Shown: piece by piece, positions 1 through 43,395 of the stretch | Layout: each line of letters starts with the position of its first letter | Numbering within the stretch: the stretch's first letter is position 1 | The notes under the pieces: generated by a model | What the model was told of the DNA's origin: nothing | Databases searched by the model: none | Seen by the model: the letters and a program-made list of their open reading frames with translations, nothing else | Program-made: the position numbers and the translations under genes | Source: Chlorobiaceae bacterium | Lineage (GTDB): Bacteria; Bacteroidota; Ignavibacteria; UBA10030; SZUA-254 | DNA: 43,395 bases | Direction of reading: 5' to 3' | Assembly (NCBI GenBank): GCA_013824245.1 | Contig: PNNN01000011.1 | Location: 1 to 43,395, forward strand

Positions 1-52
1 TACAGTATAGCACTTTAATCACAACACCACATCGTCTGGACTGCCTATCCAT

Positions 53-76
53 CACCAGACAGGAGTCTGGTGTTTT
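53..76 (+). terminator. Rho-independent terminator of a gene left of the window
   Basis: An 8-bp perfect stem (CACCAGAC / GTCTGGTG, 53-60 and 65-72) closes a 4-nt loop and is followed by TTTT on the plus strand. It faces towards phoU, so it would end a plus-strand transcript entering from outside the window. The opposite strand has no T run after the stem. Confidence 0.6.
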
Positions 77-169
77 AACGGCTTAATAAATTAAGGACTC
101 CGATACTCCATTACTCCATTCTTCCGTAAAACAAATCTTTTCAAAATTGTAATAATATTTTTACTGGGT

Positions 170-832
170 TTATTTTTGTTTCTCCGAGTGATGTTTTACT
201 ATTCTTGCCTGCGCAATAAAAATCACTTCTTCTGCAATGTTTGTGGCGAGATCGGCAACACGTTCTAAATTTCTGCTTACACGTATCAGATGCATTCCTG
301 CTTCGATTGAGCGCTGATTGTTTTTCATTCGTTCAATCACTCGGATGAAAATATCTTTGTTAAAATTATCAATCGTATCATCCATCCCTAAAACATCCAT
401 TCCTAATTTTGTGTCGGAATGAATAAAACTATCGAGCGCGTTATGAAGCATTTGTTCTGCAACTTCAGCCATTTTGGGCAAATAGATGTATGTTTCTTTT
501 TCACACTCCGCAAGCGAACAAACCGATTCTGCGATATTCACAGCGTGATCACCAATACGTTCAAGATCGTTGTTGATTTTTAAAGCAGAGAGAATAAAGC
601 GCAGATCGATTGCAACCGGCTGTTGAAGTGCTAATATATCAACAATGGAATTGTCGATCTCGATTTCGAGTGAATTAATTCTATCCTCACCGTCGATTAC
701 ACGTTGAGCCGTATTTGTATCGTCGTTAAGCAGAGCTTGCAGAGAATCGTGAACTGCTTTCTCCGCCAAGCTACCCATCTTAATTAGATTTGTTTTAAGA
801 CCGTTAAGTTCCTGTTCGAAATGTCGTTGCAT
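170..832 (-). CDS. phoU: Phosphate transport system regulatory protein PhoU
   Basis: This 220-aa protein has the normal PhoU length and the family's two tandem three-helix repeats. Each repeat carries the conserved metal-site signature: NNDLERIGDHAVNIAE at residues 88-102 (E91, D95) and RNLERVADLATNIAE at 187-201 (E190, D194). PhoU is a cytoplasmic peripheral protein that links the PstSCAB transporter to the PhoR kinase and damps the Pho response when phosphate is plentiful. It is the last gene of the minus-strand pst operon, behind pstB and a 39-aa ORF. No clear Shine-Dalgarno sequence precedes the ATG. The family call is secure; the signalling role comes from family knowledge. Confidence 0.96.
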   Translation of the reverse strand: MQRHFEQELNGLKTNLIKMGSLAEKAVHDSLQALLNDDTNTAQRVIDGEDRINSLEIEIDNSIVDILALQQPVAIDLRFILSALKINNDLERIGDHAVNIAESVCSLAECEKETYIYLPKMAEVAEQMLHNALDSFIHSDTKLGMDVLGMDDTIDNFNKDIFIRVIERMKNNQRSIEAGMHLIRVSRNLERVADLATNIAEEVIFIAQARIVKHHSEKQK

Positions 833-871
833 AATAATAAATCAATTAATAAATATGAACAATTCTATACA

Positions 872-991
872 TTATTTCCCCATTCGAAAATATTTATTTT
901 CAATCTGTTTTATCCATCTCGGGAAATTGATGAGGATAAAGTATGTAACTGCGATAGCCGTAATCGTAATGATAATATTTGTAATTAGCAT
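872..991 (-). CDS. 39-aa single-pass membrane peptide between pstB and phoU (unknown)
   Basis: This short ORF runs from ATG at 991 to TAA at 872 in the pstB-phoU gap. A good ribosome-binding site (AAAGGA, 8-nt spacer) lies directly after the pstB stop codon, and the gene starts 18 nt behind pstB. The peptide is hydrophobic over about residues 5-22 (Ile, Thr, Val, Ala, Phe) and then basic and amphipathic (FPRWIKQIENKYFRMGK). That pattern fits a single transmembrane helix with a cytoplasmic positively charged tail. I do not recognise the family. Its position suggests an accessory of the Pst transporter or of PhoU/PhoR signalling, but this is inference. A chance ORF is possible, although operon position, ribosome site and membrane-like composition all argue for a real gene. 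Confidence 0.55.
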   Translation of the reverse strand: MLITNIIITITAIAVTYFILINFPRWIKQIENKYFRMGK

Positions 992-1009
992 AATAATTAT
1001 CCTTTCTGT

Positions 1010-1771
1010 TTATCCGAATCTTCCTGTGATGTAATCTTCGGTTTGTTTTTCTTTAGGTGTTGTAAAAATCTTTTTTGTTTCGTCATATTCGATTAGACTG
1101 CCTAAGTAAAAGAAGGCGGTGTAATCGCTCACGCGCGCGGCTTGCTGCATGTTGTGCGTAACAATGACGATTGTATAGTTTTCTTTTAACTCGTAAATCA
1201 ATTCTTCAATCTTCGATGTGGCAAGCGGATCCAGCGCGCTTGCCGGTTCGTCCATTAAAAGAATGTCTGGATTTACCGCTAAGGCGCGTGCGATGCAAAG
1301 CCGTTGCTGCTGACCGCCCGATAGTGCAAGTCCGCTTTTCTTAAGATCGTCTTTGACTTCGCTCCAAAGAGCAGATCGTTGCAGACTTTTCTCAACAATT
1401 TCATCTAATATTTTCTTATCGTGAACTCCGTTTATCCTCGGTCCATAAGCAACATTGTCAAAGATAGATTTTGGAAATGGATTCGATTTTTGGAAAATCA
1501 TTCCAACCTTCTTCCTCAGCTCGACAACATCGATACCGTTATAATAAATATCCGTCCCGTCTATTAAAACCGAACCGTCTATTCTTACGTTATCAATGAG
1601 ATCGTTCATCCGGTTAAGCGAGCGGAGGAATGTAGATTTTCCGCAACCTGAAGGACCGATCAAAGCGGTAACACGGTTTGCAGGAATATCGAGCGAGATA
1701 TTTTTTAGCGCGTGCTTCTCTCCGTAATGAAGATTGAGATTCTTTGTTATAATTTTAGTTTCAGTCGTCAT
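1010..1771 (-). CDS. pstB: Phosphate ABC transporter ATP-binding protein PstB
   Basis: This 253-aa protein is the ATPase subunit of the high-affinity phosphate importer. It shows Walker [10 protein letters not shown] (residues 39-47), the Q-loop (QKSNPFP), the ABC signature LSGGQQQ (150-156), Walker B ILLMDEP with catalytic E175, the D-loop SALDP and switch His206 in VTHNM. The length is typical of PstB, and [17 protein letters not shown] is characteristic of this subfamily. It starts 2 nt after the pstA stop codon, so the two genes are co-transcribed. The product works as a dimer at the cytoplasmic face of PstA and PstC. No anomaly was seen. Confidence 0.97.
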
Positions 1772-1773
1772 AC

Positions 1774-2670
1774 TTATATCGCTTTTGCCCGCAATCGGTA
1801 TCGTAAAAATACAGCGGAGAAATTTAAGAGAAACGTCAAGGCAAGCAAAACAAGTGCTGTCGCATATTGGATTCCAATAGTCGCTTCAACATCGGTGGAT
1901 TGAGTTGACATCACATAAAGGTGATAACCAAGCTGCATAAATTGGTCTGATAGCGACGATGGCAGATGAGGTAGAAAATATGCAACTCCGGTAAATAGAA
2001 TCGGAGCTACCTCGCCTGCGCCGCGACCCACTGCTAAAATGGCGCCGGTGAGAATTCCGGTGTAAGCATTCGGAAGAACGACTTTTATAATCGTTTGAAA
2101 TTTCGTGGCGCCAAGCGCGAGACTTCCTTCCCGTAAATCTCTCGGAACTGCCCGCAACGATTCTTCAACAGAAACGATCACAACAGGAAGTGTTAGGAGT
2201 GCCATAGTAAGACTTGCCCAGAGAATATTCGGCTGTCCCCAATGTAGTTGTGCGTCTCCTGAAATAAACTTATCTATACCGCCGCCGACAAATTGTACGA
2301 AGAATCCAAGCCCGAAGAGTCCAAAAACAATTGCAGGAACGCCAGCGAGCGTGTTCACCGCAAAGCGTATCAGTTTTGTAAAAATTGAGCTGCGGTTTGC
2401 ATACTCACTAAGATAAATTGCAGTAATCGTTCCGATAGGAACCGCCGCAATTGACATGATGAGAACCAGCAATACTGTGCCGATAATCGCGGGGAATATT
2501 CCGCCTGCGGTCATACCTTCTGCCGGAGCGCCGGTAAGAAATTCCCACGATATTTTTCCCCACCCGCCTCTGATGATTTCAAACAACATGAAAGCGATAG
2601 CTGAAACAATCAGCAGGGTTGCCACAGCAGTCGAAAATACAAACATCCATCCGATAATTTTCTTCTTCAT
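1774..2670 (-). CDS. pstA: Phosphate ABC transporter permease PstA
   Basis: This 298-aa inner-membrane permease has six predicted transmembrane segments. The first is at about residues 8-30, and five more lie in the BPD_transp_1 domain at about 65-295. The cytoplasmic EAA-type loop that docks onto PstB is visible as [26 protein letters not shown] at about residues 170-195. Its start overlaps the pstC stop by 4 nt (ATGA), and pstB follows 2 nt after its stop, so the three are translationally coupled. It pairs with PstC to form the phosphate channel. The assignment to PstA rather than PstC rests on gene order and on the lack of a long first periplasmic loop. Confidence 0.96.
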
Positions 2671-3794
2671 GCTGTCCCCTGAAATTTCTTCTGGAGTTTA
2701 TTGCGTACATAAAACTCGGCGACGGCGTTTAAAATGAATGTAAAGATGAAAAGAATCGAACCGATGAAAAATAAAACGTTGTAATGTGTATCGCCGAAAA
2801 CAACTTCTGCCATCTCGGCGCCGATGGTTGCAGACATTGTTCGGATTGGCTCGAAGAAGTTCATCGACATCAACGACGCATTACCTGTTGCCATCAGAAC
2901 GATCATCGTTTCGCCGAATGCGCGTCCGACACCGAGAAGAAGCGCTGCAAATACACCCGGTGTTGCGGCGGGTAAAACAACGAAGAGAGCCGTTTGCCAT
3001 TTAGTCGCGCCAAGCGCCAAGCTCGCTTCAGTCATAAATTTTGGAACTGCGGAAAGAGCATCCTCTGTTACGCTGTAAATAATCGGTATCGCGGCGAGCG
3101 AGAGAGCAATTCCTCCGACGAACGCATTGAGTCGGTACTGATATCCAAAAAAATGCTGGAATAAACTTGCCAATGTAACAAGCGCAAAAAATCCGATAAC
3201 AACAGATGGGAAGCCGGATAGAAATTCAATTGTAGGTTTAAGGATTTCCCGAAGTTTTCTCGGCGCGAAGAACGATGTGTACAAAGCGGCGAGTATCGCG
3301 ATAGGTGCGCCGATCAGAACTGCAATAAATGTAACTTTGAAACTTCCGATAATTAACGGAAGCAATCCGTATTTTGGATTTTCGGAAACGGGCTGCCACT
3401 CTTTGCCGAGCAAATTCTTGGCAGTCGCGTCACCTTCGTAGCCGGATGATTCCACAGATTTATTTTTCTGTTCGGTAATATGCTCGCTTGCAGTAGATGA
3501 TTCTTCGCCGTAGGTTTCCTGAACTAATTCACTGTTAGTGACAGATGTTTGTTTAGCAGGTGAAAATATCGGCGCCGCTTCACGGAAGACAAAAATAAAA
3601 ATCAGAACAATGACGGCAAATGAAATAAACGATACGCCTTTGATTATATTCTCCGCAATAAATTCACCGATCCGAAAACGTTTTTTCAAATTTATATTTC
3701 CGCTGGCAATTTTAGATGTGGTATAAAGATGCGCGGATGATCTCGTATTTCGATCAGTTGAGAAAGCGTTCGTTTGTGTTCTGTTCAGAATCAA
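2667..3794 (-). CDS. pstC: Phosphate ABC transporter permease PstC with enlarged periplasmic loop
   Basis: This is the partner permease of PstA. Residues about 45-72 form the first transmembrane helix, and the BPD_transp_1 domain covers about 150-370, with the EAA loop near [24 protein letters not shown]. At 375 aa it is longer than the usual 300-330. After the first helix there is a low-complexity stretch rich in Ser, Glu and Thr (about residues 78-128) that should lie in the periplasm. The start is uncertain. TTG at 3794 gives a basic N-terminal extension without an obvious ribosome site. TTG at 3689 (LKKRFRIGEF) has GGAAA upstream and gives 340 aa. A PHO-box promoter lies upstream, so pstC can be transcribed independently of pstS. 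Confidence 0.94.
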   Translation of the reverse strand: MILNRTQTNAFSTDRNTRSSAHLYTTSKIASGNINLKKRFRIGEFIAENIIKGVSFISFAVIVLIFIFVFREAAPIFSPAKQTSVTNSELVQETYGEESSTASEHITEQKNKSVESSGYEGDATAKNLLGKEWQPVSENPKYGLLPLIIGSFKVTFIAVLIGAPIAILAALYTSFFAPRKLREILKPTIEFLSGFPSVVIGFFALVTLASLFQHFFGYQYRLNAFVGGIALSLAAIPIIYSVTEDALSAVPKFMTEASLALGATKWQTALFVVLPAATPGVFAALLLGVGRAFGETMIVLMATGNASLMSMNFFEPIRTMSATIGAEMAEVVFGDTHYNVLFFIGSILFIFTFILNAVAEFYVRNKLQKKFQGTA

Positions 3795-3842
3795 TTTGTT
3801 TTATACGACATGATTTTATGATGTATGCTATTATCCAGCATA

Positions 3843-3850
3843 ACAATCTA
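3843..3850 (-). promoter_or_regulatory. Candidate -7 element of the pstC promoter
   Basis: TAGATTGT on the minus strand is close to the Bacteroidota -7 consensus TAnnTTTG. It lies 9 nt downstream of the last PHO-box hexamer, the same distance as at the porin promoter. It would start transcription about 40-45 nt before the pstC TTG at 3794. Confidence 0.5.
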
Positions 3851-3859
3851 TGAAATGAA

Positions 3860-3898
3860 GATTACCCGCAGGTTATTGCAATGTTAAGAAATTGTTAA
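3860..3898 (-). promoter_or_regulatory. PHO box upstream of pstC (four 11-bp-spaced hexamers)
   Basis: Read on the minus strand, the hexamers TTAACA, TTAACA, ATAACC and GTAATC follow each other, each separated by exactly 5 nt (11-bp period; plus coordinates 3893-3898, 3882-3887, 3871-3876, 3860-3865). Tandem 11-bp repeats contacting one DNA face are the known binding architecture of PhoB/PhoP-type OmpR-family regulators. A PhoB is encoded at 9874-10557. That this box binds PhoB is inferred from spacing, gene context and the similar box before the porin. Confidence 0.75.
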
Positions 3899-4016
3899 GA
3901 AATGAGGTGATTACTAGAGAATTATGGATTGGTTGAGCTTATGCAGCAAACGGAAGGAACTGAAAAACTCGCCGCTGCAGAAGCAAAAACGTTTTATCGC
4001 AATCTCTGAAAACTAA
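3899..4016. other. Spacer between the pstC PHO box and the 4017 palindrome
   Basis: No convincing gene is present. A 22-aa plus-strand ORF (3941-4009, ATG to TGA) has ordinary codons and could be the remnant of a lost gene, but there is no ribosome-binding site and I do not recognise it. With the PHO box, palindrome and pstS tail fragment, it fills the gap between pstC and the candidate toxin gene. Confidence 0.4.
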
Positions 4017-4049
4017 AACCTTGCGAAGGTTCTGAACCTTCGCAAGGTT
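4017..4049. repeat. Perfect 15-bp inverted repeat (REP-like palindrome)
   Basis: AACCTTGCGAAGGTT (4017-4031), a 3-nt loop CTG, then the exact reverse complement AACCTTCGCAAGGTT (4035-4049). Each arm is itself nearly self-complementary, so alternative folds are possible. On the minus strand the hairpin is followed by TTTTAGTTTT, so it could end transcripts coming from the toxin gene. It sits 8 nt from the stop codon of the distal pstS tail fragment. Strong dispersed palindromes of this type are common REP/MITE-like elements; whether this one is repeated elsewhere cannot be seen here. Confidence 0.8.
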
Positions 4050-4057
4050 GCATTACA

Positions 4058-4093
4058 TCATCTCACCGGAAAATATCCAACCTTTGTTACAAT
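4058..4093 (-). pseudogene. pstS: Fragment of the pstS 3' end (copy A, 11 codons plus stop)
   Basis: On the minus strand this piece reads IVTKVGYFPVR-stop, matching the C-terminus of the intact PstS (IVTKVGYFPVK-stop). Positions 4063-4093 match the copy at 5784-5814 over 31 nt without mismatch and the intact gene with one mismatch. The sequence just after the stop (GTAATGCA) also resembles that after the intact gene (GTAATTGCA). It marks the pstC-side edge of the accessory cassette and has no start codon of its own. Confidence 0.85.
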
Positions 4094-4172
4094 TAATTAT
4101 TGATGATGTTTTTTGAGAGAATGTATCGGGGGATGAGCAAACGAAAACTCAAAACAATTTTTGTTGTTTGAC

Positions 4173-4589
4173 TCAAAATAGGAAAGGATGAAGGAACTCA
4201 GGAATATCGTCCTTCAAATCAGTAATACACTTAACTAGTTTTATAATTGTTTCGCTTTTCAATATTCCCTTAGAAATCATAGTTTTTGAATTAAGCTTTT
4301 CTTGAAATTTTTCTTCAGTTATAGTTTTTCCACTATTCAAGACAAAAAGCTGGACGCAGGTATTGTTTGTAAAAAAATCTTTATTTGCTTCTAAGTAAAA
4401 TATCCCAACTCTCTGATTACAACCGTGATTATACTTACGGGAGGTTTTGGCAGTTGCGACAGGGACAGCAATAATGTCTTGAGTTGGAAGGTAAATTTTA
4501 TTGAGGATGATAATTAGCTTGTCGTCTACATTTCCGAGGGTGGGGTATTCATATCTAAGATCGTAATATATTTCCCCCCTTTTTACCAA
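4173..4589 (-). CDS. Candidate MazF/PemK-like toxin of a Panacea-type TA pair
   Basis: This 138-aa protein starts with VKRGEIYYDL, followed by DDKLIIILNK and IIAVPVATAKTSRKYN. That is the order of the opening strands in MazF/PemK RNases, where a KRGEIY-like strand, a (P)VIILN strand and a (V)PVT strand build the SH3-like barrel. The similarity is weak and I could not fix catalytic residues, so the toxin call is partly contextual. It begins 18 nt after the Panacea gene, whose product type is a known antitoxin scaffold. The start is TTG at 4589 with AGGAG about 11 nt upstream. The likely role is mRNA cleavage held in check by the upstream protein. The gene is visibly more A+T-rich than the pst genes, which suggests acquisition. 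Confidence 0.55.
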   Translation of the reverse strand: MVKRGEIYYDLRYEYPTLGNVDDKLIIILNKIYLPTQDIIAVPVATAKTSRKYNHGCNQRVGIFYLEANKDFFTNNTCVQLFVLNSGKTITEEKFQEKLNSKTMISKGILKSETIIKLVKCITDLKDDIPEFLHPFLF

Positions 4590-4607
4590 AGAGCTAAACT
4601 CCTGTAC

Positions 4608-5276
4608 TCAATAAGTGTTTTGGAATGCTAATATTTCTTGAACCATTTCCCCGGCTTCTTCTTCAGTCACTGGTGTCTTAGACGAAGCTACATCACGATA
4701 TGTAATAGGTACATCTTCCTTCCCCATTCTCTTCACGGCTCTTGACCAAGGTTTATCTGGTTCATGTGATGCTTTCGAAGCTACAGTTGCAGATACATTT
4801 TTGTATATTTCTGCGACCTCCTTTAAAATTTTTTGTTGACGTGGGGAAAATAATTTTAGATTTGGAGGTCTCTTTCCCTTAAAAGTGAACATGCGAATTT
4901 TATGGCCATCCGTGGTAACATCTTCTGTTTTATTGCAAGTTAATGCTTCTGCAAAATCTTCAGGTAGGCACACGTCATCTCTGTCAGTAATTTCATGATG
5001 AAGTTTTTTAGGAACTGGACCCTTCTTCCAAGCCTGGTATTCCAGATTAGTTACCGGAAGTCCGGTTTGTTCAAAATGTCTGAAATCTAACTCTGCAAGA
5101 AGCTTGTACATCATCATTTTGGTAGGATATTTGACATTTCTTGCAAAAAATACCATCGCCTCAATTATCTTTTGGCGATACTGGTCGGAGAATTTTTTAT
5201 CTTCAGAATTCAATTTAGACCTATTTGAAAATATGCTACATTGTCCTACTTTATTAGTATAACAAAGTAAATACAC
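4608..5276 (-). CDS. Panacea-domain (DUF4065/SocA-like) antitoxin
   Basis: This 222-aa protein matches the Panacea fold. Visible landmarks are KIIEAMVFFARNVKYPTKMMMYKLLAELDFRHFEQTG (about residues 35-70), then VTNLEYQAWKKGPVPKKLHHEI (the conserved Y-AW-GPVP core), and C-terminally SHEPDKPWSRAV. Panacea proteins act as antitoxins that neutralise many unrelated toxins and as adaptor-like proteins such as SocA. Here it precedes a small MazF-like gene by 18 nt. The start is uncertain: GTG at 5276 has no clear ribosome site, while TTG at 5213 (LNSEDKKF) has AGG about 6 nt upstream and keeps the whole domain. Composition is A+T-rich relative to pst. The domain call is confident; the partner assignment is inferred. 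Confidence 0.8.
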   Translation of the reverse strand: MYLLCYTNKVGQCSIFSNRSKLNSEDKKFSDQYRQKIIEAMVFFARNVKYPTKMMMYKLLAELDFRHFEQTGLPVTNLEYQAWKKGPVPKKLHHEITDRDDVCLPEDFAEALTCNKTEDVTTDGHKIRMFTFKGKRPPNLKLFSPRQQKILKEVAEIYKNVSATVASKASHEPDKPWSRAVKRMGKEDVPITYRDVASSKTPVTEEEAGEMVQEILAFQNTY

Positions 5277-5376
5277 AATTCAGTTCTTAGCGTGTTAAAT
5301 ATCACAGTTGTTGGGAGACTTGTTTAATATAGTAGTGATCGAAGTAAAAGTCAAATTTCTCAGAAGTATGTCGCTC

Positions 5377-5679
5377 TTAGCTGTGGGCATAAAGCATTTG
5401 AGCTTCTTTAACTACTGCCGCTCTGAAGTACCGACTTAAACTTGGCGGGGTATGGAGATCAACTTTTTTTTGAAACAAGGCAGAAAGTTCATCTTCCAAA
5501 TCGATATAGGCAAAGCCCGGCGTTCTATCGGGTAAAAACTTTACCAGAATATCGAGATCACTCTCTGAATTTGCGGTACCGTGAATTGATGATCCGAATA
5601 TAGAAAGTTTCTTAATGCCGTATTTTTCACAAATCGTCCGAAGCTTCTCGTTCGAAATTGTTGTGAATGTGCTCTTCAT
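5377..5679 (-). CDS. Minimal nucleotidyltransferase (MNT/MntA type), no HEPN partner
   Basis: This 100-aa protein is a stand-alone nucleotidyltransferase domain. The active-site motif IFGSSIHGTANSESDLDILV holds G29-S30 and the metal-binding D41 and D43, and the third carboxylate D74 is in KKVDLHTP. Proteins of this kind are usually the antitoxin half of HEPN/MNT pairs and adenylylate the HEPN toxin. No HEPN ORF lies beside it. The next gene downstream is the Panacea antitoxin, 100 nt away, and upstream is a pstS fragment. It may be an orphan antitoxin, or the HEPN gene may have been lost. All catalytic residues are present, so it should be active. Confidence 0.85.
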   Translation of the reverse strand: MKSTFTTISNEKLRTICEKYGIKKLSIFGSSIHGTANSESDLDILVKFLPDRTPGFAYIDLEDELSALFQKKVDLHTPPSLSRYFRAAVVKEAQMLYAHS

Positions 5680-5712
5680 TTGGCTTATATCGTTTGGTTG
5701 ATAGTTGTTACA

Positions 5713-5743
5713 TCAATGTAAGACTTTAAATATTCATTTTCAA
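5713..5743 (-). promoter_or_regulatory. Possible promoter of the MNT gene
   Basis: TTG (5741-5743) and TACATTGA (5713-5720) on the minus strand are 20 nt apart, close to the Bacteroidota layout TTG - 19-21 nt - TAnnTTTG. It would start transcription about 25-30 nt before the MNT gene. The -7 match is imperfect. Confidence 0.35.
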
Positions 5744-5778
5744 TTTAGAATCTGAAGTTGTAGAAGGGTAGTAAAGTG

Positions 5779-5840
5779 CTACCTCACCGGAAAATATCCA
5801 ACCTTTGTTACAATCTCCTGACCTTCTTTGCTTAATATCC
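5779..5840 (-). pseudogene. pstS: Fragment of the pstS 3' end (copy B, 19 codons plus stop)
   Basis: This piece reads ILSKEGQEIVTKVGYFPVR-stop on the minus strand. Positions 5784-5840 equal 6018-6074 in the intact pstS over 57 nt with one mismatch. Like copy A it ends in Arg-stop rather than the Lys-stop of the intact gene, so A and B resemble each other more at the end. Upstream the match to pstS stops, except for a possible ACAT remnant. An ATG at 5844 would give a 21-aa ORF, but no ribosome site is seen and I read it as a remnant. Confidence 0.88.
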
Positions 5841-6012
5841 GCATGTTACTTCGAAAGAGGATCTGACCAATGAGTTTGTTTTCTCGTTACATTCTTCGAC
5901 TTATCGTCGAAGAACACTCTAAAACCGACTAAAGATGCTGGTTCTCGAGTTAATAGTTTAATTCTTGACTATCGAGAGAACCTTTTTAGACAACCCCAAA
6001 GTTTCACTGCAA
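5841..6012. other. 172-nt non-coding segment with two hairpins between pstS and its tail copy B
   Basis: No gene is visible. The segment has a 9-bp perfect hairpin (TTCTTCGAC / GTCGAAGAA, 5892-5900 and 5906-5914, 5-nt loop). It also has a longer-range inverted repeat, GGTTCTC (5940-5946) with GAGAACC (5976-5982), followed on the plus strand by TTTTT. These may be terminators or folded ends of a mobile element. Confidence 0.55.
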
Positions 6013-6837
6013 TTACTTCACCGGAAAATATCCAACCTTTGTTACGATCTCCTGACCTTCTTTGCTTAATATCCAATCGATGTAATCTTTCATAGCGCCG
6101 GTTGGTCTGTTGCGTGTGTACATGTAAAGATAGCGGGAGATAGGATAATCACCCGACTTCACGTTCTCTTCTGTCGGCGCATACGCAGTTGAGTTAGCAT
6201 CTTTTTTAACTTTGAGGAGTTTAATACCTTTTGCGTAAGCCGCACCGCCGTAGCCGATACCGTTTTTGTCTTTGGAAACTGCATTCACCACCGCGGCTGT
6301 GCCGGGAAGCGTTTGTACCGATGGAGCGAAATCTTCACCGTCGAGCACGTTGTCTTTGAAATAAACGTATGTGCCGGAGCTGTTTTCACGTCCGTACACA
6401 ATTATTTTTGTGTCAGGTCCGCCAACTTGTTTCCAGTTTGTTGTTTTGCCTGTGTAAATATCTTTAAGTTGTGAAAGACTTAATTCATCCACCGGATTAT
6501 TTTCCCGCACGTAAATGGCAAGACCGTCTTTTGCCGCTTTAATTTCTACACCAAGCGTGTTGAATCTCTGCTTTAGTTTTTCTTTTTCGGATTTCTTCAT
6601 TGATCGGGATGCATTGCATATATCCGTTGTGCCGTTGATGAGCGCCGAAATACCGACACCTGATCCGCCGCCTGTTACCTGCACAGTTACATCAGGATGT
6701 TTTGACATGTACAACTCTGCCCATCTTTGTGCAAGGATCACCATCGTATCGGAACCTTTTACGGTGATCGTTTCACCCTTTTGCATAAAGCCGAATGCGG
6801 CAATTGCAATAATTAGTGTTAAGATTATTTTTTTCAT
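6013..6837 (-). CDS. pstS: Periplasmic phosphate-binding protein PstS
   Basis: This is the phosphate-capturing subunit of the Pst importer. I chose ATG at 6837 (274 aa): it starts a proper signal peptide (MKKIILTLIIAIAAFGF) and has AGGAA about 9 nt upstream. The longer open frame to 6918 would read through an intergenic repeat. Phosphate-binding features are visible: VKGSDTMVILAQRW near the N-terminus, TGGGSGVGISALINGTTDICNASR, and YGRENSSGTYVYFKD. The C-terminus WILSKEGQEIVTKVGYFPVK is the segment duplicated twice downstream. It lies behind the porin gene in the same direction, sharing that gene's PHO-box promoter. In a standard pst operon pstC would follow directly; here an accessory cassette intervenes. 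Confidence 0.95.
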   Translation of the reverse strand: MKKIILTLIIAIAAFGFMQKGETITVKGSDTMVILAQRWAELYMSKHPDVTVQVTGGGSGVGISALINGTTDICNASRSMKKSEKEKLKQRFNTLGVEIKAAKDGLAIYVRENNPVDELSLSQLKDIYTGKTTNWKQVGGPDTKIIVYGRENSSGTYVYFKDNVLDGEDFAPSVQTLPGTAAVVNAVSKDKNGIGYGGAAYAKGIKLLKVKKDANSTAYAPTEENVKSGDYPISRYLYMYTRNRPTGAMKDYIDWILSKEGQEIVTKVGYFPVK

Positions 6838-6856
6838 TGCTTGTATTCCTTTCGTT

Positions 6857-6933
6857 ATTGATTTCCTTTGCGATACTCTGCGTGCTTGGCGGTTAAATTT
6901 TAACCGCAGAGGACGCAAAGAAACGCAGAGATA
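6857..6933. repeat. Intergenic palindromic repeat between porin gene and pstS
   Basis: The gap holds GCGGTTAAA (6889-6897) and its reverse complement TTTAACCGC (6899-6907) around one base. It is flanked by CGCAGAG/CGCAAAG motifs on both sides that can extend the fold. The CGCCAAG-(C/T)-ACGCA-(A/G)-AG part recurs upstream of tpiA (about 20372-20400). It would form a strong hairpin in the porin-pstS mRNA just before the pstS ribosome site. Confidence 0.65.
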
Positions 6934-8298
6934 TTAGAATTTGTACTGCATTCTGAATGTGAGAACATTATCTTTCAAATCTTCTTTGAACGGTGCGAGT
7001 GTTCCGGAAGCAAGCGAATTTACTTTCTCGTTCTTTACCCAATCGTAGTAGAGTACGAATTTAACATTCGAATCCCAATGATATATCCAACCTAAACCAA
7101 GCGTGCTGTATTTGATATCGCCTGCATTCAGATTACTGCCAACTGCGCCTATATCATTTGCAGTGACATCTTTGTTTGGTGTGTAAACATCGTATTTTGC
7201 GACAAACTGGTTCTTCAAGCCAATGTTTTGAACAAAATTTAAGTACCATCCGTTAAAGTTTCGCATATAAATGTCGGTAACTTTTTTACCGTCGATGGAC
7301 GATTTAGTATCTGTTGTTCCGGCAGCATCAGGATTGTAGAAAGAACTTGATTTGTCTGTGCCGGGCTGTTTTCCCCAAATATATTCACCGCGCAATGTTG
7401 CACCACCGATTACAGGTACATCATAGTAAAGCTGTAAATCGAATCCGTAATAATTTCTATCGAAACCGTTTCCGAGATTCGTTATAGTTGAATCGACTAT
7501 ATACTTTTTGATCGAACTTGAATTATCGATCTCATATATTTTTTTTGAATTTGCCGTGACTGTTCCGGTATAAACTGAAAAACCGCCGTCGATAGCGAGT
7601 CCTTCTTCATCAAAAGGAAGTTGAAAACCCGCTCTTCCGATAAAATCTTTGTTCCTATCGTTTTCGTTGGCATTGCTCAGAACGCCGTTGAAAACTCCTG
7701 CTTTAAGATTGAAATAACTTAATGGTCCGTTTTCAGGTGCAAGCTCAATTTTTGCGCCAAGCTCGCGCTCACCGGGAAATAAAGTTTGAAACAATCGAGA
7801 TCGTTCGGGAGCTTCACGAGAACTGGAGGAGTATGAAATCTCAAATCCAAACGGTCGATCAAACACACCCGCTGTTAATGATGCGGCGCGATACCACGGT
7901 TCTTTAATAGAAACATATGCGTCCTTGATGCCCACTCCGCTTTGTGTAACATCCAACTGTAGAACATATTGTGTGAGATCGTTATCGTAATTGATCTTGA
8001 ATCGTCCGCGCCGGACTTGATAACGCGATTTCACATTCTGCGGAAAATTACCGCCAGCATACGATCCAACGCCTGCCGATTCGGCAACTTGATATTGTGC
8101 CTGTATGTATCCGCTGATTTTTATTTTCTTCAAGGCGTCTAAAGTTGATTTCATCTCAAGAACCGTTTCATTTATTCCATCGACTGCACCTTTTACTTCC
8201 GTAACCTCGTCCTTGGTCGCAACCGCTGAACTATCCTGCGATTTGGCATTCAGGTAAATCGCAACTAGAAGTGAAATAATAAATATTATTCGTTTCAT
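6934..8298 (-). CDS. Phosphate-selective-type outer-membrane porin (OprP/OprO-like)
   Basis: This 454-aa protein has a signal peptide (MKRIIFIISLLVAIYLNAKSQ). A short coiled-coil-like segment follows (about residues 25-60, KDEVTEVKGAVDGINETV), then a long beta-strand-rich region ending in aromatic FRMQYKF, as expected for a barrel recognised by the BAM machinery. The strands RRGRFKINYDNDLTQYVLQLDV, KEPWYRAASLTAGVFDRPFGFEISYSSSSREAPERS and GGATLRGEYIWGKQPG are typical of the porin O/P family. It shares a PHO-box promoter with pstS, so phosphate or polyphosphate uptake across the outer membrane is the likely role. Substrate selectivity is inferred from family and context. Confidence 0.88.
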   Translation of the reverse strand: MKRIIFIISLLVAIYLNAKSQDSSAVATKDEVTEVKGAVDGINETVLEMKSTLDALKKIKISGYIQAQYQVAESAGVGSYAGGNFPQNVKSRYQVRRGRFKINYDNDLTQYVLQLDVTQSGVGIKDAYVSIKEPWYRAASLTAGVFDRPFGFEISYSSSSREAPERSRLFQTLFPGERELGAKIELAPENGPLSYFNLKAGVFNGVLSNANENDRNKDFIGRAGFQLPFDEEGLAIDGGFSVYTGTVTANSKKIYEIDNSSSIKKYIVDSTITNLGNGFDRNYYGFDLQLYYDVPVIGGATLRGEYIWGKQPGTDKSSSFYNPDAAGTTDTKSSIDGKKVTDIYMRNFNGWYLNFVQNIGLKNQFVAKYDVYTPNKDVTANDIGAVGSNLNAGDIKYSTLGLGWIYHWDSNVKFVLYYDWVKNEKVNSLASGTLAPFKEDLKDNVLTFRMQYKF

Positions 8299-8341
8299 TC
8301 ATTCTCCGATAATTTGTAATAGATGTTGATTAGCATCGATA

Positions 8342-8349
8342 CAAATATA
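8342..8349 (-). promoter_or_regulatory. -7 element of the porin-pstS promoter
   Basis: TATATTTG on the minus strand is a perfect match to TAnnTTTG, the -7 element of the Bacteroidota primary sigma factor. It is 9 nt downstream of the PHO box and about 44 nt before the porin ATG. There is no clear -33 element, as expected if the PHO box replaces it. Confidence 0.7.
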
Positions 8350-8358
8350 GAGAATTGA

Positions 8359-8397
8359 TATTACGCGGAGATTAAGGCGAGATTATGAAATTGTTAA
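8359..8397 (-). promoter_or_regulatory. PHO box upstream of the porin-pstS operon
   Basis: On the minus strand the hexamers TTAACA, ATAATC, TTAATC and GTAATA are each separated by exactly 5 nt (plus coordinates 8392-8397, 8381-8386, 8370-8375, 8359-8364). The 11-bp period, four-repeat layout and distance to the -7 element match the box upstream of pstC. The first spacer (ATTTC) is identical in the two boxes. Confidence 0.75.
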
Positions 8398-8440
8398 GAG
8401 TTTTTTTGGAAACGCGGTAAAACCTGATTCCTTTGATGAA

Positions 8441-9877
8441 TCACCTTTTAAGCGTAAAGCTGAACATGCTTCCTTTTCCAACCTCGCTTTGCACTTCAAC
8501 TTTACTTCCATGCGCCTCGATGATATGTTTTACTATGGCAAGACCAAGCCCCGTACCGCCTGCTTCGCGTGAGCGCTCTTTATCGACGCGATAGAATCGT
8601 TCAAATATTCGCGGCAGGTGTTCTTCTGTGATTCCAACACCGGAATCTTCAACAATTATTCGAACCGAAGAATCAAGAATTTCGTATTTAACTTTTACCC
8701 GCCCACCCGGTATGTTATACTTCAGAGCGTTATCTATAAGATTAATCAGCGCCTGTCTCAACCTTTCTTTATCGCCATATACTTCGGTCGGCTTAGATTG
8801 TATTTCGATAGCGATTGGAATCTGAAGATTAGCTTGAGAATTGTTGAACTCTCCGACAACTGATTTCAAAAAATCATTTATCTCAAAATAGCGGAAACTC
8901 ATTTTCATATCGCCGGATTCGATCCGAGAAATTTCTATTAAATCACCTAAAAGTGTATTCAATCGTTGAGTATTACCGAGTGCTCGTTGAACAAAATCGT
9001 GATTAACATTTTTATCATCCAGCGCCCCCTGTAATAAAGTTTCCAGCATTCCTTGCACGGCAAAAATGGGTGTTCGCAGTTCGTGCGAAACATTTCCTAA
9101 AAATTCGCTGCGAACCTGCTCTAATTTTTTCAGTTGTGCGATATCTTTTTCTAAAGAGTCAACCATACTGTTGATCGTTTCGGCGAGTTTTTTTAATTCA
9201 AGGGTTTTAGGTAGAATAAGCCGTTTTTCGAATTTCCCTCCACGAATTTGCTCGGCGAATTTTGCCATTTCCTCTATTGGTTTTGCAACTCTCTTCGAAA
9301 CGGTTATCGCTATGCCGATCACGAGTATTAATATAATTATACCGGCGAAAATAATTTTTTTGTGAATATCCTTCATCACAATATCTACGCTCGTCATTGG
9401 AACTGCGAGTCGTATGAATTTAACCTGATTGAAACCTGTTTCGTTTGGAAAAGGTGCTCTCAACCATTTTGCAAGATAAAGCATATCAGTATTTATGGTT
9501 GTGCTATAGCGTGTGCTGAATCCGATTTCATTATTAAGCGAGAGCTGGATCTCCGGTCGTGTTAGATGGTTCTCGATGGATGAAAGCATGTTTTGCGGAA
9601 GCTCTGATTCGAATAGGACGACCCCGGAATTATCTATTAAGGTAAGACGCAAATGTGCTGATGATGCAAAATTTTGAAGTTTAATGTATGCAATAGAATC
9701 GGATTTGATTGAACTTCTAATAAAATATTCGACCTCGTTTGCCTGCGTTTCAAGTTCATTGATAATACGCGATCGAAAATAGTTATCAAGCGAAATAGAA
9801 GAAAAAATCCCCATCGCCGTTATTACGATTACTGAAAGAGTAACCAAGAGCAGAGTTAGTGAGGTTCTTATGCTCAT
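8441..9877 (-). CDS. phoR: Phosphate regulon sensor histidine kinase PhoR
   Basis: This 478-aa membrane kinase has a first transmembrane helix at about residues 8-28, an extracytoplasmic sensor of about 140 aa, and a second helix at about 173-195. It continues with a HAMP linker (about 195-250), a HisKA domain with phospho-acceptor H265 in FLGNVSHELRTP, and an HATPase domain (N383 in NLIDNALKYN, DSGVGI, GGTGLGLAIVK). It overlaps phoB by 4 nt. The PhoR label rests on linkage to PHO-box-controlled pst genes and on a domain order common in Gram-positive and FCB PhoR proteins; the sensor shows no diagnostic motif. It would phosphorylate PhoB and receive input from PstSCAB/PhoU. Confidence 0.88.
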   Translation of the reverse strand: MSIRTSLTLLLVTLSVIVITAMGIFSSISLDNYFRSRIINELETQANEVEYFIRSSIKSDSIAYIKLQNFASSAHLRLTLIDNSGVVLFESELPQNMLSSIENHLTRPEIQLSLNNEIGFSTRYSTTINTDMLYLAKWLRAPFPNETGFNQVKFIRLAVPMTSVDIVMKDIHKKIIFAGIIILILVIGIAITVSKRVAKPIEEMAKFAEQIRGGKFEKRLILPKTLELKKLAETINSMVDSLEKDIAQLKKLEQVRSEFLGNVSHELRTPIFAVQGMLETLLQGALDDKNVNHDFVQRALGNTQRLNTLLGDLIEISRIESGDMKMSFRYFEINDFLKSVVGEFNNSQANLQIPIAIEIQSKPTEVYGDKERLRQALINLIDNALKYNIPGGRVKVKYEILDSSVRIIVEDSGVGITEEHLPRIFERFYRVDKERSREAGGTGLGLAIVKHIIEAHGSKVEVQSEVGKGSMFSFTLKR

Positions 9878-10557
9878 TTGATTTCTCTCATCCGGTAACC
9901 GACGCCTTTGATTGTTTCAACATATCTCGCGTGCTTGCCAAGTTTCTCGCGTATTTTTCTGATGTGAACATCGATGGTCCTATCTATAACTACAACATCG
10001 CTTCCCCAAATCGCTTGCAATAATACTTCGCGGTTAATTACCTGATCGATTCGCGAAGCAAGGTAATAAAGAATTTCAAATTCCTTCTTCGGAAAAAACA
10101 CTTCTTTATTATCTATCTTTACCGTATAGTTCGCGGGAGATATTTCTATTGCTCCAACACGGAGCGTTGATGCGGTTGGTATATGCTTTTCGTGTTTTCT
10201 GAAAACATTTCTGATTCGCGCCATTAGTTTTGGAATACTGATTGGCTTAACGATATAATCATCTGCGCCAAGTTCCAAGCCAAGCACTTCATCTGCTTCA
10301 GTACTTTTTGCCGTCAGAAAAATTATCGGGATCGCTGCTGTGGATTGTTTTTTCTTCAATTGGCGGGCAACTTCCCAGCCGTCTAAGCCAGGCATCATGA
10401 CATCGAGAATTATTAAATCGGTTTTCTGGTTTGCTTTTGCGATTGCTTCGTTTCCATTCCGGGCAATCATTACATCGTAACCGTCTTTTTGAAGATTATA
10501 CTTGAGAAGTTCGAGTATATCTTTTTCATCATCAACGATCAATATTGTTTTTGCCAT
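9874..10557 (-). CDS. phoB: Phosphate regulon response regulator PhoB (OmpR family)
   Basis: This 227-aa protein has a receiver domain with the acidic pair DD (residues 9-10), phospho-acceptor D52 (LIILDVMMPGLDGW), T82 and K104 (GADDYIVKP). A C-terminal winged helix follows, with KEFEILYYLASRIDQVINREVLLQAIWG and VDVHIRKIREKLG-like residues. It overlaps phoR by 4 nt. Two tandem 11-bp boxes in the window are its likely targets and explain coordinated control of the porin, pstS and pstC. No such box was found in front of phoB itself. It starts 12 nt after the small PH-like gene and probably shares its transcript. Confidence 0.9.
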   Translation of the reverse strand: MAKTILIVDDEKDILELLKYNLQKDGYDVMIARNGNEAIAKANQKTDLIILDVMMPGLDGWEVARQLKKKQSTAAIPIIFLTAKSTEADEVLGLELGADDYIVKPISIPKLMARIRNVFRKHEKHIPTASTLRVGAIEISPANYTVKIDNKEVFFPKKEFEILYYLASRIDQVINREVLLQAIWGSDVVVIDRTIDVHIRKIREKLGKHARYVETIKGVGYRMREIK

Positions 10558-10569
10558 ATGAGCCGATCT

Positions 10570-11013
10570 TTAGGTGCCTGTTGTTTTGTTAATTTGAATT
10601 GCATGGACGAGCAAATCGGGTTCATCTGTGCCGATCCGAAATCTTTTGCCGTTCGTTAGCGTCAGTTCTACTGCTTGAAAGCCCGACACATTCCACAGCA
10701 TATATCGGCCGGGTATCCATCGAATTCCCCATCCAGCAAGCCAAGAATTTGTTACAGGTCGAACCTCAGTTATATCCGACAGCTTGATCTCCTTTCGGAT
10801 GAGTCCGGGTCCGAAGCGACATACCACGCTGCCATTGTTGATTTCTACAGTGAGTGATGCGAAGAGAAACAGCGTAAGAAGAAGTAAGATAGCGACTCCT
10901 GCTTCGTTTGGAGGTATCGATCCACTCACGAGGAAATGAACAAGAATTGCCGCGATGACAATTCCCACGCCAAAGATTATTACAGTGCCAAATTGTGTGT
11001 GACGGTATTCCAT
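10570..11013 (-). CDS. Small membrane protein with PH-like domain (unknown)
   Basis: This 147-aa protein has two N-terminal transmembrane helices (about residues 9-30 and 39-56). A soluble half follows: VEINNGSVVCRFGPGLIRKEIKLSDITEVRPV, an aromatic stretch WLAGWGIRWIPGRYMLWN, then VELTLTNGKRFRIGTDEPDLL. Two hydrophobic helices followed by a strand-rich domain with an 'I-L-S-D-I' turn and a 'G-R-F-R-I-G-T-D' end are typical of bacterial PH-domain proteins of unknown function. It ends 12 nt before phoB, so it is probably co-transcribed with the regulators. Nothing shows a direct role in phosphate signalling. Its start codon overlaps an out-of-frame ATG. Confidence 0.7.
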   Translation of the reverse strand: MEYRHTQFGTVIIFGVGIVIAAILVHFLVSGSIPPNEAGVAILLLLTLFLFASLTVEINNGSVVCRFGPGLIRKEIKLSDITEVRPVTNSWLAGWGIRWIPGRYMLWNVSGFQAVELTLTNGKRFRIGTDEPDLLVHAIQINKTTGT

Positions 11014-11130
11014 AGTTTCTCATTTTGCACAGTTGACATTCTCTTTAAGCGAAGCCGATGGATTAGCTTGCTAGCTCCGACGTTTTTGATCTGGGAGAGA
11101 GTTAAAATTACTACAGCTATTAAGTAAATA

Positions 11131-11670
11131 CTACATATCAACTGGTTTTGGGAACCAATATAATTTACCATCGGAGGTTTTCTTAGTAACAAAGTGATAG
11201 ATACGCTCTTGGGGCCACGGATTAAAACCAAGATTGAAGGTGACGACAATACCAATATTGACTTCCTTTATAGGCTCAGCCATCCTGAAAACATCAAAAT
11301 CAGCACTGATAGTTTCTGATTCATTCGGACGAAGCGATTCTCCAAGTCCATCTGGAGAAATAATGAACCTTGGGCTTTGTTCATCAACCCCAGGTGGTCC
11401 TCCATAGGAACCGATAAAAATTCTTCCATTAATGTTTCCAATCGCTAAAGCGTACTTAATATTATGTAGGGTCAAGTAGCCATTATTTGTAACCAAAAAT
11501 TGCATTGAGAATGCTCTTGATGTATCCAAAGAAACCGTTGGATTAACTGATATGTTTGTATGTACATAACTAAGAATGCCAAACATCGTAGCCAGTCCAC
11601 CAATAAAGGCTATCATGTATTGCCAGATTAATTTAAATAATTTAAATATTTTTATAATTGGTTTACCCAT
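11131..11670 (-). CDS. Membrane-anchored hypothetical protein
   Basis: This 179-aa protein has a basic N-terminus, one transmembrane helix (about residues 16-37, YMIAFIGGLATMFGILSYV) and an outward domain with beta-rich character. The domain includes SLDTSRAFSMQFLVTNNGYLTLHNIKYAL, NESETISADFDVF and VNIGIVVTFNLGFNPW. The pattern 'F-V-T-N-N-G-L-N-I' resembles immunoglobulin-like domains of membrane-anchored hypothetical proteins found sporadically in many bacteria. I do not recognise a function. It is the first gene of the minus-strand run, 117 nt before the PH-like gene and divergent from the sugar kinase. A+T-rich sequence around it may mean it was acquired. Confidence 0.6.
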   Translation of the reverse strand: MGKPIIKIFKLFKLIWQYMIAFIGGLATMFGILSYVHTNISVNPTVSLDTSRAFSMQFLVTNNGYLTLHNIKYALAIGNINGRIFIGSYGGPPGVDEQSPRFIISPDGLGESLRPNESETISADFDVFRMAEPIKEVNIGIVVTFNLGFNPWPQERIYHFVTKKTSDGKLYWFPKPVDM

Positions 11671-11861
11671 TCAACTTTTTTTAATTTTGTCAGTGACCCG
11701 CTTCTTTAATATGTGACTTCAATACAATGCTTTCTATTGTTCACCTGTGTTTCCCTGTGTCTAATTTAACAAAACTTCAATTTAACGTCAAATGCTCGAA
11801 TAACTCGTCATCATTAATAGGTATTAGTATATGGCACCGTATATAATTCGTCACACGTTCC

Positions 11862-11891
11862 TTGCTTATTTTACCTGTTTTTTATACTTTG
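11862..11891 (+). promoter_or_regulatory. Possible promoter of the sugar-kinase gene
   Basis: TTG (11862-11864) and TATACTTTG (11883-11891) are 18 nt apart and resemble the Bacteroidota -33/-7 layout. This reading fits a downstream start near 11937 and argues that the TTG at 11862 is not the start codon. Confidence 0.35.
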
Positions 11892-11936
11892 GTACAGCTA
11901 AAAGTTGAGATTATCAATCATTTTAAAGAATATTTG

Positions 11937-12872
11937 GTGGGTGAATTACGAAAATATGTAATCGGTATAGACGGCGGCGGGACAAAAACCAACGCATTGT
12001 TGGTGAATTTCGACGGAACTGTTGTTGCAGAGGCATCTGCCGGTTCAACTCAATTACAGACAGTTGGGGTTAAAGAATCTTCTCAAATCTTATTCGATCT
12101 GATATTCCATTGCTGTCAGCAAGTGGGATCAACGGCAGATTCCATTCATAATGTTATAATGGGAATCGCAGGGGCGGGCAGAGTTTCTGACCGGACTGAT
12201 CTAGTTTCTTCGCTACAATCTATTGCCGCGAAGAAAAAATTTCCTCTCAATAACATCACTGTTGAAACTGACGCACGCATTGCTCTTGAAGCCGCATTTG
12301 CCGGTGGTCCCGGAATAATAGTTATCGCGGGGACAGGTTCGATTGCTCTTTACCGCACGGAAGATGGAAAGATATTACGAACAGGTGGTTGGGGAAAATT
12401 ATTAGGTGATGAAGGAAGCGGTTATGCCGTTGGTCGTGATGGATTGAATGCGGTTATGCGGCAATATGATAACCGTGGAGATAAAACAGAACTGACGAGA
12501 AAAGCGCTAACGCATTTTCAGGTGAACTCGACTGATGAATTGATTCAAATGATATATTACGGAAAAGCGGATGTATCATCTTTTGCGCCTCGCGTGTGTG
12601 AAGCGGCTTCCGCGTTTGATCATGTAGCTCATTCTGTGCTTGTTAAGAATGCTACTGAATTGATGGATCATGTTAGGGTTCTTATCATGCAGTCTCGCCC
12701 AAAGAAAAAAATTCCGGTCGCGCTGATGGGTGGAATGTTAGAATCCGATACGCCATACTCAAAAATGGTAAGGGAAAAAATTATCAGCTCGTTACCGAAT
12801 GTAGTTGTACAAAAACCGAAATTCCCTGCCGCATTCGGCGCCGCAATTATGGGATTGAATGCGTTCAAATAA
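11937..12872 (+). CDS. N-acetylglucosamine kinase-like protein (BadF/BadG/BcrA/BcrD ATPase family)
   Basis: This protein of about 311 aa belongs to the actin-like ATPase superfamily. It shows the phosphate-1 motif YVIGIDGGGTKTNALLV at the start, IVIAGTGSIALYR (the AGTGS phosphate-2 loop), GGWGKLLGDEGSGYAVGRDGL typical of GlcNAc kinases, and a late ALMGGM adenosine motif. The open frame extends to TTG at 11862, but family members begin one or two residues before YVIGIDGG, so TTG 11934 or GTG 11937 is preferred. The next gene encodes a NagZ-like glycosidase. Phosphorylation of GlcNAc released during cell-wall recycling is therefore a likely role, though the substrate is inferred. Confidence 0.82.
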   Translation: MGELRKYVIGIDGGGTKTNALLVNFDGTVVAEASAGSTQLQTVGVKESSQILFDLIFHCCQQVGSTADSIHNVIMGIAGAGRVSDRTDLVSSLQSIAAKKKFPLNNITVETDARIALEAAFAGGPGIIVIAGTGSIALYRTEDGKILRTGGWGKLLGDEGSGYAVGRDGLNAVMRQYDNRGDKTELTRKALTHFQVNSTDELIQMIYYGKADVSSFAPRVCEAASAFDHVAHSVLVKNATELMDHVRVLIMQSRPKKKIPVALMGGMLESDTPYSKMVREKIISSLPNVVVQKPKFPAAFGAAIMGLNAFK

Positions 12873-12898
12873 TATTTTTTCACTTTGAGGTTCCTACA

Positions 12899-12931
12899 AA
12901 TTCTCCGAGATTTATCGGTGAATTATTTTTT
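12899..12931 (+). terminator. Rho-independent terminator after the sugar-kinase gene
   Basis: AATTCTCCGA and TCGGTGAATT pair in 9 of 10 positions around a 6-nt loop and are followed by ATTTTTT. It lies about 27 nt after the kinase stop codon and before the GH3 gene, so the latter probably has its own promoter or depends on readthrough. Confidence 0.7.
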
Positions 12932-12961
12932 GCTTTCCACTCCTTTTTTCATTAAAATTGA

Positions 12962-15946
12962 ATGTATTTTCATAATAAATCATTCATGATTAAATCTTTC
13001 AACATCATACTAATCGTATTTATCCTTTGTATCTCTATTTGGTTAAGCCAAGGATGCGTACCAACAAAAAAAATAATCACTGCTGAAGATTCTTCAATTC
13101 CGTTAGATTCAGCAGATGTAGAAGAAATTGTAGAGACACCTACAGATTGGATCGAAGACCAACTCGAAGAGATGTCACTTGAAGAAAAAGTTGCGCAGAT
13201 GATTAGCGTGCGTGCGTATGGTTACTATATGAATGATGAGAGTAACCATTTTCAAAGATTGATGAGACAAGTGAAAGAACTGAAAGTTGGTGGAGTGTGT
13301 CTGTTCCAAGGCGATATTCACACAGCCGCTGTGCTTCTTAACCGTCTTCAGGGCATGTCGAAAGTTCCGCTGCTCATATCTTCCGATTTAGAGTGGGGTG
13401 CGGCAATGAGATTGAGGAGAACAACTCGTTTCCCCGAAGCGATGGCTTTAGGAGCTGCGCGCGATACTATGCTTTCATTCAGAATGGGTAAAGCTGTCGC
13501 AGATGAAGCCCGTGCTATCGGTATTCATCAAGTGTTTGCGCCGGTGGTTGATGTGAATAACAATCCGGATAATCCAGTGATCAATACTCGGTCGTTTGGT
13601 GAAAAACCGCTATTAGTTGCCGACATGGCATCTGCATTTATCCATGGTTTACAGTCGGGAAAAACAATCGCAACTGCCAAACATTTCCCGGGTCATGGAG
13701 ATACACGCGTCGATTCGCATTTTGATTTACCTGTAATTGATATCTCCCGCGCACGCATGGACAGTATAGAATTATTTCCATTCAGGCGTGTTATTCAAAA
13801 TGGTGTATTCTCAATTATGACCGCTCATTTAGATGTTCGTGCAATCGAGCCAAAGCGCGGTTTGCCATCGTCACTTTCTAAAAATATACAAACTAAATTG
13901 CTTCAAGAAGAACTTGGTTTCGATGGCTTAATTGTTACCGATGCGCTTGAAATGGATGCAATCGCAAAAACGTTCAGTTCCGATTCGGCTGCGGTGTTAG
14001 CTATCGAAGCTGGTGCAGATATGATTCTACTTCCTTCCGACGTTGAAGCAGCAATTCGTGCAATTGTAAATGCAGTCCGCCGTGGACGCATTTCTGAAGA
14101 GCAGCTTAATCATTCGGTTCGGAAAATTCTGAGTCTCAAACAATGGGCTGGGTTAGATGAGAATAATCGGGTAGACATCGATTCGGTTTCAAAAATCGTT
14201 GCATCACCCGATAATCTTCAATTGGCAAAAGAAATTGCACGTGCGTCTGTCACTCTATTAAAAAATGATGATGCACTTCCACTTGCCCGAAATAACGGTA
14301 AGAAAATTTTGAATGTAATAATAAGCGATGCGGAAGGATACAGGACCGAGGTACATCGCCCCGCGACCACTCTATTGAATGAGCGTGTGGGTGATTATTT
14401 TATAAACCAGCTTCGTCAGCGTAATAAAAATATTACATCACTCCGCGTTGATCCTTCAACAAATGTTATGGCGATTGACTCAATAATTAAACAAGCGGGT
14501 GAGAGTGATATAATTGTTCTTCCTATTTATTCAAAAGCACGTTTAGGCAAATTAGGATTATCGGATAATATCATTAGCACTGTTAATCGCCTGATAAGTT
14601 TAAATAAGAAAACGATTCTTATTGCGTTAGGAAGTCCGTATATGCTCAGCGCTTTTCCAAATGCCAGCGCTTATTTGTGTGTTTATTCAGATGCAGAGCC
14701 ATCGGTTGAATCCACCGTTGAAGTTCTTTTTGGTGAGATACCAACGCGAGGACGGCTGCCGATTTCAATTCCCGGTTTATTCGAGTTTGGAAGCGGAATT
14801 GTAATGCCGCAATCGATACTCAGATACGATCTCCCGGAATATGTTGGTTTTGATCCAGACAGCATTGCACTTCTTGATTCAATCATAACAAAGGCGATAA
14901 CCGATTCGGCTTTTCCCGGCGCTCAATTAACCGTTGCAAAAGATGGTGCGATCGTTTTGAATAAATCGTTTGGGAAACAAACCTATAGCAGGAATAGTAG
15001 TGCGATCAATAATGAGACCATGTTTGATATCGCTTCGGTAACAAAAGTCGTTGCTACAACATCATCCATTATGAAGTTGTACGATGAAGAAAAAATCCGA
15101 CTTGATGATTCGGTGATGAAATATATTCCGGAGTTTGGGAATAAAGGAAAAGAAAAAATAACAATCCGGAATCTGCTTCTACATAACGGCGGACTGCCTG
15201 CATTTAAAAGATTGTATCTGACATGCAAATCGTCTCAGGAAGTTTTAGATTCGATTTACCAAACTGAGATGATCTATCCGATAGGCGATTCGACAGTTTA
15301 TAGCGATTTCGATTTTATTCTTCTTGGAAAGATTGTTGAAAAAATTTCCGGTGTCACTCTTGATAAATATGTCGATTCAGTTTTCTTTAAACCACTCGGC
15401 ATGAAATCTACAATCTTCTCCGCCAAAGGCGGATCCGCCTCTGGCGGAAATCCTCCATCATCCATCTGGAGGGAGATCGCACCAACCGAGTATGATTCCG
15501 TTTACCGAAAGCGATTAATTCAAGGTGAAGTTCACGATGAAAATGCTTATGCTCTTGGCGGTATTTCCGGACATGCAGGTTTATTCTCAACTGCCTCAGA
15601 CCTTTCAATTTTTCTGCAGATGATTATGAACGGTGGTAGCTATGGCGGTAAGCAATACTTGAAACCTGAAACCATAAAACTATTTACAACACGGCAGACC
15701 AATAAAAGCACTCGAGCACTTGGCTGGGATACGAAAACAATAAACGGTTACAGCTCGGCTGGCACACTGTTCGGCGAAAAATCATTCGGTCATACCGGCT
15801 TCACAGGAACATCTGTTTGGGTTGAGCCGGAGAAAAATATTTTTGTTATATTACTAACCAATCGTGTCTATCCGACACGAAATAACTCAAAAATCATGCA
15901 AATCCGCCCTAAAGTGCATGATATTATTATAAGAGCAATTTATTAA
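12962..15946 (+). CDS. Lipoprotein fusing GH3 beta-N-acetylhexosaminidase and serine beta-lactamase-like domains
   Basis: This 994-aa protein (986 if ATG 12986 is used) starts with a lipoprotein signal peptide ending in LSQGC, so it should be lipid-anchored. Residues about 65-400 are a GH3 catalytic domain with the NagZ signature KHFPGHGDTRVDSHFDLPVI and the likely nucleophile Asp in GLIVTDALEMDAI. About 420-620 is the GH3 C-terminal domain. About 640-990 is a beta-lactamase/esterase fold with the SxxK motif in IASVTK, a YSD motif in TVYSDFDF, and HTG in GHTGFTG. This fusion is known in Bacteroidota and probably acts on peptidoglycan fragments or glycans. A palindromic element at 15420-15447 adds about 10 residues (AKGGSASGGN) to the third domain without breaking the frame. 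Confidence 0.9.
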   Translation: MYFHNKSFMIKSFNIILIVFILCISIWLSQGCVPTKKIITAEDSSIPLDSADVEEIVETPTDWIEDQLEEMSLEEKVAQMISVRAYGYYMNDESNHFQRLMRQVKELKVGGVCLFQGDIHTAAVLLNRLQGMSKVPLLISSDLEWGAAMRLRRTTRFPEAMALGAARDTMLSFRMGKAVADEARAIGIHQVFAPVVDVNNNPDNPVINTRSFGEKPLLVADMASAFIHGLQSGKTIATAKHFPGHGDTRVDSHFDLPVIDISRARMDSIELFPFRRVIQNGVFSIMTAHLDVRAIEPKRGLPSSLSKNIQTKLLQEELGFDGLIVTDALEMDAIAKTFSSDSAAVLAIEAGADMILLPSDVEAAIRAIVNAVRRGRISEEQLNHSVRKILSLKQWAGLDENNRVDIDSVSKIVASPDNLQLAKEIARASVTLLKNDDALPLARNNGKKILNVIISDAEGYRTEVHRPATTLLNERVGDYFINQLRQRNKNITSLRVDPSTNVMAIDSIIKQAGESDIIVLPIYSKARLGKLGLSDNIISTVNRLISLNKKTILIALGSPYMLSAFPNASAYLCVYSDAEPSVESTVEVLFGEIPTRGRLPISIPGLFEFGSGIVMPQSILRYDLPEYVGFDPDSIALLDSIITKAITDSAFPGAQLTVAKDGAIVLNKSFGKQTYSRNSSAINNETMFDIASVTKVVATTSSIMKLYDEEKIRLDDSVMKYIPEFGNKGKEKITIRNLLLHNGGLPAFKRLYLTCKSSQEVLDSIYQTEMIYPIGDSTVYSDFDFILLGKIVEKISGVTLDKYVDSVFFKPLGMKSTIFSAKGGSASGGNPPSSIWREIAPTEYDSVYRKRLIQGEVHDENAYALGGISGHAGLFSTASDLSIFLQMIMNGGSYGGKQYLKPETIKLFTTRQTNKSTRALGWDTKTINGYSSAGTLFGEKSFGHTGFTGTSVWVEPEKNIFVILLTNRVYPTRNNSKIMQIRPKVHDIIIRAIY
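15420..15447. repeat. Palindromic element inserted in frame in the GH3/beta-lactamase gene
   Basis: CCGCC-AAA-GGCGG (15420-15432) and CCGCC-TCT-GGCGG (15435-15447) share a central GGATCC, making a 28-nt nearly perfect palindrome. A second short inverted repeat, TCCTCCA / TGGAGGGA (15451-15457, 15467-15474), follows at once. The segment is more G+C-rich than its surroundings and codes for a Gly/Ser/Ala-rich loop. Confidence 0.75.
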
Positions 15947-16013
15947 CAAAATTCTTTTTTATTCGCATCTTGAATCCTAAAACTTGAAACATAAAACATA
16001 AAACGGAGCAGTT

Positions 16014-17570
16014 ATGTCAGTCACCAAATTTAAAAACGAACCATACACCGATTGGTCGAAACCGGCTAATCGGAAAAAACAAGAACAGGCAATTGCCAAG
16101 CTTGAATCGCAGTTCGGCAAAGAATATCCGAACATAATTGGCGGAGAGAAAATATATTCAAGCGCAAAATTTAATTCCCTCAACCCATCAGATCCGAATC
16201 AGGTTGTTGGAGTATTTCAGAAAGGAACTGCCGATGATGCCCTTAAGGCGCTCGATGTTGCACTGAAGAAATTCGAGGAATGGCGCTGGGTTCCGCCGGC
16301 AAAACGTGCGCAGTATCTTTTCAAAGCGGCGAAAATTATGCGCAAGCGGCGTTTCGAGATTAACGCTGCTATGATTTTGGAAGTCGGCAAAACCTGGCCC
16401 GAAGCCGACGGCGATACCGCCGAAGCAATTGACTTCCTTGAATTCTACGCAAGAGAAATGCTGCGTTATGCCAAAGCCAAGACCGCAGTTCAACTTCCTG
16501 GTGAAAAGGACGAGCTTGAATATATTCCGCTCGGTGTTGGGTTGGTTGTGCCGCCGTGGAATTTCCCGATGGCAATTCTAACCGGAATGACAACTGCGGC
16601 TGTAGTCGCAGGTAATACTGTGATACTGAAGCCATCGAGCGATTCGCCGCTCATCGGTTACAAGTTAATGGAGGTTATGCAAGAAGCGAAGCTGCCACCG
16701 GGTGTTATAAATTATGTTGCTGGTCCTGGTGGTGCAGTTGGGGATACACTGGTCAAGCATCCAAAGACTCGATTCATTGCGTTTACCGGCTCGAAAGAAG
16801 TGGGCATTCACATAAATGTTGAAGCGGCAAAAGTGCAACCCGGACAAATCTGGTTGAAGCGTGTTGTGGCTGAGATGGGCGGCAAGGATGCGATCATAGT
16901 CGATAGCGAAGCGAATCTTGAAGAAGCTGCCGCGGGTGTCATCGTTGCGGCGTTCGGATTCCAAGGGCAAAAATGTTCTGCCTGTTCTCGCGCTATTGTT
17001 GATGAGAAAGTTTACGATAAATTTGTAGAGATGTTGAGACCGAAAGCAGAATCGATCACAGTTGGTCCATCAAAAATTCTCAGCAATTATATGGGACCTG
17101 TTATCAACAAAGGATCGATGGAAAAAATTCAACAGTACATCGAGATAGGTCAGAAGGAAGGCGGGCGTTTAATTGCTGGTGGAACACTATCTCCGGGGAG
17201 CGGTTATTTCCTTCGTCCGACAATAATAGCAGATGTTGAACCGACGGCAACTATCGCACAGGAAGAAATTTTTGGACCAGTGCTTGCAGTTATCAAGGCG
17301 AAGAATTTCGATAACGCACTTGAGATTGCCAACGGTACTGAGTTCGGCTTAACGGGTGCTGTATATTCGAAAAATAAAAAGAAGATTGAACGGGCAAGGA
17401 AGGAATTCCATTGCGGTAATCTATATCTCAACCGTAAGTGCACGGGTGCAATGGTTGGTGCGCATCCGTTTGGCGGTTTCAATATGAGTGGCACGGACTC
17501 GAAAGCCGGGGGACAGGATTATCTGCTGCTATTCACACAGGCAAAATCGATTGCAACGAAAGTGAAATGA
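16014..17570 (+). CDS. 1-pyrroline-5-carboxylate (glutamate semialdehyde) dehydrogenase
   Basis: This 518-aa aldehyde dehydrogenase oxidises glutamate gamma-semialdehyde to glutamate with NAD+, the second step of proline breakdown. It shows the Rossmann entry VPPWNFPMAILTGMT, GNTVILKPSSDSP, FTGSKEVG, the general base E287 (VAEMGGKDAIIVD) and the catalytic Cys C321 in GFQGQKCSACSRA. The roughly 515-aa length with an FNSLNPSDPNQVVG N-terminus is typical of monofunctional RocA/PruA-type enzymes. GGAG precedes the ATG by about 6 nt. No proline dehydrogenase gene is in the window. Its TGA overlaps the ATG of the following nuclease-like gene. Confidence 0.93.
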   Translation: MSVTKFKNEPYTDWSKPANRKKQEQAIAKLESQFGKEYPNIIGGEKIYSSAKFNSLNPSDPNQVVGVFQKGTADDALKALDVALKKFEEWRWVPPAKRAQYLFKAAKIMRKRRFEINAAMILEVGKTWPEADGDTAEAIDFLEFYAREMLRYAKAKTAVQLPGEKDELEYIPLGVGLVVPPWNFPMAILTGMTTAAVVAGNTVILKPSSDSPLIGYKLMEVMQEAKLPPGVINYVAGPGGAVGDTLVKHPKTRFIAFTGSKEVGIHINVEAAKVQPGQIWLKRVVAEMGGKDAIIVDSEANLEEAAAGVIVAAFGFQGQKCSACSRAIVDEKVYDKFVEMLRPKAESITVGPSKILSNYMGPVINKGSMEKIQQYIEIGQKEGGRLIAGGTLSPGSGYFLRPTIIADVEPTATIAQEEIFGPVLAVIKAKNFDNALEIANGTEFGLTGAVYSKNKKKIERARKEFHCGNLYLNRKCTGAMVGAHPFGGFNMSGTDSKAGGQDYLLLFTQAKSIATKVK

Positions 17571-18559
17571 TTCCCGATAAATATATTTACAAAACAGACA
17601 GCAAGTTCGCAGATAGCCGATATCAGAAAATGGCCGAGTATAATGTTCTAATGAACAATCTTGCGGATTTTTCTGAATTCGGGATTTCAGCACAGGGGAA
17701 TCCGTATGCCCATTTGTTGAGTGAGAAATTAGCAGAAAAAGGTAAGAACTTTTTATCTAATCAAATTTTCGATAGTGTTAAGCGGCAATTTGAAAAAAAA
17801 GATAAAAAGGTTGATGAAGCAAGAATTTATTCCAATCTTTGCGCTTCAACTCCATGTTGTTGTAATTTGTTTGTTCCACTTCAGCAGGATACAGAGTTAA
17901 CACGGAAACTATTTTCTATTCTCTTGAAAAGAAAACTTACAGCAATAAATAAAGTCGAAATTGAATTTACTCCGAACTATGAAGAATCTGTCGGTGATCA
18001 AGGGGATCGATCTGGGACAGATGCGGATGTTCGTATTGATTATACATTTGGAAATGATCGGAAAGGAGTATTGCTCATTGAGTTCAAATATATTGAATCT
18101 GAATTTAGTAACTGTGGAAGAAAGAAAAAACATAAAGATTGTCATTCTAATAACTTTTATTCATTTAATGAATGCTCATATCGAAAGTACAAAAATTGGA
18201 AATTAACTTTGGACGAGAACAATAATCCTTTTAACGTTCAAGCACTAAAATCGCAGCAATCATGCCCATTTGAATTTTCACTTAATCAACTCTGGCGGAA
18301 CATGTTGCTTGCCTATCAAACATCAATAGCAAAAGCAAACAATTATGATGAATATCTGTTTGGTGTAATTTCTCCAAAAGGTAATGAAGGGCTTTGGAAT
18401 GATCATAATGAAAACACTGAAGAAAAATTTAGATCAATACTAAGAGATGAAACCGCATTCATACGATGGAATCTAGAAGATGTGGTTCAAACGTTGGAAC
18501 AATTTTCTGAAACAGATAAAACGTGGATGAAATTATTTAAAGAAAAATATTTATTATAA
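17567..18559 (+). CDS. PD-(D/E)XK nuclease-like protein (PGN_0703-type putative restriction endonuclease)
   Basis: This 330-aa protein starts at ATG 17567, overlapping the P5C dehydrogenase stop by 4 nt (ATGA); a longer in-frame extension lies inside that gene and is ignored. Residues 150-175 read GTDADVRIDY...GVLLIEFKYIE, a PD-(D/E)XK core with D154 (or D152/D158), E172 and K174. Eight cysteines (C92, C97-C99, C183, C192, C203, C233) could bind zinc. The layout resembles the PGN_0703 family of presumed restriction enzymes, but no methyltransferase or partner is nearby. The coding sequence is clearly A+T-richer than its neighbours, suggesting acquisition. A defence or DNA-repair role is inferred. 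Confidence 0.7.
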   Translation: MIPDKYIYKTDSKFADSRYQKMAEYNVLMNNLADFSEFGISAQGNPYAHLLSEKLAEKGKNFLSNQIFDSVKRQFEKKDKKVDEARIYSNLCASTPCCCNLFVPLQQDTELTRKLFSILLKRKLTAINKVEIEFTPNYEESVGDQGDRSGTDADVRIDYTFGNDRKGVLLIEFKYIESEFSNCGRKKKHKDCHSNNFYSFNECSYRKYKNWKLTLDENNNPFNVQALKSQQSCPFEFSLNQLWRNMLLAYQTSIAKANNYDEYLFGVISPKGNEGLWNDHNENTEEKFRSILRDETAFIRWNLEDVVQTLEQFSETDKTWMKLFKEKYLL

Positions 18560-18591
18560 TTTGCATTAAAACAGATTTAACGGAGTAAAGA

Positions 18592-19755
18592 ATGAAAATA
18601 CATGAATATCAAGGTAAAGAAATCTTAAGAAAATATAACGTTCCAACACCACAAGGCGGAGTTGCTTTCTCCGTCGATGAGGCAGTGAAAGTTGCTCAAA
18701 GCATCGGTGGTAGTGTGTGGGTTGTGAAAGCTCAGATACACGCAGGCGGTCGAGGGAAAGGCGGCGGTGTGAAGATTGCAAAAAGTTTAGATGAGGTGCG
18801 ACAGCTTGCATCTCAAATTCTTGGAATGAGATTGATTACTCATCAAACCGGACCGGAAGGAAAAATTGTAAAGCGACTTCTGATAGAGCAAGGGATTTCT
18901 ATTGCAAAAGAGTTGTATGTTGGAATCACGCTCGATCGTGCAAAATCTCAAAACGTAGTCATGGCATCTACCGAGGGAGGAGTTGAAATCGAAAAAGTTG
19001 CGGCAGAAACGCCTGAGAAAATATTGAAGGAGACGGTCAATCCGTCTATCGGCTTCAAAGATTTTCAAGCGCGTAAGTTGGCGTTTGGATTAGGGTTGTC
19101 GGGTGATGCACTGAAGAATGCTGTAAAATTCCTGATGGCACTTTATCGGACTTATGAAGAAACGGATGCTTCGCTTGCAGAAATAAATCCGTTAGTTATC
19201 ACCACCGATGGAAACGTAATAGCCCTCGATGCAAAAATGAATTTTGATGATAACGCGCTCTTCCGTCATTCTGATATTCTCGCAATGCGCGATCTTGATG
19301 AAGAAGAACCGCTTGAAATTGAAGCATCGAAATATAATCTTAATTATATCAAACTCGACGGCAATGTTGGTTGTATGGTGAACGGTGCCGGACTCGCAAT
19401 GGCGACGATGGATATTATCAAACTTGCAGGCGGTGAGCCGGCAAACTTCCTTGATGTCGGCGGCGGCGCAAATGTTGAGACTGTTTCGAACGGTTTCAAA
19501 ATTATTCTTTCAGATAAAAATGTGAAAGCAGTTCTCATAAATATATTCGGCGGTATTGTTAGATGCGATCGTGTGGCAAATGGAGTCATTGAAGCGGCGA
19601 AGCAAGTGAATATTACTCTGCCCGTTGTGGTTCGACTTGACGGAACAAACGCGGAAGAGGCACGAGAAATACTTGCTAACTCCGGCTTGAACTTTGCAGT
19701 TGCCTCAAGCTTTGAAGATGCGGCACGGAAAGTCACACAAGCAATCCACAATTAA
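18592..19755 (+). CDS. sucC: Succinyl-CoA ligase (ADP-forming) beta subunit
   Basis: This 387-aa protein forms the nucleotide-binding subunit of succinyl-CoA synthetase of the TCA cycle. It begins [25 protein letters not shown]. The ATP-grasp part includes [33 protein letters not shown] and [15 protein letters not shown]. The CoA-ligase part has [13 protein letters not shown] and [17 protein letters not shown]. Length and motifs are complete. The alpha-subunit gene sucD, often adjacent, is not found here and must lie elsewhere. GGAG precedes the ATG. Confidence 0.96.
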
Positions 19756-19771
19756 AAAGGAAAATGAAAAG

Positions 19772-20302
19772 ATGAAAAAGATTAATAAGACATTGCTAAA
19801 GAAAAATCCGTATGCGAAACAATTAACGCTTTATGTCGTTGATAAAACACCGTTAGAAGTATTTGAATCGACGCCCTCCGCAATTGCAAAGGCAATTCGC
19901 GGATTGAATAACAAACAATTGCAGAAGTCGCTGAAAAAAGGGAAATGGTCGATAGCCCAGATTCTGGCGCATCTTACTGATGGAGAAATTGTTCTAAGCT
20001 ATCGTTTCCGGAAAGTAATATCGGAGCCGGGATCGAAGATAGAATTCTACGATCAAAATAAATGGTCTAAGAATCTTCATTATGAAAAAGCTGATTGTAA
20101 GAAAAAACTCGCATTGTTTACTGCGATCAGAAAAGAGAATGTTGAGTTGCTGAATTCTTTATCTTCAAAAGAATGGAAACGATATGGAATCCACTCAGAA
20201 CGCGGTAAAGAAACAATCGAGAAAATGGTTCTTCTTTATGCAGGTCATGACATGAACCATCTGAAGCAGATAGAGAGCATTCGCAGGATGTTCCAGCAAT
20301 AA
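19772..20302 (+). CDS. DinB-like four-helix-bundle protein
   Basis: This 176-aa protein belongs to the DinB/YfiT superfamily. The metal-site histidines appear in ILAHLTDGE (about residue 66) and in YAGHDMNHLKQIE near the C-terminus (two His, three to four residues apart). Such proteins are usually thiol-transferases or related metal-dependent enzymes of unknown substrate. I chose ATG at 19772, where the domain begins (MKKINKTLLKKNPYA), over an upstream ATG lying inside sucC. A short ATG ORF at 19764 overlaps it out of frame. It follows sucC by 16 nt and is probably co-transcribed. Confidence 0.8.
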   Translation: MKKINKTLLKKNPYAKQLTLYVVDKTPLEVFESTPSAIAKAIRGLNNKQLQKSLKKGKWSIAQILAHLTDGEIVLSYRFRKVISEPGSKIEFYDQNKWSKNLHYEKADCKKKLALFTAIRKENVELLNSLSSKEWKRYGIHSERGKETIEKMVLLYAGHDMNHLKQIESIRRMFQQ

Positions 20303-20329
20303 TAAGAATGTAGAGATTAATTGCGACCT

Positions 20330-20405
20330 TCGCGCATTTGCCAGACACTTCGGCTGCGCTCAGTGTGTTTCACGCAAAGATCGCCAAGTACGCAAAGAAG
20401 GAAAA
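20330..20405. repeat. Intergenic repeat-like sequence before tpiA
   Basis: ACACT and AGTGT flank a TCGGCTGCGCTC core (about 20344-20367). Then comes CACGCAAAGATCGCCAAG-TACGCAAAG, which resembles the sequence before pstS on the opposite strand (CGCCAAGCACGCAGAG). The same kind of short repeat is thus adjacent to two start codons in the window. It separates the DinB-like gene from tpiA. Confidence 0.5.
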
Positions 20406-20410
20406 AATTT

Positions 20411-21181
20411 ATGAGACGAAAAATAATCGCCGGCAATTGGAAGATGAACAAAGACATTCACGAAACCGCAACCTTGATTGCTGAATTAAGGGAACGGATG
20501 AAAGAATTCAAAAATGAAGTGGATGTTGTAATCTGTCCGTCATACACATCATTGGTCGTAGCAAAATCGCTGATCAAAGATTCTTCAATTAAGCTTGGTG
20601 CACAGAACATGTTGCAGCATGATGATGGAGCTTACACCGGTGAAGTATCAACGAAGATGCTCACTGCAATCGGATGTGAATATGTTATACTTGGTCACTC
20701 GGAACGCAGACAGTATTTTAAAGAAACAGATGAGTTGATCAATGCCAAAATAAAGAAAGCATTAAGCGCAGGATTAACTCCAATCGTTTGCATTGGTGAA
20801 ACGCTTGATGAACGCGAAGCAGGTATAACCGATAAAATTATCACAACTCAGGTAAACGGAGTTTTACGCGGATTAACATCATCCGAAGTTGAGAAACTTC
20901 TCATCGCTTATGAACCTGTATGGGCTATCGGTACGGGTAAAAACGCAACCCCCGAACAAGCCAATCAGGTTCATAAGCTTATCCGAAAACAAGTCGGACA
21001 AATGTATTCGTGGGCGATTGCAGAGAAGCTCATTATTCAATACGGCGGCAGCATGAATGCACAAAACGCATCGGCACTTCTCTCGCAATCCGATATTGAT
21101 GGCGGCTTAATCGGCGGGGCAAGCTTAAAAGCCGATTTGTTCATGGCAATCGTCCAGGCAGGGGTTGAATCATCGGGATAA
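20411..21181 (+). CDS. tpiA: Triose-phosphate isomerase
   Basis: This 256-aa enzyme interconverts dihydroxyacetone phosphate and glyceraldehyde 3-phosphate. Catalytic residues are K11 (AGNWKMNK), H96 (ILGHSERR) and E168 ([11 protein letters not shown]). The phosphate-binding QYGGSM and GGLIGGASL motifs are near the C-terminus. ATG at 20411 is chosen because the protein then begins exactly at the conserved [11 protein letters not shown], with AAGGAAAAA upstream; the longer frame would translate the repeat. The gene is complete and of standard length. Confidence 0.97.
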
Positions 21182-21438
21182 ACTGATCCGCTGATGCTCA
21201 GCGTAATCTTAGTGAACCACCTCACAGTAAACAGTGAGAAAATTGTACTTTCTTTTTTTTTCGTCCATTGAAGCGGAATGCGAAGACAGATTAAAATTCT
21301 TTAAAACTCCACTATTTATTAAAGAAATTGATTGCTTTCGCCTTCATTTTTTATTATATTTTATTGAATTTTGATCGAAGAACCTCAATTTTTTTATTTT
21401 TTGGATACTTTCTATAAGTGGATTCATTTAGAAAGTAA
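21182..21438. other. A+T-rich intergenic region after tpiA
   Basis: It contains a weak CTCAC/GTGAG hairpin (about 21221-21238) followed by a T-rich tract that may terminate tpiA transcripts. A possible promoter is described separately at 21332-21362. No gene or RNA was recognised. Confidence 0.4.
21332..21362 (+). promoter_or_regulatory. Possible promoter of the GH2-like gene
   Basis: TTG (21332-21334) and TATATTTT (21355-21362) are 20 nt apart, as in Bacteroidota promoters, with one mismatch in the -7 element. The position is about 100 nt before the signal-peptide frame begins. Confidence 0.3.
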
Positions 21439-21468
21439 CTTGTTCATTCACAGACGGGCGAGAAACCC

Positions 21469-24093
21469 ATAACTAATATATCTAAAGCACATACGGTCAG
21501 TTGGAGTATTATTGTTACAATAACGCTCCTTTTTGTTTTTCTCCCCATTGTTGTCGGATATTCTCAAATTATTCCGGCATATTCTAACATCCCTTTTTAC
21601 GTCAATGGCAAACCCACAGCTTCGGGTGCAGACGCGGCATTGTTCCCTGATTCTCCGTATCGATTTAAAATAGATTTGGCAGGGGCGTGGGAATATAGTG
21701 TCGATAAAAAAACTTGGAGCAAAGTCGAAGTGCCAAATTGCTATGACTATTCCGGTAAAATGATTTTTCAGCGTTCTTTTGATATTAAGTCGGAATATTT
21801 AGACAAGTATACCTTCCTTCTTGTAGCGTACGGCATCAATTATCAGAGCGAAGTTACCATCAATGGCAATTTTATAGGAAGACACATCGGCGGCGCGAAT
21901 TCGTTTATATTTCCAATTCCGAATAATACTCTCCAATTAGGATCCGATAACTCAATAAACATATCGGTTAACAGCGAACTTACTCCACGCACAACTTTGC
22001 CGCTCAAACAACATGTTGGTGGATGGAAAACTTATGGAGGAATATTCCGCGATCTATATATACTCGCAGTTCCAAAATTTTTTATCGAAGATGTTTCAGT
22101 AACTTCAAATCTTACTCCTGATTTTAAAACCGCAAAGTTGAACCTGAAGATTGATATTACTGATCGATGGTCGGGGTTGAAATCGGAAACGGGCAACATG
22201 CTTGCTTGTCAGGTAGAAGTTTTCGATAAGCTTACGACTGAATTGGTTGGGCGAAGCGGATTGTTGCAGATTATCCCGAAGACTAACAAAACAATATTTT
22301 CGTCTGCCGAAGTTCAGGTTACGTCGCCAAAATTATGGTCGCCGGAAACTCCCGATCTTTATACTGTTAAATGCCAGATTGTGAATGTAGTTGGGAAAGA
22401 AATTTCTGTCGTCGATGAATTCATTTTCGATCACGGCTTTCGGGAAATCAAGTGGAAAGAAGGCAAGTTAAGCATCAACGACAAGGCGGTGCCGCTAAAA
22501 GGAATCTTGTGGCGTGAAGATCATGAAACATTCGGCGCCGCGATATCATACGACTTGTTAGAGCGCGATGTAGCTTCAATGAAAACGCTTGGAACAAACC
22601 TTGTCCGGTTTTTGTATCCCCCGCATCCTTATATTCTCAATCTGTGTGATCGCTACGGAATATTTGTGTTGGAAGAAATCCCCGTTGATAATGTCCCGGC
22701 AGAGATACTTGCGAAAGATTATTTCCAAGAGATAGCCACAAACTATGCGAAAGAAATGGTGTTGCGCGACCGACGTCATGTGTCGATACTCGGATGGGGT
22801 ATCGGTAATGAATTTGAGGCGGTAGACAATACAGCTTGTGAATTTGTAAACGGATTGAGAAACGTTATCAAATCGCTCGATAAGCGCAGTGTTTACTTCG
22901 CGTCTAAATCATTGCGAAATCCCTGCTTCGAATATGTTGATTTGATCGCCCTCAACAATTTTGGCGGTGACCCGAAATCTTTTAAACAATCTTTAATATC
23001 ATGTATTGCGCAATATCCCGAAAAACCAATAATTGTTGCCAGATACGGCATCGATGTTGAGCACGGAAATCATAACGGTTACAGCGATCCGTACTCCATG
23101 GAAGCGCATGCGCGCTACGCAATGTTATTCTTTAACGTGATGAAAGAAGTTAAAATTGCCGGAAGCATATTTTGGTCGTACAACGATTGGCGCACCGACC
23201 GTCCATCGCTTGTAACGCGGGCAACCGATCCGTTTGTTGTTTCAATGGGACTTGTAGATCTAAGCCGGGAAAAGCGAACTGCATTCGATGTTGTACGGGC
23301 GCTCTTCAACGACGAAAAAGTGCAGGCATTACCTGTCGGTAATTATTCTTCGAATACACCGATCATTTATGTTATCTCCGGTTTCTTGATGCTGATCCTT
23401 TTCGCATTTATGTATAATGCAAATCGTCGGTTTCGCGACAGTGTGAATAGATCGCTCTTCAGAACATATAATTTTTTTGCAGACGTGCGCGATCAGCGCA
23501 TCATCAGTAATTTCCATTCGATCATTTTAGCGGTGGTTATCGCAATTACATGGGCAACCGTTTCTTCAAGCATTGTTACTCATTATCGTTCAAATTTATT
23601 ATTTGATAATCTAATGAGTCAATTTCTTCCCGACTTCGTAAAAGAATGGCTTATAAGATTGATTTGGAGTCCCGCGAAATTTATTTTAGTATTTTCCGGT
23701 ATCATTTTAATCAAACTGTTTTTCATCGCGCTGGTAGTGAAACTGTTTTCGATGCTTGTAAAAACGCGCGTTATGTTCTATCATGCATTTTCCGTATCTA
23801 TCTGGTCTTCTCTTCCTTACATCATTTTGATCCCGATAAGCATGATTCTTTTTCGGCTCATGGAAACCGAATTTTACATTCTCCCTATCTTCATAATTCT
23901 CGGCGTAATAACTCTATGGGTTTTTATTCGGTTGTTAAAAGGAATTTCAATAATCTATGATGTCTATCCGGGCAGAGTGTACGCTTTTGGAATATTGATC
24001 TTAATTTTAATCGGTATTATTATTTTCGGTTATCTTGATTATACGCAATCGACCTCGTTATATCTAAAATATTTTTTGGAGGCGACGAAGTAA
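21469..24093 (+). CDS. GH2-like membrane-fused protein, probable pseudoenzyme; start codon unresolved
   Basis: Numbered from TTG 21640, residues 1-150 form a GH2 sugar-binding domain, about 150-265 the Ig-like domain and 270-560 the TIM barrel. Six transmembrane helices lie at about 575-592, 627-645, 680-706, 715-740, 745-766 and 781-799, resembling Yip1-type membrane domains. The acid/base E391 is present (WGIGNEFEA). The nucleophile Glu of SEYG-type motifs is Arg468 (PIIVARYGID). The same frame continues open upstream to 21439 and codes for a signal peptide (SWSIIVTITLLFVFLP), but has no ATG, GTG or TTG before 21640. The given start is an ATA with GGGCGAG upstream and is a guess; a frameshift near 21465 is an alternative. 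smc starts 2 nt downstream. Confidence 0.7.
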   Translation: MTNISKAHTVSWSIIVTITLLFVFLPIVVGYSQIIPAYSNIPFYVNGKPTASGADAALFPDSPYRFKIDLAGAWEYSVDKKTWSKVEVPNCYDYSGKMIFQRSFDIKSEYLDKYTFLLVAYGINYQSEVTINGNFIGRHIGGANSFIFPIPNNTLQLGSDNSINISVNSELTPRTTLPLKQHVGGWKTYGGIFRDLYILAVPKFFIEDVSVTSNLTPDFKTAKLNLKIDITDRWSGLKSETGNMLACQVEVFDKLTTELVGRSGLLQIIPKTNKTIFSSAEVQVTSPKLWSPETPDLYTVKCQIVNVVGKEISVVDEFIFDHGFREIKWKEGKLSINDKAVPLKGILWREDHETFGAAISYDLLERDVASMKTLGTNLVRFLYPPHPYILNLCDRYGIFVLEEIPVDNVPAEILAKDYFQEIATNYAKEMVLRDRRHVSILGWGIGNEFEAVDNTACEFVNGLRNVIKSLDKRSVYFASKSLRNPCFEYVDLIALNNFGGDPKSFKQSLISCIAQYPEKPIIVARYGIDVEHGNHNGYSDPYSMEAHARYAMLFFNVMKEVKIAGSIFWSYNDWRTDRPSLVTRATDPFVVSMGLVDLSREKRTAFDVVRALFNDEKVQALPVGNYSSNTPIIYVISGFLMLILFAFMYNANRRFRDSVNRSLFRTYNFFADVRDQRIISNFHSIILAVVIAITWATVSSSIVTHYRSNLLFDNLMSQFLPDFVKEWLIRLIWSPAKFILVFSGIILIKLFFIALVVKLFSMLVKTRVMFYHAFSVSIWSSLPYIILIPISMILFRLMETEFYILPIFIILGVITLWVFIRLLKGISIIYDVYPGRVYAFGILILILIGIIIFGYLDYTQSTSLYLKYFLEATK

Positions 24094-24095
24094 CG

Positions 24096-27000
24096 ATGTA
24101 TCTATCGAAGATTGAAGTTATAGGATTCAAGTCTTTTGCACAAAGGATCAATGTTAATTTTGATACCGGAGTGACGGCGATAGTCGGGCCCAATGGTTGC
24201 GGAAAAACGAATATCGTTGATGCAATCCGCTGGGCACTCGGCGAGCAAAAATACAGCACCCTTCGCAGCGATAAGATGGAAGATGTGATTTTTAACGGAA
24301 CAAAAACACGGAAACCGCTCGGTCTTGCAGAAGTTTCTTTAACAATCGAGAATACAAAGGGAATTCTTCCAACCGATTATTCCGAGGTTACAATCACACG
24401 ACGCGTTTTCAGATCGGGTGAAAGCGAATATCTTCTGAATAAAGTTCCATGCCGCCTGAAAGATATTGTTGATCTTTTCATGGATACCGGTATGGGAAGC
24501 GATGCCTACTCCGTAATTGAATTGAAAATGGTTGAAACAATTCTCTCCGACAAAACAGACGAGCGGCGAAAATTGTTCGAAGAAGCGGCAGGTGTAACTA
24601 AATATAAAGTCCGCCGTAAAGCAGCCCTGCGCCGGTTGGACGATGTTCAACAAGACCTTGCACGGGTCAATGATATTGTAAAGGAAGTTCAAAAAACTGT
24701 AAACTCGCTTGAACGACAGGCAAAAAAAGCCGAACAGTTTAACGAAGTATCCGGAAGATTGAAGGCGCTCGAGGTCGATTTGCTTGAACGGGAGTATTCT
24801 CACCTGTACGGCAAACTCAATCCCCTTGAAGAGAAATTTAAAATTGCTACAACCGATAAATCTGAAATTGATGCGGCTTTAAGGGCAGAAGAAAATCGTG
24901 TTGAGGCGATGCAGCAAGAATTAAACGAACGCGAAAAAGAACTTGCATTGGCGCAAACATCAACTGCATCGAAGTTTGATGAAATTCATCGCATCGAGGA
25001 ACGCGCGTTAGTTGCGAAGGAACGGCGCAATTCGCTTGAAGTGAACATCGAGCGATATCAAAAAGAAAAACTCGATTTGATTCAGCAACAGGAAACACTC
25101 TCGATAGAAAAAATCACATTTCATCAACGAAAAACAGAACAAAGTCGGAATATTTCCGAATTGGAAAATATTTTCACCCAAGAAAAACAACTCTATGCGA
25201 ATCTTACGCGAGAATATGACGAAAGACAATTGCAAGTCGGTTCGCTGAAAGATGTAATTTTAAAAACGGCTCATGAGAATGTTGAAAAACGCGGAGAAAT
25301 GGATCGCATCAAAGCCCGCATCGATAACTTAAAAGGAAGGATCGACCGGGCTACCGAAGAAAGTGCATTGTACGATGCGGATATACTGCGGGTGGAAGAA
25401 CAGATAAAAGAATTATCAGCCAAAGATCGCGATTTACGGAAACAATTCGCCGAAGCAGAAGTGCGATTGTTCACGCATCAACAGACAAAAGAACAGCATC
25501 GCGTGAATATTGATCTGCTTAGAAAAAAGGGGAGCGATATTTCTTATGAAATTGAAAGAAAGAAATCGAAAATTGAATTTCTCCTCCGCATGCTTGAAGG
25601 GTATGAAGGATCATCCGAGGGAACGCGATTTCTTTTAACTGACGAAGTTTGGAAGAAGAAAAATTTTGTTACCGTTGGAGACTTGATTCAAGTCGATGAG
25701 AAATACCGTGAGCCGATCGAAGCGGCGCTTGGAGATTTCGCTCAGGCAGTTGTCGTAGAGAGTATCAATGACGGTCACACCGCGATTGATGAACTAAAAC
25801 GATTGGGCAAAGGAAAGGCGAGTTTCATTAGTTTAGAATCGCTGCCAATCAAGATAAAACGTGGAAAAATATCATTGCCGAAGTCATGCATTAGCGCTGT
25901 TGATGTTGTGAAATGCGAGTCAAAATACAAACAATTGATCGAATTTTTATTGGATGATGTTTTTATTTTAGTAGATGTGTCAAATCAATCGGAGATATTA
26001 AATCGGGTAACCGGTAAAAGAATTATTACGCTCGACGGTTATTTGCAATCCAGTTCCGGTTTTCTGCGTGGTGGCAGTAAGAAGCCGGGTGAAGGCGGAT
26101 ACATAAACAAGAAATCACAAATTGCAGAGCTTGAACGCGAAATCTCAACTCTCCAAGATGAGCTTAAACAAGTTGAAGAACAGCACAATCAGAAGCAACA
26201 AGAACTTAATCTAATACATATCGATGATGACCGGAAAGCTGTAAAAGCGGTAGAGAAAGAGATGACTTCGATAGAAATGCGTATTGCGCAATTGGAATTC
26301 GAGAAGAAACGCGCGAACGATGGACTTGAGCGAAATCGCCTTGAGATTAACACCGTGCAGGATGAAATTGTCGTGATGGGCGATCAACATCAGAAGTTAG
26401 GCGATGATCTTGCGTTGCTCGAAGAGCGCAAGTCTCAAAAAGAAATTGAACTTGAGAATGCCGAACAATTACTGGAGCAAACAGAGTCGGCGTGGACGGA
26501 TAAAGCCAAGAAAGTTAACGAACTTGAAATAAAGGTAGTAAAGTTACAGGGTGAAATTAAAAATTTATCCCGCGATCTTGAACGGGCGGAAGAACGTCGG
26601 AAAGATATTGATTTAACCCTTGAACGTCGTGACTCTGAAATTAAACATGCACAAACAGAAATTTATCGTCTGGAAAATGAGAGTGCAGAGATCGAGAAGC
26701 AAATAACTGTTCTGCAAAATGAGTATGGTCTCTTGCTGGAGCAGAAAAATGATATCGAAAAGAAATATATAGCTTTACGAACTGATATTCATAAGATCGA
26801 ATTGAAAATAAAAGATGAGCGCAGATTACACGATGATTCAGTAGCGGCGGCGCACGATCTGGAGATGAAATTATCCGAAATTCGATCAGGCATCGAACAT
26901 GTTAAACAACGCGCTCAGGAAGAGTTCGAATTGGAGCTTCAGGTAAAAAGTTATCCTGATGATGAATGGGTGAATTTTGCACACCTACGCGAAGAAGTGA

Positions 27001-27659
27001 AAATATTGAAGGATCGGATCAAAATTCTAGGCGCTATCAATTTTGCCGCATTCGATGAGTTCAACACCGAAAGCCAACGCCTCAACTTCCTAACTCAACA
27101 GCGCGACGATCTATTGGAAGCCGAGAAAACGCTTCTCAGCACTATCGAAGAAATAAACAACACAGCTCAGAGAAAATTTCTTGAAACATTCTTAGCCATT
27201 CGCACCAATTTCATCACAACGTTCAAAGAATTGTTCATGGAAGGTGATGAATGCGATCTGAAATTAGAAGAGGGTGTTGATCCGCTTGAAGCGAATATCG
27301 AAATAATCGCTAAACCGCGCGGTAAGAGACCGACCTCCATTGATTTGCTTTCAGGCGGAGAAAAAACGTTAACGGCAATTGCTCTTCTCTTTGCAATATA
27401 TCTGGTGAAACCAAGCCCGTTCTGTATTTTAGACGAAGTTGATGCACCGTTGGACGATTCAAACATCGATCGTTATGCGCGGATATTGAAAAAATTTTCA
27501 GGTAATACACAATTTATAGTAGTAACACATAACAAGAGAACAATGGAATCGGCGCAAGCCCTTTACGGCGTTACGATGGAAGAGGAAGGCGTGTCGAAAA
27601 TTGTTACGGTAAGGTTCAACGAAGAAGCACGCGTTCGTTCTGCCACTGTTACAAATTGA
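24096..27659 (+). CDS. smc: Chromosome segregation protein SMC
   Basis: This 1187-aa protein is a complete condensin-type ATPase. The N-terminal head has Walker A GPNGCGKTN (about residues 32-40) and FKSFAQR. Coiled coils run from about 165 to 500 and 670 to 1010. The hinge at about 510-665 contains VTVGDLIQVDEKYREPIEAALG, followed by SGFLRGGSKK. The C-terminal head has the signature LLSGGEKTLTAIALLFAIY and Walker B PFCILDEVDAPLDDSN. It organises and segregates the chromosome together with ScpA and ScpB, which are not in this window. It starts 2 nt behind the GH2-like gene, so the two are probably one transcript, although their roles look unrelated. Confidence 0.97.
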   Translation: MYLSKIEVIGFKSFAQRINVNFDTGVTAIVGPNGCGKTNIVDAIRWALGEQKYSTLRSDKMEDVIFNGTKTRKPLGLAEVSLTIENTKGILPTDYSEVTITRRVFRSGESEYLLNKVPCRLKDIVDLFMDTGMGSDAYSVIELKMVETILSDKTDERRKLFEEAAGVTKYKVRRKAALRRLDDVQQDLARVNDIVKEVQKTVNSLERQAKKAEQFNEVSGRLKALEVDLLEREYSHLYGKLNPLEEKFKIATTDKSEIDAALRAEENRVEAMQQELNEREKELALAQTSTASKFDEIHRIEERALVAKERRNSLEVNIERYQKEKLDLIQQQETLSIEKITFHQRKTEQSRNISELENIFTQEKQLYANLTREYDERQLQVGSLKDVILKTAHENVEKRGEMDRIKARIDNLKGRIDRATEESALYDADILRVEEQIKELSAKDRDLRKQFAEAEVRLFTHQQTKEQHRVNIDLLRKKGSDISYEIERKKSKIEFLLRMLEGYEGSSEGTRFLLTDEVWKKKNFVTVGDLIQVDEKYREPIEAALGDFAQAVVVESINDGHTAIDELKRLGKGKASFISLESLPIKIKRGKISLPKSCISAVDVVKCESKYKQLIEFLLDDVFILVDVSNQSEILNRVTGKRIITLDGYLQSSSGFLRGGSKKPGEGGYINKKSQIAELEREISTLQDELKQVEEQHNQKQQELNLIHIDDDRKAVKAVEKEMTSIEMRIAQLEFEKKRANDGLERNRLEINTVQDEIVVMGDQHQKLGDDLALLEERKSQKEIELENAEQLLEQTESAWTDKAKKVNELEIKVVKLQGEIKNLSRDLERAEERRKDIDLTLERRDSEIKHAQTEIYRLENESAEIEKQITVLQNEYGLLLEQKNDIEKKYIALRTDIHKIELKIKDERRLHDDSVAAAHDLEMKLSEIRSGIEHVKQRAQEEFELELQVKSYPDDEWVNFAHLREEVKILKDRIKILGAINFAAFDEFNTESQRLNFLTQQRDDLLEAEKTLLSTIEEINNTAQRKFLETFLAIRTNFITTFKELFMEGDECDLKLEEGVDPLEANIEIIAKPRGKRPTSIDLLSGGEKTLTAIALLFAIYLVKPSPFCILDEVDAPLDDSNIDRYARILKKFSGNTQFIVVTHNKRTMESAQALYGVTMEEEGVSKIVTVRFNEEARVRSATVTN

Positions 27660-27706
27660 TTTAAGAGAATAATCATTTCACACAAAATTTATTTTATTGT
27701 ATTTCA

Positions 27707-28447
27707 ATGATAAAAATCTTTATCGATTTTGACGGAACAATCACGACGCAGGATGTTGGTGATGCGATGTTCATTTCGTTCGGTGGAGATATTTGCAATA
27801 AATATATTCAGGAGTATCGTGCGGGAAATTTAACCGCTGTCGATTGTTTCAATCTCGAATGCCATGCATGTAAGGGAACATTGCAAGCCGATTTGGATAT
27901 TTTTCTTGATAGGCAAACTATTAATTCCACGTTCACAGACTTTCACCGATTTTGTAAAGAACAGGAGATTCCGCATTTTATCTTAAGCGACGGAATGGAT
28001 TATTATATTAAGAGAATTTTGGAGAATAACGGAATCACAGATATTCCTTTTTTTACAAATCATCTCGAAATCGTTCCGCTTGAAAATGAAATAGAGATTT
28101 TATTCAAACCTTCATTTCCTTTTCTTGATGAAAATTGTAATCGTTGCGCATGCTGTAAAAGAAATCATATGCTCGCACGAACGGCGGATGACGATATTAT
28201 AGTCTATATCGGAGAAGGATATTCGGATAGATGTCCTGTGCGCTATGCCGATATCGTATTTGCAAAAGATGAGCTTTTAACATATTGTCAACAGGAAAAT
28301 ATTTCGTTCTTCGAATATCGAACATTTTCAGATATCAAGTCACGTATGCAGATGTTATTGTCTCATAAGCAATCGAAAAAAAATAATGGATTACACAAAC
28401 GTCGGCAAGCACAGCTTGCAACGCGCGATGTTTATTTAGGTGGATAA
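27707..28447 (+). CDS. HAD-family phosphatase, MtnX-like
   Basis: This 246-aa HAD hydrolase begins MIKIFIDFDGTITTQDVGD, with the catalytic nucleophile and acid Asp in DFDGT. Motif II appears as FILSDGMDYYI and motif III/IV as VYIGEGYSDRCPVRYADIVFAKD. A Cys-rich insertion (ENCNRCACCKRNHM) is shared with MtnX-type phosphatases, which dephosphorylate 2-hydroxy-3-keto-5-methylthiopentenyl phosphate in methionine salvage. No other salvage gene lies here, so the substrate is uncertain. The stop overlaps the next start codon (TAATG), indicating coupling to the methyltransferase gene. Confidence 0.8.
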   Translation: MIKIFIDFDGTITTQDVGDAMFISFGGDICNKYIQEYRAGNLTAVDCFNLECHACKGTLQADLDIFLDRQTINSTFTDFHRFCKEQEIPHFILSDGMDYYIKRILENNGITDIPFFTNHLEIVPLENEIEILFKPSFPFLDENCNRCACCKRNHMLARTADDDIIVYIGEGYSDRCPVRYADIVFAKDELLTYCQQENISFFEYRTFSDIKSRMQMLLSHKQSKKNNGLHKRRQAQLATRDVYLGG

Positions 28448-29028
28448 TGGATTTACGACAAACTCTTTTTAAATACAGAAGCTACACACCGATTCCTTTT
28501 CTAATAGTGTTGCTTTCGTTGGCTCAACCAACAATTATAAGTTTTGCCGCCGGATTTTGTTTTGTTCTGCTTGGCGAATTTTTTCGCTTGTGGGGTGTCT
28601 CATACGCAGGCAGTGAAACAAGAACCACCGGACCGGTTGGCGCTTCAATGTTAATAACGAGCGGTCCATTCAGTTACGTCCGCAATCCCCTTTATCTTGG
28701 AAACCTGCTTATGTATACGGGTTTCGGTGTAATGGCTAACTTACCGGCTCTTGCATTGGCTGGATTTCTTTATTTCTTTTTGCAATATACATTGATCGTA
28801 AGTTTAGAAGAAGAACAATTGACAAAAAAATTTCTTGATGAGTATGCTCGGTATTTTGTGGCTGTCCCACGATTTATTCCTGTATTCAAGAAGTACAAAG
28901 GAGCAACAGACCCTCAACCTAAAATTGATTGGAAAAAAGGATTGATATCCGAGCGAAGAACTCTTCAGGCAACATTCTTAGTCATACTCTTGATAGTAAC
29001 TATCTGGATTGTAAGGGGTCAACAATAG
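28447..29028 (+). CDS. Isoprenylcysteine carboxyl methyltransferase/phospholipid methyltransferase-family membrane protein
   Basis: This 193-aa integral membrane protein has four to five hydrophobic segments. It shows the family signature TSGPFSYVRNPLYLGNLLMYTGFG, then SLEEEQLTKKFLDEYARYFVAVPRFIPVF, where the EE and the YxxxxPRFIP tail form the SAM- and substrate-binding region of ICMT/PEMT-like enzymes. It probably methylates a lipid or a prenyl-like substrate in the inner membrane; the substrate cannot be told from sequence. It sits between the HAD phosphatase and lpxB with 1-nt overlaps on both sides, so it is part of the lipid A gene operon. Confidence 0.8.
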   Translation: MDLRQTLFKYRSYTPIPFLIVLLSLAQPTIISFAAGFCFVLLGEFFRLWGVSYAGSETRTTGPVGASMLITSGPFSYVRNPLYLGNLLMYTGFGVMANLPALALAGFLYFFLQYTLIVSLEEEQLTKKFLDEYARYFVAVPRFIPVFKKYKGATDPQPKIDWKKGLISERRTLQATFLVILLIVTIWIVRGQQ

Positions 29029-30146
29029 TGCGTGTAATGATGATAGCCGGCGAAGCCTCGGGTGATTTGCACGGATCCGGAGTTGTAAAAGAGATTATGA
29101 AACGAGAACCGGATAGTGTAATCTTCGGCATTGGCGGCGATAAAATGCGAGCGGCAGGAATGGAATTGATTTATCACATCAAAGAAATATCGGTGATGGG
29201 ATTTTTGGAAGTTCTGCAACACCTTCCTCTTCTCCGTTCCGTTGAACACACCATGCGTGTTCTGCTGAAATTGAAAAAACCGGATGTACTTGTGCTGATT
29301 GATTATCCGGGTTTTAACCTTCGCTTTGCAAAAATTGCCCGCGAAGCAGGAATGAAAATTGTTTATTATATCAGTCCGCAAGTATGGGCATGGCATGCAG
29401 GCAGAGTTAAAAAAATGAAATCGATCATCGATAAGATGTTGGTCGTATTTCCTTTCGAACAGGAAATTTATCGGCGTGAGGGAATAGATGCTGAGTTTGT
29501 AGGACATCCGCTTTTAGAAGCATTTACCGAGCCGCAAGGACATTCGGAATTTTGTAAGAGAAATAATTTTGATCCGCAAAAACCGATACTCGGATTGTTC
29601 CCGGGCAGTCGTCGGCAGGAATTGGAACGCATCTTCCCGGCAATGCTTGGCGCGGCGCGCATTCTTAACCGTATGCTTGATATTCAGATAGCAGTCGGAG
29701 TTTCATCTATACTAGATTATGAATATGTAAAATCATTCATCCGAGACGAAAGCAGTGTTCGCCTTATTCAACATGCTACATATGATTTGATGAAGAATTC
29801 GGATCTCGCTATTGTCACTTCGGGTACCGCAACACTCGAAACGGCATATTATCAAACGCCGATGATAGTTGTATATAAAACCTCTTGGCTCACGTACTTG
29901 ATAGGCAGAATATTCGTTCGGATAAAAAATATTAGTCTGGCAAATATAGTTGCTGGAGAAAAAATTGTTCCGGAAATTTTACAATCAAAAGTTACTCCCG
30001 AAAATCTTGCGTTTCATGCATCTAAATTATTAGAAAACACGGATGAACGGAAGAAAATGTCTGAGAAGATGGCGGTTATTCGGGAACGACTCGGTTCTAA
30101 AGGCGCTTCGGTTAGAGTTGCCGATTCAATTTTGTCGATGAAATAA
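29028..30146 (+). CDS. lpxB: Lipid-A-disaccharide synthase
   Basis: This 372-aa glycosyltransferase joins UDP-2,3-diacylglucosamine and lipid X to make the lipid A disaccharide at the cytoplasmic face of the inner membrane. GTG at 29028 (overlapping the previous TAG by 1 nt) puts the start at VRVMMIAGEASGDLHGSG, the conserved N-terminus; a longer frame would begin inside the methyltransferase gene. Family motifs: VLIDYPGFNLRFAKIAR, YYISPQVWAWHAGRVKKM, GLFPGSRRQELER, SGTATLETAYYQTPMIVVYK. lpxK follows 2 nt later. Presence of lpxB and lpxK indicates an LPS-containing outer membrane. Confidence 0.95.
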   Translation: MRVMMIAGEASGDLHGSGVVKEIMKREPDSVIFGIGGDKMRAAGMELIYHIKEISVMGFLEVLQHLPLLRSVEHTMRVLLKLKKPDVLVLIDYPGFNLRFAKIAREAGMKIVYYISPQVWAWHAGRVKKMKSIIDKMLVVFPFEQEIYRREGIDAEFVGHPLLEAFTEPQGHSEFCKRNNFDPQKPILGLFPGSRRQELERIFPAMLGAARILNRMLDIQIAVGVSSILDYEYVKSFIRDESSVRLIQHATYDLMKNSDLAIVTSGTATLETAYYQTPMIVVYKTSWLTYLIGRIFVRIKNISLANIVAGEKIVPEILQSKVTPENLAFHASKLLENTDERKKMSEKMAVIRERLGSKGASVRVADSILSMK

Positions 30147-30148
30147 TT

Positions 30149-31207
30149 ATGACAGATCAATCGAGTAAAATTCTGCTTTTACCTTTATCCTGGATATATG
30201 CCGGGATGATGAATCTACGGAATTTACTGTTCGACTTTAAAATATTTCGGGTTCGGAATTTTAATATACCAATCATATCTGTTGGTAATATCACAACAGG
30301 TGGAACCGGTAAAACGCCGTTTGTTGAATATCTCGTTCGCTACTATCAGGAATTTGGTGTCAAAGTATGTGTGATAAGTCGAGGATACAAACGATCAACG
30401 ACCGGGACGCGGTTGGTTTCTGACGGAACAAAAATATTCGGCGATGCGCATTTGAATGGTGATGAGCCACAGCAGATTGCTGAAAAATTTCCGGGGGCAA
30501 TAGTGATTGTAGATGAAAAACGGGTTCGCGCTGTGGAGTATGCAATAAAACGGTTTCAGCCGAGCATTTTTCTTTTAGATGATGCGTTTCAACATCGTTC
30601 ACTCGGAAGAAATCTCGACATTGTAATGATAGATGGCAGAGTTAATCTTCCGAAAACACATGTAATACCTGCAGGTAACAGACGTGAATCTCTAAATGGT
30701 TTAAGACGTGCAGATTTACTGGTGTTTTCAAATGTTTCGGCAACATCACAAAAGGTATTAAATAGTCTGAAGCCGTATTCCTCCGCATCATCTGTTGGAA
30801 TCAGATATAATATCAAAACTATCAGATCGTTGTCTACCAATCAAACAATATCGGTTGAAGATCTTATTGGAGCGCCTTGCATTGTTTTCTGTGGAATTGG
30901 GGCTCCTGCCGCGTTTCGACAAACATTGACAGATCTGAAAGTGAATGTTGTTGAATGTATAGTTTATCCCGATCATCATCTTTACACGATCGATGAAATT
31001 CAGAACATCAAAAGGTATTTCGAAATTAAAAAAGCAAAATATATAATTACGACTGAAAAAGATGCCACTCGTTTGCGAACATTGTGTAAAGGTGAACATT
31101 TACCGCTGCAATCGTGTTATTATATTGAAGTGGAAGTATCTTTCATTGCCGGCGAAACTTTGCTTCACTATGCTTTAAAAGAAAAAATTAACAAACATTT
31201 TGCTTGA
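30149..31207 (+). CDS. lpxK: Tetraacyldisaccharide 4'-kinase
   Basis: This 352-aa membrane-associated kinase phosphorylates the 4' position of the lipid A precursor. Residues 1-35 are a hydrophobic, membrane-binding segment. The P-loop is GNITTGGTGKTPFVEYL, and later motifs include VISRGYKR, GDEPQQIAEKFPG, LLDDAFQHRSL and TTEKDATRLR. The roughly 350-aa length is normal. It starts 2 nt after lpxB, and its stop overlaps the TTG start of the next gene by 4 nt, so all three are co-translated. Confidence 0.95.
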   Translation: MTDQSSKILLLPLSWIYAGMMNLRNLLFDFKIFRVRNFNIPIISVGNITTGGTGKTPFVEYLVRYYQEFGVKVCVISRGYKRSTTGTRLVSDGTKIFGDAHLNGDEPQQIAEKFPGAIVIVDEKRVRAVEYAIKRFQPSIFLLDDAFQHRSLGRNLDIVMIDGRVNLPKTHVIPAGNRRESLNGLRRADLLVFSNVSATSQKVLNSLKPYSSASSVGIRYNIKTIRSLSTNQTISVEDLIGAPCIVFCGIGAPAAFRQTLTDLKVNVVECIVYPDHHLYTIDEIQNIKRYFEIKKAKYIITTEKDATRLRTLCKGEHLPLQSCYYIEVEVSFIAGETLLHYALKEKINKHFA

Positions 31208-31902
31208 AAATAGCCATTACCGATACCGTAACATCGGAAGATAAATTTCGATTATACACAGACTGGATCGATTCCAGCGATAAACGTCCCAAATGGATTA
31301 AACTTTCGTATCTACTTAATAATATGAATGAGATACAACAATGTGATGGCTTATTGATAACCGGTGGCGGGGATGTTGATCCGGCTCTGTACGGCGGAAT
31401 GGTTGACAATCCGACTATAAAAGGTGTCGATCTGCTGAGAGATGAATTTGAACGAACTCTTCTCGATTCTGCAATAAAAAAAAATATGCCGATACTTGCG
31501 ATTTGCCGCGGTATGCAGTTGGCAAATGTTCATTTTGGCGGAACTTTGATTGGCGATATTGAAGAAGCGGGATACCTTTCTCATCGAAGCGATACAAAAG
31601 TTGAGAAACGTCATCGGGTTAACCTGAAAACCGGTTCTAAGCTTCGAGAGATTATCAGCGTTGAAGCAGGTGAAGTAAATTTAGTTCATCATCAAGCGGT
31701 CGATCAACCCGCGGCTGATTTTGAAATAAGCGCACAGTCCGATGACGGAATCATCGAAGCTATGGAGTATCAAAATAAATCACAGTTCCTCCATCTTCTT
31801 CAGTGGCATCCTGAGCGGATGGATCGCGAATCAATTTTTTCAAAAAATATATTAAAAGAGTTTTTAACAGAAGCATTTTATTATTCAACATCTAAAAAGT
31901 AA
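31204..31902 (+). CDS. Gamma-glutamyl-gamma-aminobutyrate hydrolase-like class I amidotransferase (PuuD type)
   Basis: This 232-aa protein of the peptidase C26 family has nucleophile C101 in LAICRGMQLANVHFGG and the catalytic pair H202/E204 in LQWHPERMD. The oxyanion strand is LLITGGGDVDPALYGG. Relatives hydrolyse gamma-glutamyl-GABA or other gamma-glutamyl compounds; no other putrescine-degradation gene is present, so the substrate is open. It begins with TTG overlapping lpxK (TTGA) and ends 11 nt before ppdK. The class I triad is complete. Confidence 0.85.
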   Translation: MKIAITDTVTSEDKFRLYTDWIDSSDKRPKWIKLSYLLNNMNEIQQCDGLLITGGGDVDPALYGGMVDNPTIKGVDLLRDEFERTLLDSAIKKNMPILAICRGMQLANVHFGGTLIGDIEEAGYLSHRSDTKVEKRHRVNLKTGSKLREIISVEAGEVNLVHHQAVDQPAADFEISAQSDDGIIEAMEYQNKSQFLHLLQWHPERMDRESIFSKNILKEFLTEAFYYSTSKK

Positions 31903-31913
31903 AGGTTACAAAT

Positions 31914-34667
31914 ATGGCAAATAAATATGTTTATTTTTTTGGCGGCGGAAAAGCTGATGGAAATGAAAGCATGAAGGAGCTGCTCGGCGGAAAGGGAGCT
32001 AATCTCGCAGAGATGGCAGGACATAAAGAATTGAAACTTCCCGTTCCTCCAGGATTTACTATCACAACTGAGGTCTGCGGATATTATTATAAGAATAAAA
32101 AACAATACCCAAAAGGATTGAAAGAAGACGTTGAGAAGAGCTTGAAGCGTGTAGAAAAATTGATGTCGAAAAAATTTGGCGACGTCAATAATCCGCTTCT
32201 TGTTTCAGTTCGCTCCGGCGCTCGTAAGTCGATGCCCGGTATGATGGAAACTGTTCTTAATGTCGGGTTAACAGAGAAAACAATTCCCGGGTTGATAAAA
32301 AAGACAGGCGGGAATGCAAGATTTGTTTACGACGCATATCGCCGATTGATCATGATGTATTCGGATGTGGTGATGGAGAAGGCGGGGGGCATAGAGCCGA
32401 AGGATGACGAGAGTGGAATCCGCAAGCAGTTGGAAAAAATTATGTCGAAGATGAAATCAGAAAAAGGTTATAAAACCGATACAGACATGGCATTGGAAGA
32501 TTTGATTTCGTTATGCGCGAATTTTAAAACGCGCGTTAAAGAAGTTTTGGGTAAATCATTCCCAGACGATCCGTACGAGCAGCTTTGGGGTGGAATAGGC
32601 GCTGTGTTTTCTTCATGGAACGGAAAACGCGCTATCAGTTACCGCCGAATCGAAGGAATACCTGACGAATGGGGCACGGCAGTTAATGTTCAATCGATGG
32701 TTTTCGGAAATATGGGTGATGATTCTGCGACAGGTGTTGCGTTTACCCGAAATCCCGGTAACGGCGCACCGCAATTTTACGGCGAATATCTGATTAATGC
32801 GCAGGGTGAAGATGTTGTAGCAGGAATTCGAACTCCGGCTCCGATAAATGAATCTTCAAAATCGGAACACAACAAGAGTCTCATATCGCTTGAAAAAGCA
32901 ATGCCGAAGTTATACAAAGAATTATTCCAATATCAAAAAAGATTGGAAAGGCATTACAAAGACATGCAAGACCTCGAGTTTACGATTGAAAAAGATCGAC
33001 TCTTCATGCTTCAGTGCCGCGTTGGAAAAAGAAATGGTCCTGCCGCGGTTCAAATAGCCATGGATATGCTCAAGGAAAAATTGATTACCAAGGAGATAGC
33101 GGTTTTGCGTGTTACACCGTCGCAGTTGGACGAACTGCTGCATCCGATTATCGATCCAAAAGTAGAAGCGAGTCAAAAAATTCTTGCAAAAGGTTTACCT
33201 GCTGGTCCAGGTGGAGCAAATGGACAAATAGTATTTCTGGCGCAAGATGCTGTTGCGTGGGCTAAATTGGGCAAGAAAGTAATACTCGTTCGCGAAGAAA
33301 CAAATCCGGAAGATGTTGAAGGTATGCGCTCCGCTCAGGCAATTTTAACTGCACGCGGCGGTATGACTTCTCATGCGGCATTGGTTGCGCGCGGTTGGGG
33401 AAAGTGTTGCATCGTGGGATGCGGCTCGCTCCATATCGATTCTATGAAAAAAGAAATGATTGCCGACGGGAAGAGTTATAAAGAAGGCGATTGGATAACG
33501 CTGAACGGAACAAAAGGAAATGTATACGAAGGTCAGCTTCCGATGATTGATGCTTCAGAAGAAAATAAAGTGTTCAGCGATTTTCTCAAAATCTGTGATT
33601 CTATTCGGCGTCTTGGAATCAGAACAAATGCCGATACACCTGAAGATGCGAGAAAAGGAAGACAATTCGGAGCGCAGGGCATCGGTTTGTTTAGAACCGA
33701 GCATATGTTTTACGGTAAAGGATCCGAGGAACCGTTATTCCGGCTTCGCAAGATGATCATGTCGAAGACAGAAGAAGAACGCCGGAAAGCGTTAGACGAA
33801 TTATTCCCGTATGTAAAAAAGGATATCAAAGGAACGTTGGAGGCGATGGATCCATATCCAGTGGTTGTGCGTCTTCTTGATCCGCCTCTTCATGAATTCG
33901 TTCCTCGTGATGAAGAAAAACTTCGCCAACTTGCGAATGACTTAAACATTTCGATGCAAGAATTATCGAAACGGGCTGAAAATCTTCACGAAACAAACCC
34001 AATGATGGGTCATCGCGGTGTTCGATTGGGAATCACTTATCCGGAAGTCAGCGAGATGCAAATTAGGGCAATCTTTGAGAGTGCCGCTGAATTGCTGAAA
34101 GAAGGAAAGAAGCCATATCCCGAAATAATGATTCCCGTTCTTAGCGATGTGAAGGAATTAATTCACCAATTCGAGATCGCTAAAAAAGTTTATCAGGAAG
34201 TTTTAGCAAAATACAATCTCAAAAAGATCAAACATATGTTTGGAACAATGATCGAAATTCCGAGAGCCGCTCTTGTGTCGAATAAGATAGCGCAGGTTGC
34301 GCAATTTTTCTCTTTCGGAACAAACGATCTTACACAAATGGGATTCGGCTTTTCGCGAGATGATTTCGGCGATTTCTTACCCGATTATCTCAAGCAAGGA
34401 ATATTACCGGAAGATCCTTTCCAGAGTATCGATCAGGAAGGAATAGGAGAATTGATAAAAATCAGTATAGAACGCGGACGCAGCACAAATAAAAATCTTG
34501 AAATTGGAATATGCGGTGAACATGGCGGCGATCCACGTTCGGTGGAATTCTGCCATCGCGTGGGAATGGATTACGTCAGTTGTTCTCCGTTCCGTGTTCC
34601 AATTGCCCGACTTGCCGCGGCTCAGTCAGTGTTAAAATTTGATCTTAAAAAAGAAAGAAGGAAATAG
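31914..34667 (+). CDS. ppdK: Pyruvate, phosphate dikinase
   Basis: This 917-aa enzyme reversibly converts pyruvate, ATP and phosphate to phosphoenolpyruvate, AMP and pyrophosphate. Its N-terminal ATP-grasp domain starts YFFGGGKADGNESMKELLGGKGANLAEMAG. The central phosphohistidine domain has the swivelling H487 in TARGGMTSHAALVARGWGKCC. The C-terminal PEP/pyruvate barrel includes GIGLFRTEHMF, MIEIPRAALVSN and FFSFGTNDLTQMGFG, with C867 in GICGEHGGDP. Length is standard. It supports gluconeogenesis or PPi-dependent glycolysis. AAAGG lies about 9 nt upstream of the ATG. Confidence 0.96.
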   Translation: MANKYVYFFGGGKADGNESMKELLGGKGANLAEMAGHKELKLPVPPGFTITTEVCGYYYKNKKQYPKGLKEDVEKSLKRVEKLMSKKFGDVNNPLLVSVRSGARKSMPGMMETVLNVGLTEKTIPGLIKKTGGNARFVYDAYRRLIMMYSDVVMEKAGGIEPKDDESGIRKQLEKIMSKMKSEKGYKTDTDMALEDLISLCANFKTRVKEVLGKSFPDDPYEQLWGGIGAVFSSWNGKRAISYRRIEGIPDEWGTAVNVQSMVFGNMGDDSATGVAFTRNPGNGAPQFYGEYLINAQGEDVVAGIRTPAPINESSKSEHNKSLISLEKAMPKLYKELFQYQKRLERHYKDMQDLEFTIEKDRLFMLQCRVGKRNGPAAVQIAMDMLKEKLITKEIAVLRVTPSQLDELLHPIIDPKVEASQKILAKGLPAGPGGANGQIVFLAQDAVAWAKLGKKVILVREETNPEDVEGMRSAQAILTARGGMTSHAALVARGWGKCCIVGCGSLHIDSMKKEMIADGKSYKEGDWITLNGTKGNVYEGQLPMIDASEENKVFSDFLKICDSIRRLGIRTNADTPEDARKGRQFGAQGIGLFRTEHMFYGKGSEEPLFRLRKMIMSKTEEERRKALDELFPYVKKDIKGTLEAMDPYPVVVRLLDPPLHEFVPRDEEKLRQLANDLNISMQELSKRAENLHETNPMMGHRGVRLGITYPEVSEMQIRAIFESAAELLKEGKKPYPEIMIPVLSDVKELIHQFEIAKKVYQEVLAKYNLKKIKHMFGTMIEIPRAALVSNKIAQVAQFFSFGTNDLTQMGFGFSRDDFGDFLPDYLKQGILPEDPFQSIDQEGIGELIKISIERGRSTNKNLEIGICGEHGGDPRSVEFCHRVGMDYVSCSPFRVPIARLAAAQSVLKFDLKKERRK

Positions 34668-34718
34668 AAAAAATGAAATTAATTAACAACATCAATCAAC
34701 AATACAGAGGGACGAGTT

Positions 34719-35756
34719 ATGAAACTCTCTGATTTTAAATATCCTTTACCACGGAATCTTATTGCTAAGCATCCGGCGAAACCGCGCGACTCATCGCGCC
34801 TCATGGTCTTAAACCGCGAGGACGAATCGATAGTTGAACGGAAGTTCAGTGATATAATAGAATACTTCAAGAAAGGCGATTGTCTGATAGTGAATCAGAC
34901 AAAAGTATTTCCTGCGCGGCTTTTCGGCAAGAAGGAAAAAACGAACGCCAAGATTGAAGTGTTTCTTCTTCGTGAGTTAAACCACGAAGATGCCATTTGG
35001 GATGTCATTGTCGATCCTGCACGAAAGGTTCGCATCGGAAATAAAATATATTTCGATGATGGAAAAATCTGGTGCGAGGTAATCGATAATACAACCTCGC
35101 GCGGCAGAACAGTCAGGTTCAACTACAAGAACGATTTATACAAAGTTATAGAACGCATCGGCGTAACTCCCTTGCCGTATTATATCAAACGCGATGCTGT
35201 TGAGGACGATAAAGAATCGTATCAAACGGTTTATGCTAAAAATATCGGTTCGGTTGCGGCACCAACTGCCGGTTTACACTTCACGAAACGTTTGATTGCG
35301 GCGCTCGAGAAAAAAGGCGTGAAGATCGCGCCCGTTACACTCCATCTTGGATTGGGTTCATTCCGTCCTGTCGAAGTGGAAGATCTCTCGAAGCATAAAA
35401 TGGATTCTGAATTTTATGAGATAACCCAACCAACGGTCGATATTGTAAACAAAACTATCGATAGTCGCGGTACTGTGTTTGTTGTTGGTACAAGCGTTGC
35501 GCGGGCTGTTGAATCGAGCGTGATGACAACCGGACACTTGAAAGCATTCCGTGGTTGGACAGATAAATTTATCTTCCCGCCTTACGATTTTAAAATCGTA
35601 GATAAGTTGATTACGAATTTTCATATGCCCGAATCGACATTGCTGATGCTCGCGTCGGCGTTCGGCGGCAGAGATTTCGTTATGAAAGCTTATAAGAAAG
35701 CCATCAAAGAAAAATGGCGCTTCTTCAGTTATGGCGACGGGATGTTGATTCTCTAA
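34719..35756 (+). CDS. queA: S-adenosylmethionine:tRNA ribosyltransferase-isomerase
   Basis: This 345-aa enzyme transfers the ribosyl group of SAM to preQ1-modified tRNA, forming epoxyqueuosine. It begins [31 protein letters not shown], with [15 protein letters not shown]. It continues with the family's [44 protein letters not shown] and [29 protein letters not shown]. The length is complete. GAGGGA precedes the ATG by about 8 nt. Other queuosine genes are not in the window. Confidence 0.96.
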
Positions 35757-35764
35757 GCTCTTTT

Positions 35765-36484
35765 ATGTTTGAGGGAAAGAAAATCGGTGTTGTTATCCCC
35801 GCTGCCGGACAAGGCACAAGAATGGGCGGCAGCCGGAGCAAACAATTTCTGGCGCTTGGCGGAAAACCAATTGTAACTCATGCAATCGGAAATTTCCAAC
35901 AATCAAAAGAAGTTGATGATATTGTTCTGGCTGCTCACCCCGATTTCGAATCGGAGCTTCGCTCATTGGTAAACGAGTACACTTTTTCAAAAGTACGTCG
36001 GGTTGTTCGGGGAGGAAAAGAACGACAAGACTCAGTTTGGAACGGGTTGCTTGCCATAAAAGAGTATAATCCGGATATCGTTCTAATACACGATGCTGTT
36101 CGCCCTTTTATCGATAATCGGCTTATTCGCGAATTGATTCACGCAGCGCTCGTTTATGAAGCAGCTATAATTGCGGTTAAGCCAAAGGATACCGTGAAGA
36201 TGTCTGTTCAAAATGGATTTATCAATCAGACACCCGACAGAGATAAATTATGGCTCGCGCAAACACCGCAGGCGTTTCATTTCTCTATGATCATTGAAGC
36301 ATTTGAAAAAGCGATTGATGATGGTTTTTACGGAACAGATGATGCCGTTCTTGTAGAACGAATCGGCGTGTCGGTCAAAATTATTGAAGGATCGTATGAC
36401 AATATTAAAATTACGACACCGGAAGATTTAACCGTTGCTGAAGGCATTCTAAGCCGGCATTTAACGCAAATCACACGCTCTTGA
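35765..36484 (+). CDS. ispD: 2-C-methyl-D-erythritol 4-phosphate cytidylyltransferase
   Basis: This 239-aa enzyme of the non-mevalonate isoprenoid pathway couples CTP to methylerythritol phosphate. It starts at ATG 35765 (MFEGKKIGVVIPAAGQGTRMGG), which gives the N-terminus typical of the family; an upstream ATG within queA is disregarded. Motifs: RSKQFLALGGKPIV, VVRGGKERQDSVWNGL, VLIHDAVRPFIDNRL, AVKPKDTVK and TPEDLTVAEGIL. It lies 8 nt behind queA, so the genes share a transcript. Confidence 0.95.
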   Translation: MFEGKKIGVVIPAAGQGTRMGGSRSKQFLALGGKPIVTHAIGNFQQSKEVDDIVLAAHPDFESELRSLVNEYTFSKVRRVVRGGKERQDSVWNGLLAIKEYNPDIVLIHDAVRPFIDNRLIRELIHAALVYEAAIIAVKPKDTVKMSVQNGFINQTPDRDKLWLAQTPQAFHFSMIIEAFEKAIDDGFYGTDDAVLVERIGVSVKIIEGSYDNIKITTPEDLTVAEGILSRHLTQITRS

Positions 36485-36545
36485 ATCTTTATCGATTTTA
36501 TGCTATCTTATTAATAGTCATTTATCAATACATTATCGGAATAAT

Positions 36546-37217
36546 ATGCTCTCTTTAACCCTTGTCGTGATCTTAAGTTATATCGTCGGATCTATTCCAA
36601 CGAGCATTATTGTTACAAAGTTTGCAAAGGGGATCGACATCCGTAAATACGGCAGTGGGAATGCAGGCGGTACAAATGTAATCCGAGTGCTTGGGTGGAA
36701 AGTTGGAATCAGTGTGATTGCGTTCGATATTTTCAAAGGATATGTTGCAACTATGCTTGTTACTAAGTTGATGTTCGGTCCGGTTCCTTTCACAAACATC
36801 ACTCCGTTTGAAGATATAACTGTTATAAGAATTATTGCCGGATGTTCGGCAATCCTTGGACATATATGGACGCTCTTCAGTGGTTTTAAAGGTGGAAAAG
36901 GAATTGCGACCGCAGGCGGCGTTCTGCTAGGACTTGCTACTATTGAAATGATTGTCTCGTTCGGTGTTTTTGCAATCGTATTTGCGTTGTTCCGGTATGT
37001 TTCCCTCGGCTCGATCATTAGTGCATTATCTTTTCCATTGACTATGTTCTTCAGGCACAATATTTTTAATGCCTATCTTGAGGGATACAACACGCTCATC
37101 TTTTTCAGTATCGGCATTGCCATGCTGATAGTCTTTACGCACCGTGAGAATATCAAACGACTCATAGACGGAACTGAAAATCGTCTAGCGCGAATTCATT
37201 TATTTAATAAAAAATAA
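36546..37217 (+). CDS. plsY: Acyl-phosphate:glycerol-3-phosphate acyltransferase PlsY
   Basis: This 223-aa inner-membrane enzyme makes lysophosphatidic acid from acyl-phosphate. The family motifs are GSIPTSIIVTKFAKGIDIRKYGSGNAGGTNVIRVLGW, LGHIWTLFSGFKGGKGIATAGGVLLG and a third motif around VFTHRENIKRLIDGTENRL. Five to six transmembrane helices are apparent. gpsA follows 12 nt later and supplies its substrate glycerol-3-phosphate, a natural pairing seen in other Gram-negatives. Confidence 0.95.
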   Translation: MLSLTLVVILSYIVGSIPTSIIVTKFAKGIDIRKYGSGNAGGTNVIRVLGWKVGISVIAFDIFKGYVATMLVTKLMFGPVPFTNITPFEDITVIRIIAGCSAILGHIWTLFSGFKGGKGIATAGGVLLGLATIEMIVSFGVFAIVFALFRYVSLGSIISALSFPLTMFFRHNIFNAYLEGYNTLIFFSIGIAMLIVFTHRENIKRLIDGTENRLARIHLFNKK

Positions 37218-37229
37218 TTTAAACAGTTT

Positions 37230-38228
37230 ATGCGCATCTCTGTGCTCGGAGCGGGAAGTTGGGGAACAACACTCGCAATCTTGCTTCATTATAATGCGCA
37301 CCGTGTAACTCTCTGGACCTACGATCCAAGCCATTCCCGCCGGATGAACGAGATGCGGGAGAATAAAGATTTCCTTCCCGGTTTTCATATCCCAACCGAT
37401 ATAAAGATTACAAACGATCTTTTTGCCGCTATCCACAATTGCGAAATAATAGTAACAGCAGTACCGACACAGTTTTTGCGCTCGGCAATACAACCTCTCG
37501 CTTCACAGCAATTCTTAAACACTATCTTCGTAAATGTTGCGAAAGGTATTGAGAATCAGACTCTTTTAACCGTCTCAGAAATTTTAACCGATGTTCTTCC
37601 TTCTTTAAAGCTGGAAAATATTGTTACTGTCTCAGGACCAAGCTTCGCAGAAGAAGTCAGCAGACAAATCCCCACCGCTGTTGTTGCCGCATCGATAAAT
37701 CTCAATTTAGCCAAGCAGATACAGCAGACCTTTATGACGCCGTATTTCCGTGTTTATTCCAGCGACGATATTCGCGGTGTTGAATTAGCCGGTTCGTTAA
37801 AAAATGTTATCGCGGTTGGTGCGGGCATTGCCGATGGTGCCGGGTTTGGCGACAATACAAAAGCTGCAATCATGACACGTGCCACTGCCGAAATTGCCCG
37901 GCTCGGTAGAGTGATGGGTGCGCGGCAAGAAACTTTCGCCGGACTTTCAGGCATCGGTGATTTGATTGTTACATGTATGAGTAAGCATAGCCGCAACCGG
38001 CATGTTGGAGAAGAGATAGGGAGAGGAAGAAAACTGAGCGATGTTCTGGGAGAGATGAAAATGGTAGCAGAGGGTGTTCCCACAACACGATCTGTTCACG
38101 ATCTTGCCATCAAACACAACGTCGAACTTCCAATCTGCAACGAAGTGTATGAAGTTCTTTTCGAATATAAAGATCCGATCATTGCAACTTCCGATTTAAT
38201 GACACGAGACGCAAAGAGAGAGCATTAA
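37230..38228 (+). CDS. gpsA: Glycerol-3-phosphate dehydrogenase [NAD(P)+]
   Basis: This 332-aa cytoplasmic enzyme reduces dihydroxyacetone phosphate to sn-glycerol-3-phosphate for phospholipid synthesis. It has the Rossmann loop VLGAGSWGTTLAILL, then VTAVPTQFLRSAI, VNVAKGIENQTLLTVSEIL, VSGPSFAEEVSRQIPTAVVAA, and the catalytic Lys region ELAGSLKNVIAVGAGIADG. The C-terminal substrate domain contains GLSGIGDLIVTCMSKHSRNRHVGEEIGRG. Length and motifs are complete. It forms an operon with plsY. Confidence 0.96.
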   Translation: MRISVLGAGSWGTTLAILLHYNAHRVTLWTYDPSHSRRMNEMRENKDFLPGFHIPTDIKITNDLFAAIHNCEIIVTAVPTQFLRSAIQPLASQQFLNTIFVNVAKGIENQTLLTVSEILTDVLPSLKLENIVTVSGPSFAEEVSRQIPTAVVAASINLNLAKQIQQTFMTPYFRVYSSDDIRGVELAGSLKNVIAVGAGIADGAGFGDNTKAAIMTRATAEIARLGRVMGARQETFAGLSGIGDLIVTCMSKHSRNRHVGEEIGRGRKLSDVLGEMKMVAEGVPTTRSVHDLAIKHNVELPICNEVYEVLFEYKDPIIATSDLMTRDAKREH

Positions 38229-38264
38229 TTTTCTTATCATCGCCATAAGGAGGAATTGCAGACA

Positions 38265-38312
38265 ATGATGATATCAATTTTTATAATCATTGTTATACTC
38301 TGCGCTTTCTAA
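38265..38312 (+). CDS. Candidate 15-aa hydrophobic micropeptide
   Basis: ATG ATG at 38265 follows AAGGAGG (38247-38253), the strongest Shine-Dalgarno sequence seen in this window, at a workable spacing of about 11 nt. The encoded peptide is MMISIFIIIVILCAF, entirely hydrophobic, ending at TAA. It lies 36 nt after gpsA. I cannot tell a real membrane micropeptide from the remnant of a longer gene or a leader peptide. No family is recognised. Confidence 0.3.
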   Translation: MMISIFIIIVILCAF

Positions 38313-38520
38313 GATATATACCCCGGTCAAGAAATAAAAAAATTAAATCTGCCATCTTCTCGGCTTGTTAATTTTTCTCTGTTTCCGAATTCTTCATTTT
38401 TGTCTTGCTATTAATATTTGCTATTAAAGATTATTCGCCGTACAGTTTGTAATAAATGAAAACCTACGAAATACTGTATCGTGTTATAAAATATGTTCGA
38501 TCTTTAAAATTTTATAGCTG

Positions 38521-38552
38521 TTGACTTAATTATAAGACAAATTGTATATTGC
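38521..38552 (+). promoter_or_regulatory. Promoter of the ccoI-ccoS-ccoNO operon
   Basis: TTGAC (38521-38525) and TATATTGC (38545-38552) are 19 nt apart, matching the Bacteroidota -33/-7 layout with one mismatch in TAnnTTTG. Transcription would begin about 10-15 nt before the ccoI ATG, leaving a very short leader. That fits the absence of a visible ribosome-binding site. Confidence 0.5.
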
Positions 38553-38571
38553 TATCGATCCAATATAATTG

Positions 38572-40977
38572 ATGATGAGGAACGCGCCTGAAGAAAATAT
38601 AAAGAACTGCTTCCATTGCGGAGCGCCAAGTGGTGAGATGCCGATATCTCACGATGGAAAGGTATTTTGCTGCAACGGATGTAAAGCTGTCTATGAGATA
38701 CTTCGGGGAAAACAACTTTATCGTTACTACGATTTCGGCGAGCACCCCGGTGTTACGCCATCAATATCCACTAATGCGAAGTTCGCTTTTTTGGATGAGC
38801 CGAATGTAAATAAAAAGCTCATAGATTTTTCGGAGGATGGTATTGTTGTTGTTAGTCTTCGCATTCCTCAGATGCATTGCAGTTCCTGTATCTGGCTTTT
38901 AGAAAATCTGCACAACCTTCATAAAGGAATATTTTATTCACGCGTAGATTTTTTAAAGAAGCGATTACTAATCAAATTTGTAGAAAATAAAATTTCATTT
39001 CGTCAAGTTGTTGAACTCATTTCCTCAATTGGATACGAACCTGAATTGGGTTTGAAAGAGTCCGATTCGAGTCACCGAACTAAAGTCGAACGAAGTTTCT
39101 ATCTGAAAATCGGTGTTGCTGCTTTTTGTTTTGGCAACATTATGTTGTTCAGTTTGCCGGAGTATCTATCTTCTTCCACAATTGATATTAGCTCAAGAAC
39201 CTTGTTCGGTTATATCAACCTGCTCTTATCTTTTCCTGTCGTGTTTTTCAGCGGTATGATTTTTTTTATATCGGCAATCAACGGTTTGCGGTCAAAGGCG
39301 ATCAATATCGATGTACCGATCGCTCTCGGCATAGCGATTGTGTTTCTTCGCTCTGCTGTTGATGTGCTGCTACAAACAGGTCCCGGTTATTTCGATTCGC
39401 TGAGCGGACTGGTATTTTTCTTGCTTATTGGCAGGTTGTTTCAGAATAAGACTTATGATAACTTAAATTTTGAGCGCAAATATCAGGCATATTTTCCTCT
39501 GGCGGTATCAGTCCGCAGAAATGGAAATGATACTACTATTCCCATCACCCTCATCAGACCGGGTGAAAGAATGATTATCAGAAATAATGAAATCGTTCCT
39601 GCCGATTCTGTTCTAATGACCGGAATCGCGAATATTGACTACAGTTTTGTTACCGGAGAATCGAAGCCATCTGTTAAAAGTGTTGGTGATCTCATTTATG
39701 CTGGCGGAAAACATCTTGGAAGTGTAATACAACTTGAAGCTATAAAAGAAGTGTCTGAAAGCGAGTTTATTCAATTGTGGAACGAATTCGGCGCCATAGA
39801 TAAAATTAAATCGAGATTACTGACTCTATCCACTACCATAGGAAAATATTTCACGTTCGGAATATTGCTCATTGCATTATCAACAGCGTTTGCATGGTGG
39901 TTGATTGATCCGGGTAAAATACTCGACTCGGTAACAGCGATTCTAATCATCGCATGTCCGTGCGCGCTCGCACTTGCCGCTCCGTTTGTCTTCGGCACCA
40001 CGCTTCGACTGTTCGGGAAAAAAGGATTCTACCTAAAACATTCATCCGTTGTGGAGGCATTATCGAAAACCGACATGATTGTGTTCGATAAAACCGGAAC
40101 AATCACCCACACAGAACGAACATCCATCAGGTTCAACGGGAATTCTCTTTCGAAGGAACAGCGAATTCAAGTTGCATCTCTTGCGCGAAGTTCAACACAT
40201 CCACTCAGTAGATCGATTTATGACTGTTTGCAGGTGAGAGATATTTCCGAAGTGACCAACTTCGAAGAAGTGGAAGCGGCAGGAATTTGTGCGCGAGTTG
40301 GGGGAGCTAAGGTTCAACTCGGTTCTGCATCATTTGTTGGCGCAAAATCTCCGGATAATAATATCAAACAAACAAGCGTCTATGCCGCGGTTGACGGAAA
40401 CATTCTTGGCCGGTTCGAATTTGAAAATGTTTATCGGGATCGCCTTGAAGAAGTTCTTGGCAATCTCAATACAAGCCATTCAATATCTCTTCTATCCGGC
40501 GATGATGATGGTGAAAGGGAGAAATTAAAAGAAATCTTTCCGAATTTCAGCGAGATGCAGTTCAATCAATCTCCGTCTGATAAATTATCATATATTAAAT
40601 CTTTGCAATCAAAAAACAGGAACGTTATTATGATTGGTGATGGTTTAAATGATGCAGGCGCATTATGGCAAAGCGATGTTGCTATTGCCGTTACTGAAGA
40701 TGTGAGTTCGTTCTCGCCAGCTTGCGATGGAATCTTAAATGCCTACGCTTTCAACGATTTGGACAGATTTATCCGATTTGCATCAACAGCAAAACTTGTA
40801 GTATATTGGAGCTTTGTGATATCTTTTATCTATAATATTATAGGATTGTACTTCGCCATGCGGGGTGAACTATCTCCGATATTGGCAGCTATACTTATGC
40901 CGCTAAGCTCGATATCGGTAGTAATTTTTTCAACGTTTGTTACCCAATATCTTGCCAAACGCAAGGGATTATTGTAA
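38572..40977 (+). CDS. ccoI: Copper-translocating P-type ATPase CcoI for cbb3 oxidase assembly
   Basis: This 801-aa P1B-type ATPase starts with a treble-clef-like zinc motif (C13, C16, C33/C34, C37), then a heavy-metal-associated domain with C103-S-S-C106. The membrane part has the copper motif C462-P-C464. The actuator loop is FVTGESKPS, the phosphorylation site is D506 in FDKTGTITHT, and the hinge is IGDGLNDAGAL. The zinc ribbon plus HMA layout is typical of CcoI/FixI rather than detoxifying CopA. It delivers copper to the CuB site of cytochrome cbb3 oxidase. ATG at 38572 is preferred over TTG at 38569. ccoS begins at its last codon. Confidence 0.93.
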   Translation: MMRNAPEENIKNCFHCGAPSGEMPISHDGKVFCCNGCKAVYEILRGKQLYRYYDFGEHPGVTPSISTNAKFAFLDEPNVNKKLIDFSEDGIVVVSLRIPQMHCSSCIWLLENLHNLHKGIFYSRVDFLKKRLLIKFVENKISFRQVVELISSIGYEPELGLKESDSSHRTKVERSFYLKIGVAAFCFGNIMLFSLPEYLSSSTIDISSRTLFGYINLLLSFPVVFFSGMIFFISAINGLRSKAINIDVPIALGIAIVFLRSAVDVLLQTGPGYFDSLSGLVFFLLIGRLFQNKTYDNLNFERKYQAYFPLAVSVRRNGNDTTIPITLIRPGERMIIRNNEIVPADSVLMTGIANIDYSFVTGESKPSVKSVGDLIYAGGKHLGSVIQLEAIKEVSESEFIQLWNEFGAIDKIKSRLLTLSTTIGKYFTFGILLIALSTAFAWWLIDPGKILDSVTAILIIACPCALALAAPFVFGTTLRLFGKKGFYLKHSSVVEALSKTDMIVFDKTGTITHTERTSIRFNGNSLSKEQRIQVASLARSSTHPLSRSIYDCLQVRDISEVTNFEEVEAAGICARVGGAKVQLGSASFVGAKSPDNNIKQTSVYAAVDGNILGRFEFENVYRDRLEEVLGNLNTSHSISLLSGDDDGEREKLKEIFPNFSEMQFNQSPSDKLSYIKSLQSKNRNVIMIGDGLNDAGALWQSDVAIAVTEDVSSFSPACDGILNAYAFNDLDRFIRFASTAKLVVYWSFVISFIYNIIGLYFAMRGELSPILAAILMPLSSISVVIFSTFVTQYLAKRKGLL

Positions 40978-41201
40978 TGTCGGTTATTTGGATATTAGTT
41001 GGATTCAGTGTTTTCGTTGCAGTTAGTTTTTTGTTTTTGTTTATATGGGCTGTGAGGAACGGTCAATACGATGATAAATATACGCCATCGGTCAGAATTC
41101 TTTTTGATGATGAAAAGAAAAATATTACTACGAATCAAACATCGGGAAATAATGTAAAAGGATCCGTCGATTATGGAAATGCAAACGATCAAGTACGATA
41201 A
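40977..41201 (+). CDS. ccoS: cbb3 oxidase assembly protein CcoS
   Basis: This 74-aa protein has one N-terminal transmembrane helix (about residues 3-26, ILVGFSVFVAVSFLFLFIWAV). The family motif YDDKYTPSVRILFDDE follows, then a polar tail longer than in many relatives. CcoS is needed for heme and copper insertion into CcoN. The start overlaps the ccoI stop by 1 nt, and its end overlaps the ccoNO start by 29 nt, so all three are tightly coupled. Confidence 0.9.
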   Translation: MSVIWILVGFSVFVAVSFLFLFIWAVRNGQYDDKYTPSVRILFDDEKKNITTNQTSGNNVKGSVDYGNANDQVR

Positions 41202-43284
41202 CGGTATCGTTCGAAATTTTACGATTGCAACAATGGTGTGGGGGATTGTAGCAATGACAGTCGGGTTGACAATAGCTTTCCAATTATTCGATCCGATATA
41301 CAATGCAAAACTCCAATACCTTACTTTCGGACGCCTTCGACCGTTGCACACAAATTCAATCATCTTCGCGTTCGTTGGAAATGGAATTTTTATGGGGCTT
41401 TACTATTCGCTCCAGCGATTATGCAAAGCCCGGATGTTTAGCGATGTCCTAAGCAAGATTCATTTCTGGGGATGGCAAATCATAATCGTTGCCGCCGCTG
41501 TGTCTCTGCCGTTAGGAATTTCCACTGCGAAGGAATATGCCGAGCTTGAGTGGCCCATTGATATTGCAATTACACTGATCTGGGTAGTGCTTACTATTAA
41601 TGTCGTCGGCACAATCATCAAGCGGCGCGAGAAACATATGTACGTTGCAATCTGGTTTTATCTTGCAACATTGGTAACAGTTACAGTTCTTCATATTGTC
41701 AATTCAATAGAAATACCTGTTTCATTAACTAAAAGTTATCCGGTATATGCGGGAGTTCAAGACGCGCTCGTGCAGTGGTGGTATGGACATAACGCGGTTG
41801 CTTTTTTTCTTACTACTCCATACTTAGGATTGATGTATTACTTTTTGCCCAAAGCGGCAAACCGTCCCGTTTATTCATACCGACTTTCGATAGTTCATTT
41901 TTGGTCACTTATATTTATTTATATCTGGGCAGGACCTCATCATCTGCTTTACACCGCACTTCCGGATTGGGCGCAATCATTAGGAACAGTATTCTCTATA
42001 ATGCTAATTGCTCCATCTTGGGGTGGCGCCATCAACGGATTGCTTACGCTCCGCGGCGCGTGGGATAAAGTTCGCGAAGATCCGATTTTGAAATTCATGG
42101 TGGTTGCCGTTACAGCATACGGTATGGCAACGTTAGAAGGTCCAGCGCTTTCCCTGAAGAACGTAAATGCACTTTCGCATTACACAGATTGGACAATCGC
42201 GCATGTACATGTTGGCGCATTGGGCTGGAATGGATTTCTTACGTTCGGAATTGTTTACTGGCTTATCCCGCGAATGTGGGGAACAAATCTTTTTTCTAAG
42301 AAACTCGCAAACCTGCATTTTTGGCTCGGCACTCTCGGTATTGTTTTCTATACTGTGCCGCTGTACTGGGCTGGTGTTACACAGTCACTAATGTGGAAAC
42401 AATTCACCACCTTCGGTGTTCTCCAGTATCCTAATTTTTTAGAAACTGTTCTTCAAATTATACCGATGTATATTCTTCGTGCGTTCGGCGGAACGCTTTA
42501 CCTTACCGGCGCGTGCATAATGTGTTATAATATGTTTAAAACCGTTCGCTCAGGGAAATTGATAAAGGAAGAAGAAGTACAGGTTCCCGCCGCGTGGGTT
42601 GATGAGCATATCTCTAAAGATAACAAACATCGATGGCTTGAAAAACGTCCGATTCAATTTGCTGTCGTTTCTCTTGTCGTAATTTTAATCGGTGGATTGA
42701 TAGAAATTATTCCAACATTTTTAATCAAATCTAATATCCCAACAATCGCATCGGTGAAACCATATACACCTCTCGAATTACAAGGACGCGATATTTATCT
42801 TCGTGAAGGATGCAATACTTGCCACTCACAGATGATTCGACCTTTTCGATCCGAGACAGAGCGCTATGGCGACTATTCTAAGGCGGGTGAGTTCGTTTAC
42901 GATCATCCGTTTCTCTGGGGTTCGAAGCGCACAGGTCCCGATCTTCATCGCGAAGGGAAAAAATATCCTAACCTCTGGCACTTTATGCACATGGACGATC
43001 CGCGTTCGGTCTCGCCGGGATCTATAATGCCGTCTTATCCATGGTTATTCACACAGGATCTGGATAACTCGACACTCGAATCAAAAATTAGAGCGATGCA
43101 AAGTTTGGGCGTTCCATATCCTAAAGGATTTGATTCGTTGGCGCTAACCGATTTACAGAGCCAGGCAGAAATAATTGCCATTGATCTTCAAAAACAAAAA
43201 ATACCTGCCGATCCTTCAAAGGAGATTATCGCAGTTATCGCATATCTCCAGCGGCTTGGCACCGACATTCAGGTACAAAAGTAG
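41173..43284 (+). CDS. ccoNO: Fused cbb3-type cytochrome c oxidase subunits I and II (CcoN-CcoO)
   Basis: This 703-aa protein joins the catalytic CcoN (about residues 1-470, 12 transmembrane helices) and the membrane-anchored monoheme cytochrome CcoO (about 490-700). CcoN heme and CuB ligands are visible in RPLHTNSIIFAF, WWYGHNAVAFFLT, GPHHLLYTALPDWAQ and HYTDWTIAHVHVGALGWNG. CcoO has the heme-c site C547-N-T-C550-H551 followed by SQMIRPFRSETERYG, with a likely axial Met in GSIMPSYPW. Such CcoNO fusions occur in Bacteroidota and relatives. It reduces oxygen at low concentration and pumps protons. The ccoS end overlaps its start. Confidence 0.96.
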   Translation: MEMQTIKYDNGIVRNFTIATMVWGIVAMTVGLTIAFQLFDPIYNAKLQYLTFGRLRPLHTNSIIFAFVGNGIFMGLYYSLQRLCKARMFSDVLSKIHFWGWQIIIVAAAVSLPLGISTAKEYAELEWPIDIAITLIWVVLTINVVGTIIKRREKHMYVAIWFYLATLVTVTVLHIVNSIEIPVSLTKSYPVYAGVQDALVQWWYGHNAVAFFLTTPYLGLMYYFLPKAANRPVYSYRLSIVHFWSLIFIYIWAGPHHLLYTALPDWAQSLGTVFSIMLIAPSWGGAINGLLTLRGAWDKVREDPILKFMVVAVTAYGMATLEGPALSLKNVNALSHYTDWTIAHVHVGALGWNGFLTFGIVYWLIPRMWGTNLFSKKLANLHFWLGTLGIVFYTVPLYWAGVTQSLMWKQFTTFGVLQYPNFLETVLQIIPMYILRAFGGTLYLTGACIMCYNMFKTVRSGKLIKEEEVQVPAAWVDEHISKDNKHRWLEKRPIQFAVVSLVVILIGGLIEIIPTFLIKSNIPTIASVKPYTPLELQGRDIYLREGCNTCHSQMIRPFRSETERYGDYSKAGEFVYDHPFLWGSKRTGPDLHREGKKYPNLWHFMHMDDPRSVSPGSIMPSYPWLFTQDLDNSTLESKIRAMQSLGVPYPKGFDSLALTDLQSQAEIIAIDLQKQKIPADPSKEIIAVIAYLQRLGTDIQVQK

Positions 43285-43297
43285 GAAGGAGAAAAAA

Positions 43298-43395
43298 ATG
43301 TTTTCACAATATCTGCAACAGATCGAAGGTATTGCTACTTATCCGCTTATCTCTCTTTTCATCTTTATACCGTTCTTTATCATCGTTCTTTTTAT
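43298..43395 (+). CDS. Start of the next cbb3 oxidase subunit (CcoQ-like or CcoP), partial
   Basis: ATG at 43298 has a strong GGAAGGAG site upstream and lies 13 nt behind ccoNO. The 32 visible codons (MFSQYLQQIEGIATYPLISL, then FIFIPFFIIVLF) encode a short polar start and one hydrophobic helix, as in CcoQ or the N-terminal anchor of CcoP. The gene continues beyond the window, so the two cannot be separated. Confidence 0.75.
   Translation, partial: MFSQYLQQIEGIATYPLISLFIFIPFFIIVLF

What the first reader, a model, noticed from the sequence alone, without database searches (positions are those of the whole stretch)
21640..24093. GH2 glycosidase-like protein with the nucleophile Glu replaced by Arg and fused to six transmembrane helices
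PIIVARYGID aligns with the PIII(T/S)EYG(V/A)D motif of GH2 beta-glucuronidase-type enzymes, putting Arg where the catalytic nucleophile Glu should be, while the acid/base NE motif remains. The C-terminal half of about 240 aa is a Yip1-like membrane domain. This looks like a membrane-bound glycan-binding pseudoenzyme or sensor, co-transcribed with smc.
Basis: partly seen in the sequence, partly recalled or inferred. Interest (0 to 1): 0.65.

Follow-up and report, generated by a model that had tools for sequence, protein, structure and literature searches.

The report
Membrane-anchored dead glycosidase beside smc
A bacterial membrane protein carries an outward-facing domain shaped like a sugar-cutting enzyme that has lost its cutting residues in most relatives, yet it has been kept for a very long time, usually right next to the chromosome-organising gene smc, so it probably works as a binding or scaffold part and not as the sugar-degrading enzyme that it resembles.

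Summary
In window 21439-24093 a GH2 fold (beta-glucuronidase type) has Arg at the nucleophile position (23041-23043), Asn-Glu at the acid/base position, and six transmembrane helices behind it. The annotated TTG start (21640) is too late; it cuts off a signal-peptide-like stretch.

Relatives change the interpretation. Among 177 distinct full-length sequences the nucleophile Glu is present in 33, Asn-Glu in 13, both Glu in 6 (one clade, with a Candidatus Kryptonia MAG), neither in 117; Arg in 25. All 20 ordinary GH2 proteins that I took from genomes of the order keep both. So this is mostly a pseudoenzyme family, but the Arg is not conserved, and intact-looking members of identical architecture exist.

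The GH2 part is under strong purifying selection, yet four genomes lack it and keep only the membrane domain, still upstream of smc. The best-conserved stretch is the putatively cytosolic loop YNFFADVRDQR. smc lies directly downstream in 139 of 172 loci with enough flank; the 27 unlinked loci that are in the tree are exactly one clade.

Best reading: a membrane scaffold or receptor with a recruited, mostly dead GH2 ectodomain. Function is inferred, not shown.

The parts
21439..24093 (+). whole open frame (884 codons) of the GH2/membrane protein; start codon unresolved (no ATG/GTG/TTG before the signal-peptide-like stretch; ATT at 21508/21511 possible)
21508..21567 (+). signal-peptide-like hydrophobic stretch (IIVTITLLFVFLPIVVGYSQ), upstream of the annotated TTG start at 21640
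   Evidence: read from the sequence; hydrophobic N-termini stand at this place in relatives; no signal-peptide program was run
21721..22074 (+). GH2 sugar-binding (jelly-roll) domain, PF02837
   Evidence: E 5.4e-8
22081..22416 (+). GH2 immunoglobulin-like domain, PF00703
   Evidence: E 2.2e-12
22450..23205 (+). GH2 TIM barrel, PF02836
   Evidence: E 4.3e-26; Foldseek E 1.3e-41 to 8DHE
22807..22812 (+). Asn-Glu of the acid/base motif (kept here; in 13 of 177 family sequences)
23041..23043 (+). Arg at the nucleophile position (Glu in 33 of 177 family sequences and 20 of 20 control GH2s)
23074..23091 (+). conserved family motif NGYSDP after the nucleophile strand (the Gly in 144 of 144, the Asp in 122 of 144)
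23347..24090 (+). Yip1-like membrane domain, six long helices taken as transmembrane (about 23362-23421, 23509-23583, 23671-23751, 23812-23859, 23869-23958, 23968-24048)
   Evidence: model; Yip1 scores
23470..23499 (+). NFFADVRDQR, core of the best-conserved zone of the protein; loop predicted cytosolic (7 R/K)
24096..27659 (+). smc, starting 2 nt after the stop codon
   Evidence: linkage counted
20411..21181 (+). tpiA (triosephosphate isomerase), upstream neighbour
   Evidence: upstream in 75 of the 144 loci, where missing upstream sequence was not set aside

Best explanation
This is a membrane protein, one copy per genome, of Ignavibacteria and related Bacteroidota lineages. A signal peptide exports a GH2-fold ectodomain to the periplasm; six helices of a Yip1-like domain hold it in the inner membrane and expose a strongly conserved basic/aromatic loop (YNFFADVRDQR) to the cytosol. 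The GH2 domain was recruited from a real glycosidase (a clade with a Candidatus Kryptonia MAG still has both catalytic Glu) and has lost catalysis repeatedly, while remaining under purifying selection as a folded binding or scaffold module. Shown by computation: fold, architecture, loss of catalytic residues, purifying selection, smc linkage, survival of the membrane domain alone in four genomes. Inferred: periplasmic side, non-catalytic binding role, signal or scaffold transfer through the cytosolic loop. About 0.9 that most members, this one included, are not retaining GH2 glycosidases; about 0.5 for the scaffold/receptor mechanism as a whole.
For: Catalytic pair lost: neither Glu in 117 of 177, both in 6 of 177, against 20 of 20 ordinary GH2s with both in the same alignment. 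Changes are repeated: at least 9 at the nucleophile column and 17 at the acid/base column (the latter scored as Asn-Glu, other Glu, or no Glu) on a FastTree tree of the GH2 part built without those motifs. The fold is kept (pLDDT 92.1; GH2 enzymes at E 1.3e-41 for the best row, TM by target length 0.57-0.84 in the 50 rows shown). dN/dS 0.035-0.17 for sandwich and barrel in 15 close pairs that I chose, similar to the membrane part; 1 of 45 region values failed, and dS exceeds 1 in several. Core gene: 59 of 60 relatives match, 54 of 54 of good quality, 53 of them over the full length; 71 of 73 genomes of the class in the phylum sample (counted); one membrane-domain match per genome in 87 of 88. 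Membrane domain alone next to smc in L205, L340, L341, L342, whose genomes give no match to the window's GH2 part. Cytosolic loop 1 is the most conserved zone (0.68 against 0.34-0.46 for GH2 parts and 0.39-0.58 for TM helices).
Against: No ligand, partner or phenotype is known. Six of 177 members look catalytically intact, so catalysis is not lost family-wide. Absence of the canonical Glu pair does not exclude another chemistry. Topology rests on positive-inside reasoning and a model made without a membrane. smc linkage fails in 33 of 172 loci. The phylum tally is a lower bound: a distant member next to smc (L375) was missed by the profile search. The tree is a quick FastTree with long branches and composition warnings, and a count of changes cannot tell loss from gain.
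Confidence: 0.5

Rival explanations
1. Glycan-binding sensor: the degenerate GH2 pocket binds a periplasmic sugar (for example lipid A, peptidoglycan or exopolysaccharide fragments) and the membrane domain passes the signal inside.
For: GH2 ancestry and kept fold; basic conserved cytosolic loop; lpxB and lpxK lie a few genes downstream (lpxK by Pfam, lpxB named by me from the sequence; homologues of both seen in many of the longer loci).
Against: Two further pocket columns are not conserved (Trp 47 of 144, Asn 48 of 144), and the catalytic positions take many residues, unlike a preserved binding site; Pfam shows no signalling domain; the ectodomain can be lost.
Confidence: 0.2
2. The protein is functionally tied to Smc: a membrane factor that links the SMC complex or chromosome segregation to the envelope, hence the durable gene pair.
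For: smc directly downstream in 139 of 172 full-length loci, in 4 of 4 membrane-only loci and all 6 loci of the Kryptonia-MAG clade, and next to the far-diverged L375. The 27 unlinked loci present in the tree are exactly the 27 rows of one clade (support 98), so the linkage looks ancestral and lost once there. The cytosolic loop is the most conserved zone.
Against: That clade keeps the protein without the linkage, as do barrel-only L218-L221 and split L222. tpiA is also a frequent neighbour (75 of 144), so inertia of gene order can explain the pair. Of 18 smc loci taken from genomes that gave no, weak or split matches (two of them apparently one genome), 17 showed no homologue in the upstream stretch read (1500 bases, 767 in L367; the four longest frames per locus tested with the membrane profile only); L375 is the exception.
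Confidence: 0.15
3. It is an active, membrane-bound glycosidase with a non-canonical mechanism; the Glu losses are compensated by other residues.
For: Six members keep both Glu; the domain is under purifying selection.
Against: 117 of 177 lack both Glu and those columns show no common replacement; four genomes lack the domain altogether.
Confidence: 0.1

Closest known systems
GH2 beta-glucuronidases/galacturonidases (PDB 8DHE, 5Z1A, 6NCY)
   Same: three-domain GH2 fold, 19-24% identity in the Foldseek rows shown, alignable catalytic motifs
   Different: nucleophile Glu absent in 144 of 177 family sequences, this one included; C-terminal six-helix membrane domain; near-universal in its class
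Yip1 domain family (Pfam PF04893)
   Same: multi-helix membrane domain scoring at or above the curated cut-off in several members (up to 36.0 bits)
   Different: fused to an exported GH2 fold, family-specific NFFADxRDQR loop; profile comparison with stand-alone Yip1 proteins of these genomes only 37% probability, with three wrong ORFs in that set
Klotho and 4F2hc/rBAT (recalled, not tested): animal membrane pseudoglycosidases
   Same: works-like comparison only: dead glycosidase ectodomain on a membrane protein used for binding or as a chaperone
   Different: other glycosidase families (GH1, GH13; recalled), animals, one membrane helix
DUF4271 (PF14093), membrane proteins found in 28 of 118 genomes of the phylum sample over the cut-off
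   Same: membrane protein of similar size, weak profile score to the window domain (E 0.41)
   Different: profile-profile probability 15%, no NFFADxRDQR motif that I could see in the sequences; not taken as related

Membership tests
GH2 glycoside hydrolase (as a fold/sequence family) | jelly-roll, Ig-like and TIM-barrel domains with GH2 profiles | tested here: met
   Pfam above cut-off for all three; Foldseek E 1.3e-41
GH2 glycoside hydrolase (as an active retaining enzyme) | catalytic nucleophile Glu on the strand before the Y/F-G motif | tested here: not met
   Arg in the window; Glu in 33 of 177 family sequences, 20 of 20 controls
GH2 glycoside hydrolase (as an active retaining enzyme) | acid/base Asn-Glu | tested here: met
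   met in the window, but only in 13 of 177 of the family
Yip1 domain family (PF04893) | profile score at or above the curated cut-off | tested here: inconclusive
   window 28.3/28.6 against 28.6 in the genome search, 18.6 for the domain alone in hmmscan; relatives up to 36.0
Yip1 domain family (PF04893) | same three-dimensional fold | not tested
   no Yip1 structure was compared; Foldseek of the membrane model against the PDB gave no match with E up to 0.001; the second look gave Z 5.5 at best
DUF4271 | profile score above cut-off | tested here: not met
   10.9 bits against 29.7
membrane pseudoglycosidase of Klotho/4F2hc type (works like) | non-catalytic ectodomain with a proven binding partner | not testable with these tools
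   needs biochemistry

The most novel reading that the evidence does not exclude
A Bacteroidota membrane protein is a long-standing partner of Smc: its Yip1-like domain and cytosolic NFFADxRDQR loop couple the SMC machinery to the envelope, and a recruited dead GH2 ectodomain, lost in some lineages, senses or grips the periplasmic side. Chromosome segregation would be tied to the cell envelope through a pseudoglycosidase.
Probability: 0.13. Interest if true: 0.8.

Novelty: new variant of a known kind. Interest (0 to 1): 0.58.

Why it matters
A near-universal protein of a bacterial class looks like a sugar-degrading enzyme by sequence but mostly lacks the catalytic residues, so enzyme inventories of Ignavibacteria that rest on GH2 hits alone would count it wrongly. 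The family contains intact-looking, dead, barrel-only and ectodomain-less versions, a natural series for studying how an enzyme becomes a pseudoenzyme. The smc linkage gives a directly testable hypothesis about a link between envelope and chromosome. The listings of my paper searches showed no description of this architecture; most subscription papers are not in that library, and apart from one paper I saw listings only.

Tried and rejected
DUF4271 as a counterpart of the membrane domain: weak profile score and 15% profile-profile probability; rejected. PDB match for the membrane domain: none with E up to 0.001; the second look gave mostly GPCR-like seven-helix chains at Z 5.5 or less, within the noise that the tool warns of for helical bundles. 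A stand-alone Yip1 profile held three wrong ORFs (L264, L266, L269) and gave 37%; I did not clean and repeat it.

The first family count (144 sequences) wrongly dropped 15 class members when duplicates were removed; it was repeated with 159 and then 177 sequences. The tree, zone conservation and dN/dS, pocket columns and tpiA count still rest on the 144 set. The smc count (106 yes, 31 no, 7 too short) missed four loci with a longer smc frame and is superseded (139 yes, 33 no, 5 too short, of 177). Of 195 distinct loci, 18 had frames under 780 aa (contig ends, split frames, barrel-only or membrane-only forms) and were left out of the residue counts. The 177 include genomes of the Kryptonia-MAG order fetched on purpose, so the fractions are not an unbiased sample; before that they were 28 (nucleophile Glu), 28 (acid/base Glu), 8 (Asn-Glu), 1 (both) and 104 (neither) of 159. 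In three of 177 the nucleophile column is a gap. The 20 controls are my choice from the partial matches (15 genomes). The named search was capped (80 of 539 confirmed stretches kept). The alignments for the structure jobs hold 67 of 75 full-length and 70 of 80 membrane-domain loci, besides the window.

G208, one of the two class genomes without the gene, also gave no smc match, so an assembly gap is possible there; the other, G258, has smc without a homologue upstream. Corrected on that check: TM and identity ranges, the count of smc loci without a homologue (17 of 18, not 16), and the number of full-length matches.

Papers: I read passages on Yip1 in PMC5898192; all other papers only as search listings. 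The active site in three dimensions was not inspected, because model coordinates were not in the Python box.

Full report
What is there. The reported ORF 21640-24093 exists. The open frame begins at 21439 and contains, before the listed TTG, a signal-peptide-like segment and conserved residues of the family, so the real protein starts earlier. No ATG, GTG or TTG precedes that segment in the window; several relatives have a TTG near the corresponding place. Pfam recognises the three GH2 domains. Position 23041-23043 is Arg where solved GH2 enzymes have the nucleophile Glu; 22807-22812 is the acid/base Asn-Glu.

Is the alignment right? Twenty ordinary GH2 proteins from 15 genomes of the same order, none with a membrane-domain hit, were aligned with the family. 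All 20 have Glu and Asn-Glu in the two columns. The Arg is therefore a true substitution and not a shifted alignment.

The family. 59 of 60 relatives match (54 of 54 of good quality), 53 of them over the full length; the rest are pieces, several at contig ends. With the membrane domain as query, 88 of 296 genomes of a phylum sample match: by my count of the listed rows 71 of 73 of the class and 17 of 223 others, taking the unlisted misses to lie outside the class. A second draw of the class gives 59 of 61 and overlaps the first. Named relatives are mostly metagenome-assembled genomes titled Ignavibacteria, Ignavibacteriales, Bacteroidota, Chlorobiota, Kapabacteria or Kryptonia (80 kept of 539 confirmed stretches). 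The phylum figure is a lower bound: L375, in a genome scored as lacking the gene, has a degenerate barrel plus membrane protein ending 14 nt before smc, E about 1e-16 to family members in a phmmer search of 148 sequences.

Catalytic residues. In 177 distinct full-length sequences: nucleophile Glu 33, acid/base Glu 33, Asn-Glu 13, both Glu 6, neither 117. In the less targeted set of 159: 28, 28, 8, 1, 104. Nucleophile letters in the 177 are S 38, E 33, R 25, G 20, K 19, A 12 and others. The six with both are L127 and its relatives L329-L333 (71-87% identical to L127); L127 is titled Candidatus Kryptonia, the others are unnamed. On a FastTree tree of the GH2 part rooted with the controls, the 144 family rows are one group (support 99) and at least 9 and 17 changes are needed at the two columns. 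With all controls intact, the simplest reading is repeated loss.

Selection and modularity. In 15 close pairs dN/dS is 0.035-0.17 for sandwich and barrel and 0.024-0.16 for the membrane part; one sandwich value failed on an ambiguous base, and several dS values exceed 1. The dead domain is maintained. Yet the whole GH2 domain is missing in L205, L340, L341 and L342, which keep the membrane domain with its NFFADxRD loop and lie directly before smc. Their four genomes give no match at E up to 0.001 to the window's GH2 part. L218-L221 have a degenerate barrel without recognisable sandwich domains. So the membrane domain is the durable part.

Membrane domain. AlphaFold2 gives six long helices with good confidence (92.9; 92.1 for the whole protein). 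Loop 1 holds seven Arg/Lys and is the best-conserved zone (0.68; zones drawn by me), which with the exported N-terminus suggests N-out topology with loop 1 in the cytosol. Yip1 scores sit at the Pfam cut-off for the window and above it for some relatives. The passages read in PMC5898192 say that this Pfam family occurs also in bacteria and eukaryotes and that yeast Yip1p promotes Rab-dependent vesicle formation; this gives no bacterial function.

Neighbourhood. The gene ends 2 nt before smc. smc is directly downstream in 139 of 172 loci with enough sequence and not in 33; 5 more are too short. The 27 unlinked loci that are in the tree are exactly the rows of one clade of 27 (support 98), which includes the two Kapabacteria-titled loci L155 and L162; the other six (L224, L226, L231, L234, L235, L237) are not in the tree. 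In some of them heat-shock-type genes follow (six or seven loci; named by me from the sequence). tpiA is upstream in 75 of 144. Linkage also holds for the membrane-only forms and the Kryptonia-MAG clade, but not for L218-L222. It may reflect joint function or old gene order.

Interpretation. The best explanation is a membrane scaffold or receptor with a repurposed GH2 ectodomain. Sugar binding in the old pocket is less likely, since two further pocket columns also vary; that these columns correspond to sugar-contacting residues is recalled, with the correspondence read from the alignments. A link to Smc is possible and testable, but not shown.

Noticed in passing
window 21439-21640: No ATG, GTG or TTG precedes the signal-peptide-like stretch in frame; the true start may be a rare codon such as ATT. 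Several relatives have TTG near this place, suggesting weak initiation.
   Followed up: partly
L205 3842-4723 (+), L340, L341, L342: Stand-alone versions of the membrane domain (286-312 aa open frames) directly upstream of smc, without a GH2 match in the genome.
   Followed up: yes
L218-L221: Proteins of 529-582 aa with only a degenerate TIM barrel and the membrane domain; no smc within the roughly 8.6 kb loci.
   Followed up: partly
L375, upstream of smc: Very diverged family member (barrel remnant plus membrane domain) ending 14 nt before smc in a genome that the profile search scored as lacking it.
   Followed up: partly
L222 (genome in a single 2.19 Mb contig): The gene is split over three open frames (569, 424 and 201 aa), so it may be a broken copy or a sequencing error.
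   Followed up: no
L259, L260, L262, L263, L268, L270, L271, L273, L275-L277: Stand-alone Yip1 proteins of the order begin with a conserved CxxC...CxxC zinc-ribbon-like motif.
   Followed up: no
L166, L170, L173, L176, L178-L182, L188, L189, L193, L195-L199, L201, L212, L213, L215, L217: Members that keep the nucleophile Glu but lack the acid/base Glu, the opposite of the window; the two columns change independently.
   Followed up: yes
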